A stretch of DNA of 64,000 bases from Halopseudomonas pelagia (lineage in GTDB: Bacteria; Pseudomonadota; Gammaproteobacteria; Pseudomonadales; Pseudomonadaceae), in contig NZ_CP033116.1 in the NCBI RefSeq assembly GCF_009497895.1, positions 3,906,001 through 3,970,000 on the forward strand, written 5' to 3'. Below are positions 1 through 64,000 of the stretch, piece after piece. The notes below the pieces were generated by a model. The model saw only the letters and a program-made list of their open reading frames with translations. It searched no databases and was not told the DNA's origin. Position 1 is the stretch's first letter. Each line of letters starts with the position of its first letter. Both the position numbers and the translations under genes were made by a program.

Positions 1-261
1 CGCCTGCAGGGCATTGACCTGAGCAGCTACGACTTCGGCACCGTGTTTGTCGACCCACCACGTGCAGGGCTGGATCCGGCTACGCTGGAGCTGGTCAGGG
101 GCTACCGGCGTATTCTCTATATTTCCTGCAACCCGGAAACCTTGGCCAACAACCTTGCAGTCCTGAACAGTACGCACCGGGTGACGCGGTGCGCGTTGTT
201 TGATCAGTTTCCCTACACACATCATATGGAGTCAGGGGTTTTGCTGGAGCGGCGCGGCTAG
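1..261 (+). CDS. trmA: tRNA (uracil-5-)-methyltransferase TrmA, C-terminal part
   Basis: The reading frame is open from base 1, so the gene starts outside the window; 86 codons are visible before TAG. TrmA makes 5-methyluridine at position 54 of the tRNA T-loop using SAM. The visible part has the VDPPRAGL motif (SAM-MTase motif IV), YISCNPETL, whose Cys is the family's catalytic nucleophile, and FPYTHHME near the end, which carries the likely general-base Glu. The FPYTHHM ending is typical of TrmA rather than RlmC/RlmD. It converges with the GGDEF gene downstream, and no terminator is obvious in the 45 bases between. Confidence 0.95.
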
Positions 262-306
262 CAGATAAGGCCACTCCCGATGCTACAGCGCATCCGCTCT
301 TTCACC

Positions 307-1392
307 TTAACTGTGACCCTCTGCACTCGGTTTGCTTTTGCGTTCACGCTTCTGCTGGTACATGGCAGTATCGGAGAGTTGTAGCACCTCTTCGGGGTCA
401 AACTGACCCGGTTCTGTGGTAATCACGCCTACACTTGCACCGGCATATTCAATTGTTTCGCCACAGACCTCGTAGCTGCCTCGGGTTACTGATTCCAATT
501 CGTCTCTCAATGCGATACAGGCTTGCTGGTGGTCGTCACCTGAGGACAGGCGAAACAGAACGAATTCATCGCCACCATAGCGTGCGACAGTGTCGGCTTC
601 GGGGCGTTGCTCAACCAGCACACGGGCAATGTGGATCAGGAAGCGGTCACCGGCATCATGTCCGTACCGGTCATTTATCTCCTTGAAACCATCCAGATCG
701 ATAAAAGCAACATGCAACCTTTTTCCGGCATTGTGAGCGTGTTGCAGTTGCTCACTCAGCGATCTCATCAAGGCACGACGATTGGGAATACCCGTGAGAG
801 GATCCGTGAGGGCGTGCCGAGTCAGAATCTGGTTTTCATTGATCAAAATATCGAGCAACTTCTCGCTCTCGATATAACGGGCAATAAGAGAGGAAAAGAG
901 GCTCAGGTAGTGTAGAGACTTTTCAGATACGCTTAGTGGCTGCTCGCTGGCTGCACACAGCGTTCCATACAAGGTGTTGTTGATAAGCCTGATCGGCTCG
1001 CTCAGATATGTGCAAATACCAAGCTCTCTCGCCGCATTAGAGTCGCCCCATACTCCAGGCACATCGCTGGTGTAATGTCGCTCCTCGATAATGGCGCGCC
1101 GACAGAGAGTATCGCCCCACGGCACCGTTAGCCCTTCGGGGATGTTGAGTCGGCGGGTGTTTTTGGCGTATACCACTGTCTGGATGCCTTTTACCTCATC
1201 AATCACCGTGAAGTAAGTAGATTCCAGCCCGGTCATCTCCTCAAGCAGATCCAGCAATGGGCGAACCACCTCTGCCAAACGGCTTGGGAAGGCCGTACTT
1301 TCGGCAAGACGGAGAAGAATCGAGGCTGGAATTTTTTGTGTTGTTTTCATTCTGACTTTCTCGGCCAGGTGGTTGTTCTCAAGTGGTTCCAT
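307..1392 (-). CDS. GAF-GGDEF diguanylate cyclase
   Basis: A 361-residue cytoplasmic protein with no signal peptide or membrane segment. A GAF-like sensor domain (about residues 40-175) is followed by a GGDEF domain (about 195-355). The active-site motif YGGDEF is intact, so it probably makes cyclic-di-GMP from two GTP. The inhibitory I-site (RxxD five residues before GGDEF) is not canonical: the stretch reads PEAD, so product inhibition may be weak. It lies 6 bases after the larger GGDEF-EAL gene, so the two are probably co-transcribed. The start is uncertain: ATG at 1392 lacks a clear ribosome site, whereas ATG at 1350 has a GAGAAAG upstream. Confidence 0.85.
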   Translation of the reverse strand: MEPLENNHLAEKVRMKTTQKIPASILLRLAESTAFPSRLAEVVRPLLDLLEEMTGLESTYFTVIDEVKGIQTVVYAKNTRRLNIPEGLTVPWGDTLCRRAIIEERHYTSDVPGVWGDSNAARELGICTYLSEPIRLINNTLYGTLCAASEQPLSVSEKSLHYLSLFSSLIARYIESEKLLDILINENQILTRHALTDPLTGIPNRRALMRSLSEQLQHAHNAGKRLHVAFIDLDGFKEINDRYGHDAGDRFLIHIARVLVEQRPEADTVARYGGDEFVLFRLSSGDDHQQACIALRDELESVTRGSYEVCGETIEYAGASVGVITTEPGQFDPEEVLQLSDTAMYQQKRERKSKPSAEGHS

Positions 1393-1398
1393 TTTCGG

Positions 1399-4089
1399 TT
1401 AATGACCAATCCCCGGTGACTTACGCATATGCTCTCCCCAAGCCTCAGTAAAAGCACTAGCCGGTAAAGGCCGCCCATGCAGATAACCTTGAGCCTGGTG
1501 GCAGCCCATGCTGGCTAATAGCTCTGCCTGGCCCTGTGTTTCAACACCTTCTGCAATAGTACCCATGCCGAGGGCAACCGCCATCGCGATAATAGTCTGA
1601 ACAATCACCTGATCATGATGACTGGTTAAAATGTCTCTCACGAAAGAGATATCGATTTTCAACGTATCTGCTGAAAAGCGCCGCAAGTATGAAAGAGACG
1701 AATAGCCTGTTCCAAAATCATCAATCGAAAGGGAGAAACCGCTGTTGTGCAATGTTTGGGTTATGCCTATAGCCTGCTCCGGATCACGCATGAAGTCGCT
1801 TTCAGTCAGTTCCAGGCCAATTGCCGAAGGCGGAACCGTAGCTAAAAGGCTGGTGATATGACTCGCCAAATCAGGATCAGCAAACTGCTGCGCTGAAATA
1901 TTAATGGAAAGACGCCCCGGCAGAGTGAATCCAATTTGCCGCCAGGCCAGCAACTGTCTGGCAACCTCGCTCAACACCCATGTACCCAAACGGCGAATCA
2001 AACCACGTCTCTCGGCCAGAGGAATGAATTCCGCCGGGCTCACCCAGCCCCACTCATCATCATGCCAGCGGCACAGCGCTTCGGCGCCAATCAGACGACC
2101 GCTAGGCAGGTCAACTTGGGGCTGGTAATACAACAGGAGCTCGCCTCGGTCCAAAGCCTTGGTAAGGCGCTCGGCCATCTGCTGATCACGCATCAAAGCT
2201 TGCGTCATTGCCGGGTCGTAAAGGGAGATGGCTTCCTCTTTCTGCTTTGCATGGTAAAGCGCGATACTGGCAGCCTGAAACAGCTCACCAGGCGTTACCG
2301 CATCTTGGGGATAGATAGCTGATCCAACGCTTACCTCTAGTGAAAATGAACGATGATCAACTTTTACAGGCTTATTGATAAGCTCGCGCAGCTTTTGGAT
2401 CAGCGTGCCCAGCTCGCTCGTTTGCATGCCGGGAATGAGCACCGCGAACTCATCACCGGATAGCCGCGCCATTACTTCCTGTGGGTTCGCAGCTCGCCGC
2501 AAACGCCCCGCAACCGCGCTGAGCAACTGGTCGCCGATCGAGTGGCCATGAGTATCATTAATCTCCTTGAAGCGCCTTATATCCAACAACAGCAATACAA
2601 GTGTGTGCTGATCTCGTTCCGCATCGCGGCGCAGCCGAGTCAGGTTCTCCATGAAGTTAGCGCGATTGGGCAAACCTGTGGTGCTGTCGATATAGGCTAG
2701 TTGATGCATGCGTTGGTGGTCGCGACGCCGCTCCAGCTCGGCGGCGGCCCCTGTCGAGAGAATGCGCAGTACAGAGGTTCCAAAGGTGCTCGCGGGCAAC
2801 CCGCCATAATACATGACCATGATCACGCCAATGGGCTCGCCAAGCGCATTGTCAAGCCGGCGCCCAATCCACGAACCCGCTTCCTGGGTAAGACCCGGTA
2901 TCATCACCGACGCATCCTGATTCACGGTGCACTCCTGCTCATCAATAATAATCTCGCAGAAAGTACCGGCCGGATCGAAACTGACGTCAACAAGGGGCTG
3001 TCCCTGGGAAATCAGGCTCACCGTGCGGATCATTTGGACTGTTGGTTCCTGCAACAGGTCATGTTCTGTCGATAGCGTATCCAGCTGCGCAATAAAGCCC
3101 GCGTCCGCTCCCAGAATCTTTGTGAGACTACTCAATAGCTGATTAAAATAATCATCGCCAAGACGGCTGGTAACGGTAGAGGCAATCTGAATCACCGCAT
3201 CCTGAACACGCTGAGCCTCATACTGCTCGGTGATATCGGTAATAAAGCCCTCAAGGTAAAGGACCTCATCCTTATCATCGAATACAACCTGACCATTCTC
3301 CTGAACCCACCGCATTCCGCCACCAAGCGGTAAAAGGCGGTATATCAGTGAAAAGGATGCCTTGCTTTCAACAGCCGCCTGAATCCCATCGAACACACGC
3401 TGGCGATCATCAGAGTGAATAAGGTCAATAAACGTCTGCGAGGAGTTATTACGCAGCTGATCTGCTCGGTAACCAGTAAGAGCGGTGACGCCGTCACTTA
3501 CGATCAGCATGGTCCAAGCAGCATCGTTAAGGCAGCGGTAAGCCATGCCGGGCAGATGATTGAGCAATGTTTGAAGCCGGCGCTCGCTCTCCTTTGCCGC
3601 TAGCTCCGCCTGAAGCCGTCCAATTTCAGCACCCACCTGGAGTGCGGCAATACGAAGAACCTCCTCTTCAAAACGCGCAAACTGCATCGGGGTGTTTTTC
3701 ATTACCGCCAAAAGGCCTTGCGACGCGCCAGTAGCATCTTGGAGCGGCAACCCCAAGTAGCTCTGCGCGCCCAATTCATTCAGCAGTGCATCCTGCGGGA
3801 ACAGAGTTTGTAAATCAGAGGGGTATATACACGTCTGTTGCCCAATAACCGTTTCGCAAGGTGTGCCTGCCAACGGGTAACTTATATTGTCAGCGAGGGC
3901 GCCGGCGGACCACACAGCCAGGGTCTGCACCTCATCTGACGAAACAATACGCGCCAGCACAACGTGGTCAACCTCTAGAATAGCCGCCAGACGCTGAACA
4001 AACCGGCCATAAAAATCAACTCCCCCACTGTGCGCGAGGCTTTCGGCTAGCTGATGAAAAGCGGATTCAGCTTTGTTGTCGCTGGGCAT
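1399..4089 (-). CDS. GAF-PAS-GAF-GGDEF-EAL sensor protein (c-di-GMP turnover)
   Basis: An 896-residue soluble protein. Order of domains: GAF (about 20-165), PAS with C-terminal PAC (about 170-290), second GAF (about 295-460), GGDEF (about 465-625), EAL (about 640-885). The GGDEF signature is changed to LSGDEF. The EAL domain has the full set of catalytic motifs: EALCRW, ELTESDFM, the loop-6 motif DDFGTGYSS, LKIDISF, and AEGVET. The likely net activity is therefore phosphodiesterase, with the GGDEF domain regulatory or weakly active. ATG at 4089 has a GAGTGAGGAT ribosome site. It lies downstream of pilE on the same strand and upstream of the GAF-GGDEF gene. Confidence 0.87.
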   Translation of the reverse strand: MPSDNKAESAFHQLAESLAHSGGVDFYGRFVQRLAAILEVDHVVLARIVSSDEVQTLAVWSAGALADNISYPLAGTPCETVIGQQTCIYPSDLQTLFPQDALLNELGAQSYLGLPLQDATGASQGLLAVMKNTPMQFARFEEEVLRIAALQVGAEIGRLQAELAAKESERRLQTLLNHLPGMAYRCLNDAAWTMLIVSDGVTALTGYRADQLRNNSSQTFIDLIHSDDRQRVFDGIQAAVESKASFSLIYRLLPLGGGMRWVQENGQVVFDDKDEVLYLEGFITDITEQYEAQRVQDAVIQIASTVTSRLGDDYFNQLLSSLTKILGADAGFIAQLDTLSTEHDLLQEPTVQMIRTVSLISQGQPLVDVSFDPAGTFCEIIIDEQECTVNQDASVMIPGLTQEAGSWIGRRLDNALGEPIGVIMVMYYGGLPASTFGTSVLRILSTGAAAELERRRDHQRMHQLAYIDSTTGLPNRANFMENLTRLRRDAERDQHTLVLLLLDIRRFKEINDTHGHSIGDQLLSAVAGRLRRAANPQEVMARLSGDEFAVLIPGMQTSELGTLIQKLRELINKPVKVDHRSFSLEVSVGSAIYPQDAVTPGELFQAASIALYHAKQKEEAISLYDPAMTQALMRDQQMAERLTKALDRGELLLYYQPQVDLPSGRLIGAEALCRWHDDEWGWVSPAEFIPLAERRGLIRRLGTWVLSEVARQLLAWRQIGFTLPGRLSINISAQQFADPDLASHITSLLATVPPSAIGLELTESDFMRDPEQAIGITQTLHNSGFSLSIDDFGTGYSSLSYLRRFSADTLKIDISFVRDILTSHHDQVIVQTIIAMAVALGMGTIAEGVETQGQAELLASMGCHQAQGYLHGRPLPASAFTEAWGEHMRKSPGIGH

Positions 4090-4168
4090 ATCCTCACTCC
4101 CGGCTGTTTTCTTATATCAATATGCAGCCCTAACCTGGAGTCGTCCATCTGTTTTGGTAGCATGAGCA

Positions 4169-4210
4169 GCGTAACGTCACTCCCTGTTGTTTCAGGGAGT
4201 GACGTTACGC
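4169..4210. repeat. Perfect 18-bp inverted repeat with 6-base loop
   Basis: The left arm at 4169-4186 is exactly complementary to 4193-4210, with loop TTGTTT. It sits between pilE and the GGDEF-EAL gene, both minus strand. There is no U-tract on either side, so a standard intrinsic terminator is doubtful. It could stop transcription by structure alone, stabilise the 3' end of pil mRNA, or bind a protein. No second copy was noticed in the window. Confidence 0.8.
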
Positions 4211-4287
4211 AAAAGCAATTAGCACATGCCGCTTTATCTGTTTGTAGTAAACAGGCTGCGATCTCACATCTCCTCCAGCCAAGTGAG

Positions 4288-4713
4288 TTACCAACAGGAT
4301 TCCGCAGAAGCGCTCTTTGCTCCGGTGTGCGTTAACCCCAAATCACCACACTCATCGCCGGCTTGCGCGGAACCGGCAACCACCTCTGCCGTTAGCGAGT
4401 AGGTATTTTGGGCCAAATCACCTAGGGCAAAGGTGTAACGGCTTTCCATATTGGATTCAGTGGTGCAGTCCAAGGTTGGATCAGCATCTACATACGTAAG
4501 GTTGGTGCTGTAATAACGCTCCATAAACTGCGCATGTTCCGCCAGACAGGCTTTGGCACTGTCACGATATGTCCGCATCACGTACTGCTGGTAAGCAGGA
4601 AAGGCGATGGACGCAAGTATGCCTATCACTACCACCACAATCATCACCTCAATCAAGGTAAAGCCTGATTGGGCATTGCGGCGGGTGCTGCTTAACTTCA
4701 TCATAAGCTTCAT
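4288..4713 (-). CDS. pilE: Minor type IV pilin PilE
   Basis: A 141-residue prepilin from the ATG at 4713. A short leader ends in QSG, followed by FTLIEVMIVVVVIGILASIAFP, the class III signal cut by PilD with Glu at +5 of the mature protein. The rest is a short globular domain with a C-terminal Cys pair (about DECG ... ESCW), the usual pilin disulfide loop. It is the last gene of the minor-pilin operon, starting 1 base after the pilY1 stop. PilE joins the minor-pilin complex at the pilus tip and primes assembly. A TTG four codons earlier (4725) is possible, but the ATG with GGAAA upstream is preferred. P. aeruginosa has pilY2 between pilY1 and pilE; here there is no room for it. Confidence 0.9.
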   Translation of the reverse strand: MKLMMKLSSTRRNAQSGFTLIEVMIVVVVIGILASIAFPAYQQYVMRTYRDSAKACLAEHAQFMERYYSTNLTYVDADPTLDCTTESNMESRYTFALGDLAQNTYSLTAEVVAGSAQAGDECGDLGLTHTGAKSASAESCW

Positions 4714-4714
4714 G

Positions 4715-7700
4715 TCAGTTTCCAATATTGATCAGCTCGCGCCAAGACGTCCTGGTGGAACCCTGATCGCCTCCCGGATTGGGCTCAGATATGGGCGGCT
4801 CCCCGCCATAAGGACTAATGATATCTAAACCACCCATTGACGAAGGATTGCTAATACCTCCATCAAAGACTCTACCTGATACGACCGTCATCACGCCGTC
4901 GATATCGATCATATCTAAGACACTGAAGGCACGATCCCGATTCAAGTCAAAAAAAGTGTCGGATAATCTAGCACCAGTGAAAGGCTCAATAGCCATGAGC
5001 ACACCACGGCCAGTGGGCGCGCAAGGATCGCTAGCGTCGGGAATACGGGAGTTGCCAAGCAAGGCACCGCCTCGGAACTCGTTAGGAGTTACCATCCTCT
5101 CACCGATCGCCGTCCTGGAACCGTTCTGCGCAACCTGATACAAGTCAATAAACCACCCACGCTTTCCACTGAGTTCCTCACGAGTTCCTTCTTCGATGAC
5201 CCGTGCTGTTTCATCGGTGGAAAACGGGACCTCCAATAATATCCGACGCTCGAGCAGATCGCTGGCATCATCGCCCCTTCTGACCGTCGCTGTGGTAGTA
5301 AGACCATTGTCGTTAATGCCATACCAGGTTTGCACCTGACGATCTGCAAGATCGGCATTATTGAGATACTGCCCCGTACCAAAAAATAGCCAGACTTCAT
5401 TGCTAAAGGGAGACCGACCGGCCAACGGTGCAGAGGTTATCGGCTGAGGGTCATTATTAGGATCAAGCGCGCGGAAAAGCTTTACTACGGTTGGGTTACT
5501 CCTATCCAGCCGAGTAACCTTCCAGAGATTGCCTTGAAGGTCGCCCGCATAAATGGTGTCCGTAATACCGTCGCCACTACTGTCCCAAGCCCTGACTGCA
5601 GATAGCCCATTATTAACCTCAGTAGACATATTAGTGGTCTTAACATCACCACTGAACAGATTGAGACTAATCAACGATGCCCTTCCTGAGTCGCTGTTGG
5701 GCCCATTACCCAACAATAATGACCAGTCACCATTGCCTGTCTGAGCGATCACAGGCCTACCGAGATTATTCCCTAACTGTGGAATATCTACAGAGTTCTT
5801 CTCCCATAGAAAAGTGACCTCGGACGGATTAGTCACATCCAGTGCAAAAATAGCGTTACGGGTGCCCGTCCTAGCTTTGTTAACGCCCCCAGCTCCGAGG
5901 GTACCCACGAGAACAGTGCGCCAACTCTGACTTTCACCATCATATGCATCGGTCACAGCAATTTCACCATCGACAAAATAACGGTGGTCATATGCAGGAC
6001 TCGCTAACTCACCCATGCCATTTTCAATGACCGTACGAGGAACATAAGCAAAAGTCTCGACCCCACTCGCATCTTGTCCAATAGTGGCATTAAATCCATG
6101 CAGCATTCCGTCATTGCTTCCTACGTAGACGGTGGGAGCTCTGTTCAAACTACTAGCCCAACTAGCATAACTGTCGGAGCCATTAAATGATCGGGTGCCA
6201 AAACGCCCAGGGACAGGATTACCCACGAATATTGGTTGAGAATTGACCATATCTCCCAAAGCACTTTGACGCACTCTCAAGCCAGTAGCATTGTTTTCTG
6301 CCGCTCGGTCACCCCGCAGGTAGTTAACAATCTGTGCAACGCTGACGCTGGCACTGGTACCGCTATCGACCTTCAAAGCGTTGGTCAACGTTGTGTTGTT
6401 GATGCCGCCAGTATCGGTACTAAAATTGACGTAAGAGCTCCCATCCCATGTTTTGATATTACGATTGGCAGGAGTTGGGAGTCTGGAAGATGCAGACCAG
6501 ACGGGGCTCGCACTCACCTCACCGGTATCTGGGTCTAGCGTAAATGCGTTCAACTCCCCCGACCATGCGGCACTATTGAACACCGTCTGGTAAGCAGCAG
6601 ATCCTGCTTCAAGCTTTCTGGAGTTGAGCGCTACTGATGAGCTACTGCCTGCTTGTTGTGACCGAATATCGGTAAAAGCTTGGGTAAGCCCATCAACCAT
6701 ATCCTGAGCATTTGCAACGACGTAAAAATTATCAGGCCGCTTATATCCTGAAGAATTAAGTGTTTCCCCGTTGGTGTACCACATGTTTTCCTCAATAGGA
6801 TCGCTATCGGGGTTGAACTCTTCAGGAACCTTCAGTCCACCGTATTTGGCAGCAAGCCAGTATTGATTCGATGTTCTTGCTTTTAGATCTCCTCCCTCAA
6901 GAATATCGATCCAATAGGTGGCAGCCGTTTGTTTACCTTCCATATCAGGCCGCATATCTTTTGTATTTGCATCAAATGCCAAGCCGGCGATCAATGCTGA
7001 GCGGCCGCCAGTAATATTCAGCCCACCTTCCAGACTGCTAATTCTTGAAACCCGTGTTGCGACATCAACCGTATCATCTGCCTTTGGAACGCGAGTATCA
7101 GGATGAGTGTTAGTATCACCAATACCCAAGAAAAAGTTCTTCTGGCATGCGAACTGAATAGGATCATCTGCTTCACTTGAGGACCAGTTTATAATTGGCA
7201 AACCACCGACCAGCTGATTCAAAGCAGTACCGCTTTGCGAGATATTTATATATTCAGATCGATTGGGCAGACCACGCATGTAACGATAAGCAGTGTAAAA
7301 AAGCTCACTTACGTTATCATATCGCTTGAATAATGTACCAGGCACGATCAGGCCGCTGTTATTGATATAGCTAATCACGCCACTATGGTTGATTGGTGTT
7401 AGCCCCGGATACCTTGAAGTAGTAGCGCTTGCATCTAGCGGGTCTGGATTCTGTACAAAAACACCGGTATCTGCGCTCCACTCTGCATTAGAATTATTAA
7501 CAGCAAGATTTTGATCGCTAATCTTTTCAGGTCCCACGTACTTCATACGGGCGTGCATGATCCCACCGTCACGATTAGGATTAGGCGACGAATTATCGTT
7601 TAAATATCCAAATGCACTATATCGTACGTTATCCGCATTATCTTGTATTAATCCTTCAGGTTTATAATTATTCCCGTACTTTTTACAGTTAGCCTCTAAC

Positions 7701-8437
7701 ATACCTGCAACACAAACCTTAACTCTAACGGACACCTCATAAACCACGTTCGGCAAAAAGTTCGTTCCGTTATGATGTATCGCAGGATTGTAAGCTACAC
7801 GATTAGCGCTATTAAGATCAGCGCTACCAGTAAAACGCATGACGTTACCCATGCGGGTATTGGCAACGCCAATGCGAGTATTAACTGCAGACCACGCTGA
7901 CCCCGGAATTGGGGTCGAGGCCACAAGACCAGAGTTAATGTTCGCGTCTGGATAATTACTACTACTATTACCTTGACCAGTCTGGACTCCCTTTTCAAGC
8001 CACGTTTCGGTCGTCGTATCTAAGCGCCTGTACCCCCCCGTCAAAATATGGCGAAAAATATCAATTGATTGCATGGTAGCCCAATTTAGATATTTACCAC
8101 TCCATTCATCTGTTTGACTACAGTTTGAGGCGACGCGCGAGGGGTAAAAATGTCTATTAGCCTCCGTATCACTATATCTGTATTTGTAGCATTTGCCGCT
8201 ATCGAAATAGCCTACGTACTCACCAGCACTAGCATAGGCACCTTTATACGCCCGAGTTACCATAGTAGGAAACTCGAATGACCCAATAATCGACATATTG
8301 GCTGCAACGGGCTGCGCCACTAACAGCGGTTGCTGCTCTATATCTACGCTGGCGTAGGCCGAACTGCTTGCCAATAGGAACGATGCCAAAAAGGAGCCAC
8401 TGCTTGAAAGCAAGCGCTTGGGCATTAAGAGGGTCAT
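4715..8437 (-). CDS. pilY1: Type IV pilus tip adhesin / mechanosensor PilY1
   Basis: A 1240-residue protein. The ATG at 8437 has an AAAGGAG site 8 bases upstream, and a signal peptide ends near SSAYA. The N-terminal half is variable. The C-terminal half matches the PilY1 beta-propeller: VYVGSNDGMLHGF, and a calcium loop of the form DxSGDGxTDxxYxGD near residue 950, in line with calcium-dependent control of pilus extension and retraction. Two RGD tripeptides occur, at about 708 (YLRGDR) and 1054. P. aeruginosa PilY1 also has an RGD reported to bind integrin. The gene is visibly AT-richer than its neighbours, above all in the N-terminal half (about 7000-8300). It is in the minor-pilin operon, 23 bases after pilX. 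Confidence 0.95.
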   Translation of the reverse strand: MTLLMPKRLLSSSGSFLASFLLASSSAYASVDIEQQPLLVAQPVAANMSIIGSFEFPTMVTRAYKGAYASAGEYVGYFDSGKCYKYRYSDTEANRHFYPSRVASNCSQTDEWSGKYLNWATMQSIDIFRHILTGGYRRLDTTTETWLEKGVQTGQGNSSSNYPDANINSGLVASTPIPGSAWSAVNTRIGVANTRMGNVMRFTGSADLNSANRVAYNPAIHHNGTNFLPNVVYEVSVRVKVCVAGMLEANCKKYGNNYKPEGLIQDNADNVRYSAFGYLNDNSSPNPNRDGGIMHARMKYVGPEKISDQNLAVNNSNAEWSADTGVFVQNPDPLDASATTSRYPGLTPINHSGVISYINNSGLIVPGTLFKRYDNVSELFYTAYRYMRGLPNRSEYINISQSGTALNQLVGGLPIINWSSSEADDPIQFACQKNFFLGIGDTNTHPDTRVPKADDTVDVATRVSRISSLEGGLNITGGRSALIAGLAFDANTKDMRPDMEGKQTAATYWIDILEGGDLKARTSNQYWLAAKYGGLKVPEEFNPDSDPIEENMWYTNGETLNSSGYKRPDNFYVVANAQDMVDGLTQAFTDIRSQQAGSSSSVALNSRKLEAGSAAYQTVFNSAAWSGELNAFTLDPDTGEVSASPVWSASSRLPTPANRNIKTWDGSSYVNFSTDTGGINNTTLTNALKVDSGTSASVSVAQIVNYLRGDRAAENNATGLRVRQSALGDMVNSQPIFVGNPVPGRFGTRSFNGSDSYASWASSLNRAPTVYVGSNDGMLHGFNATIGQDASGVETFAYVPRTVIENGMGELASPAYDHRYFVDGEIAVTDAYDGESQSWRTVLVGTLGAGGVNKARTGTRNAIFALDVTNPSEVTFLWEKNSVDIPQLGNNLGRPVIAQTGNGDWSLLLGNGPNSDSGRASLISLNLFSGDVKTTNMSTEVNNGLSAVRAWDSSGDGITDTIYAGDLQGNLWKVTRLDRSNPTVVKLFRALDPNNDPQPITSAPLAGRSPFSNEVWLFFGTGQYLNNADLADRQVQTWYGINDNGLTTTATVRRGDDASDLLERRILLEVPFSTDETARVIEEGTREELSGKRGWFIDLYQVAQNGSRTAIGERMVTPNEFRGGALLGNSRIPDASDPCAPTGRGVLMAIEPFTGARLSDTFFDLNRDRAFSVLDMIDIDGVMTVVSGRVFDGGISNPSSMGGLDIISPYGGEPPISEPNPGGDQGSTRTSWRELINIGN

Positions 8438-8460
8438 GTCAACTACTCCTTTTAGAACCG

Positions 8461-9027
8461 TCACAGGGTTTGGTTCACGGTAATCTGCAGCGCTACGACC
8501 GAACGCCCATTCTCAGACGGCACGCCGCTGCGAGCCGTGATTCTAAACTGCGTCATCTGGCTACCACCACCGCCTGGTGCTCCATACATAGAATCATTGG
8601 CACTATCGCTACCGACGAAGTCAAATGCATCTATACTCCCCATTTTTTCGATATAGTACTGGGGGGTGGAGTCCAGTAGCGTGTCGTTGACCAAATAAGA
8701 GCTATCTACGTCGAACCAACCACTGGAGTCGGAGAAGCTAAATGTATTAGCTGGCATAGAGGGACAGAACCTGTTGGCCGGGGGGATAAAAGTGCAATCA
8801 ACACCCAGCGTCTGATTTGCTTCCAACTCAGCTTCTGCCATCCTCAAAGCCGACTCTGCAGCCTGATATGCAATCGAACGGTCAAACATGTTCGAACTCA
8901 TTTTCTCATTTAATGTGGTACCACGAATCGAAGCTAATCCGATCAACGTGGATATAAGTAGCATGATCAATGCCACTAACAAAGCAGCACCTTTTTGATG
9001 TCTATCACAACCATTTGATTTATTCAT
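8461..9027 (-). CDS. pilX: Type IV pilus assembly protein PilX
   Basis: 188 residues. The N-terminus QKGAALLVALIMLL is the atypical prepilin signal of the PilX family (Ala-Ala-Leu in place of the usual FTLIE), followed by a hydrophobic helix and the conserved EKMSSNMFDR...AYQAAESALR segment. PilX is a minor pilin that works with PilV and PilW to connect PilY1 to the pilus tip. The 5' end overlaps the pilW stop by 4 bases, so translation is probably coupled. Confidence 0.92.
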   Translation of the reverse strand: MNKSNGCDRHQKGAALLVALIMLLISTLIGLASIRGTTLNEKMSSNMFDRSIAYQAAESALRMAEAELEANQTLGVDCTFIPPANRFCPSMPANTFSFSDSSGWFDVDSSYLVNDTLLDSTPQYYIEKMGSIDAFDFVGSDSANDSMYGAPGGGGSQMTQFRITARSGVPSENGRSVVALQITVNQTL

Positions 9028-10133
9028 AGCGACCGATTCCTGATTGCGACAATGCTGGTAAAACCTCGACCTATCCTTCCCTGCTCTACGCCGGTAGAGG
9101 TGGATATATTCTGGTCTTGGCTGAGTAGATCGAGCGTTATCTCAACAGCATTGACTTCCGCCCATTGACTGCCAACTGCATCGGCGTCGACAAACTCTGC
9201 ACCCCCGCGCAGCCTATAACGTAACCGCATATCCGTAACGCCCGCAGCTATTTCGATTGGGATAAGTTCCGCGTTACCGCTAGCATTGACCCCAAGCTTG
9301 GCCATATACAATGAGCGCCCCCCTTCATCCGGACGATTGTTGTCGCCGATATACCATGCGGTGCTGTTGAGTTTAGCAATTACTGTATTGGGGCCGTAAT
9401 CTGCACGAGTACCGTTAGTAGTGCATAGGGTCTGACCCTCACCTGGGTACCCAAGTCCTTTGGTACAGTTGCCAGGTTGCTGATTATTACCAGTGTTAAC
9501 TACGAGCCTATTTGCGTTATTACCGGAACCATTGCTCGCCTGAAAAATAGTTCCCTGCTTCTGATTACAAGCGAGCAAAATTTCTCCATCATTAAAGCTG
9601 GGGGGACTGCCATCTGCAGTAGCAACAGTGAAGTTAGCGCTATTATTATCTGTGTCATATGTTTCCATATAAGTACCGTTAGCATCACCAGATAGAATCA
9701 CCAGAGATTCAGTACCAGGAATCTGATTATTCAAGCCCTCAAGCTCTTCATCCGCTTCAAAGCCAATAAAAGCGTTGTCAAAATCGTACTGCCATGGCAC
9801 ATCAGCATTAGGACCAGCTTGCGAGCCATTAAGAATGTTGACTATCCGGAAGGGCTGGATGCCAGCTACAGTAGGACCAAATTGATTACCACAGGGCACG
9901 TTACCTGCTTGGCGGATGTCCCGAGCGAGCAACTCATAACCCACCCGTGCGCTGTCCTGTAACTGGGAAAGTCCGCGAGTAGTACGAAACCCCTGAATAT
10001 TCGACAGCATAATACCGGTGACGGCGCCAATAATGACCAGACCCAACACCATGGCGATCATCAGTTCGATCAAGGCTATACCTCGACTGTAAATCACCAT
10101 TTTAGTTAAACGGCGGGCTGCTTTACGGTTCAT
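9024..10133 (-). CDS. pilW: Type IV pilus assembly protein PilW
   Basis: 369 residues. The prepilin-type N-terminus (SRG then IALIELMIAMVLG) is followed by a long soluble domain. The conserved N-terminal segment GLSQLQDSARVGYELLARDIRQAG and the C-terminal FTSIVAIRNRSL are typical of PilW. As a minor pilin it helps prime pilus assembly and carries PilY1. Both ends overlap neighbours by 4 bases (pilV upstream, pilX downstream). Confidence 0.93.
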   Translation of the reverse strand: MNRKAARRLTKMVIYSRGIALIELMIAMVLGLVIIGAVTGIMLSNIQGFRTTRGLSQLQDSARVGYELLARDIRQAGNVPCGNQFGPTVAGIQPFRIVNILNGSQAGPNADVPWQYDFDNAFIGFEADEELEGLNNQIPGTESLVILSGDANGTYMETYDTDNNSANFTVATADGSPPSFNDGEILLACNQKQGTIFQASNGSGNNANRLVVNTGNNQQPGNCTKGLGYPGEGQTLCTTNGTRADYGPNTVIAKLNSTAWYIGDNNRPDEGGRSLYMAKLGVNASGNAELIPIEIAAGVTDMRLRYRLRGGAEFVDADAVGSQWAEVNAVEITLDLLSQDQNISTSTGVEQGRIGRGFTSIVAIRNRSL

Positions 10134-10576
10134 AGATGCACCTCGGTCACGATTTGCTGAGCGGCATTACCATCGATCCCGCGGCTGTCGTCCCATTGCA
10201 CGGTGACCGTGCAACGGGTGGTGTTGCAGCTGACAGCACCTACCGCATCGGAGCCCAAATTGGCCCTGAGTTGCTGTCTCCAACTGGTCAAAGCGTTAGC
10301 CGGAAAGGTATTTCCGCTAGGATCTGCGTCCAAAGCAATATTGAAACCATTCGCTTTGGCCGAATCTGGGTCAGCCCGAATGGCTTCGATAATGGAATAA
10401 GATTGAACAATGCCTACTGACCGCTCCATCGCGCTCTGGTTATTTCGCAAAGACGTCAATTGCAGGCCAGCCAAACCGAGCAAACCTACCGATAGAACCA
10501 ATACCGTGATTAGTACCTCTATCAAAGTGATGCCACGTTGCTGATTGCAACTCACCGGACGTTGAATGCGCATCAT
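10130..10576 (-). CDS. pilV: Type IV pilus modification protein PilV
   Basis: 148 residues. The prepilin leader ends QQRG, then ITLIEVLITVLVLSVGLLGLAGLQ, the form seen in PilV. A middle stretch SYSIIEAIRADP and the CxxxxC pair near the end (SCNTTRC) agree with the family. It is a minor pilin of the tip complex. It overlaps fimU and pilW by 4 bases each, so the operon is translationally linked. Confidence 0.93.
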   Translation of the reverse strand: MMRIQRPVSCNQQRGITLIEVLITVLVLSVGLLGLAGLQLTSLRNNQSAMERSVGIVQSYSIIEAIRADPDSAKANGFNIALDADPSGNTFPANALTSWRQQLRANLGSDAVGAVSCNTTRCTVTVQWDDSRGIDGNAAQQIVTEVHL

Positions 10577-11094
10577 GAGCAGTTACCTGAATCTCTGGTG
10601 ACGGATATACGGCTGGCAGCACCGAAAGTAATGTTGCGAATAGGGTCTTGGCCTGATGTGGCACACACTTCAATTTCTTCTTCCCCGGCGATAATAGTTG
10701 TGCCGTTACGCGCCAGCCCATCGGCGCCAAAACGCACTAGATCATTGGTCAGGCTTGAGGTGACTCGCACGCTGTTGCCGTAGGTGTTTATTTCACCTTC
10801 ACGCAGAATTTGATCATCTACGGTATCCATGATGACCCAGTTGACCCACGGGCTGCCCGATGCACATTCATCATCGCCGGCATCGGCCACTCGGCAGAGT
10901 ACTACCGTGCGATTACGCTTGATCGACTCCGACCGAGCGAAACTGATGGCATCTACGAGTTCAGTGGCCTGGCTGTTAAGGCGATTACTTATGATCAGGT
11001 TTCGGAACGACGGTACAGCTATACTTACAAGAATGGCCGCCACCGCAATGGTCACCATCAACTCAATCAGAGTGAAACCCTTCACACTTTTCAT
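10573..11094 (-). CDS. fimU: Minor pilin FimU (GspH/FimT family)
   Basis: 173 residues from ATG 11094, chosen because it has GGAGGG upstream and places the prepilin cleavage site after only six residues (MKSVKG, then FTLIELMVTIAVAAILVSIAVPSF). The soluble domain carries two Cys pairs (VVLCR...DDEC and EVCATSG...GNC). It is the first gene of the fimU-pilVWXY1E operon. In P. aeruginosa the operon is controlled by AlgR/FimS, but no clear AlgR site was recognised here. A weak -10-like TATAGT lies on the minus strand at 11122-11127. Confidence 0.88.
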   Translation of the reverse strand: MKSVKGFTLIELMVTIAVAAILVSIAVPSFRNLIISNRLNSQATELVDAISFARSESIKRNRTVVLCRVADAGDDECASGSPWVNWVIMDTVDDQILREGEINTYGNSVRVTSSLTNDLVRFGADGLARNGTTIIAGEEEIEVCATSGQDPIRNITFGAASRISVTRDSGNCS

Positions 11095-11251
11095 CAAAAC
11101 CACCCTCCTATCAGTGCCTGCACTATAAAAAGCGACTCCGTCCACGTCTTCCTGCGCGCGATAACCGGTACTATCTTTAGGACGACAGGTGCTTCGCTGT
11201 CCGGGCATACAAGGAGTAGCCCAGCTTTTATTACATCAGGGAGGATGAGAT

Positions 11252-11770
11252 ATGGTAGCGCGCGGTTTTACCTTGATAGAGCTTTTGGTTGCCCTTGTGG
11301 TGCTTGGCATATTGATCAGCATCGGCATGCCAGCCTTCGGCAAGATGATTGATCAACAGCGTATGGACTCGGGCTTGAGCGCGCTTACCGGCAGCTTGAA
11401 CATGGCCAAGCAGGAGGCGGTACGACGTAATCGTCCCGTGACGCTGACCGCCATTGAAGGAGATTGGAACAATGGCTGGAGGATGTTTCTGGATAACAAC
11501 AGTAATGGGCAGTTGGATGAGAATGAAAAGCTGCTGCGTGAGATTGCTGCAGATGCGGTGTTACGTATTGACGCCAACACGCCGGTATCGCGTTATGTAC
11601 GCTTTAACGGGCGCGGTGAAAGCCAACTGCTCAATGGTGGCTTCCAGGCCGGGACTTTCCGCTTTTGCCCCAAGGTTGCTGGCGAACATGGCCGAAGGGT
11701 CACGATCAATCAGGTAGGGCGTTGGCGGGTGGAAAGTGGACCCATCAAGTCAGGCTACTGCGGTTTTTAG
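11252..11770 (+). CDS. fimT: GspH/FimT-family pseudopilin FimT
   Basis: 172 residues, from an ATG with GGGAGGATGAG upstream. The leader is only four residues (MVARG), then FTLIELLVALVVLGILISIGMPAF. The soluble domain has the FimT pattern: SALTGSLNMAKQEAVRRNRPVTL, GWRMFLDNN, and RYVRFNGRGES with a C-terminal Cys pair. FimT proteins include DNA-binding minor pilins needed for natural transformation in other gammaproteobacteria; which role applies here is not known. It is transcribed away from fimU; in P. aeruginosa the two genes point the same way. Its 3' end runs towards the HD-GYP gene 20 bases away. Confidence 0.88.
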   Translation: MVARGFTLIELLVALVVLGILISIGMPAFGKMIDQQRMDSGLSALTGSLNMAKQEAVRRNRPVTLTAIEGDWNNGWRMFLDNNSNGQLDENEKLLREIAADAVLRIDANTPVSRYVRFNGRGESQLLNGGFQAGTFRFCPKVAGEHGRRVTINQVGRWRVESGPIKSGYCGF

Positions 11771-11790
11771 GGAGAGAATCAACTCACGTC

Positions 11791-13026
11791 TCAGCCGAGA
11801 TTGATATTTTCCAAGGTAAAGTTTTCCAGATCAACCCCGTAGGATCCGTCCACCAACACTTTGCTTACTCGCAATGCCTGCGGCCCCGCTGGCTCGTGGC
11901 GTAGATCTACAATCAGTTGCTCCATCGGTTGCTTGTGACGGTCGCGCACAAGGGCAACTTTAGGAGCGAGACGATGATCTGGCTCTGCCGATAGAATCAC
12001 CCCTACTTCGCCTGTGTTCATTTGCACCAGCGTGCCTGGCGGATAGATTCCCATGCATTCGATGAATTTGACCACTAACGCCTCATCAAACTGCACGCCA
12101 CGGCTATCATAGAGAATCTTCAAAGCTTTCGCCGACGGATTGCTCGGGCTATAGCATCGCTTGCTGGTGATGGCATCATACGCATCGACGATGGTGATAA
12201 CTCGCGTGTAAAAATCCAAGGCATGCCCGGGCAAGCCGCGTGGATAGCCTTTTCCATCCAGCCGCTCATGATGGCTATAGGCAACGTTCTTGACTTCTTC
12301 GGGCAAGTCCTTGTCTTTGCTCAACTCTTGATAACCAAACAGCGCATGCTCTTTTACAATCTCGAATTCTTCTGCGGTGAGCCTGTCAGGTTTATTCAAG
12401 ATATCGGGATCAATATCCATCTTGCCAACGTCGTGCAGCATCCCGGAGAGCCCCAGCAACTCCAGATGCTTGAGCCCAAGACCCAGATGCCGGCCCAATG
12501 TCATCGCCTGGATACCCACATTGACACAATGCTCTGCGGTGTACTGATCCGCGTGCTTGATACGCGTTAGCCACATCAGCGCAGAAGGGTTACGTATCAC
12601 CGAGTCAAGACAGTCACGCACCGCCTCGACCATCTCTGCAGTGGAGAAACTGTCGCCACGCGATACCGCGTCGAGAATGTTTTTTATCTCGTAAAAAGCC
12701 TTCCCGTAATGCCCTGCGGCAGCGCCAAGCTCAAGCTGCACATCATTCGCTACGGGATAGGTGAATTGGGCCTTTCCAGGCTGTAACGGCGCATTCGACA
12801 GGTCGCTCACATCGACGTGCGTTTTCAGCACATCGATAAAAACATAATTGCAAAGACTGCGCAGGGTCAGAAGCTCTTTCTCCTCATTAATGAGGAAGCC
12901 CTGGAAAAGAAAAGGCGTTTCCAGCCATGGACGGTCCAACAAGCAGACATACATGCCCAGTCTCAACTGGGAAACAGGGACCTGAATCTGGTGCAGGGTT
13001 TTGGTAGTACCTATACGTCGCTTCAT
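11791..13026 (-). CDS. HD-GYP domain c-di-GMP phosphodiesterase with DUF3391
   Basis: 411 residues, no membrane segment. The N-terminal DUF3391 (about 10-130, VPVSQLRLGMYVCLLDRPW) is followed by an HD-GYP domain: HD at 198-199 in GMLHDVGK, HH at 252-253, and GYP at 260-262 in RLDGKGYPRGLPG. All metal ligands expected for c-di-GMP hydrolysis appear present. It is a homologue of P. aeruginosa PA4108/PA4781-type enzymes. It converges with fimT, and the minor-pilin genes lie just beyond. Together with the two GGDEF genes it makes three c-di-GMP proteins within 13 kb. Confidence 0.9.
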   Translation of the reverse strand: MKRRIGTTKTLHQIQVPVSQLRLGMYVCLLDRPWLETPFLFQGFLINEEKELLTLRSLCNYVFIDVLKTHVDVSDLSNAPLQPGKAQFTYPVANDVQLELGAAAGHYGKAFYEIKNILDAVSRGDSFSTAEMVEAVRDCLDSVIRNPSALMWLTRIKHADQYTAEHCVNVGIQAMTLGRHLGLGLKHLELLGLSGMLHDVGKMDIDPDILNKPDRLTAEEFEIVKEHALFGYQELSKDKDLPEEVKNVAYSHHERLDGKGYPRGLPGHALDFYTRVITIVDAYDAITSKRCYSPSNPSAKALKILYDSRGVQFDEALVVKFIECMGIYPPGTLVQMNTGEVGVILSAEPDHRLAPKVALVRDRHKQPMEQLIVDLRHEPAGPQALRVSKVLVDGSYGVDLENFTLENINLG

Positions 13027-13228
13027 TCTTGAACACTAGATCCTATACAAACCCACTGGGCACTCAGACCTATCATCTCTGAGGTCTCAATATGGTATCG
13101 CTATGGACAATATAGAGGCGTCAAAGTTTCGGCATGCAGTATAGTCTAACAATGTAACAATAAAAGCACATAGCCACTATTGACGAAAGGTAGGCTAAAT
13201 GTGCCTTAGCGATGAATGGCCAGAACCG

Positions 13229-13258
13229 ATTGGACTCCCGCTTTCGCAGGAGTGAGGA
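13229..13258. repeat. Degenerate palindromic intergenic repeat
   Basis: ACTCCCGC (13234-13241) and GCAGGAGT (13246-13253) form a stem with one mismatch around a TTTC loop. It resembles the 'TTCCCGC-TTTC-GCGGGAA' intergenic repeats scattered in many proteobacterial genomes. It lies in the 291-base gap (13027-13317) between the HD-GYP gene and the 3' end of argJ. The rest of that gap shows no gene. It may also act as a weak argJ transcript end. Confidence 0.45.
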
Positions 13259-13317
13259 GGGAGATCAATTGCGCAGGCAGGTCAAGTCATTCACTTCAAC
13301 TCAACAGGCCTAGTTGC

Positions 13318-14535
13318 TCAAGTCCTGTATTCCGCATTGATCCTTACATACTCATGGGACAGATCTGTGGTCCACAGGGTTTCCTGAAAATCCCCGCGCG
13401 CAAGGTCAATACGAATGGTGATTTCTTCCTGCGCCATGATACGCGCGCCCTGCTCTTCGACGTATTCTTCGGCACGGCCGCCGTTACGAGTAATACAGAC
13501 GTCATCCAGATAGACGTCTATGCGCTCCACATCCAGATCCGGCACGCCGGCGCGCCCTACGGCGGCGAGTATCCGACCCCAGTTGGGATCTGAGGCAAAG
13601 AGCGCGGTCTTGATCAACGGGGAGTGTGCTACGGCATAACCCACGTCCAGGCACTCATCACGATTGCCTCCGCCATTGACCTGGATGGTGACAAACTTGG
13701 TTGCGCCTTCGCCATCGCGCACGATGGCTTGAGCCAGTTCGAGCATGATGGATTTGATTGCGGTGGCGAGCTGCTGGTAGTCCGGGCTAACTGTAGTGCT
13801 GATTTCAGTCATCGCAGCCTGACCAGTCGCGACCAGCATGCAGCAGTCGTTGGTAGAGGTGTCGCCGTCGATGGTGATCCGATTGAAAGACAAATCTGCG
13901 GCTTCCCGCAACAGTGCCTGCAATACCGGCTGCGCCACCTTGGCGTCAGTGGCTATATAGCCGAGCATGGTCGCCATATTGGGTTTGATCATGCCGGCGC
14001 CTTTGGATATGCCGGTAATGGTGACCGTCTGGCCGTCCAGATTGATCTGTCTGCTGGCACCTTTGGGTAGGGTGTCGGTGGTCATGATGCCTTCCGCAGC
14101 CTGTGCCCAGTGGTTGGCATCCAGATTGTCCAAGGCGGCGGGCAGCGCAGCTATCACCTTGGTCGCAGGCAGTAACTCACCGATCACACCGGTACTGAAC
14201 GGCAGCACCTGTTGAGCCTGCACTTGCGTCAGTTGGGCCAGCGCTTCGCAGGTTTGCAGCGCGGCCTGCATACCGGGTTTGCCAGTACCGGCGTTGGCAT
14301 TGCCGGTATTGACCAGCAAGTAACGTGGCGCGTGCTGAATATGTTCACGGCACAGGGTAACGGGTGCGGCGCAGAAAGCGTTTAGCGTAAATACTCCGGC
14401 GATGCTCGCGCCTTCAGCCACTTCCATCACCACAATGTCCTTGCGGCCAGCTCGCTTTATACCAGCAGAAGCAATGCCCAGACGAAAGCCGGGAACGGGG
14501 TGCAATACAGGCAAGGGGCCAAGACCGACGGGCAT
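13318..14535 (-). CDS. argJ: Bifunctional glutamate N-acetyltransferase / amino-acid acetyltransferase ArgJ
   Basis: 405 residues. ArgJ moves the acetyl group of N-acetylornithine to glutamate in the cyclic arginine pathway. The pro-enzyme cuts itself before a Thr nucleophile, and the site [15 protein letters not shown] is visible (Ala-Thr cleavage). Other family motifs are [20 protein letters not shown] and the C-terminal [12 protein letters not shown]. It follows secA on the same strand, as in P. aeruginosa, with a hairpin between them. Confidence 0.96.
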
Positions 14536-14663
14536 GGGGAATCTCCGCTAGAAGGAAAAAGTCAGGCGATTGTAGCAGCAGTTTATAGCGCGCGCAGAGT
14601 CAAGCAGGTCATTGTATCGGTAGCGTGACCCGGTTCGATTAAGCGTAGGAGTTGACTGGTTGA

Positions 14664-14690
14664 GAAGGCCGAGGCGAACCCTCGGCCTTC
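14664..14690 (-). terminator. Hairpin after secA
   Basis: An 11-bp perfect stem (14664-14674 with 14680-14690) with a 5-base loop, starting 9 bases past the secA stop. Only a short T-rich stretch follows on the minus strand, so termination may be partial and allow some readthrough into argJ. Confidence 0.6.
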
Positions 14691-14698
14691 CCGGCAGC

Positions 14699-17440
14699 TC
14701 AGTCGAGCTTACCGTGGCATTGCTTGTATTTCTTGCCGGACCCGCAAGGACAAGGGTCATTACGACCGACCTTGGGACCTTCGCGAGTGACCGGTGCAGC
14801 GGGCGCGGTGGCGGACTGCTCTTCCGGTTCTTCCGACTCGTCAGCGCCGACCGCCGCTACTTCATCATGCTTGAACTGCATACGCTGAGCCATTTCCTGT
14901 GCCTGGCGCCGCATGCGCGCTTCTTCTTCCGCTGGGTCTTCGCGACGCACCTGCACGTGGCTGAGAATACGGATGGTGTCACGCTTGACCGATTCGAGCA
15001 TTTCCTCGAACAGGTTGAAGGCTTCACGCTTGTATTCCTGCTTTGGATTCTTCTGTGCGTAACCACGCAGATGGATGCCCTGGCGCAGGTGGTCCATGGT
15101 CGCCAAATGCTCTTTCCATAGATCGTCGAGCACCCGCAACAACATTTGCTTTTCGAATGTGCGCAGAGCATCGGAACCGGTCAACTCTTCCTTCTCGGCG
15201 TAGGCCTTGAGCAACTCCTCGAGAATACGCGCACGCAAACCTTCTTCATGCAGGGTGTCGTCAGCATCCAGCCACTCCTGCACCGGCGCCCTGAGCCCCA
15301 ACTCAGCATTCAGGTGCTGCTCCAGACCGGGGATGTCCCACTGTTCAGGGAGGCTCTGCGGCGGAATGTACTGGCTGATAGCGTCAGCTACTACGTCTTC
15401 ACGGATCGCCTGGATCGTCTCGGCCACATTCTCTGCAGCCAGTACCGAATTGCGCTGGCCGTAAATCACCTTACGTTGCTCGTTGGCAACGTCATCGTAT
15501 TCCAGCAACTGCTTACGAATGTCGAAGTTGCGGCCTTCAACCTTGCGCTGGGCTTTTTCAATAGCGTTAGTAACCATGCGGTGCTCGATGGCTTCGCCCT
15601 TCTCCATTCCCAGCGCCTTCATAAAGTTCTTCACCCGATCAGAGGCAAAGATCCGCATGAGGTTATCTTCCAGCGACAGGTAGAAGCGGCTGGAGCCCGG
15701 GTCGCCCTGACGTCCTGCACGACCGCGCAGCTGGTTGTCGATACGGCGTGATTCATGGCGCTCGCAGGCAATAATATGCAAACCGCCGGCTTCCAGAACC
15801 TGCTGGTGACGCTGCTGCCATTCGGCTTTAACCAGCGCAACCTGATCCTCAGTGGGGTTCTCGAGGCTGGCAACCTCTGCCTCCCAGCTACCGCCGAGGA
15901 TGATGTCGGTACCACGACCTGCCATGTTGGTGGCGATGGTCACTGCTCCCGGTCGACCAGCCTGGGCTATGATCTCGGCTTCTTTTTCGTGGTGCTTGGC
16001 GTTCAGAACCTTGTGCGGAATCTTCTCGGCATCCAGCAGCCGCGAGACCGCCTCGGAGGATTCAATAGAAGCAGTACCCACCAGGATAGGCCGGCCTTCG
16101 CCCATGCTGTGCTTGATGTCAGCGGTAATAGCGGCAAACTTTTCTTCAATGGTCAGATAGACCAGGTCGTTATAGTCCTTACGTGCCATCGGCTTGTTAG
16201 TGGGAATAACCACCACATCCAGGCCATAAATCTGGCGGAACTCGAACGCCTCGGTATCGGCCGTACCGGTCATGCCGGACAACTTGTTATACAGACGGAA
16301 GTAATTTTGGAACGTAGTGGAAGCCAGCGTCTGGCTCTCGGCCTGGATCTTCAGACCCTCTTTCGCCTCAATGGCCTGGTGCAGGCCCTCGGAAAGACGA
16401 CGACCCGGCATGGTACGGCCGGTGTGCTCATCAACCAGAATCACCTGGTTGTTCTGCACGATATATTCGACGTTGCGATGGAAAAGGACGTGTGCACGCA
16501 GACCTGAATGCACATGATGCAGCAGGTTCAGGTTCTGTGCCGCGTATAGGCTGTCGCCCTCCGGCAACAGGCCTTCCTTGCTGAGCAAGCCTTCGACGAA
16601 CTGGTGACCGGACTCGTTCAGTTCAACCTGACGGGTCTTCTCGTCAATGTAGTAATGCCCTTCCACCTCTTCCTGCCCCTCTTCAGGCAAGTAGCCACGC
16701 TTGAGCTGCGGAATCAACTTGTTGATCGCCTCATAGAGCTGCGAGCTGTCGTTGGATGGTCCAGAGATGATCAGTGGCGTACGGGCTTCGTCGATCAGAA
16801 TAGAATCGACCTCGTCAATAATGGCGAAGTTCAGTTCACGCTGAAACTTGTCTTCGATACTGAAGGCCATGTTGTCGCGTAGATAGTCAAAGCCAAACTC
16901 GTTATTGGTACCGTAGGTGATATCGCACCGGTAAGCGTCACGTTTGGCCTGTGAATCCTGAAATGGCACTACTACACCAACAGTCATGCCGAGGAACTCA
17001 TACAGCGGACGCATCCAGCCAGCATCACGACGGGCAAGATAATCGTTGACCGTGATCACGTGCACGCCTTTGCCAGACAGCGCATTCAGGTATGCAGACA
17101 AGGTCGCTACCAACGTCTTGCCTTCACCGGTTTTCATTTCAGCGATATGGCCTTCGTGCAGGGTCATGCCGCCAATCATCTGCGAGTCAAAGTGGCGCAT
17201 GCCCATCACCCGCTTACTGGCTTCACGCACTAGCGCAAAGGCTTCGGGAAGAATTGCATCGAGGCTTTCGCCTTCGGCAACCCGGTCTTTGAATTCGGCT
17301 GTTTTGGCCTTGAGCTGCTCGTCGCTGAGCGCGTTCAGTTTCTCTTCGTGGGAGTTGATCGTTCCAACGATCCGGCCCATGCGCTTCAACTCACGCTCGT
17401 TCTTGCTACCAAACAGTTTCTTCAATAAAGGCGCAAACAT
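14699..17440 (-). CDS. secA: Preprotein translocase ATPase SecA
   Basis: 913 residues, full length. SecA drives unfolded preproteins through SecYEG by ATP hydrolysis. Visible: Walker [18 protein letters not shown]-type Walker [15 protein letters not shown], helicase motif [30 protein letters not shown], and the C-terminal zinc/SecB-binding tail [17 protein letters not shown]. Secretion-linked M23 and lpxC genes lie upstream in the usual Pseudomonas order. The 269-base gap upstream (17441-17709) holds its promoter region and a hairpin at 17678-17701. Confidence 0.98.
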
Positions 17441-17677
17441 AGTCGACTTTGATATCCGTTTGAGGGTTGACAGGTCTGGCCGTGGTCAACGGGCCATTAC
17501 CGCAAAACAAGCATTCTACTCTGAATCAGCCGAGACAATAAACCGTGCGGACTTTTATAGCGCGCGTAGGCACCTTATTGAACAAAGGGTTGGAAACAGT
17601 GCGGCTTGGCGTCAGGTAGTGCAGCAATGCGGCAGTGAAAAGAAGGGAGTCAGGCCTGCAGCCAGACATCGTTCAGC

Positions 17678-17701
17678 GAGCGCAGGCTGCAACCTGCGCT
17701 C
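17678..17701 (-). terminator. Hairpin at 3' end of M23 peptidase gene
   Basis: GAGCGCAGG and CCTGCGCTC form a perfect 9-bp stem with a 6-base loop, just beyond the stop of the M23 gene. No T-run follows on the minus strand, so it is a probable transcript-end structure rather than a proven intrinsic terminator. The rest of 17441-17677 holds no gene. Confidence 0.45.
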
Positions 17702-17709
17702 TGGGGATA

Positions 17710-18630
17710 TTATTTGAGAGCAATATAGCGGGCAGGATTGACTGCCATACCATTACGAAACACTTCAAGATGCAGGTGCGGACCAGTAGAGCGGCCAGTG
17801 GAACCCACTGTAGCGACTTGCTGCCCTTTGCTGACCAGATCACCTTTCTTTATATCCAAAGTCTGCGCGTGGGCGTAGCGGGTTTTGTAACCATCACCAT
17901 GGGAAATTTCAAGCATATTGCCATAGGCGCCGTTGCGTCCAGCGAAGGTGACTACCCCTGCCCCCACGGCAAATATCGGCGTGCCCCGTGGGGCGGCAAA
18001 ATCCAGCCCCGTATGCATCGCAATGCGCCCGGTCATAGGATCACTACGGCGGCCGAAGCCCGACGAGATATGGCCCTGATGTACCGGCTTGAAGTCGAGC
18101 AGCGCGTTGCTGTCAACGCTGCGGTTAACCATCAGCTCCTCAAGTAGTTTGAGCTGCTGGGTACGACTATCTATACGGTCAGCCAACTTATCGAGCACCA
18201 ATTGCACATCGGGGCTTTCATGCTCAAGACTGTTATTCAACAGCTCAGGACCACCCATACCAGGGTCATTGCTGAAATCGAACTCGCCGTCAGACATATC
18301 GGCCAGCTCGGTTAATCGCTCACCCAAAGCGTCGAGGCGCATCAGGCGCGTCTGCAGGCGGGCTAGCTGCTGAGTCATGTGCTCCAACTGGGCCTGTGAC
18401 TCGTTGCTGGTAGCGTCTTCGACTTCAACATCAGTCAAGGTTTCCTGCCAGGCCAGGTCTGCGTCAGTATTAAGGATCGGTTGTGGTGCGTCAGTGAGCA
18501 CGGACCAAGTCAGCACAACCACCATGACCGGCACGGCTATCAATGCTGCACCTGCGGCGAGCAGCACTGGCAAACTCAGCGTCAACGCTCGAGCCGCACC
18601 GTGCCGGTCGGTTAAGATAATGATATTCAA
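17710..18630 (-). CDS. Membrane-anchored M23 (LytM-type) peptidase
   Basis: 306 residues from a TTG at 18630 (product MNIIILTDRHG...), chosen for the GGGGG upstream; another TTG at 18663 would add 11 residues. One N-terminal membrane segment (about 22-45), a coiled-coil region (about 80-130), then an M23 domain with zinc motifs HTGLD and HLHLE and the TRYAHA segment, so it may be an active endopeptidase or a LytM-type regulator of amidases. It corresponds to PA4404 between secA and dciA. It is divergent from dciA. Confidence 0.85.
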   Translation of the reverse strand: MNIIILTDRHGAARALTLSLPVLLAAGAALIAVPVMVVVLTWSVLTDAPQPILNTDADLAWQETLTDVEVEDATSNESQAQLEHMTQQLARLQTRLMRLDALGERLTELADMSDGEFDFSNDPGMGGPELLNNSLEHESPDVQLVLDKLADRIDSRTQQLKLLEELMVNRSVDSNALLDFKPVHQGHISSGFGRRSDPMTGRIAMHTGLDFAAPRGTPIFAVGAGVVTFAGRNGAYGNMLEISHGDGYKTRYAHAQTLDIKKGDLVSKGQQVATVGSTGRSTGPHLHLEVFRNGMAVNPARYIALK

Positions 18631-18721
18631 ACGAAAGCCCCCAAACTGCGATTCCCCAAGCAACCAGACAAGCGGTTCTGATAGGATGACCGCTATCTAA
18701 TTACGTCAATCGGCATACGCC

Positions 18722-19174
18722 ATGTCTTTTCATCCCCTGGATGCACGTCGCCCCGGCGACCTGATACGCACCCATGCAACCCTCAAAGGGTTGTATGCCA
18801 AAGCCAATGCTGTGGAGCGCCTGCAGATTCTGCTGGATACGCTACTGGAGCCGGCTGCCCGTGAACACTGCCGAATCGCTACGCTACGCGAAGGCGTACT
18901 CAAGCTAATTGTCACCGACAGTCACTGGGCTACGCGGATGCGTTACCAGCAAAAACGCCTTATTCGTCAGCTGCAGGCATTTAACGAGTTCGCAACCTTA
19001 ACTAAAATACACTGCAAGGTACAACCGCCGTTGGTCAAAAAAGCACCACCGGTTCACAAAATGAAGAAATCGACAGTGGCTGCGCAGAGCCTTACCGCCA
19101 CTGCGGAACAGATCAACGATCCGGCACTCAAGGCCGCGCTAGAGCGACTGGCCAAGCATCATCAAGGCCAGTGA
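18722..19174 (+). CDS. dciA: DciA-like DUF721 protein (replicative helicase operator)
   Basis: 150 residues. The N-terminal DUF721 fold (LKGLYAKANAVERLQILLDTLL, LREGVLKLIVTDSHWATRMRYQQKRLIRQLQAF) matches DciA, which helps load the DnaB helicase in bacteria that lack DnaC. The C-terminal 60 residues are basic and look disordered. The position between the M23 gene and lpxC is conserved in Pseudomonas (PA4405). The symbol rests on family membership. Confidence 0.8.
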   Translation: MSFHPLDARRPGDLIRTHATLKGLYAKANAVERLQILLDTLLEPAAREHCRIATLREGVLKLIVTDSHWATRMRYQQKRLIRQLQAFNEFATLTKIHCKVQPPLVKKAPPVHKMKKSTVAAQSLTATAEQINDPALKAALERLAKHHQGQ

Positions 19175-19187
19175 AGGATATTTTGGT

Positions 19188-19216
19188 TAAAAAAAATGGC
19201 CACCGAGGTGACCATT
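19188..19216 (-). terminator. Intrinsic terminator of lpxC
   Basis: On the minus strand a stem ATGGTCAC/GTGGCCAT (one G-T pair) is followed by a run of eight T. It lies 38 bases after the lpxC stop, between the convergent lpxC and dciA genes. Confidence 0.8.
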
Positions 19217-19253
19217 CAAATCGAAACGAAACTATTTAGCACAAAACCCTATA

Positions 19254-20165
19254 TCAGACGGCGGCTGCCGGGCGCATAAAGGAGATGGGCGCAGTGCCAG
19301 CGTCGTCAAAGGTCACAACTTCCCAGGCTTCCTTATTGGCAAGCAGGGCACGCAACAGCTTGTTGTTCAAGCCGTGGCCAGATTTGTTGCCGCGGAACTC
19401 ACCCACCAGGCTCTTGCCCAGCAGATACAGATCGCCGATGGCATCGAGAATCTTGTGTTTGACGAATTCGTCCTCATAACGCAGGCCGTCTTCATTCAAT
19501 ACACGGTACTCGTCCACCACGATCGCGTTATCCACGCTACCGCCTAACGCCAGATTCTGTGAGCGCAGATGCTCAATATCACGCATAAACCCGAAGGTCC
19601 GTGCGCGACTGACTTCCTTGACGAAGGAAGTACTGGAAAAATCCACGCTGGCAAACTGACTACGACCGCGAAATACCGGGTGATCGAAATCGATGGCAAA
19701 GGACACCTTGAACCCTTCAAAGGGTAAAAAGCTGGCCGTCTTGCCGTCTTCTTCCACGGTGACTTCACGTTTGATGCGAATGAACTGTTTGGCTGCATCC
19801 TGCTCCTGAATCCCAGCAGACTGGATCAGGAACACAAACGGACCGGCGCTGCCATCCATGATCGGCACTTCTGGCGCACTGAGTTCTACATAGGCGTTAT
19901 CGATACCCAAGCCCGCCATGGCGGACAACAGGTGCTCGACGGTATCCACCTTGGCGCCCTGGTTAACCAGGGTCGTCGACATGGTGGTCTCACCTACGAA
20001 CTCGGCTCGTGCAGGAATCTCGACCACAGGGTCGAGGTCCACCCGCACAAACACAATGCCCGTACCTACCGGCGCCGGCTTCAGCGTGAGGTAGACCTTC
20101 TCACCCGAATGCAGGCCAACACCGGTGGCCCGGATGATATTCTTCAGTGTGCGTTGTCTGATCAT
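19254..20165 (-). CDS. lpxC: UDP-3-O-acyl-N-acetylglucosamine deacetylase LpxC
   Basis: 303 residues, the first committed step of lipid A synthesis; a zinc amidase. Zinc ligands are visible: H78 in [11 protein letters not shown], and H and D in [10 protein letters not shown]; the catalytic base H is in NKSGHGLNN. The start at MIRQRTLKN is chosen by match to the Pseudomonas protein; an ATG three codons upstream (20174) has a closer GCGGAA and remains possible. It is at the end of the dcw region, with its own promoter. Confidence 0.97.
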
Positions 20166-20218
20166 GCTTGACATGGCTTCCGCTCTAGTTGCGAATTATT
20201 TTCAACAAATTGGCGTGC

Positions 20219-20227
20219 ATAATAGCA
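20219..20227 (-). promoter_or_regulatory. Extended -10 promoter of lpxC (candidate)
   Basis: On the minus strand TGC precedes TATTAT (-10 at 20219-20224), an extended -10 with no good -35. It would give a leader of about 45 bases to the lpxC start. Confidence 0.4.
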
Positions 20228-20288
20228 AAGTACGCCTCTGTTGAATACCAATCAGCCCTATCCAGTCAATTGACTGACCCTATCAGGA

Positions 20289-21470
20289 TCAGTCAGCTTG
20301 ACGGCGCAGGAAGGCTGGAATATCAAGATAATCCAGGTCTTCCGCGGGCTGATTCAGCCGTGCTGCCGCTGCACTGTTGCCCTGCCCGGTATTACGCATA
20401 ACCGTTGGGCGGTCCAGATCGCGATAGTTCGGCGCAGTGCTTTCCGCAGGCTGCTGACGGCTTGGCGCGGCAGTCGCAGTGGTGTTATCAATCACCTTGA
20501 CTGGCTTGTCAGTCTTGGCACCCAGGCCGGTCGCAACAACGGTCACGCGCAGCTCATCACGCAGTTCTGGATCGATCACGGTACCCACCACCACGGTGGC
20601 GGTGTCGGAGGCGAACTCTTCAACCGTGTTACCCACTTCAGAGAACTCACCCAGTGACAGATCCGGGCCAGCAGTAATGTTGACCAGAATACCGCGCGCG
20701 CCCATCAGATTCACGTCTTCCAGTAGCGGGCTGCGGATAGCCGCTTCAGCCGCTTCACGTGCACGGTTCGGACCACTGGCGTGACCAGTACCCATCATCG
20801 CCATACCCATTTCGCTCATGACGGTTTTCACGTCGGCGAAGTCGACGTTGATCATACCCGGACGCATGATCAGGTCAGCAATGCCCTGCACGGCGCCAAG
20901 CAGCACGTCGTTGGCCTTGCTGAAGGCGGCCAGCAGGCTGGCGTCTTTGCCCAGAACGGTAAGCAGCTTTTCGTTCGGGATGGTGATCAGCGAATCGACA
21001 TGCTGGCTCAGCTCGCGAATACCTTCCTCGGCGATCTGCATGCGCTTGCGGCCTTCGAAGGGGAATGGCTTGGTTACAACTGCGACGGTAAGGATGCCCA
21101 TTTCGCGCGCAACTTCAGCGACGATCGGAGCAGCACCAGTACCAGTACCACCACCCATACCGGCGGTGATGAACACCATGTCAGCGCCGCGCAGCACTTC
21201 GGCGATACGCTCACGATCTTCCATCGCCGCTTCACGGCCGATCAGCGGGTTGGCGCCGGCGCCCAGACCTTTGGTCACATTCGGACCCAGTTGCAGTACG
21301 GTGCGGGCGCTGATGTTTTTCAGTGCCTGGGCATCGGTATTGGCGCAGATGAACTCAACGCCTTCAACGTTATTGACCACCATGTGCTGCAGGGCATTAC
21401 CACCGCCACCGCCGACACCGACGACTTTGATTACCGCGTTTTGCGGAACGTTATCAATTAATTCAAACAT
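20289..21470 (-). CDS. ftsZ: Cell division GTPase FtsZ
   Basis: 393 residues. It polymerises into the Z-ring at mid-cell. The tubulin signature GGGTGTG is at 106-112, and the GTP-binding GVGGGGGNA loop is near the N-terminus. The C-terminal partner-binding peptide [14 protein letters not shown] is intact, after a variable linker (about 320-375). ATG at 21470 has AAGGAG upstream. It follows ftsA by 93 bases, which hold a hairpin and a short repeated sequence. Confidence 0.98.
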
Positions 21471-21543
21471 GGCCCATCTCCTTGAGAACTGTCTCGTTTC
21501 GTTCGTTTCGTTTACAGCTGTTTGCTCGCTTGCGCGAGGCCTG

Positions 21544-21559
21544 CCCGCTTTAAAGCGGG
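21544..21559. other. Hairpin in ftsA-ftsZ spacer
   Basis: CCCGCTTT directly followed by AAAGCGGG: an 8-bp palindrome 5 bases past the ftsA stop. Downstream (minus strand, about 21490-21512) is a purine-rich repeat of CGAAA/CGAAC units before the ftsZ ribosome site. It could tune ftsA-ftsZ mRNA stability. Confidence 0.5.
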
Positions 21560-21563
21560 TCTA

Positions 21564-22793
21564 TTAAAAATTACCTTTGAACCAGCGCTTAACCCGTATC
21601 AGCGCTGACTCTTTGCTCTGTTCCGAACTGCTCGCCGCCAGTGCGTGATGGCGGTTGCCGTAATGCAGCAAACCTACGCTGGTGGCGTAGATCGGGTTGC
21701 GCACCACGTCGGTCAAACCCTTGAACTCCTGAGGCATGCCCAGGCGTACTGGCATGTGAAAAATCTCCTCGGCCAGTTCGACCGCGCCTTCCATCTTCGA
21801 GGTGCCACCAGTCAACACGATGCCTGCAGGAATCATGTCTTCGAACCCGGAACGCCGTAGTTCAGCCTGAATCAGCGTGAACAGCTCGTCGTAGCGCGGC
21901 TCGACTACTTCAGCCAGCGCCTGCCGGGAAAGGTCACGCGGTGGCCGCTCGCCAACGCTCGGGACTTTGATGGTTTCTTCCGGGCCGGCCAGTTTGGCCA
22001 GGGCACAGGCGTATCGAATCTTGATTTCTTCGGCGTATTGCGTCGGCGTGCGCAGGGCCATGGCGATGTCATTGGTCACCTGATCACCGGCAATCGGGAT
22101 CACCGCCGTGTGGCGAATCGCGCCCTCGGTGAAGATCGCGATGTCGGTAGTGCCGCCACCGATATCCACCATGCAAACGCCCAGCTCCTTCTCGTCTTCG
22201 GTCAATACCGCATAACTGGAGGCCAGTTGTTCGAGAATCACATCCTCGACTTCCAGGCCACAGCGGCGGATGCATTTCTCGATGTTCTGCACCGCATTCA
22301 GCGCACAGGTCACTAGGTGCACTTTGGCTTCCAGACGCACGCCGGACATGCCCAGCGGCTCGCGCACGCCTTCCTGGTTATCGATCACGTATTCCTGCGG
22401 CAGGATGTGCAGCACTTTCTGGTCAGCGGGAATCGCCACCGCCTGACCGGCATCCAGCACCCGCTCGATATCTGCCTGTGCCACTTCGCGGTCGCGAATG
22501 GCGACGATGCCGTGGGAGTTCAGGCTGCGGATATGATTGCCAGCGATACCGGCGAACACTGAGTGAATCTGGCAGCCGGCCATCAACTCAGCCTCTTCGA
22601 TGGCGCGCTGGATGGATTGCACGGTGGATTCGATGTTCACCACCACACCCTTCTTCAGCCCGCGCGAAGGGTGCGAACCGATACCGACAATCTCAAGCTC
22701 GCCGTCTGCACCAATCTCACCGACCAGCGCTACGACCTTGGATGTGCCGATGTCGAGTCCGACAATCATTCTGCTACCCTGCTTGCTCGCCAT
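21564..22793 (-). CDS. ftsA: Cell division protein FtsA
   Basis: 409 residues, an actin-like ATPase that tethers FtsZ to the membrane. The phosphate-1 motif IVGLDIGTSKV, the phosphate-2 region VDIGGGTTDIAIF and LTGGTSKMEG are present, and the C-terminal amphipathic membrane-targeting helix is RVKRWFKGNF. It starts 9 bases after the ftsQ stop. Confidence 0.97.
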   Translation of the reverse strand: MASKQGSRMIVGLDIGTSKVVALVGEIGADGELEIVGIGSHPSRGLKKGVVVNIESTVQSIQRAIEEAELMAGCQIHSVFAGIAGNHIRSLNSHGIVAIRDREVAQADIERVLDAGQAVAIPADQKVLHILPQEYVIDNQEGVREPLGMSGVRLEAKVHLVTCALNAVQNIEKCIRRCGLEVEDVILEQLASSYAVLTEDEKELGVCMVDIGGGTTDIAIFTEGAIRHTAVIPIAGDQVTNDIAMALRTPTQYAEEIKIRYACALAKLAGPEETIKVPSVGERPPRDLSRQALAEVVEPRYDELFTLIQAELRRSGFEDMIPAGIVLTGGTSKMEGAVELAEEIFHMPVRLGMPQEFKGLTDVVRNPIYATSVGLLHYGNRHHALAASSSEQSKESALIRVKRWFKGNF

Positions 22794-22802
22794 AAGTTCC
22801 CG

Positions 22803-23669
22803 TTACTCCCCCGTTGATGCTTGTGCGACCGGCTCGCGCCAAGCCACTGCCATTGCATTGCTGTAGCGCAGGTCAACCCGCGCTATTTGTTCCCGATATT
22901 CGGACAGCATGTGCTGATCGATCGTCAGAAACCGTTGCATCTTGTCTACCAACTTGTCCCGCCCGAGCAGCACCTGCATGCCGTCCTGGGTGGTCAGAAA
23001 CCAACTGCCGCGATCACGCAATTCAAGCTCGGCCACCCCCAGACCATAGGGCCGCAGCAAGCGATTGAACTGCTGGTAATACTGCATAACCCGCTGCTGG
23101 GCGCGCTGCGGCCCGGACAACTGCGGCAGATCGGCAAAGCGGCTGATATCTTCAGGGCTAAACGCCTTGCCCTCATTGTTCAGCAGCGCGTCACTGCCCC
23201 AACGTGCGACGGGCATCTGCTCGTCCAGGTGCACGATCAACTGATCCGGCCAAACGCGCGTGACCGATACACCAGCCACCCAGGGCATCGCTGCCAGATC
23301 ACCGCGCATAGCGCTGAGATCAATACCCAGAAAACTTTCACTCAGGTAGGGCTGGATCACCGTCTGCACCGCAGTGGGATCGATGTATTGCAACTCGCCC
23401 TGCACGCTAACCAGATCAATCGGCCGATCCGCCAGCGGCCAGAGGCGGCTACCCAGCTCATACAGACCAACGCCCAAGGCCAGCAACAACACCGGCCAGA
23501 GGATCTGTTGTGCACGGCCAAAGGTGCCTTGCAGCGACAGCCAGCGCAGGGACAGGCTCGGCCAGGTGCGTGGGGCTGGTTGAGAGACACGCACGGCACC
23601 ACGACTGGACGCAGAGCGTCGAGTCGTGGCCTTGCCGGCACGTGGATCTCTGATCATGGCCCCTAGCAT
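22803..23669 (-). CDS. ftsQ: Cell division protein FtsQ
   Basis: 288 residues, bitopic inner-membrane divisome protein. A basic N-terminal cytoplasmic tail (1-55) and one membrane segment (about 58-75) precede the POTRA domain (IDLVSVQGELQYIDPTAVQTVIQ) and beta domain (VTRVWPDQLIVHLDEQMPVARW). ATG at 23669 has GAGGG six bases upstream. It links FtsBL to the late division proteins. Confidence 0.95.
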   Translation of the reverse strand: MLGAMIRDPRAGKATTRRSASSRGAVRVSQPAPRTWPSLSLRWLSLQGTFGRAQQILWPVLLLALGVGLYELGSRLWPLADRPIDLVSVQGELQYIDPTAVQTVIQPYLSESFLGIDLSAMRGDLAAMPWVAGVSVTRVWPDQLIVHLDEQMPVARWGSDALLNNEGKAFSPEDISRFADLPQLSGPQRAQQRVMQYYQQFNRLLRPYGLGVAELELRDRGSWFLTTQDGMQVLLGRDKLVDKMQRFLTIDQHMLSEYREQIARVDLRYSNAMAVAWREPVAQASTGE

Positions 23670-23678
23670 GGTCTGCCC

Positions 23679-26039
<2,361 letters not shown>

Positions 26040-26050
<11 letters not shown>

Positions 26051-27113
26051 GGGCGACCTCCATGCAAGCGCGAACGACGTCGGCGGTAGCGTTGGGTGTG
26101 GCCTGGCGGCGTGCGTTCTGAGCCATCGCTTGCAGCGTCTCCGGTTGGGAAAAAAGAGTTTTCATTTGCTCAGCCAGCAGCGTGCCCGACAGGCTGGCCT
26201 GGGCTAGCAATACCGCAGCCTCGCGGTCCGCAAGGTACCGAGCATTGGCGGTCTGGTGATCATCAATCGCATGGGGCAAAGGAATCAGCAGTGAGGGCCG
26301 GCCGGCAGCCGCCAGCTCGCAAACGGTCAAAGCGCCAGCGCGGCAAACCACTAGGTCAGCCCAGGTGTAAGCCGCCGCCATATCGGCGATAAAGGCGTCG
26401 ACCTGGGCATGCACGCCCGCGGATTGGTAGGCATCGCGGCTGATGTCCAGATGCTGCTTGCCGCACTGATGCCAGACTTCCGGACGCTGCTCTCCACTCA
26501 ACATGGCGACCGCTTCCGGCAGCAACGTGTTCAGCGGAAGCGCGCCCAGGCTGCCACCCAGCACCAGCAAACGCGGCCGCCGTTCGCCAGTCCAATTCAT
26601 TGGCGCTACCCGGGCGATCTCTTCACGCACCGGGTTGCCGGTACTGCGACGTTTGTCGTCATCCGCAAAGCTGCCAGGGAAACCTTCACAGCGGCGTACA
26701 GCCAGGTGCGCGAGCAGACGATTGGCCGTACCGACCACTGCGTTCTGTTCGTGGATCACCAGCGGAATACGCTTGATCCACGCGGCCAGACCGCCCGGCC
26801 CGGTTACATAACCACCGGCACCCAGTACACATACCGGCTTGAGCTCGCCCAGCAGACGCAGGCACTGACCCAGCGCACGCAGTAACTGCAACGGCGCTTT
26901 GAGCAGACCGAGTTTGCCCTTGCCGCGCAGACCCTGCACATCTATGTAGTGGATAGCGATGCCAGCGGCGGGAATCAGCTCCGCTTCTATGCCTCGGCGG
27001 GTGCCCAGCCAGTGGACTTGATAACCCTGGTCAGCGAACATCCGAGCGCAAGCCAGCGCTGGAAACACGTGCCCACCGGTACCGCCAGCCATGATCAGAA
27101 TATTCTTACTCAT
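26040..27113 (-). CDS. murG: UDP-GlcNAc transferase MurG
   Basis: 357 residues, GT28 peripheral membrane enzyme that converts lipid I to lipid II. Motifs: [16 protein letters not shown] (donor/acceptor glycine loop), [36 protein letters not shown] and [34 protein letters not shown] (given here as family features over about residues 5-290). Confidence 0.97.
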
Positions 27114-28281
27114 CGCCCGCCTCCCGCAGCGCCTGACGGCGCTCCCAGTCGATGCGCAGCAAGATACCCAGACTGATGCAGCAGACCACCAACGAACTGC
27201 CGCCGTAACTGAGAAACGGCAGTGTCAGACCCTTGGTGGGGAGCAGGCCGACATTCACGCCGACATTGATCAGTATCTGACCAATCCACATGATCGCCAG
27301 GCCGTAAGCCAGATAGGCCGAGAACAACCGACCGGCGCGCTCTGCCCACAAGCCGATATACAACGCGCGTACGGCAACAAAGACCAGCAGTGCAAAAGCC
27401 CCTAAAGCGCCAATCAAGCCAAGTTCCTCGGCCAGCACGGCAAACACGAAATCGGTGTGTGCTTCCGGCAGGTAGAACTGCTTCTGAATACTGTTGCCCA
27501 AGCCCACACCGAGCCAATGGCCTCGGCCAAAGGCAATCAGGGCTTGAGTCAGCTGATAACCGGTACCGAAGGGGTCTTCCCAGGGATTCAGGAAGCCGGT
27601 CAGGCGCTGCAGACGATAAGGCGCGCTGAGGATCAACAGCCCACCGGCGGCAGCCAGTGAACCAAAGAGTGTAATAAAGCGGAACAGGCCAACACCGCCG
27701 AGGAACAGCATGCCAATGGCGGCACCCATGAGCACCACGGTGGCACCAAAGTCCGGTTCGACGATCAGCAGGCCGGCCATGGGGAACAACACCATGAAGG
27801 GTTTGACGAAGCCCCAAAGGCTTTCCTTGACCTCTTCCTGACGATGCACCAGATAGCCCGCCAGGAAGACCACGGCGAACAGCTTGGCCAATTCCGAGGG
27901 CTGGATATTGATCGGCCCTACGGCGATCCAGCGCCAGCTGCCGTTTACTTCCCGGCCAATGCCAGGAATCAGCACCGCGATCAACAAGGCAAAGCCAAGA
28001 AACAGCAAGGGAAAGCGGAACTGCTCCCACAAACGAATAGGCGTCGAGAGCACTACGACCAGCGCGCCAAGCCCGATCACCAGATAAACCACCTGGCGGA
28101 TCATATAGAACAGCGGGTTACCCAACTGGCCGGCAGCAACCTCCATTGACGCAGACGACACCATCACCAGGCCCAGCCCGAGCAAACAGATGGCGGCGAC
28201 CAGCAGTGGCATGTCCATATCGAACCGACGCTGGCCTACCAACGGCGCGGCGGATTGCAGGAGAGTGGGTAGCCCGATCAT
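27106..28281 (-). CDS. ftsW: Peptidoglycan glycosyltransferase FtsW
   Basis: 391 residues, SEDS family, about ten membrane segments. It polymerises septal glycan strands with FtsI. Conserved stretches: GREVNGSWRWIAVG, QPSELAKL, VEPDFGATVV, LPEAHTDFVFAVLAEELG and LPFLSYGGSSL. It overlaps murG by 8 bases and murD by 4. Confidence 0.97.
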   Translation of the reverse strand: MIGLPTLLQSAAPLVGQRRFDMDMPLLVAAICLLGLGLVMVSSASMEVAAGQLGNPLFYMIRQVVYLVIGLGALVVVLSTPIRLWEQFRFPLLFLGFALLIAVLIPGIGREVNGSWRWIAVGPINIQPSELAKLFAVVFLAGYLVHRQEEVKESLWGFVKPFMVLFPMAGLLIVEPDFGATVVLMGAAIGMLFLGGVGLFRFITLFGSLAAAGGLLILSAPYRLQRLTGFLNPWEDPFGTGYQLTQALIAFGRGHWLGVGLGNSIQKQFYLPEAHTDFVFAVLAEELGLIGALGAFALLVFVAVRALYIGLWAERAGRLFSAYLAYGLAIMWIGQILINVGVNVGLLPTKGLTLPFLSYGGSSLVVCCISLGILLRIDWERRQALREAGDE

Positions 28282-29627
28282 GCCAGCAACCTCGCTACGG
28301 CTTTGGCGAACACGTCGCCGCGCTCTTCGAAGTTGCGGAACATATCCAGACTGGCGCAGGCCGGAGACAGCAGCACCATATCGCCAGGCTGGGCGATCTG
28401 GGCAGCGGCGGTGACCGCCTCCTCCAGATTGGTCACGCGGATAAGTGGAACCTCGCCCGCCAGGGCTTGTTCCATCAGCGGCGCGTCGCGGCCCAGTAAC
28501 ACCACCGCTCGGCAGTGTTGCTGCACCGCGCTGTTAAGCGGCGCAAAATCAGCGCCTTTGCCATCGCCACCGGCAATCAGTATCTGCTTGCCGGTCATTT
28601 CCGCGGCAAAGCCGTTAATCGCGGCCAAGGCGGCACCGACATTGGTCGCTTTGGAATCGTTGTAGTAATCCACGCCAGCGGCTTGACCCACCCACTGGCA
28701 ACGATGTGGCAACCCGGCAAACTCACGCAATGCGTTCAGCATCGCCGGCATCGGCAATCCGACCGCATGCCCCAACGCCAGAGCGGCCAATGCGTTGGCC
28801 TGGTTGTGCGCGCCCTTGATTTTCAATTCAGTCACGGGCATCAACGCATCGAACTGAAACGCCAGACAGGTTTGCCCGTCACTTTCCATCAGACCGAAAC
28901 CCTTGAAATCCGGACGCGAGAGGCCGAAGGTCCAGCATGGCAACTGGTCAGCGACCAGGGCGCGTGAAAGATCGTCATCGCGGTTCACCACAACCTGGCG
29001 GGCGCCGCGGAATATGCGATGTTTGGCCTGGTGGTAGGCCAGCAGACTCGGATAACGATCCATGTGGTCTTCACTGACGTTCAAAACAGTGGCCACTTCG
29101 GCATTCAGCTTGTCGGTGGTTTCCAGCTGGAAACTGGATAACTCCAGAACGTACAGATCGGCATTCTCATCCAGCAGGTCCAATGCCGGTGTGCCCAGAT
29201 TGCCGCCCACGGCAACACGTTTACCGGCTGCTGTGGCCATATCGCCGACCAGCGTGGTCACGGTACTTTTCGCGTTGGATCCGGTGATCGCAACAATCGG
29301 TGCTTTGGCCTCACGGGCAAACAGCTCGACATCGCCGACCAGGCTCACACCCGCCGCTTTTGCCTTGACCAGCGCAGGCGTGGACAACGCAATACCGGGG
29401 CTGACCACCAGTTCGGATGCCCTGGACAGGATTTCCGCATCCAGCTCACCCAGATGCAGATCAGCCATAGGGGCAAAGCGCTTGAGCTGATCAAGGCCTG
29501 GAGGATTGTCGCGGGTGTCGGCTACGGCAAAGGGCAAACCACGGCCCGCCAAATAACGGGCGACCGACAGCCCGGTCTTACCCAGGCCGACGATGATCCG
29601 TTGCTTGTCCGTGGTTATCAATGACAC
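28278..29627 (-). CDS. murD: UDP-N-acetylmuramoylalanine--D-glutamate ligase MurD
   Basis: 449 residues. It adds D-Glu to the stem peptide. ATP loop GSNAKSTV, LELSSFQLE, NVSEDHMDRY, YNDSKATN and LLSPACASLDMF are all MurD signatures. It is 10 bases from mraY. Confidence 0.98.
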   Translation of the reverse strand: MSLITTDKQRIIVGLGKTGLSVARYLAGRGLPFAVADTRDNPPGLDQLKRFAPMADLHLGELDAEILSRASELVVSPGIALSTPALVKAKAAGVSLVGDVELFAREAKAPIVAITGSNAKSTVTTLVGDMATAAGKRVAVGGNLGTPALDLLDENADLYVLELSSFQLETTDKLNAEVATVLNVSEDHMDRYPSLLAYHQAKHRIFRGARQVVVNRDDDLSRALVADQLPCWTFGLSRPDFKGFGLMESDGQTCLAFQFDALMPVTELKIKGAHNQANALAALALGHAVGLPMPAMLNALREFAGLPHRCQWVGQAAGVDYYNDSKATNVGAALAAINGFAAEMTGKQILIAGGDGKGADFAPLNSAVQQHCRAVVLLGRDAPLMEQALAGEVPLIRVTNLEEAVTAAAQIAQPGDMVLLSPACASLDMFRNFEERGDVFAKAVARLLA

Positions 29628-29637
29628 CGGTATTTCC

Positions 29638-30720
29638 TCAACGCAGTTTCAGTGTGGCCAAACCGACCAACACCAGGATTACGGTAATGATCCAGAAACG
29701 CACGATGACGCGCGGCTCCGGCCAGCCCTTCAGTTCGAAATGGTGATGAATCGGCGCCATGCGAAAGACCCGGCGCCCGGTCAACTTGAACGAGGCGACC
29801 TGAACGATCACCGACAAGGTCTCCACTACAAAGATGCCACCCATGATGAACAGCACGATTTCCTGCCGAACGATCACGGCAATTACGCCGAGTGCCGCGC
29901 CGAGCGCCAGCGCACCGACGTCGCCCATAAATACCTGAGCGGGATAGGTGTTGAACCAGAGAAAGCCAAGGCCGGCACCAACCAGCGCGCCACAGAAGAT
30001 AATCAGCTCCCCAGCGCCGGGGACATAAGGAATCAGCAGGTACTCGGCAAAGCGCGCGTTACCAGATAGGTAGGCAAAAATCCCCAGCGCGCCGCCAACC
30101 ATCACCGTGGGCATGATCGCCAGCCCATCCAGGCCGTCAGTCAGGTTGACCGCGTTGCTGGAGCCGACGATGACGAAATAGGTGAGCAGAATGAACAGTG
30201 CGCCCAGCTGGAACTCGATCTGCTTGAAAAAGGGCACGATCAAGGTGGTTTCAACTGGCGAGTCGGCGGCCATATACAGGATAACCGCGGCAGTCAGACC
30301 AAACACCGATTGCCAGAAATACTTCCAGCGCGAGGGCAGGCCACGGGAGTTTTTCTCTACCACCTTGCGGTAATCATCCACCCAACCTATCGCACCAAAG
30401 GCAAAGGTCACGCCAAGCACAACCCATACATAAAGGTTGCTCAGATCGGCCCACAGCAGGGTACTGACACCAATGGCCATCAGGATCAGCGCGCCGCCCA
30501 TGGTCGGGGTGCCGGCCTTGGACAGATGCGACTGCGGGCCATCATTACGCACGGACTGGCCGATCTGGCGGAAACTCAGCGTGCGAATCATCCAGGGGCC
30601 AAGAAACAGAGCTAAACCCAATGCGGTCAATACGCCGAGAATCCCGCGCAGCGTCAGGTACTGGAATACTGAGAATCCGGTGTAGAACTGTTGCAGGTAT
30701 TGGGTCAGCAGCAGCAACAT
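29638..30720 (-). CDS. mraY: Phospho-MurNAc-pentapeptide transferase MraY
   Basis: 360 residues from the ATG at 30720, one base after the murF stop (an open frame continues upstream, but only as a shadow of murF). Ten membrane segments. It attaches phospho-MurNAc-pentapeptide to undecaprenyl phosphate to make lipid I. Catalytic Asp motifs are visible: [18 protein letters not shown] and GDVGALALG, plus the HHHFE motif near the C-terminus. Confidence 0.97.
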
Positions 30721-30721
30721 G

Positions 30722-32099
30722 TCAGCGGGCCTTGTCGTTGTTATTATCGGATTGATGCATCGCCTGCAAACCGGCGACGACCTCTTCCATGCCGGCACTT
30801 CGCGAACCTTTGACCAACACTCGCGTGTTGGCATCAAGCTGAGGTACGAGCGCTTCGATCAGTTCTGCACGGCTGCCGAACAACCGCGCATCAGCGCCAA
30901 AACTGTCCACGGCGAGCGCGCACAGACGGCCAACGGCATACAGACCATCCAGGCCTTGTTCGCGAGCATAAGTGCCGATTTCGCGATGGCTTTCCTCTTC
31001 CCACTCACCCAGCTCGCCCATGTCGCCAAGGACCAGGATGCGTGTGCCTTGCAGATCGGCGAGAATGTCGATAGCGGCCTTCACCGATGCCGGGTTTGCG
31101 TTGTAGCTGTCATCTATGATCAAGGAACCCTGCTTACCTTCAAGCGGTGTTACCCGGCCAGCCACCGGCTTGACGCGTGCTAGCCCCCGGCGGATCAGCT
31201 CAAGGTCAGTGCCCAGCAACTGCGCTGCACCAGCCGCCGCCAGTGCATTGGCAATATTGTGCCGGCCGAGCAGATTCATCTGTACGGTGATCGAGCCCTG
31301 CGGGGTGACGAGCAAAAAGCCCGGGCAGCCGCGCTCGTCCAGCTCAACGGATTCGGCCCGCAGCTCGGCTGTCGGGTTATCCAGGCTGAATGCTAGAGAT
31401 TTACGTTTGCCAAGCTGCTGGTACCACTCTTCAAACCAGGGGCTATCCAGGTTGATCACCACCTGCCCTTCCTGGCCCAGCGCGGTAATGATTTCACCCT
31501 TGGCTCGGGCTATGGCTTCCGGGCTACCGAAACGGCCAACGTGCGCCATACCGGCGTTGGTCAACACGCTCAGCGTAGGTTTGGCCAACCCCATGCTGTA
31601 GTTGATATCGCCTAAAGCAGCGGCGCCCATTTCAATCACTGCAAACTGATGCTCAGCACCAAGCTCGAGCAAAGTAAGCGGCACGCCCAGCTCGTTATTC
31701 AGATTGCCGCGGGTCGCCAACACCTGGCCGCGTTCACGCAAGATAGCCGCAAGCATTTCCTTAACCGTGGTCTTGCCGCTGGAACCGGTGATGGCGACTA
31801 CCGGCCCTTGAAATGCCTTACGCGCCAGGGCACTGAGTTGACCCAAGGCGTAGCGGCAGTCATGCACCAGCAATTGCGGCAGCGGATCATTCACGCTGTG
31901 CGATACCAGAGCAGCTGAAGCCCCCGCAGCACGCGCCTGGACCACGTAATCGTGACCGTCTACACGCTCGCCTGAGAGTGCAACAAACAGCCCGCCAGGT
32001 TGCATGCGGCGGGCATCGATGCTGACACTGTCAAAGCGCGCATCAATGCTCACCAGGCTGCCGCCCAGCGGTTTGATCAGTTGTGATAGCTGCATGGCT

Positions 32100-32107
<8 letters not shown>
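30722..32107 (-). CDS. murF: UDP-MurNAc-tripeptide--D-Ala-D-Ala ligase MurF
   Basis: 461 residues. It adds the D-Ala-D-Ala dipeptide made by Ddl. ATP loop [49 protein letters not shown] and LGDMGELG are visible. It overlaps murE by 8 bases. Confidence 0.97.
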
Positions 32108-35588
<3,481 letters not shown>

Positions 35589-35589
<1 letters not shown>

Positions 35590-36521
35590 CAGCGTTTCTC
35601 CGCAATGCGTAGCACCGCGCTTCGGGCTCGGGGATTTCCTGCGACCTCGGCGGCAGAGGGCTTGATCGCCTTACCCACCAAATTGATGCTGACCTGAATA
35701 TCGGCGTCGCGGATCGGCAGATCGCGCGGCAATGGCGCGCCTTTGGCTTCACGCCGCATGAACAGCTTGACCATGCGATCTTCAAGGGAATGGAAACTGA
35801 TGACAGCCAGACGGCCGCCCGGCGCCAGCACGTCCAGCGCGGCTTTAAGGCCGTCCGCCAGATCATCCAGCTCGCGATTGATAAAGATGCGGATGCCCTG
35901 GAACGCGCGGGTAGCCGGATGCTTGTGCTTTTCCCAGGCCGGGTTGGCCTCTTTGAGAACTTCAGCCAGATCGCCTGTGCGGGAAAACGGCTGTTGCGCG
36001 CGGCGCGTCACTACAGCCCGCGCCATGCGTTTGGAGAAGCGCTCTTCGCCGTACTCCTTGAGCACGGTGGCGATGTCTTCTTCCGCTGCACTGTTGATCC
36101 ACTCAGCCGCACTCTGGCCGCTGGTCGGATCCATGCGCATGTCCAGCGGTCCGTCCTGCATAAAGCTGAAGCCGCGTTCGGCATCATCCAGCTGCGGCGA
36201 GGACACACCCAGATCCAGCAGCACGCCATCGACCTGGCCATGCAAGCCGCGCTGGCGCAACTCTTCGGCCATGTCGGCAAAAGAGCGTTGTATAACGACA
36301 AAGCGGCCGTCTTCGGCCGCCAGCTGTTCACCGACCCGGATAGCCTCCGGATCCTTGTCGAAGCCGATCAGCCGGCCCTCCTCGGAGAGCCTTGCCAGCA
36401 CCGCGCGGCTATGTCCGCCGCGCCCGAAGGTGCCGTCTACATAAAGGCCGCCGGGGCGCACTGCAAGACCATCAAGGGCCTCATCGAGCAGTACACTGAC
36501 GTGTCCGTAAAGCGTTTCCAT
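35589..36521 (-). CDS. rsmH: 16S rRNA (cytosine-1402-N4)-methyltransferase RsmH
   Basis: 310 residues. Methylates C1402 in the ribosomal P site. SAM-binding segments: [15 protein letters not shown] and GFDKDPEAI; also [33 protein letters not shown] (family signature, about residues 98-130) and [13 protein letters not shown]. It begins 2 bases after the mraZ stop. Confidence 0.97.
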
Positions 36522-36523
36522 AA

Positions 36524-36979
36524 TCAGAGCCTCAATGTATGCAGCTCGGTCGGCATCGCGCCAACGTCCTGCACTTCGTTGAGGTAGGCACTGGTGGTAG
36601 CCTCCCAGGCATCTTCACTCCAGAGCTCGAACTTGTTCACTTGGCCAACCAGCATGACCTTTTTGTCCAACCCGGCGTATTCGCGCAACAGCGGCGGCAC
36701 AACGAAGCGGCCGTTGCTGTCCAGCTCGATATCATTGGCATTACCGATCAACAGGCGCTGCATGCGCTTCACCTGAGGATTGATGTTAGGCAGGTTGCCG
36801 AGGGTTTCTTCAATCTCATCCCACTCAGCCTGGGGATAGATCCACAGGCAACGATCTTCCAGAGCAATGGTCGCAACCAATTGACCACCGCAAGCGCCCA
36901 GGAGCCGGTCGCGATAACGCGCAGGCATCGCCAGTCGCCCTTTGGCGTCCAGATTGATGGCGTTGGCTCCTCGGAACAC
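36524..36979 (-). CDS. mraZ: Transcriptional regulator MraZ
   Basis: 151 residues from a GTG start with AGGGGA upstream. Two AbrB-like (SpoVT) half domains: [24 protein letters not shown], and [29 protein letters not shown]. MraZ rings bind tandem TGGG boxes in front of their own gene and repress the dcw cluster. Such boxes are visible at 37035-37060. It is the first gene of the dcw operon, the cluster's main control point. Confidence 0.96.
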
Positions 36980-37034
36980 GTTGATCGCTTCCCCTGATGA
37001 AAATGCTGCTTATCGGGCGTCTTTTACCAAAACA

Positions 37035-37060
37035 ACCCACTTTTACCCACTTCATACCAC
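37035..37060 (-). promoter_or_regulatory. MraZ operator (three TGGG-type direct repeats)
   Basis: Read on the minus strand: GTGGTATGAA, GTGGGTAAAA, GTGGGT, i.e. three boxes at an exact 10-base period. This is the pattern MraZ binds in other bacteria. The boxes lie just after the predicted start point of the mra promoter and 56 bases before the mraZ start, which suits autorepression. Confidence 0.8.
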
Positions 37061-37068
37061 TTCGGCAC

Positions 37069-37098
37069 ACTATAGGAACCCGACGCAGGCACCGTCAA
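37069..37098 (-). promoter_or_regulatory. Sigma-70 promoter of the mraZ/dcw cluster
   Basis: Minus strand: -35 TTGACG (37093-37098), 18-base spacer, -10 TATAGT (37069-37074). Start point about 37062, immediately before the MraZ boxes, leaving a leader of about 80 bases. The stretch 36980-37294 holds this control region and otherwise no gene; a small palindrome (ATGGAT-GCC-ATCCAT, about 37205-37220) is also present. Confidence 0.7.
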
Positions 37099-37294
37099 GT
37101 AAGGAGTTCACGAAAAAAGTGTTATGTGGCAGGGGTTTAGTAGCAAAAACAGGGGTATTGAAGAGATATGACCTTAACTATCCGGGATCAACTTCATAAC
37201 CTACAGATGGATGCCATCCATAGTTAAAGTGAATTATCACGATTAAGATTTTTTTGATCTAACAGGAGGGGTTTTGACGACGAGAGATAAAAAT

Positions 37295-37647
<353 letters not shown>

Positions 37648-37654
37648 AGGAGCA

Positions 37655-37683
37655 AGGTTAGCCGGGTTCGGCGTCAGCGGCAA
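37655..37683 (-). promoter_or_regulatory. rnpB promoter (candidate)
   Basis: Minus strand: -35 TTGCCG (37678-37683), 17-base spacer, -10 TAACCT (37655-37660), ending 7 bases before the predicted 5' end of the RNA. Confidence 0.55.
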
Positions 37684-37698
37684 GTGGAGTATAGCGGC

Positions 37699-37713
37699 GC
37701 ACCATAACAGTGC
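37699..37713 (+). promoter_or_regulatory. Candidate NtrC binding site 1
   Basis: GCAC, seven bases, GTGC: the exact inverted repeat and spacing of NtrC sites. Centre about 130 bases before the predicted sigma-54 start point. It is also just upstream of the divergent rnpB promoter. Confidence 0.5.
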
Positions 37714-37766
37714 TTGCCGCGCACCACCTCGAGGCAGAAAATTCCCGGTTCGCCCCGGCGCTTTGT

Positions 37767-37781
37767 GCTCCATTGCAGTGC
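37767..37781 (+). promoter_or_regulatory. Candidate NtrC binding site 2
   Basis: GCTC, seven bases, GTGC, flanked by T and A as in TGCAC-N7-GTGCA; one mismatch to the consensus. Centre about 63 bases before the predicted start point. Confidence 0.45.
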
Positions 37782-37809
37782 AGCCCCCGGATAGCTGTAA
37801 TTGTCAGCG

Positions 37810-37826
37810 TTGGCACAACCCCTGCA
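37810..37826 (+). promoter_or_regulatory. Sigma-54 promoter of the guanidine operon (candidate)
   Basis: TTGGCAC (-24) and CTGCA (-12), with the invariant GG and GC separated by exactly 10 bases. Start point about 37837, 90 bases before the riboswitch. Sigma-54 with NtrC is the usual nitrogen-limitation control and fits a nitrogen-scavenging operon. The span 37648-37928 contains only regulatory sites, no gene. Confidence 0.6.
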
Positions 37827-37928
37827 TTGTTTAACCTCGCATACGAGATCCGGGTCTGTCTGACCCCAACAACGTAGCCTAGCCTGGCCGGGCCTCGCCC
37901 CCGGGTTAAATACAAATTGGCACCAATG

Positions 37929-38024
37929 GACAACTAGGGTTCCGATCTGCCTGGCAGATGACTGGTCCGAGAGTTGTCGACCTCCGCGAGGGGGTTACAC
38001 GGCGGGATAAAAGCCCGGGAGAGC
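37929..38024 (+). promoter_or_regulatory. Guanidine-I riboswitch (ykkC class)
   Basis: Conserved ykkC blocks are present in order: CTAGGGTTCCG, ACTGGTCCGAGAG, ACACGGCGGG, and ATAAAAGCCCGGGAGAG. Outer stem GACAACT (37929-37935) pairs with AGTTGTC (37972-37978); an inner hairpin ATCTG/CAGAT lies between, and a CCTC/GAGG stem follows. Guanidinium binding to this class switches gene expression on. No U-tract terminator follows, so control may be at translation. This RNA is the strongest evidence that the operon handles guanidine, not urea. Confidence 0.93.
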
Positions 38025-38069
38025 CTCAGACAGCTGAGATCTCGTTACCTGTAACCCGTGGAGACTGCC

Positions 38070-38150
38070 ATGCCTGTCGTACCTTTATTCCAGATTGTCT
38101 CGCCGCTGCGCACTTTCCCTCTGGCAGGGAGCCGTCTATGTCGCGTCTGA
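38070..38150 (+). CDS. Possible 26-codon upstream ORF (leader peptide)
   Basis: ATG at 38070 has GTGGAG seven bases upstream and encodes MPVVPLFQIVSPLRTFPLAG followed by SRLCRV. Its TGA (38148-38150) overlaps an in-frame ATG of the permease (codon 5) as TGATG, the usual form of coupled re-initiation. It lies between the riboswitch and the first transporter gene. It may be a real small protein, a translational coupling device, or chance. No homologue is recognised. Confidence 0.35.
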   Translation: MPVVPLFQIVSPLRTFPLAGSRLCRV

Positions 38151-38956
38151 TGAACCGCAAACCCGGCCGCGTACTGCATCTGGGTCTGGTGCTGTTGCCC
38201 TTCGCCCTGCTGCTATTGCTATACCTCGCAAGCTCGCAGGCACGCCTGGCAGACAATCCCAACGATAAGCTGTTACCGAGCTTTACCCAGATGGCCGACG
38301 CGGTCGATCGCATGGCCTTTACCCCGGACAAACGCACTGGCGCCTATCTCTGGTGGGACGACACCAGCGCCAGTCTGAAACGTCTGGGTACCGGTCTGGG
38401 CATCGCTGCAGTAACCAGCCTGGTGCTCGGCATGGCCATGTTGATTCCACTGCTGCGCAATCCGCTGTCGCCGCTGGTAACGGTAATCTCGATGATTCCG
38501 CCGCTGTCGATTCTACCCATTCTGTTTATCGTGCTGGGCTTGGGCGAGCTGTCCAAGGTCATGCTGATCGTCATCGGTATAACACCGGTGCTGATCCGCG
38601 ATATGCAACAACGGGTCAGCGAGATACCCACCGAGCTGCTGGTCAAGGCGCAGACCCTGGGCGCCAATACCTGGCAGGTACTGATCCGCGTCGTGCTGCC
38701 GCAACTGCTGCCCCGGCTTCTGCAGGGCTTGTGCCTAGCACTGGGGCCGGCCTGGCTGTTTCTGATCGCCGCGGAAGCCATTGCCTCCACCGACGGCCTG
38801 GGCTACCGCATCTTTCTGGTCCGCCGTTACCTGGCCATGGACGTGATTCTGCCCTATGTCGCCTGGATCACACTGCTGGCCTTCATCATGGATCGCGCGC
38901 TGAAAGGCATTTGCCGGGCGCTCTTTCCCTGGTTCGAACCCAAGGGAGCGCATTGA
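38138..38956 (+). CDS. ABC transporter permease, nitrate/taurine type (guanidine-linked)
   Basis: 272 residues from ATG 38138 (AGGGAG six bases upstream). About six membrane segments of the SsuC/TauC/NrtB permease fold, with the cytoplasmic EAA-type loop at VKAQTLGANTWQVLIRVVLPQLLP. The sequence resembles permeases encoded in 'urea carboxylase' clusters behind guanidine-I riboswitches. The substrate is inferred from context. No periplasmic binding protein is encoded next to it, which is unusual for this family. Confidence 0.85.
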   Translation: MSRLMNRKPGRVLHLGLVLLPFALLLLLYLASSQARLADNPNDKLLPSFTQMADAVDRMAFTPDKRTGAYLWWDDTSASLKRLGTGLGIAAVTSLVLGMAMLIPLLRNPLSPLVTVISMIPPLSILPILFIVLGLGELSKVMLIVIGITPVLIRDMQQRVSEIPTELLVKAQTLGANTWQVLIRVVLPQLLPRLLQGLCLALGPAWLFLIAAEAIASTDGLGYRIFLVRRYLAMDVILPYVAWITLLAFIMDRALKGICRALFPWFEPKGAH

Positions 38957-38957
38957 T

Positions 38958-39767
38958 ATGAGCGCCATCTCCATTCAGAACGTCTGGCAGCAGTACGATG
39001 ATAACGTCGTGCTGGAAAACCTTAACCTGGACGTCGCCAGTGGCGAGTTCATCACCATGGTTGGCGCCTCCGGCTGCGGCAAATCAACCTTCCTGCGTTT
39101 GCTGTTAGGTCAGGAAAAACCCAGCAAGGGTCAAATCCTGCTGGACGGCGAGCCGCTGGCTGCCGAACCCGGCCCGGAGCGTGGCGTGGTATTTCAGCGC
39201 TACTCGGTCTTCCCGCACCTGACGGTACTGGGCAACGTGATGCTCGGGCTCGAACTGCAGAGCTCGCCCTTGCTCGGACGCCTGTTCGGCAGCCAGCGCA
39301 AGGAGGCCCGTGATCGCAGCGTGGCCATACTCGAGTCGGTCGGCCTTGGTCATGCGTTGAATCAGTATCCGCATGCCCTGTCCGGCGGTATGCAACAGCG
39401 TCTGGCGATTGCCCAGGCGCTGGTCAAAACGCCGCGCATATTGTTGCTGGATGAACCCTTCGGCGCACTCGATCCCGGCATCCGCAAGGACATGCATGAG
39501 CTCTTGCTGTCCCTGTGGAAGAAATCCGGCCTCACGGTATTCATGGTCACCCATGACCTGAGCGAAGGCTTCACCTTGGGTACCCGCCTGATGGTATTCG
39601 ACAAGACCCGTATCGACCCGCAGGCCCCCGGCGCCTATGGCGCGCGCATCACCTACGACATTCCCCTGAACAGTGATCGACTGGCAGCCCGCGCCGCACT
39701 GGATGCGCTGCCGGAGCGCATTACTGGCAAAGCGGCGACACCTGATCTGCAAGGAGCTTCTGCATGA
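38958..39767 (+). CDS. ABC transporter ATP-binding protein, nitrate/taurine type (guanidine-linked)
   Basis: 269 residues, starting 1 base after the permease stop. Walker A GASGCGKSTFLRLLLG, Q-loop VVFQRYSVFPHLT, signature LSGGMQQRLAIAQAL, Walker B RILLLDEPFGALD and switch His in VTHDLSEG are all intact, so it should be an active ATPase. It pairs with the permease just upstream. It overlaps the next gene by 4 bases. Confidence 0.88.
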   Translation: MSAISIQNVWQQYDDNVVLENLNLDVASGEFITMVGASGCGKSTFLRLLLGQEKPSKGQILLDGEPLAAEPGPERGVVFQRYSVFPHLTVLGNVMLGLELQSSPLLGRLFGSQRKEARDRSVAILESVGLGHALNQYPHALSGGMQQRLAIAQALVKTPRILLLDEPFGALDPGIRKDMHELLLSLWKKSGLTVFMVTHDLSEGFTLGTRLMVFDKTRIDPQAPGAYGARITYDIPLNSDRLAARAALDALPERITGKAATPDLQGASA

Positions 39768-40492
39768 CTATCCCAGCGCCTCTGCGCACCACACTATTTG
39801 AAGAAACACTGCCCGGTGGTGGCCACACCTCGTTCGTGCTAAAGCGCGGCCAACTGCTACGCCTGACCGATATAGAAGGCAGCGCCAATGTCAGCATGAT
39901 GCTGTTCAACGCCCATGAAAAAAGTGAGCGCCTGAACCTGCCAGACAGCCTCAAGTGCCAACACACCGCCAAACTCACCGCCGGCCACTGCCTGTATTCC
40001 GACATGGGCCGGGTGCTGGCCGCCATCGTCACCGATACCTGTGGGTGGAGTGACAGTTTCGGCGGTGTACTGAATGCCGAAGAGGTCAAAGCCCACTATG
40101 GCGAAGGCCGCTATCAGGAACTGCGCAACGGTTTCTTCCGCAACGGTGTAGATAATCTGCTGGTGGAGATGGGTAAGTGGAACATGAACCTCGCGGATCT
40201 TCTGATGACGCTGAACCTGTTCAGCAAGGTCACCATCGATGCGGAAGGTCGCTTTCAATTCCACGCGAATAATTCCGCTGCCGGCGATCTGATAGAGCTC
40301 TACGCACCGATGGATACCCTCGTGGTACTGACCGCACTCCAACACCCCATGGATCCGAATCCGCAGTACGCACCCAAACCGGTCCAGCTCAGCTGGCATC
40401 AGGTCGCCGATGACGGCATCACCGTGCTCTGCCGCAACACCCGCGCAGAAAATGTGCGCGGCCTGTACAACACCGATCGCATTCACCTCTGA
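39764..40492 (+). CDS. DUF1989 protein, urea carboxylase-associated type 2 (probable carboxyguanidine deiminase subunit)
   Basis: 242 residues, DUF1989 family. Proteins of this pair, once called urea carboxylase-associated, were shown to be the two subunits of carboxyguanidine deiminase (CgdA/CgdB), which turns carboxyguanidine into allophanate and ammonia. Here the conserved TDTCG motif (C93) is kept, but the His that follows it in the partner protein is replaced (GWSD, residues 94-97). It may therefore be the non-catalytic partner; this is inference. Which of CgdA or CgdB it is was not decided. Confidence 0.8.
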
Positions 40493-40502
40493 GGGCCACA
40501 CC

Positions 40503-41141
40503 ATGACACTGACCCACAGCGACAAACAGCCAGACAACGCCAGCTTGCGCAGCCACATTGCCGCTGGCGAACCCTTCATGCTCGACATCAAGGCCGGCCA
40601 GACCGTGCGCTTGCTGGATCTGGAGGGCAATCAGGCTGTAGATACACTGTTCTACAGCGCCAGCAACCCGCGTGAACGCTATGACGTGCAACGCACCCTG
40701 CGCCGTCAGAACAGCGTCTACCTGACCGCGGGAAGCGTGCTCTACAGCAACATGGGCAACCCGATGCTGACCATCAGCGCCGACACCTGTGGCCGCCACG
40801 ACACCCTCGGTGGCGCCTGCGCTCAGGAAAGCAATACCGTGCGCTATGCGCTGAACACCCGCTATATGCACAGCTGCCGCGACAACTTTCTGCGCGCCAG
40901 CCTGCATGACGGGCGCCTGACCAAGGCCGACATCAGCGCCAATATCAACTTCTTCATGAACGTGCCGGTCACGCCCGAAGGCGGCTTGACCTTTGAAGAC
41001 GGCATTTCCGGCGCGGGCAAATACGTCGAGCTGGTCGCACACATGGACATCATTATCCTGATTTCCAACTGCCCGCAGCTGAATAATCCGTGCAACGGCT
41101 ATAACCCGACGCCGGCGGAAATACTGGTCTGGGACCAGTAA
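40503..41141 (+). CDS. DUF1989 protein, urea carboxylase-associated type 1 (probable carboxyguanidine deiminase subunit)
   Basis: 212 residues from ATG 40503 (GAGGG upstream), 10 bases after its paralogue. It keeps a full putative metal motif DTCGRHD (C96, H99, D100) and a second conserved Cys in HSCRDNF (C125). It is thus the better candidate for the catalytic subunit of the carboxyguanidine deiminase heteromer. The product, allophanate, would need an allophanate hydrolase, which is not in this window. Confidence 0.82.
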
Positions 41142-41170
41142 GTCGCGCGCCTCCAGCTAACAACGGTATA

Positions 41171-41219
41171 GCTCCGGGACGACCCAGGGAGCATTAAGTA
41201 GTGAACCAGGACGACCTGG
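41171..41219 (+). other. Twin ACGA-loop hairpins before the carboxylase gene
   Basis: Two stems in the 91-base spacer: GCTCC-GGG/CCC-GGAGC (41171-41192, with a 2-base bulge) and CCAGG/CCTGG (41206-41219), both closed by the loop ACGA. The second lies 13 bases before the ATG, next to the GAGGAA ribosome site. They could affect mRNA processing or translation of the carboxylase. Confidence 0.4.
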
Positions 41220-41232
41220 CCGAGGAACAACC

Positions 41233-44200
41233 ATGTTCGATACCTTGTTGATTGCCAACCGCGGCGCCATTGCCTGCCGCATCCTGCGCACCTTGAAAAG
41301 CCTCGACGTTCGCGGCGTGGCCGTGTATTCCGAAGCCGATGCAGCGAGCCTGCACCTTCAGCAGGCCGAAGAGGCAATCTCCCTCGGCGAAGGCGCCGCA
41401 ACCGGGACTTATTTGGATGTTCAAAAAATCCTCAATGCCGCCCGGCAAAGCGGCGCCCAGGCAATTCACCCAGGCTACGGCTTCCTCTCGGAAAACGCCG
41501 CTTTCGCCGAGGCCTGTGAGGCGGCGGGCATCGCCTTTGTTGGCCCGACCCCGGAACAGCTGCGAGTGTTCGGCCTCAAGCACACCGCCCGCGCGCTGGC
41601 CAAACAGCATGGTGTTCCCATGCTCGAAGGTACTGAGCTACTGGACAGCGTGGCTGCAGCGCTCACCGCTGCCGAGCAGGTCGGCTACCCAATCATGCTG
41701 AAAAGTACCGCAGGTGGCGGCGGCATCGGCATGCGTGTGTGCTGGAACGCCACCGAGTTGAGTGATGCCTTTGAAACGGTCAAACGTCTGGGTCAGAACA
41801 ACTTCAGCGATGCCGGTGTATTTATCGAAAAATACATCCAGCGTGCCCGGCATCTGGAGGTACAGGTATTCGGCGATGGTCAGGGCGGCGTGCTGGCTCT
41901 GGGCGTGCGCGACTGCTCGGTGCAGCGGCGCAATCAGAAAGTGGTTGAGGAAACCCCCGCACCCAATCTGCCGGAGGGTATGGCGGATGCGCTGTGCGAG
42001 GCCGCGATCCAGCTGGCCAGCGCCGTGCAATACCGCAGCGCCGGTACTGTGGAGTTTGTCTACGACAGCGAAGCCGCACAATTCTATTTCCTCGAGGTCA
42101 ACACCCGTCTGCAGGTGGAGCACGGCGTTACCGAGCAGGTCTGGGGTGTGGACCTGGTGCGCTGGATGATCGAGCTGGCGGCCGGCGATCTGCCGCCGCT
42201 GGCCGAACTGGGCAAGGACCTGAAAGCCCAGGGCCATGCCATCCAGGCGCGGGTGTATGCCGAGGATCCTGGCCGCGATTTCCAGCCCTGCCCCGGTTTG
42301 CTGACCGCGGTGAACTTTCCGGACGCCAACGGGCAAGCCTTGCGCATCGATACCTGGGTGGAAGCCGGTTGCGAGATCCCGCCCTACTTTGATCCGATGA
42401 TCGCCAAGATCATCTGCTGGGAACCTACCCGAGAAGCAGCCCGCGCCGCCCTGCACAGCACCCTTGGCGCCACGCAGCTGTATGGCGTAGAAACCAATAT
42501 CGAATATATTCGCCAGATTCTGCTGGATACGCCCTTTGCCAGCGGGGAACCCTGGACCCGCTGTCTGGAGCAGCTTAGTTATCAGGCCAATACCTTCGAA
42601 GTGGTCAGTGGTGGTACGCAAACCACCGTGCAGGACGTACCCGGTCGTCTCGGCTACTGGGCTGTTGGCGTACCGCCTTCCGGGCCGATGGATAATCTCG
42701 CGTTAAGATTGGGCAACCGTCTGCTGAACAATCCGAGCGACGCCGCCGGCCTGGAAATCACCATGACCGGCCCAACGCTGAAGTTCAACACCGATGCGGT
42801 GGTCGCGGTGACCGGTGCCGAGATCCCGCTGCACGTTGATGGCGAGCCGCAGCCGATGCATACCAGTCTGCTGATCAAGGCTGGCAGCCAAATGGCCCTG
42901 GGCACCATTCTTGGCACGGGGGCGCGCAGCTATCTTTCACTGCGTGGCGGCGTGCAGGTGCCGAATTATCTGGGCAGCAAAAGCACCTTCACCCTGGGCC
43001 AGTTTGGTGGGCATGCCGGTCGCGCGCTGCGCACGGGTGACGTGCTGCATCTACCGGCACTAACTGATGCCCACGCAGGCGAGAGTCTGGCCGAGGACAT
43101 GCGCACCAGCTTGCCGGCCGTCAGAGAACTGCGCGTAATCTACGGCCCGCACGCGGCGCCAGAATATTTTACCCAGGCGTATATGCAGCGGTTTCTGGAT
43201 ACCGACTGGGAAGTGCATTTCAACTCCAGCCGCACCGGCGTACGACTGATCGGACCCAAACCCGAGTGGGTGCGCGAAGACGGCGGCGAGGCCGGACTGC
43301 ACCCCTCGAATATTCATGACAACCCCTACGCCATCGGCGCCGTGGACTTTACCGGCGACATGCCGGTGATCCTCGGTCCTGATGGGCCGAGCCTGGGCGG
43401 CTTCGTTTGCCCGGTGAGCATCATTGAGGCCGATCTGTGGCAGATGGGCCAGCTCAAGGCTGGCGACCGGGTACGCTTTATCCCGGTAGCGCTGGAAACC
43501 GCACGCGAACTGGCTGTGCTGCGTAACCAGGCCATCCAGCAGTTGCAGCCGCTTTGCCCCGCCAGCAGCACTGCGGTCGTGCCGGAATCACCGATCGTGC
43601 TGGATATCGGCGAAGACGATACGCGCCTGGTCGCGCGGCTGTCCGGCGATACTCATCTATTGTTGGAAATTGGCCAGCCAGAGCTCGACCTGGTGCTGCG
43701 CTTTCGCGGGCACGCGCTGATGCAATCGCTGGAGGCGATGCAGTTGCCGGGCGTGAACGATCTGACGCCGGGCATACGCTCGCTGCAGGTGCACTATCAG
43801 CCGGAGACGCTCCCGATAGATCGGTTGCTGCGCATCGTCGAGGATGCCTGGGAAGCGGTCTGTAGCGCACGGGATCTCAAGGTGCCCTCGCGCATCGTGC
43901 ACCTGCCGCTGTCCTGGGACGATCCGGCGTGCCAACTGGCCATCGACAAGTACATGACCACCGTGCGCAAGGACGCCCCCTGGTGCCCGAGCAACCTGGA
44001 ATTCATTCGCCGCATCAATGATCTGCCGAATCTGGATGAGGTCTACCGGACCGTGTTCGAGGCCAGCTATCTGGTCATGGGCCTGGGCGACGTGTACCTG
44101 GGCGCACCGGTCGCCACACCGTTGGACCCGCGCCACCGCCTGGTCACCACCAAATACAACCCGGCCCGCACCTGGACTGCGGAGAACTCGGTGGGCATCG

Positions 44201-44835
44201 GTGGCGCTTATATGTGTGTGTACGGCATGGAAGGGCCTGGCGGCTACCAGTTCGTCGGCCGCACGCTGCAGATGTGGAATCGCTACCGTGAAGTCGAGGC
44301 CTTTGGTGGCATGCCCTGGCTGCTACGGTTTTTCGACCAGATCCGTTTTTACCCCGTCAGCGCCGATGAATTGCAGGTGATTCGCCGCGAATTCCCGCTG
44401 GGACGCTACCCGCTACGCATTGAAGAAACCGAACTGCGCCTGAATGATTACCAGGCTTTTCTCGATCAGGAGGCAGACGGTATTCAGGCATTTCGCCAGC
44501 AACAGCAGGCCGCGTTCAGGGCCGAGCGGGAGCGCTGGATTGCCAGCGGGCAGGCCAATTACGAAAGTGAAGAAGCCACCCCCGAAGACACTGAAGAAGC
44601 CCCGCTGCTGGCTGATCAGCAGGGGGTCGAGAGCCACATCGCCGGCAACCTGTGGCAGGTTCAGGTCGAGCAAGGCGCTCAGGTCAAGGCCGGGGATGTG
44701 CTGGTAATTCTGGAGTCGATGAAGATGGAAATACCCGTGGTCGCGCCCTGCGACGGGGTAGTCAGTTCAATCCACGTGCAGCCCGGCTCCGCGGTGCGTG
44801 CCGGCCAGCGGGTGCTGGTACTGCAACAGGCTTGA
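41233..44835 (+). CDS. Biotin-dependent guanidine (urea-type) carboxylase
   Basis: 1200 residues. Biotin carboxylase domain (1-450; ATP-grasp loop STAGGGGIGMRV, EVNTRLQVEHGVTE), then KipI/KipA-like carboxyltransferase halves (about 460-1100; LHPSNIHDNPYAIGAVDFTG), and a biotinyl domain with ESMKMEIP and biotinyl-Lys at 1164. This is the urea carboxylase architecture without fused allophanate hydrolase. Enzymes encoded behind guanidine-I riboswitches with DUF1989 genes prefer guanidine, forming carboxyguanidine. An Asp (D705) sits in GAVDFTGD, where urea-specific enzymes may have Asn; this needs alignment. ATG has GAGGAA upstream. Confidence 0.9.
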   Translation: MFDTLLIANRGAIACRILRTLKSLDVRGVAVYSEADAASLHLQQAEEAISLGEGAATGTYLDVQKILNAARQSGAQAIHPGYGFLSENAAFAEACEAAGIAFVGPTPEQLRVFGLKHTARALAKQHGVPMLEGTELLDSVAAALTAAEQVGYPIMLKSTAGGGGIGMRVCWNATELSDAFETVKRLGQNNFSDAGVFIEKYIQRARHLEVQVFGDGQGGVLALGVRDCSVQRRNQKVVEETPAPNLPEGMADALCEAAIQLASAVQYRSAGTVEFVYDSEAAQFYFLEVNTRLQVEHGVTEQVWGVDLVRWMIELAAGDLPPLAELGKDLKAQGHAIQARVYAEDPGRDFQPCPGLLTAVNFPDANGQALRIDTWVEAGCEIPPYFDPMIAKIICWEPTREAARAALHSTLGATQLYGVETNIEYIRQILLDTPFASGEPWTRCLEQLSYQANTFEVVSGGTQTTVQDVPGRLGYWAVGVPPSGPMDNLALRLGNRLLNNPSDAAGLEITMTGPTLKFNTDAVVAVTGAEIPLHVDGEPQPMHTSLLIKAGSQMALGTILGTGARSYLSLRGGVQVPNYLGSKSTFTLGQFGGHAGRALRTGDVLHLPALTDAHAGESLAEDMRTSLPAVRELRVIYGPHAAPEYFTQAYMQRFLDTDWEVHFNSSRTGVRLIGPKPEWVREDGGEAGLHPSNIHDNPYAIGAVDFTGDMPVILGPDGPSLGGFVCPVSIIEADLWQMGQLKAGDRVRFIPVALETARELAVLRNQAIQQLQPLCPASSTAVVPESPIVLDIGEDDTRLVARLSGDTHLLLEIGQPELDLVLRFRGHALMQSLEAMQLPGVNDLTPGIRSLQVHYQPETLPIDRLLRIVEDAWEAVCSARDLKVPSRIVHLPLSWDDPACQLAIDKYMTTVRKDAPWCPSNLEFIRRINDLPNLDEVYRTVFEASYLVMGLGDVYLGAPVATPLDPRHRLVTTKYNPARTWTAENSVGIGGAYMCVYGMEGPGGYQFVGRTLQMWNRYREVEAFGGMPWLLRFFDQIRFYPVSADELQVIRREFPLGRYPLRIEETELRLNDYQAFLDQEADGIQAFRQQQQAAFRAERERWIASGQANYESEEATPEDTEEAPLLADQQGVESHIAGNLWQVQVEQGAQVKAGDVLVILESMKMEIPVVAPCDGVVSSIHVQPGSAVRAGQRVLVLQQA

Positions 44836-44890
44836 GCATCGGACGCGGGCGGCGTAGCAAGGGAGTGCTGCACCGTTCTGTCGTTTTACC

Positions 44891-45727
44891 TCAACCCTTG
44901 CCCAAGGCTACCTGGTAAAGCCGATTCTTCTTTTCGCCGGTGATCTGCGCTGCCAGCGCAGCGGCCTGCTTGACCGGCAGCTCGCTGAGCAGAATATCCA
45001 GTACCCGCTGCGCTTCTGGATTCAAGCCTTCGCTCTCCTCAGGGGCGGGCATCGCCTCGACAATCAACACACACTCGCCGCGCTGCTGATCAGAGTCCGC
45101 GCGCACCCATTCAACCAGCTCGGCGATCGGCGCACCCTTGATGGTTTCAAAGGTCTTGGTCAACTCGCGCGCCAATACCACCTGCCGTTCAGGGCCAAAG
45201 ATATCCAGCATATCTTCCAGGCATTCCAGCAACCGATGCGGCGCTTCATAGAGCATCCAGGTCCGCGGCTCAGTGGCCAGGCCCTGCAACCGTTGACGTC
45301 GCCCATGCGCCTTGGCCGGCAGAAAACCTTCAAAGGCAAAGCGGTCCGACGGCAACCCCGCCGCACTCAGCGCAGCGATCAGCGCGCAGGCACCAGGGAT
45401 CGGGCATACCCGCACGCCCGCCTCACGGGCCTGGCGCACCAGGTGATAGCCAGGGTCGGAAATCAACGGCGTGCCCGCATCGGAAATCAGCGCCATGTCT
45501 TCGCCCGCGAGCATGCGTTCGACCAGGCGCACGCTTTTGTCGCGCTCGTTGTGGTCATGGCAGGCGGTGGTGGGGGTCGAAACACCAAAGTGCTGCAGCA
45601 GGCGCGCACTGTGACGCGTGTCTTCGGCTGCGATCAGCGCCACCGTACGCAATACATCAAGTGCCCTGGGCGACATATCCTGCAGATTGCCAATTGGCGT
45701 GGCGACGACATAAAGAGTACCGGACAT
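44891..45727 (-). CDS. rsmI: 16S rRNA (cytidine-1402-2'-O)-methyltransferase RsmI
   Basis: 278 residues from ATG 45727 with AGGAAAA seven bases upstream. Acts on the same nucleotide as RsmH. Tetrapyrrole-methylase fold: [42 protein letters not shown] and [16 protein letters not shown]. It is convergent with the guanidine operon and divergent from lpoA. Confidence 0.97.
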
Positions 45728-45868
45728 GACTTTTCCTGGGCTGGACGTTACGACCATTGTACAGGACGTGATGCAGCGCATGGCGATTGCCGCCCCCCTT
45801 GGTTACAATGGCGGCTTAAATCCCACGGGCCACGCACGTCTGCGTCCCCAGCGCAAGGATACCGCCGC

Positions 45869-47689
45869 ATGCTACGCAGCCATCGCCTGCCGTTTTTACC
45901 TCTGACCCTGGCTGTGCTGATTGCCGGCTGTGCCTCCGCCCCGCAAGAGCTGGGCGATTTACCACGTACACCGCAGGCCTCTGCGGACAAGATCCTCGAA
46001 GATGCGGACCGGTATTCCGGCGCAGAAGCGAATCTGCTGCGCTTGTATGCGGCCCAGGCTGCCAGTGACGCTGGCGCCCACGAAAAAACCATGATTATTC
46101 TTCAACGTGTTCCGCAGAGCGACCTGCCGCTCGACCAGCAGATACGTTTCAGCCAATTGCAGGCCATCAGCGCCATGGCACTGAATGAGCCGAAAATTGC
46201 CCTGCGCGCATTGCAGCATCCTTCGATCAGCCGGATCGACACCCTGCCACTGGACGAACAATTGCACATCCAGCGGCTACAGGCCGAAGCCAATGATCAG
46301 GTTGGAGATCACCTGAAAGCAGCCGAGCAGCGCATTTTCATGCACGGCCTGCTGCCGGCTAGCGCACAGCCCGCTAACCTGCAGGCGATCTGGGAAGGCA
46401 TCAGCCAGATGTCGCCCGAGGAGCTGCAGGCAGCCGCAGCCACCAGTACTGGCGAGCTGGCGGCCTGGGTGGAACTGGCTCTGATTGATCAGACGCTGAA
46501 CAATCTGGATTTGCAGGTCCGTGCGCTGAAGCAATGGCAGCAAGAAAACCCTGATCACCCAGCGGCGCAACAGCTACCGGCATCCTTGTCGCAACTGATC
46601 GAACTACACAGCAGCCGGCCACAGCATATCGCCTTGTTGCTGCCTTTCCAGGGTGAACTGGCCGCCGCTGCCCAGGCATTGCGTGACGGCTTTCTTGCTG
46701 CTCAATATCAGGCTTTCAGTGAAGGGCTGGATCAACCCGAGGTCAGCCTTTACGACTCCACTGCCTACACCGATCTTGACGCGTTCTATCGCCAGGCGAT
46801 GGCGGACGGCGTGGAATGGGTCATCGGCCCATTGGAGCGCGAGCAGGTCAGCCGCATCGCCGCCATGCCTGAATTACCGCTGCCCACACTGGCATTGAAC
46901 TACACCGACAGCCCCGTACCAGAGGGCAAAGCGCTGTTCCAGTTTGGCCTGGCTCCCGAAGATGAAGCGCGCTCCGCGGCCGCGCAGGCGTGGGCCCAGG
47001 GCCATCGCCGGATGGCAGCACTGACTGCCAGCACCGGTTGGGGCGAACGTGCCTACCAGGCTTTCCAGCAATCCTGGCAGGAAATGGGTGGCGTGCTGAT
47101 TGGCCGCGAAGTGGTCGATGAGCCCGCGGCTATGTCGGGCCAGATCGGTGAGCTGCTGCGCATTCGTCAGAGCGAACAGCGGGGCCAGCAGATCCAGCGG
47201 GTGCTGGGCAATAGCGTAGTGGTACAACCTACCCCGCGTCAGGATCTGGACGCCCTCTTCATCACCGCTGGCCCGTTGCAGGCCCGACAGATCATGCCGA
47301 CGCTGGCGTTTCAATATGCGGGCGACTTGCCTGTTTATGCCACCTCACACGTCTATCAGGTGGGCGGTGATCAGAACAACGATCTGGATGGCATTCTCGT
47401 CGCGGAAACCCCTTGGTTGGTGAGTCGCTCGGATAGTCTCTATGAGTCGGTCACCCAGAACTGGCCGCAAGCCGGCGGCCCTTTGGGCCGGCTGTACGCC
47501 ATGGGCATAGACGCCCAACGCATATTTACCCGGCTACCGCAGATGCAACAGTATCCGGAAACCACAGTGAACGGCGCCACCGGCATCCTGTCTCTATCCC
47601 CAGACGGACGTGTCAGTCGTGAGCTCAGTTGGGGTGTGATTGAGGATGGTCGGTTGACTCAGGCACCGGCCCTACTCCCCGCTCCGTGA
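45869..47689 (+). CDS. lpoA: Penicillin-binding protein activator LpoA (outer-membrane lipoprotein)
   Basis: 606 residues from ATG 45869 (AAGGAT upstream). Lipobox LIAGC, so it is lipidated at Cys 21 or so. An N-terminal TPR-like helical part (about 30-240) and a C-terminal periplasmic-binding-protein-like part (IALLLPFQGELAAAAQALRDGF onwards). LpoA reaches through the cell wall to activate PBP1A. In Pseudomonas the orthologue is PA4423. It overlaps yraN by 4 bases. Confidence 0.92.
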   Translation: MLRSHRLPFLPLTLAVLIAGCASAPQELGDLPRTPQASADKILEDADRYSGAEANLLRLYAAQAASDAGAHEKTMIILQRVPQSDLPLDQQIRFSQLQAISAMALNEPKIALRALQHPSISRIDTLPLDEQLHIQRLQAEANDQVGDHLKAAEQRIFMHGLLPASAQPANLQAIWEGISQMSPEELQAAAATSTGELAAWVELALIDQTLNNLDLQVRALKQWQQENPDHPAAQQLPASLSQLIELHSSRPQHIALLLPFQGELAAAAQALRDGFLAAQYQAFSEGLDQPEVSLYDSTAYTDLDAFYRQAMADGVEWVIGPLEREQVSRIAAMPELPLPTLALNYTDSPVPEGKALFQFGLAPEDEARSAAAQAWAQGHRRMAALTASTGWGERAYQAFQQSWQEMGGVLIGREVVDEPAAMSGQIGELLRIRQSEQRGQQIQRVLGNSVVVQPTPRQDLDALFITAGPLQARQIMPTLAFQYAGDLPVYATSHVYQVGGDQNNDLDGILVAETPWLVSRSDSLYESVTQNWPQAGGPLGRLYAMGIDAQRIFTRLPQMQQYPETTVNGATGILSLSPDGRVSRELSWGVIEDGRLTQAPALLPAP

Positions 47690-48060
47690 CATCGCTGACC
47701 GACAAGCAGGTGCTCGGCAACCAGGCCGAGCGCCAATCCGAGCAACTGCTACTGCGCTCTGGCATGCGCCTGCTGGCGCGAAACTATCGTTGCAAGCAAG
47801 GCGAGCTTGATCTGGTCATGCGCGATGCTGATACAGTAGTATTTGTTGAAGTACGTTACCGACGAAGTACCCGATGGGGCAATGCTGCGGAAACGATTGA
47901 CTGGCGCAAGCAGAAACGCGTTATCGCCGCAGCCCAGCATTACCTGCTTACCCACCCCCATCTGGCCAATCAGCCTTGCCGATTCGATGTTATCGCCGCG
48001 CAAGGCAACCCAGCGGATCCCGCCTCTTATCAATGGATCCGAGAAGCATTCACCTGCTAG
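47686..48060 (+). CDS. YraN/UPF0102 nuclease-like protein
   Basis: 124 residues from a GTG overlapping the lpoA stop (GTGA). Restriction-endonuclease-like fold: GNQAERQSEQLLLRSGMRLLARNYRC, GELDLVMRDADTVVFVEVRYR; the E/D-x-V pattern matches the PD-(D/E)xK core. Function unknown, perhaps linked to DNA repair or uptake. Conserved between lpoA and gmhA. Confidence 0.9.
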   Translation: MTSLTDKQVLGNQAERQSEQLLLRSGMRLLARNYRCKQGELDLVMRDADTVVFVEVRYRRSTRWGNAAETIDWRKQKRVIAAAQHYLLTHPHLANQPCRFDVIAAQGNPADPASYQWIREAFTC

Positions 48061-49235
<1,175 letters not shown>

Positions 49236-49267
49236 AGCGACTTTCTCACGCAGCCTAAAGCGGCAGC

Positions 49268-49311
49268 AAAAAAAGCCCGGCCCCGGATTACTCCGGGGCC
49301 GGGTTTTTTTT
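49268..49311. terminator. Bidirectional intrinsic terminator
   Basis: An 11-bp GC-only stem (49276-49286 with 49293-49303) flanked by seven A on the left and eight T on the right. It serves the BON lipoprotein gene and the convergent sspB. Confidence 0.93.
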
Positions 49312-49338
49312 GTGCTAACCGATCGTGAATAGTTAACT

Positions 49339-49758
49339 TTACTTGACGACTTTCAGCGCCGGCCTGGCTGGCTTTGGCTTACCGCCAGCGGGGCTCTTGC
49401 TGCTCGCCACGCCCTCTTCAGAGGAAGGTGGGACAGGCGCCGGATCAACCTCAAACACCATGCCCTGACCGTTTTCACGAGCATAGATCGCCATCACTGC
49501 CTGGGCGGGCAACCAAACCTGCTGAGCGACACCGCCAAAGCGGCCATCGAAGCAGATTTTGTCATTATCCATTTCAAGGTGGCGTATCGCGTTCGGCGAC
49601 AGATTGAGAACGATCTGACCTGCTTCTACAAAGGACTCTGGAACCACTGTATCTGGATAATGGGCATTAACCAGTACATAGGGCGTACACTGGTTATCGA
49701 GTATCCATTCGTAGAGCGAACGTATCAGGTAGGGTCGGCTTGAGCTCATTTGAGCCAT
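49339..49758 (-). CDS. sspB: ClpXP adaptor SspB
   Basis: 139 residues; AGGAGG four bases before ATG 49758. The conserved core RPYLIRSLYEWILDNQCTPYVLVNA and LNLSPNAIRHLEMDNDKICFDGRFGGVAQQVWLP binds ssrA tags. A flexible linker leads to a basic C-terminal tail (ARPALKVVK) which docks on ClpX. It follows sspA by 26 bases. Confidence 0.94.
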   Translation of the reverse strand: MAQMSSSRPYLIRSLYEWILDNQCTPYVLVNAHYPDTVVPESFVEAGQIVLNLSPNAIRHLEMDNDKICFDGRFGGVAQQVWLPAQAVMAIYARENGQGMVFEVDPAPVPPSSEEGVASSKSPAGGKPKPARPALKVVK

Positions 49759-49784
49759 GCGGCCTCCTATGTTGTGGTGAATTC

Positions 49785-50414
49785 TTACTGCATTTCCTTT
49801 TCAGCGGCAGACAAGCTGCCAAGAAAGCCCTCACGCTGAAAAATCCGGTCCATATAATCTTGTAGCGGCTTGGCCTGTTTCGGCAGTTCAACACCAAGCA
49901 TCGGCAAGCGCCATAGGATCGGAGCAATACAGCAATCAACCAGGCTGAACTCCTCGCTCATGAAGAAGGGCATCTCCACAAATACCGGCGCTACACCAAT
50001 CAAGCTCTCACGTAGCTCCTTGCGCGCCTTGGTCACTGCTGCAGCAGGCGTCTTGGGGTTGGTGATCGCATCGACCAGCCCACACCAGTCACGCTGCACA
50101 CGAAACATCAGCAAACGGGTATTGGCTCTGGCCACCGGGTAAACGGGCAGCAGGGGCGGATGCGGAAAACGCTCGTCCAGGTACTCCATCATGATGTTGG
50201 GCTCATAAAGCACCAGATCACGATCCAGCAACGTCGGGACGCTATTGTAGGGGTTGTTCTCGGCCAGCTCTTCAGGATGGTTATCGGGCTCAACGTTGAT
50301 GACGTCAACGGTAACGCCTTTCTCCGCCAGAACAATACGGACACGATGACAATAGTGGTCACGTGGATCAGAGAAAAAAGCCATCGAAGAACGCTTGTTG
50401 GCGGTAACGCCCAT
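49785..50414 (-). CDS. sspA: Stringent starvation protein A SspA
   Basis: 209 residues, glutathione-S-transferase fold but lacking a normal catalytic pair. SspA binds RNA polymerase to alter promoter choice under starvation. Conserved: [40 protein letters not shown] and [24 protein letters not shown]. It is transcribed after the bc1 genes, with a hairpin between. Confidence 0.93.
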
Positions 50415-50533
50415 AAATCAACCCTCATCCATTAACGGATTGCGGTAAACAACTGATCGCGCAATTGCGCGCGTACGGAAGACCAGCGGACTGGTCTTGT
50501 CTGGTAATTCGAGATTATACCCTAGAAACAAGA

Positions 50534-50553
50534 GCGCGCCCCAAAGGGCGCGC
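50534..50553 (-). terminator. Intrinsic terminator after bc1 genes
   Basis: An 8-bp GC-only perfect stem (GCGCGCCC/GGGCGCGC) with a 4-base loop, 24 bases past the cytochrome c1 stop, followed on the minus strand by a T-rich stretch (TCTTGTTTCT). Confidence 0.7.
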
Positions 50554-50576
50554 AATTGATCCTGAAAAAGCGTTCG

Positions 50577-51362
50577 TTAGTGAACGTCTTTCCAATACTC
50601 ACGCTTCAGGAGGTAGGCAAACACGAAGAAGAAGGCCAGATACAGCAGCACATAAGTACCGATGCGGTGGCGCTCCAGCTTGATTGGATCTGCCGAGTAA
50701 GCAAGGAAGTTGACCAGGTTACGCACGGTGGTATCAAACTCTTCCTCAGACTGACTTCCAGTACCTTCAACAATGGTCAGCACATCGCACTTCTCATCCT
50801 TGACGGTCTCACCAGTCAGCGTGTCACGCTGGACGTTGCCATCCTCGTCAGTTACCGGCATACCTTTACAGCCGATGACCTGACGCCCCTGCAGCTCAGC
50901 CAACACATTGGGCATGCCGACGTTCGGGAACACCTCGTTGTTGACGCCGTAAGGACGCGAAGGATCTTCATAGAAGGTCTTTAGATAGGTGTACAACCAG
51001 TCTTCGCCACGCACGCGGGCAACGTTGGTAAGATCCGGCGGCGCAGCACCGAACCATACTTTGGAATCAGCCTGACGCATGCCGATTTCCATATGCTCAC
51101 CAATCAATACACCCTCGGGGAACACCAGATTTTCCAGCATCAGTTCCGGCGGGATATCCAGATCGGTGGCCACGCGCTCATAGCGCTGGTACTGAGCGGA
51201 ATGGCAGCCCATGCAGTAGTTGGCAAAGGTCCTGGCGCCGTCCTGCAGCGACGCTTTGTCGGTCAGGTCGATATTGGCAGATTCCAGGTGCACGCCAGTT
51301 GCCGCAGAGAACGCGACACCAGGCACAAGTGCAAACATCAGAGCAATCAATTGCTTTTTCAT
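50577..51362 (-). CDS. petC: Cytochrome c1 of the bc1 complex
   Basis: 261 residues. Cleaved signal (MKKQLIALMFALVPGVAFSA). Haem c site CMGCH at about 52-56 (YCMGCHSAQYQRY), and axial Met region in GMRQADSKVWFGAAPPDLT. One C-terminal membrane anchor (about 236-254). Passes electrons from the Rieske centre to cytochrome c. Overlaps the cytochrome b gene by 1 base. Confidence 0.95.
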   Translation of the reverse strand: MKKQLIALMFALVPGVAFSAATGVHLESANIDLTDKASLQDGARTFANYCMGCHSAQYQRYERVATDLDIPPELMLENLVFPEGVLIGEHMEIGMRQADSKVWFGAAPPDLTNVARVRGEDWLYTYLKTFYEDPSRPYGVNNEVFPNVGMPNVLAELQGRQVIGCKGMPVTDEDGNVQRDTLTGETVKDEKCDVLTIVEGTGSQSEEEFDTTVRNLVNFLAYSADPIKLERHRIGTYVLLYLAFFFVFAYLLKREYWKDVH

Positions 51363-52585
51363 TAGCCAGTAACCCTCTCCGGAACGGGTTTAGTCTTCTC
51401 CATGCGGGTATAGAACGGCATGAGTATGAAGAAGGCGAAATACAAAAAGGTGCAGATCTGTGAGATCAAGGTGCGGGTGTCGTTACCTGGAATTGCCCCC
51501 AGGATGCCGAGTATCACGAATGATACGCAGAAGATCACCAGCCACACTTTACTCATCCAGCCCTTGTAGCGAATCGAACGAACCGGGCTCCGATCCAGCC
51601 AGGGCAACACAAAGAGCACCGCAATCGCAGCACCCATCGCCAACACACCGGGGAAAGCAGACCCGCCGATAGCCGGAATGGCGCGCAAAATGGCGTAGAA
51701 GGGTGTGAAGTACCAAACCGGCGCAATATGGTCAGGCGTTTTCAACTGGTTCGCAATTTCGAAGTTGGGCTTCTCAAGGAAATAACCACCCATCTCCGGG
51801 AAGAAGAACACCACGATGCAGAACACGAACAGGAAGACCACAACACCGACAATATCCTTGACCGTGTAATAGGGGTGGAAGGCAATACCATCCAGCGGCT
51901 TGCCGTTCTCGTCCTTGTGCTTCTTGATGTCTACGCCGTCAGGGTTGTTCGAACCCACTTCATGCAGCGCAATGATGTGCAGCACTACCAGCCCGAGAAT
52001 AACGATCGGCAGCGCAACTACGTGCAGCGCGAAGAAACGGTTCAGGGTAATCCCGGAGATCAGGTAGTCACCGCGCACCCACTGCTGCAAGTCAGGCCCG
52101 ATAAAGGGTATGGCCCCGAACAGCGAGATGATCACTTGAGCACCCCAGTAGGACATCTGCCCCCAGGGCAGCAAGTAGCCCATGAAGGCTTCAGCCATCA
52201 GCGCCAGGTAAATGGTCATACCAAACAACCAGATCAGTTCTCTGGGCTTCTGGTAGGAGCCGTACATGATGCCGCGAAGCATGTGCATGTAGACCACGAC
52301 AAAGAAAGCAGAGGCGCCGGTGGAGTGCAGGTAGCGCAACAGCCAGCCATATTCCACATCACGCATGATGTATTCGATGGAAGCGAAGGCGCCCTCACCC
52401 GAAGGCTCGTAGCTCATGGTCAGCCAGATGCCGGTGACGATCTGGTTGACCAGCACCAACATGGCCAATGAGCCAAAGAAGTAGAAAAAGTTGAAGTTCT
52501 TGGGAGCGTAGTATTTGGTCAGGTGGTCTTCGACCACCCGGTTGACCGACATCCGCTCGTTGATCCAGTTATTCAGCTTGCTCAT
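51362..52585 (-). CDS. petB: Cytochrome b of the bc1 complex
   Basis: 407 residues, eight membrane helices. Haem-ligand His residues lie in helices B and D (LHSTGASAFFVVVYMHMLRG; FALHVVALPIVILGLVVLHIIALH). The Qo-site PEW-type motif appears as APVWYFTPFYAILRAIP, so Glu is replaced by Val in this stretch; the family norm is PEWYF. Catalyses the Q cycle. It adjoins the Rieske gene. Confidence 0.95.
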   Translation of the reverse strand: MSKLNNWINERMSVNRVVEDHLTKYYAPKNFNFFYFFGSLAMLVLVNQIVTGIWLTMSYEPSGEGAFASIEYIMRDVEYGWLLRYLHSTGASAFFVVVYMHMLRGIMYGSYQKPRELIWLFGMTIYLALMAEAFMGYLLPWGQMSYWGAQVIISLFGAIPFIGPDLQQWVRGDYLISGITLNRFFALHVVALPIVILGLVVLHIIALHEVGSNNPDGVDIKKHKDENGKPLDGIAFHPYYTVKDIVGVVVFLFVFCIVVFFFPEMGGYFLEKPNFEIANQLKTPDHIAPVWYFTPFYAILRAIPAIGGSAFPGVLAMGAAIAVLFVLPWLDRSPVRSIRYKGWMSKVWLVIFCVSFVILGILGAIPGNDTRTLISQICTFLYFAFFILMPFYTRMEKTKPVPERVTG

Positions 52586-53178
52586 CAGGCAGACTCCTGA
52601 TCCAGGCCGACAATGATAATGTCATCGGACTCATAGGAATGGGGGGGGACCGGCAGGTTCAACGGGGCAGGCTGCCCGCGGTGCACACGCCCGGCCATGT
52701 CATATCGGGAGCTATGGCACGGGCAGAAATAGCCACCCTTCCACTCATTCCCCATCTCGGCAGAAGCCACCTCAGGGCGGAACAACGGCGAGCAACCCAG
52801 GTGTGTGCAGATTCCCATTACTACCAGCACATCAGGCTTGATGGCTCGCGTGTGAAGGTCCACATAATCGGGCTGGCTTGACGATTCTGATTCCGGGTCG
52901 GCAAGAATGTCGACATTCTCTTCGAGAATCGCCAACGCTTCGGAAGTCCGGCGGGAAATGAACACGGGCTGGCCGCGCCATTCAGCTACGATCTGCTGAC
53001 CCGGCTCAAGCTTGCTCACGTTCACCCGGACCGGCGCACCTGCCGCCTTGGCTTTGGCGCTCGGGAACCAAGATCCCACGAAGGGAACAGCTACCCCTAC
53101 GGCTCCGGCCGCACCCACAACACCTGTGGCTGCTACCAGGAAGCGACGCCGGCCATTGTTTACGCCGTCATTACTCAT
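52585..53178 (-). CDS. petA: Rieske iron-sulfur subunit of the bc1 complex
   Basis: 197 residues from ATG 53178 (GGGAGACG upstream; matches the Pseudomonas start MSNDGVN). A Tat-type signal anchor with RRRFLVAAT stays as the membrane helix. The 2Fe-2S ligands are in CTHLGCSP and CPCHSSRYD. First gene of the petABC operon. The upstream gap 53179-53443 has an AT-rich stretch with a weak promoter candidate (-35 TTGTGC 53244-53249, -10 TAAAAA 53221-53226) and the rpsI terminator. Confidence 0.95.
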   Translation of the reverse strand: MSNDGVNNGRRRFLVAATGVVGAAGAVGVAVPFVGSWFPSAKAKAAGAPVRVNVSKLEPGQQIVAEWRGQPVFISRRTSEALAILEENVDILADPESESSSQPDYVDLHTRAIKPDVLVVMGICTHLGCSPLFRPEVASAEMGNEWKGGYFCPCHSSRYDMAGRVHRGQPAPLNLPVPPHSYESDDIIIVGLDQESA

Positions 53179-53388
53179 CCAGTCGTCTCCCATCTGCTAA
53201 TTTCAGCCCTTTTATAAGGCTTTTTAAGAGTTTTAATCCGCATGCACAAAATGAATCCGATGGTAATGAAAAACCCCTTTTTTGACAAGGTGAAGTATTC
53301 ATCACTCACCATAGAGACGCTGCGGAACATATTGAAATACGGGGCTTTCCGGCGCGCTAGAGCGCGAGCGGCATTTTGCCGCAGATAC

Positions 53389-53425
53389 AAAAACGCCCGG
53401 AGTCCAATAGGATGCCGGGCGTTTT
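53389..53425 (-). terminator. Intrinsic terminator of rplM-rpsI
   Basis: Stem AAAACGCCCGG/CCGGGCGTTTT with a 14-base loop, starting 19 bases past the rpsI stop and ending in five T on the minus strand. A second small hairpin (GCGGCA-TTT-TGCCGC, 53368-53382) follows. Confidence 0.85.
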
Positions 53426-53443
53426 GCGGAAAAGTCTTGCGAC

Positions 53444-53836
53444 TTAACGCTTGGAGTACTGAGGACGCTTACGCGCTTTACGCAGACCCACTTTCTTACG
53501 TTCAACTTCACGAGCGTCACGGGTAACAAAGCCCGCTTTGCGCAGTACGCTGCGCAGAGTCTCGTCATATTCCATCAGAGCACGAGTGATGCCGTGACGG
53601 ATGGCGCCGGCCTGGCCGGTGGTACCACCGCCCTTGACGGTGACAAAGACGTCGAACTTGGAGACGCTTTCGGTCAGTTCCAGCGGCTGGCGAACAACCA
53701 TGCGAGCTGTTTCGCGACCGAAGAAGTTCTCGATAGTGCGGTTGTTGATCTGGATGTTGCCATTACCCGGACGTAGGAACACCCGAGCGGTGGCAGTTTT
53801 ACGACGGCCAGTACCGTAGTTTTGTGTCGCCGACAT
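53444..53836 (-). CDS. rpsI: 30S ribosomal protein S9
   Basis: 130 residues. [27 protein letters not shown] at the start and the C-terminal [12 protein letters not shown], whose last Arg reaches the P-site tRNA, are typical. 12 bases after rplM. Confidence 0.98.
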
Positions 53837-53848
53837 AGTATGCTCCTA

Positions 53849-54277
53849 TTAGACCTTGAGTTCTTGGGGTTGCTGAGCCGCATGAGGATGAACTGCACCT
53901 TTGTACACTTTCATCTTGCGGTACATTGCACGACCCAAGGGGTTTTTCGGCAACATGCCTTTGACGGCAGACTCGATGATGCGCTCAGGAGCACGTACAA
54001 CAAGCTTTTCGAAGTTGATCGACTTGATACCGCCCGGAAACCCGGAGTGGCTGTAGTAGATCTTGTCCTGAGCCTTGTTGCCAGTCACATGGATCTTTTC
54101 CGCGTTGACGATGACGATATAATCGCCAGTATCCACGTGAGGCGTGTATTCGGGCTTGTGCTTACCGCGAAGGCGTGAAGCCACTTCGGTAGCAAGGCGA
54201 CCCAGGGTCAGACCGGTAGCATCTACAATGTACCAATCGCGTTTTACGGTTTCAGGTTTGGCGCTGAAGGTTTTCAT
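53849..54277 (-). CDS. rplM: 50S ribosomal protein L13
   Basis: 142 residues. Conserved [40 protein letters not shown] and [20 protein letters not shown]. First gene of the rplM-rpsI operon, which has a clear promoter and a structured leader; in E. coli L13 represses its own operon. Confidence 0.98.
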
Positions 54278-54319
54278 TAATCCTAGCCTCAGAGGCCACT
54301 CTTGTTTAGAAGAGGGCGA

Positions 54320-54348
54320 ATCTTACAGAATGAAATGTGTTTTTACAA
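54320..54348 (-). promoter_or_regulatory. Sigma-70 promoter of rplM-rpsI
   Basis: Minus strand: -35 TTGTAA (54343-54348), 17-base spacer, -10 TAAGAT (54320-54325). The leader of about 40 bases contains a CTCTT/AAGAG hairpin (about 54297-54312). The rest of 54349-54562, up to the aldo/keto reductase, shows no gene. Confidence 0.6.
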
Positions 54349-54562
54349 GACAACAAAGCCTAGAACAGACACTCAGTGGGGGCTGCGTGGGTCTGGGTGG
54401 CATCTGCGCTGTAAACAACAACGACAGGCTAGGCATCCTGTCGAAAGTGGCGGGCATTATGCCAAGGGAGCTAAAAATTACAACCCTTATTTACATTTAC
54501 CTCAACTTTAGCCCAGCCTATGGTCAATAATGAGACCACCAACGTTCCACTGGAGCACGCCC

Positions 54563-55603
54563 ATGCAATACCGCCCACTCGGCCGCAGCAAACTCAAGGT
54601 CAGCGCCCTCTGCCTCGGCAGCATGACCTGGGGTGAACAGAATACCCAGAAGGAAGCCTTCGCCCAGATTGACCGGGCCAAGGATGCAGGGGTCAACTTT
54701 ATTGACGCTGCCGAGATGTACCCGGTACCGCCGGTAGCTGCCACCTATGGCGAAACCGAACGCATCATCGGTAATTTCTTCGCTGAGCGTGGCACCCGTG
54801 AGGACTGGATCCTGGCCAGCAAGGTCGCCGGCCCCGGTGACTGGCTGCCGCATATCCGCGATGGAAAGACCCGCTTCACCCGCGAGCATCTGACCGCCGC
54901 GCTCGACGCCAGCCTGAAGCGCCTGCAAACCGACTATATCGACTTATATCAACTGCACTGGCCAGATCGCAGCACCAACTTCTTTGGCAAACTCGGCTAT
55001 CGGCACGATCCGGACGAGCTGATCACGCCGGTCGAAGATACCCTGGAAGTCCTGGACGACATGGTCAAGGCCGGCAAGATCAGACACATTGGCCTGTCCA
55101 ACGAAACGCCCTGGGGCGTCAGTCGCTTCCTGCATCTGGCAGAAAGTCGCGGATGGCCGCGCATCGCCTCCATCCAGAACCCCTACAACCTGCTAAATCG
55201 CAGTTATGAGATTGGTCTGGCGGAAATGTCCCTGCGCGAGCAGACCGGGCTGCTGGCGTATTCGCCACTGGCTTTCGGCACCCTGACCGGCAAATACCTG
55301 AATGGTCTGCAGCCGGAGAAAGGCCGCTTAACCCTTTTCAGCCGGTTCAGCCGCTATACCAACCCCCAGGCTCAGAAGGCCTGCGCCCGGTATGTTCAAC
55401 TGGCCCGCGAGCATGGGATGGATCCAGCACAAATGGCGCTGGCTTTCGTCACTCGGCAGCCCTTCGTGACCAGCAATATTATTGGCGCGACCAACATGGA
55501 CCAGCTCAATCGCAACCTGAGCAGCGTGAACATGGGACTCACCGACGCGATACTTGAAGCCATTGCCGACATCCATCAGAGCCAGCCCAACCCGGCCCCC
55601 TGA
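54563..55603 (+). CDS. Aldo/keto reductase (Tas-like)
   Basis: 346 residues from ATG 54563 (GGAG upstream). NADPH-dependent TIM-barrel. Catalytic tetrad visible: D and Y in FIDAAEMYP, K in ILASKVAG, H in DLYQLHWPDR. NADP-binding C-terminal part FVTSNIIGATNMDQL. Closest to E. coli Tas and Pseudomonas PA4434. Physiological substrate unknown. Confidence 0.9.
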   Translation: MQYRPLGRSKLKVSALCLGSMTWGEQNTQKEAFAQIDRAKDAGVNFIDAAEMYPVPPVAATYGETERIIGNFFAERGTREDWILASKVAGPGDWLPHIRDGKTRFTREHLTAALDASLKRLQTDYIDLYQLHWPDRSTNFFGKLGYRHDPDELITPVEDTLEVLDDMVKAGKIRHIGLSNETPWGVSRFLHLAESRGWPRIASIQNPYNLLNRSYEIGLAEMSLREQTGLLAYSPLAFGTLTGKYLNGLQPEKGRLTLFSRFSRYTNPQAQKACARYVQLAREHGMDPAQMALAFVTRQPFVTSNIIGATNMDQLNRNLSSVNMGLTDAILEAIADIHQSQPNPAP

Positions 55604-55622
55604 TTCCGGTGCAGAGTCGCCG

Positions 55623-55654
55623 CTGCGCCAACTCAGGCCCAGCGGCGCAGTTTT
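55623..55654 (+). terminator. Terminator after aldo/keto reductase
   Basis: Stem CTGCGCC/GGCGCAG with a 14-base loop followed by four T. Confidence 0.6.
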
Positions 55655-55743
55655 GCCAGCACCATTCCTGCTATTTATACCGCGCAACAGGACACTTGCG
55701 CCACTCCTTAAGATGCTTTAGTCATATACTGGCCGATACAACC

Positions 55744-55749
55744 TATAAT
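55744..55749 (+). promoter_or_regulatory. Perfect -10 box before AraC-family gene
   Basis: TATAAT ten bases before the first ATG; the best -35 (TAGTCA, 55719-55724) is at a long 19-base spacing. The predicted start point is within 3 bases of the ATG, so the mRNA may be almost leaderless. Confidence 0.4.
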
Positions 55750-55758
55750 AAGAGCTAG

Positions 55759-56772
55759 ATGATGTCACCGATCCATCCATCACTAATCCCCCTTCGCCAA
55801 GTCGCCATACTGGCCACTGACGGAGTGATCGCCTCTACACTGATGCAGGCCAAGGATTTTTTCCATATGGCCAGCCTGCGCGATGGTAGACGCCGCGGCC
55901 AGGGTCTAACGCCAGGCTTTCGCACTTCTATAGTTGCGCCTGACACGCTACCGGTGACCAGCTTCAGCCAGGACCGCATCGCCACCGATGCCACCTTGAG
56001 CGCGCTAAGGCCACAATTGATCATGCTGCCGGCATTCTGGGGTGACTTTGATCAGATGCTTGAACGCTATCCGGATGTGATCCCATGGCTGCAAGCAGAG
56101 CATGCCAGAGGCACACTGATCAGCGCTGAAGCCACTGGGGTATTCTGGATCGCCGCAGCCGGGCTGCTCAATGGTCGGGAAGCCACCACCTATTGGCGTT
56201 TCTTCGAAGAGTTCAGCGAGCGCTTTCCCGATGTGATTCTATGCAGGGACAAACACATCACCGATGCGGACAACATCTTTTGTGCCGCCGGGATCACCTC
56301 CGGTTGCGATCTTGCTATCCATCTGATCGAACGGCTCTGTGGCAGTGAAGTGGCGCAAGCGGTCGCGCGCGACACGCTATACGAGGTGCAGCGCAACTAT
56401 ACCCCTGGCATCATCGGTTTTGGCGGGCAGAAACTGCATCAGGACGTGGCGATACTGCAGATCCAGCAGTGGCTGGAGGAGCACTTTGCCGACAAATTCC
56501 GCTTTGAGGACGTCGCCAGTCAGCACGGCATGAGCATTCGTAACTTCATGCGCCGTTTTCAAGCGGCCACCGGCGACAAGCCCTTGCACTACCTGCAGCG
56601 GCTGCGCATCGAAACGGCGAAAAATCTGCTGAGCACCACAAGGCGGAGCATCAAGACCATCAGCTACGATGTGGGTTATGACGATGCCAGCTTCTTTGCG
56701 CGGCTGTTCCGCCAGCATACGGACTTGTCACCCAATCAATACCGCCGACAGTTTCAGCACTCCAGCCAGTAA
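55759..56772 (+). CDS. GlxA-type AraC-family transcriptional regulator
   Basis: 337 residues. N-terminal DJ-1/PfpI-like domain (about 12-195) and C-terminal AraC DNA-binding domain with two HTH motifs (about 235-330; FRFEDVASQHGMSIRNFMRRFQ and TISYDVGYDDASFFARLFRQ). The usual nucleophile-elbow Cys of PfpI is replaced by Ala (SAEATGVFW), so it is a ligand sensor rather than an enzyme. Such regulators often sense amines or betaines. Target unknown; the aldo/keto reductase upstream is possible. Confidence 0.87.
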   Translation: MMSPIHPSLIPLRQVAILATDGVIASTLMQAKDFFHMASLRDGRRRGQGLTPGFRTSIVAPDTLPVTSFSQDRIATDATLSALRPQLIMLPAFWGDFDQMLERYPDVIPWLQAEHARGTLISAEATGVFWIAAAGLLNGREATTYWRFFEEFSERFPDVILCRDKHITDADNIFCAAGITSGCDLAIHLIERLCGSEVAQAVARDTLYEVQRNYTPGIIGFGGQKLHQDVAILQIQQWLEEHFADKFRFEDVASQHGMSIRNFMRRFQAATGDKPLHYLQRLRIETAKNLLSTTRRSIKTISYDVGYDDASFFARLFRQHTDLSPNQYRRQFQHSSQ

Positions 56773-56810
56773 CTGCCAGCCGTACACCAATGCCTGCGGG
56801 CAACACCGTC

Positions 56811-57902
56811 TCAGGGTTTGTGCGCCCGGCAGAGAAACTCGTGGGACTGCATTTCCAGCAACCGGCTGAGGGTACGCTGGAATTCAAAGCTCAACCTGCC
56901 GCCGGTGTAGAGGTCTTTCAGTTCAACCTCGGCAGACAGAATCAGCTTGACGTTACGATCATAGAACTCGTCGACCAGATTGATAAAACGCCGGGCCATA
57001 TCGTCCTTGCTGGCATCCATCTGCTCCACATTCGCGATCAGTACCGCGTGGAATACCTTGGCCAATTCAATGTAATCATTCTGGCTGCGCGGGCCGTCAC
57101 AGAGTTCGCGAAATTCGAACCAGCCAACGTCCTCGCATACACGCAGCGATTGCACCGGCCGATTCTCGACCGTCAGCAATTCACCTTCCACGGTCTCGTT
57201 CATATCGGGCACCAGACTGGCGAAACTGCGCTGTAAACTGGCATCCGCATCGTCATCCAACGGCCAGTGGTACAGCTCGGCCTGCTCCAGCGCACGCAGA
57301 CGATAATCCACACCGTTGTCGACATTGACCACATCGGTATGGCTATTCAGCAGGGCGATGGCCGGCAGGAAGCGCGCCCGCTGCAGGCCGTCCTTATAAA
57401 GGCCATCCGGCACGATGTTGGACGTCGCTACCAGCGTGACGCCATTCTTGAACAACTCTTCCATAAGAGTGCCCAAAATCATCGCGTCGGTGATATCCGA
57501 GACAAAGAATTCGTCAAAGCAGATAACCCGTGCTTCCTCGGCGAACTGAGTGGCTATCAGGGTCAAAGGATTCTTCTCGCCTTTGAGCCCCTTCAATTCA
57601 TGATGAACGCGCTGCATGAAGCGGTGGAAATGGGTGCGCATCTTGCGCTTGAACGGCAGCGCGTCGAAAAAAGTGTCCACCAGATAGGTCTTGCCGCGCC
57701 CTACTCCGCCCCAGAAGTACAAGCCTTTCACCGGCTCGGGCTTTCTTCCAAACAGCTTTCCCAGCAGCCCGGACTTGCTCGACTCTGCTGCCACCAGATC
57801 GTCGAACAAGCGCTGTAAATGGCGTACAGCCTGTTCCTGAGCGGGATCGCGGACAAAATCCGGACGCTGAAGATCAGCCTTATAGCGTTCAAGGGGTGTC
57901 AT
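56811..57902 (-). CDS. zapE: Cell division ATPase ZapE (AFG1 family)
   Basis: 363 residues from ATG 57902 (MTPLERYKADL, the usual start). Walker A WGGVGRGKTYLVD, Walker B VICFDEFFVSDI, arginine-finger region FLPAIALLNSHTDVV. ZapE acts at the Z-ring and affects its stability, mostly under low oxygen or heat. Upstream codons to 57968 remain open, but lack homology. Confidence 0.92.
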   Translation of the reverse strand: MTPLERYKADLQRPDFVRDPAQEQAVRHLQRLFDDLVAAESSKSGLLGKLFGRKPEPVKGLYFWGGVGRGKTYLVDTFFDALPFKRKMRTHFHRFMQRVHHELKGLKGEKNPLTLIATQFAEEARVICFDEFFVSDITDAMILGTLMEELFKNGVTLVATSNIVPDGLYKDGLQRARFLPAIALLNSHTDVVNVDNGVDYRLRALEQAELYHWPLDDDADASLQRSFASLVPDMNETVEGELLTVENRPVQSLRVCEDVGWFEFRELCDGPRSQNDYIELAKVFHAVLIANVEQMDASKDDMARRFINLVDEFYDRNVKLILSAEVELKDLYTGGRLSFEFQRTLSRLLEMQSHEFLCRAHKP

Positions 57903-57968
57903 AGGCGGGTAACCCTGGGCCAGGTCGATTGGGGGCGGTACTCTACCGCCCAGCATGATGCTTGGCAA

Positions 57969-58595
57969 TTAACCTAAGGTAAGGACGCTTTCTACAGACT
58001 CTTTCAATTCCACGAGTCTGCCGTGGAAGAAATGGCCGGTCTCGGGGAAGCGTCTGACCTCCACTCCCGGCTGCCCGTCAAGCAGCTCAAATACCGCCGA
58101 AGGCGCTACTACATCGTCGTCTTCGCCCATCATGACCACCGCAGGACAGGCCAAAGGGATCAGGTCGGCAAAGGGCAGACGTTCAACAGAAGGCGCGACC
58201 AGCAACAGGCGTGTTGGAGCCGGATCCATGCGCGCTGCCGCTGCGGCAGCGACATACCCACCGAAAGAAAAGCCCATAACCCAAAGCGGTAGCTCGAATT
58301 CTTTCAATGCCCAGTCGATTACCGCCAGGCAATCATCCACTTCGCCCTCACCGTTCGCATGCTCGCCGGCACTTTTACCCACTCCCCGGAAGTTGAAGCG
58401 CACGACGCAGAAGTGCTGATCCCGGGCCGCGCGCATCAATGTATGCACGACCTTGTTAGTCATGGTCCCACCCTGCACCGGGTTGGGATGGCAAATCACA
58501 GTCACCGCAATCGGATTCTCGACCCGCGTTACCAACATCTCCAAGGAGCCTGCAGGACCCTCGATGGTCAAACGCTCTTCGCTATTGCTGCTCAT
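57969..58595 (-). CDS. Small alpha/beta hydrolase (DUF/COG2945 type)
   Basis: 208 residues from ATG 58595 (GGGAGAA upstream). Fold motifs: VICHPNPVQGGTMTNKVVHTL, RFNFRGVGKSAGEHANGEGEVDD, nucleophile elbow GFSFGG, Asp in GEDDDVV, and His in PETGHFFHGRL: a complete Ser-Asp-His triad. Predicted esterase of unknown substrate. It precedes zapE on the same strand. Confidence 0.85.
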   Translation of the reverse strand: MSSNSEERLTIEGPAGSLEMLVTRVENPIAVTVICHPNPVQGGTMTNKVVHTLMRAARDQHFCVVRFNFRGVGKSAGEHANGEGEVDDCLAVIDWALKEFELPLWVMGFSFGGYVAAAAAARMDPAPTRLLLVAPSVERLPFADLIPLACPAVVMMGEDDDVVAPSAVFELLDGQPGVEVRRFPETGHFFHGRLVELKESVESVLTLG

Positions 58596-58802
58596 TACTG
58601 CTTCTCCCGTGACTGCCAAGCGACAACTGTCGTCGCAAAAGGGTAGCAGATACAACGTCAAGACAGGCAGCCAGCTAGTCAATTTGACCAAAGCAACACG
58701 CGCAGCACTAGCCTTGGCAATGAAATGCCGTTACCGTTAGAACTAAAGCATATCGTCTATATCAAAGTATCCGATCACGCAGACATCATTGAGGGACCCA
58801 AG

Positions 58803-59261
58803 GTGCAAGCAAGCGAAAATCTCTGGATTGCAGTAGCGATTGCCCTGGCACTGGGCATCGTCATTGGCATCATTCTGACCCAACTGGCCCGTCGGGTCAG
58901 CGGCGGCAGCACGACCGGCACTCAGGCCCAGCTTGAGAGCCTGCAACTGCGCTTTGAAGAATATCAGCAGGATGTATCCAGCCACTTCAAGACCACGGCC
59001 AATCTGGTATCGCGACTGAACCGCAGCTACCAGGATATTCAGGAGCACTTGACGCAGGGCGCAATGGATCTGTCGCCTGACGACATGACCCGTCAACGTC
59101 TGCTGGCCGCGCTGGAGGAGCAAAGTGGCCCTTCCATGAGCACGCGCACCAGTTCCGAGCCGGTATTTGACAGCCTGGAGCCGCCGCGTGACTACGCGCC
59201 CAAAATGCAGGATATGCCGGGTACACTGTCGGAAAATTATGGCATCAAGCGCAAGCCTTGA
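58803..59261 (+). CDS. YhcB/ZapG-like inner-membrane protein (DUF1043)
   Basis: 152 residues from a GTG at 58803 with GAGGGA upstream; this gives the standard N-terminal membrane helix (NLWIAVAIALALGIVIGIILTQL) and coiled coil (LESLQLRFEEYQQDVSSHF). An earlier ATG at 58725 would add an unlikely polar extension. YhcB links cell-envelope growth and division in E. coli. The C-terminal 60 residues are disordered. Confidence 0.78.
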   Translation: MQASENLWIAVAIALALGIVIGIILTQLARRVSGGSTTGTQAQLESLQLRFEEYQQDVSSHFKTTANLVSRLNRSYQDIQEHLTQGAMDLSPDDMTRQRLLAALEEQSGPSMSTRTSSEPVFDSLEPPRDYAPKMQDMPGTLSENYGIKRKP

Positions 59262-59271
59262 TTCAACCCTG

Positions 59272-59290
59272 CCCGCGACCTCGTCGCGGG
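59272..59290. other. Hairpin before lipid-transport operon
   Basis: CCCGCGAC/GTCGCGGG, an 8-bp perfect stem with a 3-base loop, 11 bases past the YhcB stop. No T-run, so a weak stop or an mRNA stabiliser. Confidence 0.45.
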
Positions 59291-59314
59291 TACCTCGTCC
59301 GGATAACATCCAGC

Positions 59315-60454
59315 ATGCCGGTCACTGACCAAAACCCATTTTTTTCCTTCTCCAACGACAAACCCGGTTTGCTGGTCATTTCGGGCGACTGGTTACTTGC
59401 GCATTACAGCCATTTGCGGCGCTTGACCGCGGCAGCTCAAGAGCACGCCTGCGCGGTCACCGATGTGCAAATGGATCAGTTGAACAAGCTGGATACCGCC
59501 GGAGCTCAATTGCTCGCGGAGTTGCTGGGGCCGGCGCAACTGGAAAAGTTGACCGAACAACCTGGTCAACTGCCCGAAGAACGTCGTGTATTGCTGCGAC
59601 GTGTGGCGCAGAGCCTGGATAGTGAAGAGCCGCAAAGCCCGCGCGGCAGCTCGCTGCTGATCGAGCTGCTGGAACGCACCGGCAAGGCTACCGCTGTTTT
59701 CTGGGGGCATTTGGTAGAGTTGCTCGGCTTTACCGGTCTGACACTGGCCAGCCTCGCAGCCAATGTTTTGCGCCCGCGTAGCTGGCGCATGACGGCGGTG
59801 GTCGCCCAGATAGAACAAACCGCGCTGAACGCCGTGCCCATTGTTGCCCTGCTAACCTTTATGGTCGGAGCGGTGATCGCCTTCCTCGGGGCCACAGTAC
59901 TAAGCAGTTTCGGTGCCAGTATCTATACAGTCGACCTGGTCGCTTTTTCCTTTCTGCGTGAATTCGCCGTGCTGCTCACCGCGATTCTGATGGCCGGTAG
60001 AACTGCCAGCGCCTTTACCGCGCAAATTGGCTCGATGAAGGCCAATGAAGAAATCGATGCGATACGCGCGTTGGGCCTGAACCCGATGGAGATTCTGGTG
60101 TTACCCAGAGTCCTGGCGATGCTGATTGCCTTGCCGATTCTGACATTGGTGGCGATGCTGTCCGGCCTGTTCGGCGGCGCACTGGTTTGCGCCCTGGCGC
60201 TGGATATATCACCCACAATGTTTCTCAGCATGTTGCAACAGAATGTCGACGCTCGGCACTTTATCCTTGGCATAGCCAAGGCGCCGGTGTTTGCCCTGTT
60301 GATTGCCATCATTGGTTGCCTGGAAGGCCTCAAGGTCAGCGGCAGCGCCGAATCGGTAGGTGAGCACACCACGTCCAGTGTGGTGCAGTCGATATTCGTG
60401 GTCATTCTGGTCGATGCGATGGCAGCGATGTTCTATATGGAGATGGGCTGGTGA
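59315..60454 (+). CDS. MlaE-type ABC permease with N-terminal STAS domain
   Basis: 379 residues. STAS-like domain (about 20-110) fused to a MlaE permease (about 130-375, VAQIEQTALNAVPIVALLTFMVGAV, GSMKANEEIDAIRALGLNPME, LPRVLAM). In E. coli the STAS protein (MlaB) is separate; here it is built in. Works with the ATPase, MCE protein and lipoprotein downstream to move phospholipids across the envelope. Start at ATG 59315 lacks a strong ribosome site. Confidence 0.85.
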   Translation: MPVTDQNPFFSFSNDKPGLLVISGDWLLAHYSHLRRLTAAAQEHACAVTDVQMDQLNKLDTAGAQLLAELLGPAQLEKLTEQPGQLPEERRVLLRRVAQSLDSEEPQSPRGSSLLIELLERTGKATAVFWGHLVELLGFTGLTLASLAANVLRPRSWRMTAVVAQIEQTALNAVPIVALLTFMVGAVIAFLGATVLSSFGASIYTVDLVAFSFLREFAVLLTAILMAGRTASAFTAQIGSMKANEEIDAIRALGLNPMEILVLPRVLAMLIALPILTLVAMLSGLFGGALVCALALDISPTMFLSMLQQNVDARHFILGIAKAPVFALLIAIIGCLEGLKVSGSAESVGEHTTSSVVQSIFVVILVDAMAAMFYMEMGW

Positions 60455-61263
60455 GTACCAGGAACCAAGCCACCGCACCGCTGGTTCAGGTCAGCGGTTT
60501 ACTGAATCGTTTCGGCACACAAACGGTTCATGAAAACCTCGATCTGGATATCTATAAAGGCGAGATACTCGGCGTGGTAGGCGGCTCAGGCACCGGCAAG
60601 TCGGTACTGCTGCGCTCCATAGTCGGCCTTCACCGTCCGGACGCAGGCAGCGTCCGGCTGTTTGGTGAAGACCTGCAGGCACTCAGCGAGGAAGAACGCA
60701 CAAAGTACGAGCGACGCTTCGGGGTACTTTTTCAACGCGGCGCTTTGTTCTCGTCATTGACGGTGGCGGAGAACATCGCCCTGCCATTGATCGAACACAC
60801 CGGCCTCAGCCGAGAAGACGCCGAGCACCTGGCTAAAATGAAACTGGCATTGGCCGGTCTCCCGGCCCTGGCCGGCGATAAATACCCATCCGAGCTGTCA
60901 GGCGGTATGGTCAAGCGCGCCGCGCTTGCCCGCGCCCTGGCGCTGGATCCGGATATCCTGTTTCTGGATGAACCCACTGCTGGCCTGGACCCGATCGGCG
61001 CGGCGGCCTTTGACGATCTGATCAAGACCTTGCGCGACGCCATGGGCCTGACGGTGTTCCTGGTCACCCATGATCTGGATACCTTGTATGCTATCTGCGA
61101 CCGCATAGCCGTATTGTCAGATCGCCGGGTGCTGGTAGCTGACACGCTGGAGAATGTCGCTGCTACCGAGAACCAGTGGATCCAGGAGTACTTTCATGGC
61201 CCCCGCGGCCGCGCTGCGGCTGAAGCCGTCAATCGTCAACACCAGTTGGAGTCCAGCCGCTAA
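60451..61263 (+). CDS. MlaF-type ABC ATPase
   Basis: 270 residues from GTG at 60451 (GTGA overlap with the permease stop). Walker A VGGSGTGKSVLLRSIVG, LFQRGALFSSLTVAENIALPL, signature SELSGGMVKRAALARALALDP, Walker B ILFLDEPTAGLDP, H in VTHDLDTLY. Energises the MCE lipid transporter. Confidence 0.92.
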   Translation: MSTRNQATAPLVQVSGLLNRFGTQTVHENLDLDIYKGEILGVVGGSGTGKSVLLRSIVGLHRPDAGSVRLFGEDLQALSEEERTKYERRFGVLFQRGALFSSLTVAENIALPLIEHTGLSREDAEHLAKMKLALAGLPALAGDKYPSELSGGMVKRAALARALALDPDILFLDEPTAGLDPIGAAAFDDLIKTLRDAMGLTVFLVTHDLDTLYAICDRIAVLSDRRVLVADTLENVAATENQWIQEYFHGPRGRAAAEAVNRQHQLESSR

Positions 61264-62201
61264 TGGAAACCCGAGCCCATCACGTTTTGATCGGCCTGTT
61301 CACCCTGATCGCCGCAGCCGCTGCGATGTTCTTTGCCATATGGCTAAGCAATACCAGCACCAGCAGGGAATTCAAGAACTATACCGTGGTCTTCAATCAG
61401 GCCGTGACTGGCCTGTCCCGCGGCAGTGCCGTTCAATATAGCGGGATCAAGATTGGTGACATCAACTCCTTGAGCCTGGATCCGGAAGACCCCCGACGGG
61501 TCCTGGCGCGCATTCGCGTGGAAGCGGACATTCCGATCAAGGAAGACACCCGCGCCAAACTGTCCTTCACCGGAATCACCGGCAACTCGGTAATTGAACT
61601 GAGCCACGGCCAACCATCCAGCCCGTTGCTGGAGGGCAAGAACGGTCTGGATCCAATCATCGTTGCCTCACCCTCGCCCATCTCGGCGCTCCTCGCGGAC
61701 GGCGAGGATCTGATGACCAATATCAACCAGCTCATGTCCAGCGCGCGGAGCATTCTCTCCAAAGACAACGTTAAAAGCTTTACGCGCACCATGGAGTCCA
61801 TCGAGAGAGCGACCACGACCATGGCCAATCAGGGCGATGATCTGGCCTTGCTGATCGACGAACTGACGATTGTCAGCCGCCAGGCTGGCGAAACATTGGA
61901 GCAGACCAACCAATTGATGGCCAGCGCCGACAGCCTGCTCAATGATCAGGGCACCCGCACCCTGGATGGCGCCGAACAGGCACTGGCCTCTATCGCTCGG
62001 ACCAGCGCAGTGCTCGAAGAAATGCTCACTGAAAATAGCGAGGCCTTTGCCAGCGGCATGCAGGGGCTCGGCCAATTGGAACCGGCTATCAACGAGCTAC
62101 GCGGCAGCCTAGGTGCGTTGCGCAGTCTCACCCGTCGTCTGGAAGACAATCCGGCCCGCTTTCTACTGGGCCGCGACAGCATCGAGGAATTTGAGCCGTG
62201 A
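61263..62201 (+). CDS. MCE-domain substrate-binding protein (MlaD family)
   Basis: 312 residues. N-terminal membrane anchor (about 7-28), one MCE domain (about 38-118, VVFNQAVTGLSRGSAVQYSGIKIGDI, AKLSFTGITGNSVIELSHG), then a long helical region (about 150-290). It forms a periplasmic ring carrying lipids. Starts 1 base inside the ATPase stop. Confidence 0.9.
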   Translation: METRAHHVLIGLFTLIAAAAAMFFAIWLSNTSTSREFKNYTVVFNQAVTGLSRGSAVQYSGIKIGDINSLSLDPEDPRRVLARIRVEADIPIKEDTRAKLSFTGITGNSVIELSHGQPSSPLLEGKNGLDPIIVASPSPISALLADGEDLMTNINQLMSSARSILSKDNVKSFTRTMESIERATTTMANQGDDLALLIDELTIVSRQAGETLEQTNQLMASADSLLNDQGTRTLDGAEQALASIARTSAVLEEMLTENSEAFASGMQGLGQLEPAINELRGSLGALRSLTRRLEDNPARFLLGRDSIEEFEP

Positions 62202-62824
62202 TCAAGCGACACACCATGACCCGTACTACGATGTTAGCCCTTGCTGCGCTCTGGCTATCCGCCTGCACCATCTTGCCTGAGTCGGAGCCGCTGTCGGTCT
62301 ACCAACTGCCCGCGCCGCAGATGCAGCCTTCAGCCGCTGGCCAGAGTTTACCCACATTGCGCATCAACACCCCGCGCACCGGCTTCGCCCTGAGCACCCC
62401 GCGGATGCTGGTCAAGCCCGACGGCAATCGGGTGAGCAGCTACAAGGGCGCGCGCTGGACTGACCCGGTGCCGGTCGTACTGCGCGAACACCTGGCCAAA
62501 GCTTTTACCCAGCAAGGCTCACCTGCACGCGTCAGCACTGACGAACATGCGCTACACGCCGACGTGCACCTGGGCGGCGACCTGCAGCAGTTCCAGGTAC
62601 GCTATGAAGGCTTGCAGCCTGTGGCGGTCATTGAGCTGGATGCCAGGCTGGTCAACCCCAACTCGCGCGAAGTCCTCGCTGCCAGGCGCTTTCTGGTCGA
62701 GCAGCCGCTGGACAACCCGCAGGCACCCGGCGTCGTAGTGGCGCTTAAATTGGCGGCCGATGATCTGGCCGAGCAGCTGATCCAATGGACCGCCGATAGC
62801 CTGAAGGGCTACGAAGCGAAGTAA
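62198..62824 (+). CDS. ABC-type transport auxiliary lipoprotein (PqiC-like)
   Basis: 208 residues from GTG 62198 (GAGGA upstream; GTGA overlap); ATG 62216 is an alternative. Lipobox LSAC. The fold LPTLRINTPRTGFALSTPRMLV...WTDPVPVVLREHLAKAF matches PqiC/LPAM-type lipoproteins that dock MCE systems to the outer membrane. Last gene of the operon. Confidence 0.88.
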   Translation: MIKRHTMTRTTMLALAALWLSACTILPESEPLSVYQLPAPQMQPSAAGQSLPTLRINTPRTGFALSTPRMLVKPDGNRVSSYKGARWTDPVPVVLREHLAKAFTQQGSPARVSTDEHALHADVHLGGDLQQFQVRYEGLQPVAVIELDARLVNPNSREVLAARRFLVEQPLDNPQAPGVVVALKLAADDLAEQLIQWTADSLKGYEAK

Positions 62825-62829
62825 TATTC

Positions 62830-62872
62830 CGCGCAATAAAAAACCGCCGTACTGGCGGTTTTTTATTACGCG
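62830..62872. terminator. Long bidirectional intrinsic terminator
   Basis: A 14-bp stem (62835-62848 with 62854-62867) around a 5-base loop, extended by further pairs after one mismatch. Six A before and six T after the GC core serve both strands: the lipid-transport operon and the convergent guaA. Confidence 0.93.
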
Positions 62873-62881
62873 TTTATAGCC

Positions 62882-64000
62882 TCATTCCCACTCAATGGTC
62901 GCAGGCGGCTTGCTGGAAATATCGTACGTGACCCGCGATACACCGGTAATCTCGTTGATGATGCGGTTGGACACCGTCTCAAGAAACTCGTAGGGCAAAT
63001 GCGCCCAGCGCGCGGTCATGAAATCGATGGTTTCCACTGCACGCAGGGCAATGACCCACTCGTAGCGGCGGCCGTCGCCGACCACACCCACCGATTTGAC
63101 CGGCAGGAACACGGCAAAGGCCTGGCTAACCTTCTGGTAAAGGTCGGCCTTGCGCAGCTCTTCGATAAAAATGTAATCCGCGCGGCGCAGAATATCGGCA
63201 TATTCCTTGCGAACTTCCGCCAGAATGCGCACGCCCAGACCCGGGCCGGGGAAGGGATGGCGGTAGACCATGTCATAGGGCAGGCCCAGCTCCAGACCAA
63301 TCTTGCGCACTTCATCCTTGAACAGTTCACGCAACGGCTCAACCAGCTCGAAGGCCATATCGTCTGGCAAGCCACCGACATTGTGGTGCGACTTGATCAC
63401 GTGCGCCTTGCCATTCTTGGAACCGGCCGACTCGATCACATCCGGGTAGATAGTGCCCTGAGCCAGGTACTTCACGCCCTTGAGCTTGGTCGCTTCTTCA
63501 TCGAACACTTCGATAAAGGTGCGGCCGATAATCTTGCGCTTCTCTTCCGGGTCAGTCACGCCGAGCAGGCGCGACAGGAACTTGTCTTCGGCGTTGACGC
63601 GGATCACCTTGACGCCCATGTTCTCGGCGAACATGGCCATTACCTGCTCGCCCTCGTGCAAGCGCAGCAGACCGTTATCGACAAACACACAGGTCAGTTG
63701 CTCGCCAATTGCCTCGTGCAACAGCGCCGCCACCACGGAAGAATCCACGCCGCCAGACAGGCCGAGCAGAACGTTGGCCTCACCGACCTGAGCACGCACA
63801 TTGGCCACCGCATCTTCCACAATGTTGGAGGCCGTCCACAGCGCATCACAACCGCACAGTTCCAGGATAAAACGTGAAAGAATGCGTTGGCCCTGGCGGG
63901 TGTGCGTGACTTCCGGGTGGAACTGCACGCCATAGAAATGGCGGCTTTCATCGCCCATTGCGGCGATCGCGCAGCTGGGTGTGCTGGCCAGAATATGAAA
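62882..64000 (-). CDS. guaA: GMP synthase GuaA, C-terminal part
   Basis: The frame runs off the right edge, so the 5' end is missing; about 372 codons remain. Seen: end of the glutamine amidotransferase domain ([10 protein letters not shown], catalytic His in [12 protein letters not shown]), ATP-pyrophosphatase loop [13 protein letters not shown], the dimerisation domain with [13 protein letters not shown], and the C-terminus [13 protein letters not shown]. Converts XMP to GMP. guaB would be expected upstream, outside the window. Confidence 0.97.

Follow-up and report, generated by a model that had tools for sequence, protein, structure and literature searches.

Guanidine operons of the kind analysed here are established and not new. 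In the gca operon of Vreelandella boliviensis and enterobacteria, a Guanidine-I riboswitch stands first and is followed by ABC genes, a cgd pair and gca, with an internal Guanidine-II element before gca (PMC12508155, PMC12186494), an arrangement shared by the present operon, in which the Guanidine-II element is a probable one. Operon IV of Ectopseudomonas guguanensis G3 likewise combines Guanidine-I riboswitches with ABC genes and an additional uca gene, which has been suggested to encode a guanidine carboxylase (PMC13296017). The general re-assignment of 'urea' operons to guanidine is already made in a review (PMC12186494). Guanidine-I riboswitches of subtype 1 have the adenosine A46 in the binding pocket, and those of subtype 2 a pyrimidine (PMC6031431).

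We analysed 64,000 nucleotides of the genome of Halopseudomonas pelagia, and "the window" refers to this whole stretch. It carries an operon in the order Guanidine-I riboswitch, permease, ATPase, UAAP1, UAAP2 and carboxylase, the carboxylase being the last gene. The features are as follows.

37923..38023, + strand: Guanidine-I riboswitch aptamer (RF00442, 91.6 bits, gathering score 63, E 3.2e-15 for 64 kb)
37982..37987, + strand: P2 5' strand, CUCCGC, a predicted anti-Shine-Dalgarno sequence paired with 38058-38063 when 37923-38100 is folded freely (probabilities 0.81-0.97)
37992..38002, + strand: P2 3' strand and following bases; free-fold partner of 38048-38057 (GGGUUACA/UGUAACCC)
38058..38063, + strand: Shine-Dalgarno region (GUGGAG) of the leader ORF, from sequence and fold
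38070..38150, + strand: 26-codon leader ORF, including stop; 13-nt overlap with the permease start
38138..38956, + strand: ABC transporter permease (TauC-like, BPD_transp_1), from family matches; Shine-Dalgarno-like AGGGAG at 38126-38131, 6 nt 5' of the ATG
38958..39767, + strand: ABC transporter ATPase, from family matches
39764..40492, + strand: UAAP1 (TIGR03425, DUF1989), of the carboxyguanidine deiminase subunit type (313.7 bits, cut-off 205.95)
40503..41141, + strand: UAAP2 (TIGR03424, DUF1989), of the carboxyguanidine deiminase subunit type (320.7 bits, cut-off 284.7; scanned from 40410)
41171..41219, + strand: probable Guanidine-II (mini-ykkC) riboswitch (RF01068, 31.7 bits, E 0.0021 in 8151 bases)
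41222..41226, + strand: Shine-Dalgarno GAGGA of the carboxylase, from sequence
41233..44835, + strand: guanidine carboxylase (annotated urea carboxylase), 1200 aa, with D705 (TIGR02712, 1870 bits; Asp signature)

The riboswitch matches, gene families, signature residue, gene positions and overlap geometry are direct observations. Taken jointly, we consider it probable that the locus is a Halopseudomonas guanidine-assimilation operon with two guanidine riboswitches and leader coupling, whose binding protein (SBP) and allophanate hydrolase (AtzF) are encoded elsewhere.

The Guanidine-I riboswitch upstream of the operon is real. It had been proposed in the first-pass annotation, with all conserved ykkC blocks in order and a perfectly closing GACAACT/AGTTGTC stem, and a covariance-model search of the window with RF00442 bears this out: the score is above the gathering score, the match spans all 107 model positions with the strongly conserved model letters matched, and both stem strands are present as described (37929-37935 and 37972-37978), with 6 of the 7 positions paired by the model. 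The proposed span of 37929..38024 begins inside the match and ends one base beyond it. No other match turned up in the genome, a single contig of 4.55 Mb in which 150 of 159 first-look candidates were scored. A plasmid collection searched with 37900-38160 gave 76 records, mostly Pantoea, and the best places cover 34-38% of the query, corresponding to the aptamer. Just upstream, on the - strand, lies the RNase P RNA gene rnpB (37292-37646; RF00010, 335.9 bits).

The element before the carboxylase is fainter. Its RF01068 score falls 0.3 bits short of the gathering score of 32 and surfaced under a permissive threshold; the genome gave no other match among the 150 of 342 candidates that were scored. 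The region contains two hairpins with ACGA loops, with GGACGACC occurring twice, which agrees with the ACGR loops of the class, and folds little better than shuffled sequence (z -0.8). At least two ACGR hairpins occur within 260 nt 5' of the carboxylase in 77 of the 80 best of 593 named relatives, by a motif count without a chance control. An Rfam search of six relatives placed four above the RF01068 gathering score before the carboxylase (40.6-47.2 bits) and two, L021 and L022, below it. Because the score is below gathering and the assignment relies on place and conservation, we regard 41171-41219 as a probable member of the Guanidine-II class, one that may gate the carboxylase separately. 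The default Rfam threshold thus hides a probable second guanidine switch.

Between the riboswitch and rsmI, which follows the carboxylase on the - strand and is itself followed by an LppC/LpoA gene, neither a binding-protein gene nor an allophanate-hydrolase gene was found. Of the 'urea ABC transporter' that generic annotation would name, the operon holds only half, the permease and ATPase, and no binding-protein gene. The 817-aa ORF 3' of the carboxylase was considered as an allophanate hydrolase and rejected, being LpoA/LppC, with rsmI on the opposite strand. Elsewhere in the window, a strong GC hairpin with an A run on one side and a T run on the other was noted by eye at 49268-49311, between a BON-domain gene and sspB.

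Fold and covariation suggest how guanidine would control the first genes. The Guanidine-I aptamer would act as an ON switch: when guanidine is absent, the P2 strand at 37982-37987 would pair with the Shine-Dalgarno region at 38058-38063, and guanidine would stabilise P2 inside the aptamer and free that region. The freed site would start the 26-codon leader, which ends 13 nt inside the permease gene, and ribosomes finishing the leader would restart on the permease, whose own Shine-Dalgarno sequence is predicted to be partly folded.

The site at 38058-38063 serves the leader ORF and not the permease, and the 13-nt overlap makes the leader a uORF in the sense of a short ORF overlapping a gene start. 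We compared riboswitch–permease junctions, reducing 26 rows to 24 non-redundant ones (L113 and L110 were counted as duplicates of L021/L022). Half of them (12/24) have an overlapping leader of 20-42 codons; the permease is started directly in five, and in seven a leader ends 40-49 nt short of it. The overlaps measure 10 or 13 nt and therefore stand in the same frame relation to the permease. Overlap occurs in six of eight lineages, grouped by eye, for which a one-in-three frame gives p about 0.02. Permease codons fix where the stop falls, which leaves as informative features only the frame chosen and the lack of stops ahead of it. Statistical support for a coupled leader is modest. Compared with the relative L021, the window has no changes in 147 positions of aptamer and platform, 5 in 68 of the leader before the permease start, 19 in 816 of the permease and 168 in 3600 of the carboxylase. 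All five changed leader codons are non-synonymous, and leader peptides differ between junctions and are not conserved. These changes would fit selection on the frame rather than the peptide, or no selection at all.

Two readings of the leader deserve consideration. On the first, where no SBP gene follows the riboswitch directly, the start site under riboswitch control would persist as a landing-pad ORF, selected for its frame and stop and not for its peptide, to hand translation to the permease; the switch would then control a core whose SBP comes from a locus outside guanidine riboswitch control. This we hold as possible and short of probable. Equally tentative is the reading of the leader as a functionless by-product: the permease would use its own Shine-Dalgarno sequence, and closure of the first ribosome site would act through Rho or RNA stability. 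With AGGGAG lying 6 nt 5' of the permease ATG, coupling is not required; the leader peptides are not conserved, and the stop is dictated by the permease. An open frame is also cheap, given that in 8 of the 12 overlapping cases all three frames reach the permease start without a stop, and Rho-dependent ends have been reported at a Guanidine-II gene of E. coli (PMC7815308). Counter to this, 12 of the 19 leaders distinct from the permease itself share the overlapping frame at their end despite lengths of 20 to 42 codons.

The window's leader ORF was also compared with SBPs as a possible remnant of one and gave no convincing similarity. In L123 (G010), what follows the riboswitch as a leader looks like the beginning of an SBP gene that has been deleted, because the DNA on either side matches SBP-carrying operons and the leader begins MKKLSAL like an operon SBP; the match of this peptide alone is not significant (E 1.1).

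Returning to the proposed ON switch, control by Guanidine-I is probably translational, because no terminator was found (a consensus scan of 37640-38200 gave no terminator-like site) and P2 can pair with the Shine-Dalgarno region, with compensatory changes in relatives (for example, CCTCC/GGAGG against CCTTTC/GAGAGG). The free fold of 37923-38100 hides the leader Shine-Dalgarno region. We identified 135 Guanidine-I elements by motif, of which 134, with 58 distinct P2, entered a swap test (one had no start found). In this test, which like the register tests below ignores kinship among elements, duplexes between each P2 and its own Shine-Dalgarno region averaged -17.4 kcal/mol against -15.6 (sd 0.37) when swapped, and none of 10000 permutations reached the value of the true pairs, with 32% of foreign Shine-Dalgarno regions binding the average P2 better than its own. 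In a fixed register, 127 of the 135 elements were usable, with 34 distinct P2 strands (seven with a second-type P2 and one without a start were dropped); 69.0% of positions paired against 60.7% when shuffled, and for the six distal positions the values were 53.4% and 38.3% (sd 2.8; 0/10000). Over 56 distinct pairs, sliding the register took pairing down from 71.4% to 34-41%, a control flattered by anchoring on the Shine-Dalgarno sequence.

When the aptamer was forced, the Shine-Dalgarno G's at 38060-38061 stayed paired in four of four folds (unpaired 0.01-0.05), and in a fold to 38160 the whole Shine-Dalgarno region stayed paired. Folding does not demonstrate the ON state, because the forced aptamer leaves this region wholly or partly paired in a manner that varies with the folded length. 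Second-type Guanidine-I elements of the genus, with P2 starting TTTTCCGG, are mostly without a P2–Shine-Dalgarno match; by eye, those elements (for example, L127-L131) precede a protein with a signal-peptide-like start. One further element, L106 (G022), has no recognisable start codon and Shine-Dalgarno sequence where its relatives have one.

We consider it unlikely that Guanidine-I is transcriptional here, preventing an intrinsic terminator, with the P2–Shine-Dalgarno complementarity incidental. Guanidine-I is usually a transcriptional ON switch according to a review (PMC12186494), and a CUCAG/CUGAG hairpin lies at 38025-38038. However, this hairpin has no U-run behind it, the terminator scan was empty and the complementarity exceeds that in permutations.

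Genes for the two missing functions lie elsewhere in the genome. AtzF is encoded alongside a GntR-type regulator and urtABCDE, about 103 kb past the carboxylase on its downstream side, and the SBP family TIGR03427 scores above cut-off twice, at C1:849191-850285, adjoining type III glutamine synthetase, and at C1:1230783-1231835, adjoining a biuret-amidohydrolase-type gene that is below the cut-off of the curated BiuH model. In six stretches searched at the AtzF and SBP loci, no riboswitch reached its gathering score. From the gene families, imported guanidine would be carboxylated and then deiminated by the two UAAP subunits, and allophanate would be split by the distant AtzF, beside the urea-transporter genes. 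The SBP would be supplied from a different locus that has no guanidine riboswitch, and the copy beside type III glutamine synthetase is the likeliest source. This raises the question of where an ABC importer core obtains its SBP when the core alone is guanidine-controlled.

Across the genus, Guanidine-I was found in 26 of 37 genomes (at most 76 candidates scored per genome), 12 of which have more than one such element. The next gene after it is the SBP in eight of the 26 and the permease in 17, with G030 in neither count. All 17 genomes with the permease directly after the riboswitch encode a TIGR03427 SBP elsewhere, in five of them divergently at about 2.6 kb from the riboswitch (G016, G020, G025, G029, G035). 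The SBP is present in two of the 11 genomes without Guanidine-I (G026 and G031, both also without carboxylase hits). By coordinates, AtzF lies directly behind the guanidine carboxylase in nine of the 26 (G010, G015, G016, G017, G019, G020, G022, G029, G035).

We opened 14 SBP genes that do not follow a riboswitch: ten lie behind type III glutamine synthetase, two are divergent (L139, L143), and the others are L146 and the biuret-linked SBP. The succession of type III glutamine synthetase and TIGR03427 SBP thus recurs in ten genomes of the genus (L012, L132-L138, L145, L147). In a midpoint-rooted FastTree phylogeny, the ten linked SBPs read form their own clade apart from the operon SBPs (support 1.0), and both types occur side by side in some genomes, so that simple relocation of the operon SBP is not supported. 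The SBP linked to type III glutamine synthetase is a likely but unproven partner of the permease/ATPase core.

That the ABC core mainly serves another compound, such as biuret via the SBP at C1:1230783-1231835, with guanidine only as inducer, seems improbable. Its basis is that a TIGR03427 SBP adjoins a biuret-amidohydrolase-type gene, but an SBP in the range of 379-397 bits occurs in just three of the 37 genomes of the genus, and the linkage to a biuret hydrolase was read in the window's genome alone. After a LysR-type regulator, L013 8784-11293 holds an SBP, a gene of the biuret-amidohydrolase type and a 254-aa protein that gave no NCBIfam hit at 1e-15.

Guanidine rather than urea as the substrate of the operon is supported, because of the Asp signature, the two DUF1989 genes, the Guanidine-II match, the separate urease and the contrast within the genus between Asn-type and Asp-type loci. 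Guanidine carboxylases have Asp at Kluyveromyces (K.) lactis position 1330, where urea carboxylase has Asn, and a conserved Asp at 1584 (PMC11410670; positions numbered by chain 5i8i). The window's carboxylase, the only one in its genome above the family cut-off, has D705 opposite N1330 and D953 opposite D1584, and urease is encoded elsewhere in the genome. In the genus, we found 31 carboxylase hits besides the window's (at most 13 candidates scored per genome) and read 29, leaving out the partial G023 and G030; seven are Asn-type and 22 Asp-type. Guanidine-I is upstream of none of the seven Asn-type loci, whereas 21 of the 22 Asp-type loci share a contig with such an element about 3-4.5 kb upstream; for the remaining one, in G032, the element is on a separate contig. 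The Asp signature is present in all of the best 80 of 593 named relatives. The re-assignment from urea to guanidine made in the first-pass annotation is thus supported by D705, the two carboxyguanidine-deiminase-type genes, the Guanidine-II match and the separate urease. Urea carboxylase, the label it expected from generic annotation, is the name of TIGR02712; annotation still reading 'urea' is corrected by these findings. A true urea carboxylase in an operon for urea has the family name TIGR02712 in its favour, but is very improbable given the Asp signature, the riboswitches, the separate urease and urt transporter, and the Asn-type paralogues of the genus without a riboswitch.

Among the best 80 of 593 named relatives by carboxylase, the nearest is Halopseudomonas laoshanensis, with 98% identity in the best segment; identity is 75-81% in 78 of the 80, and 88 and 98% in the other two. 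These Pseudomonas guanidine operons, including two that are Halopseudomonas-like, share the order permease, ATPase, UAAP1, UAAP2 and carboxylase. In 66 of these best 80 of 593, the SBP gene lies just before the permease, in contrast to the window operon; it is absent as in the window at four (L021, L022, L035, L054), six are rearranged with the riboswitch between SBP and permease, and four are cut by contig ends. At six loci (L030, L032, L041, L044, L059, L087), three Guanidine-I elements and two SBP genes surround one carboxylase.

Compared with the gca operon of Vreelandella boliviensis and enterobacteria, which as a complete operon includes SBP and allophanate hydrolase genes, the window operon is without SBP and atzF, both of which are elsewhere in its genome. 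Operon IV of Ectopseudomonas guguanensis G3 differs in having a LysR regulator and, within its cluster, SBP genes (PMC13296017). As a Guanidine-I element, the aptamer resembles RF00442 (ykkC subtype 1) in its full model match and its place upstream of a carboxylase operon, and differs in its probable translational platform, with P2 as anti-Shine-Dalgarno, and in that the first ORF opened is a short leader. The open-licence literature searched, partly by passages, yielded no report of a leader ORF at Guanidine-I. The closest parallel is ppe2 of Mycobacterium (M.) tuberculosis, where a riboswitch-controlled uORF works through termination-reinitiation (PMC11260477): both have a translational riboswitch on a short ORF overlapping a gene, but the ligand there is B12 and the switch is OFF, whereas here the ligand is guanidine, the switch is presumed to be ON and the coupling is our inference. 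The locus is less usual than related operons in its second, faint switch, its two pathway genes elsewhere and a leader ORF that may pass the signal to the permease. It offers a case in which riboswitch action by way of a leader ORF can be tested, and both the split system and the leader-coupled translational platform are worth following.
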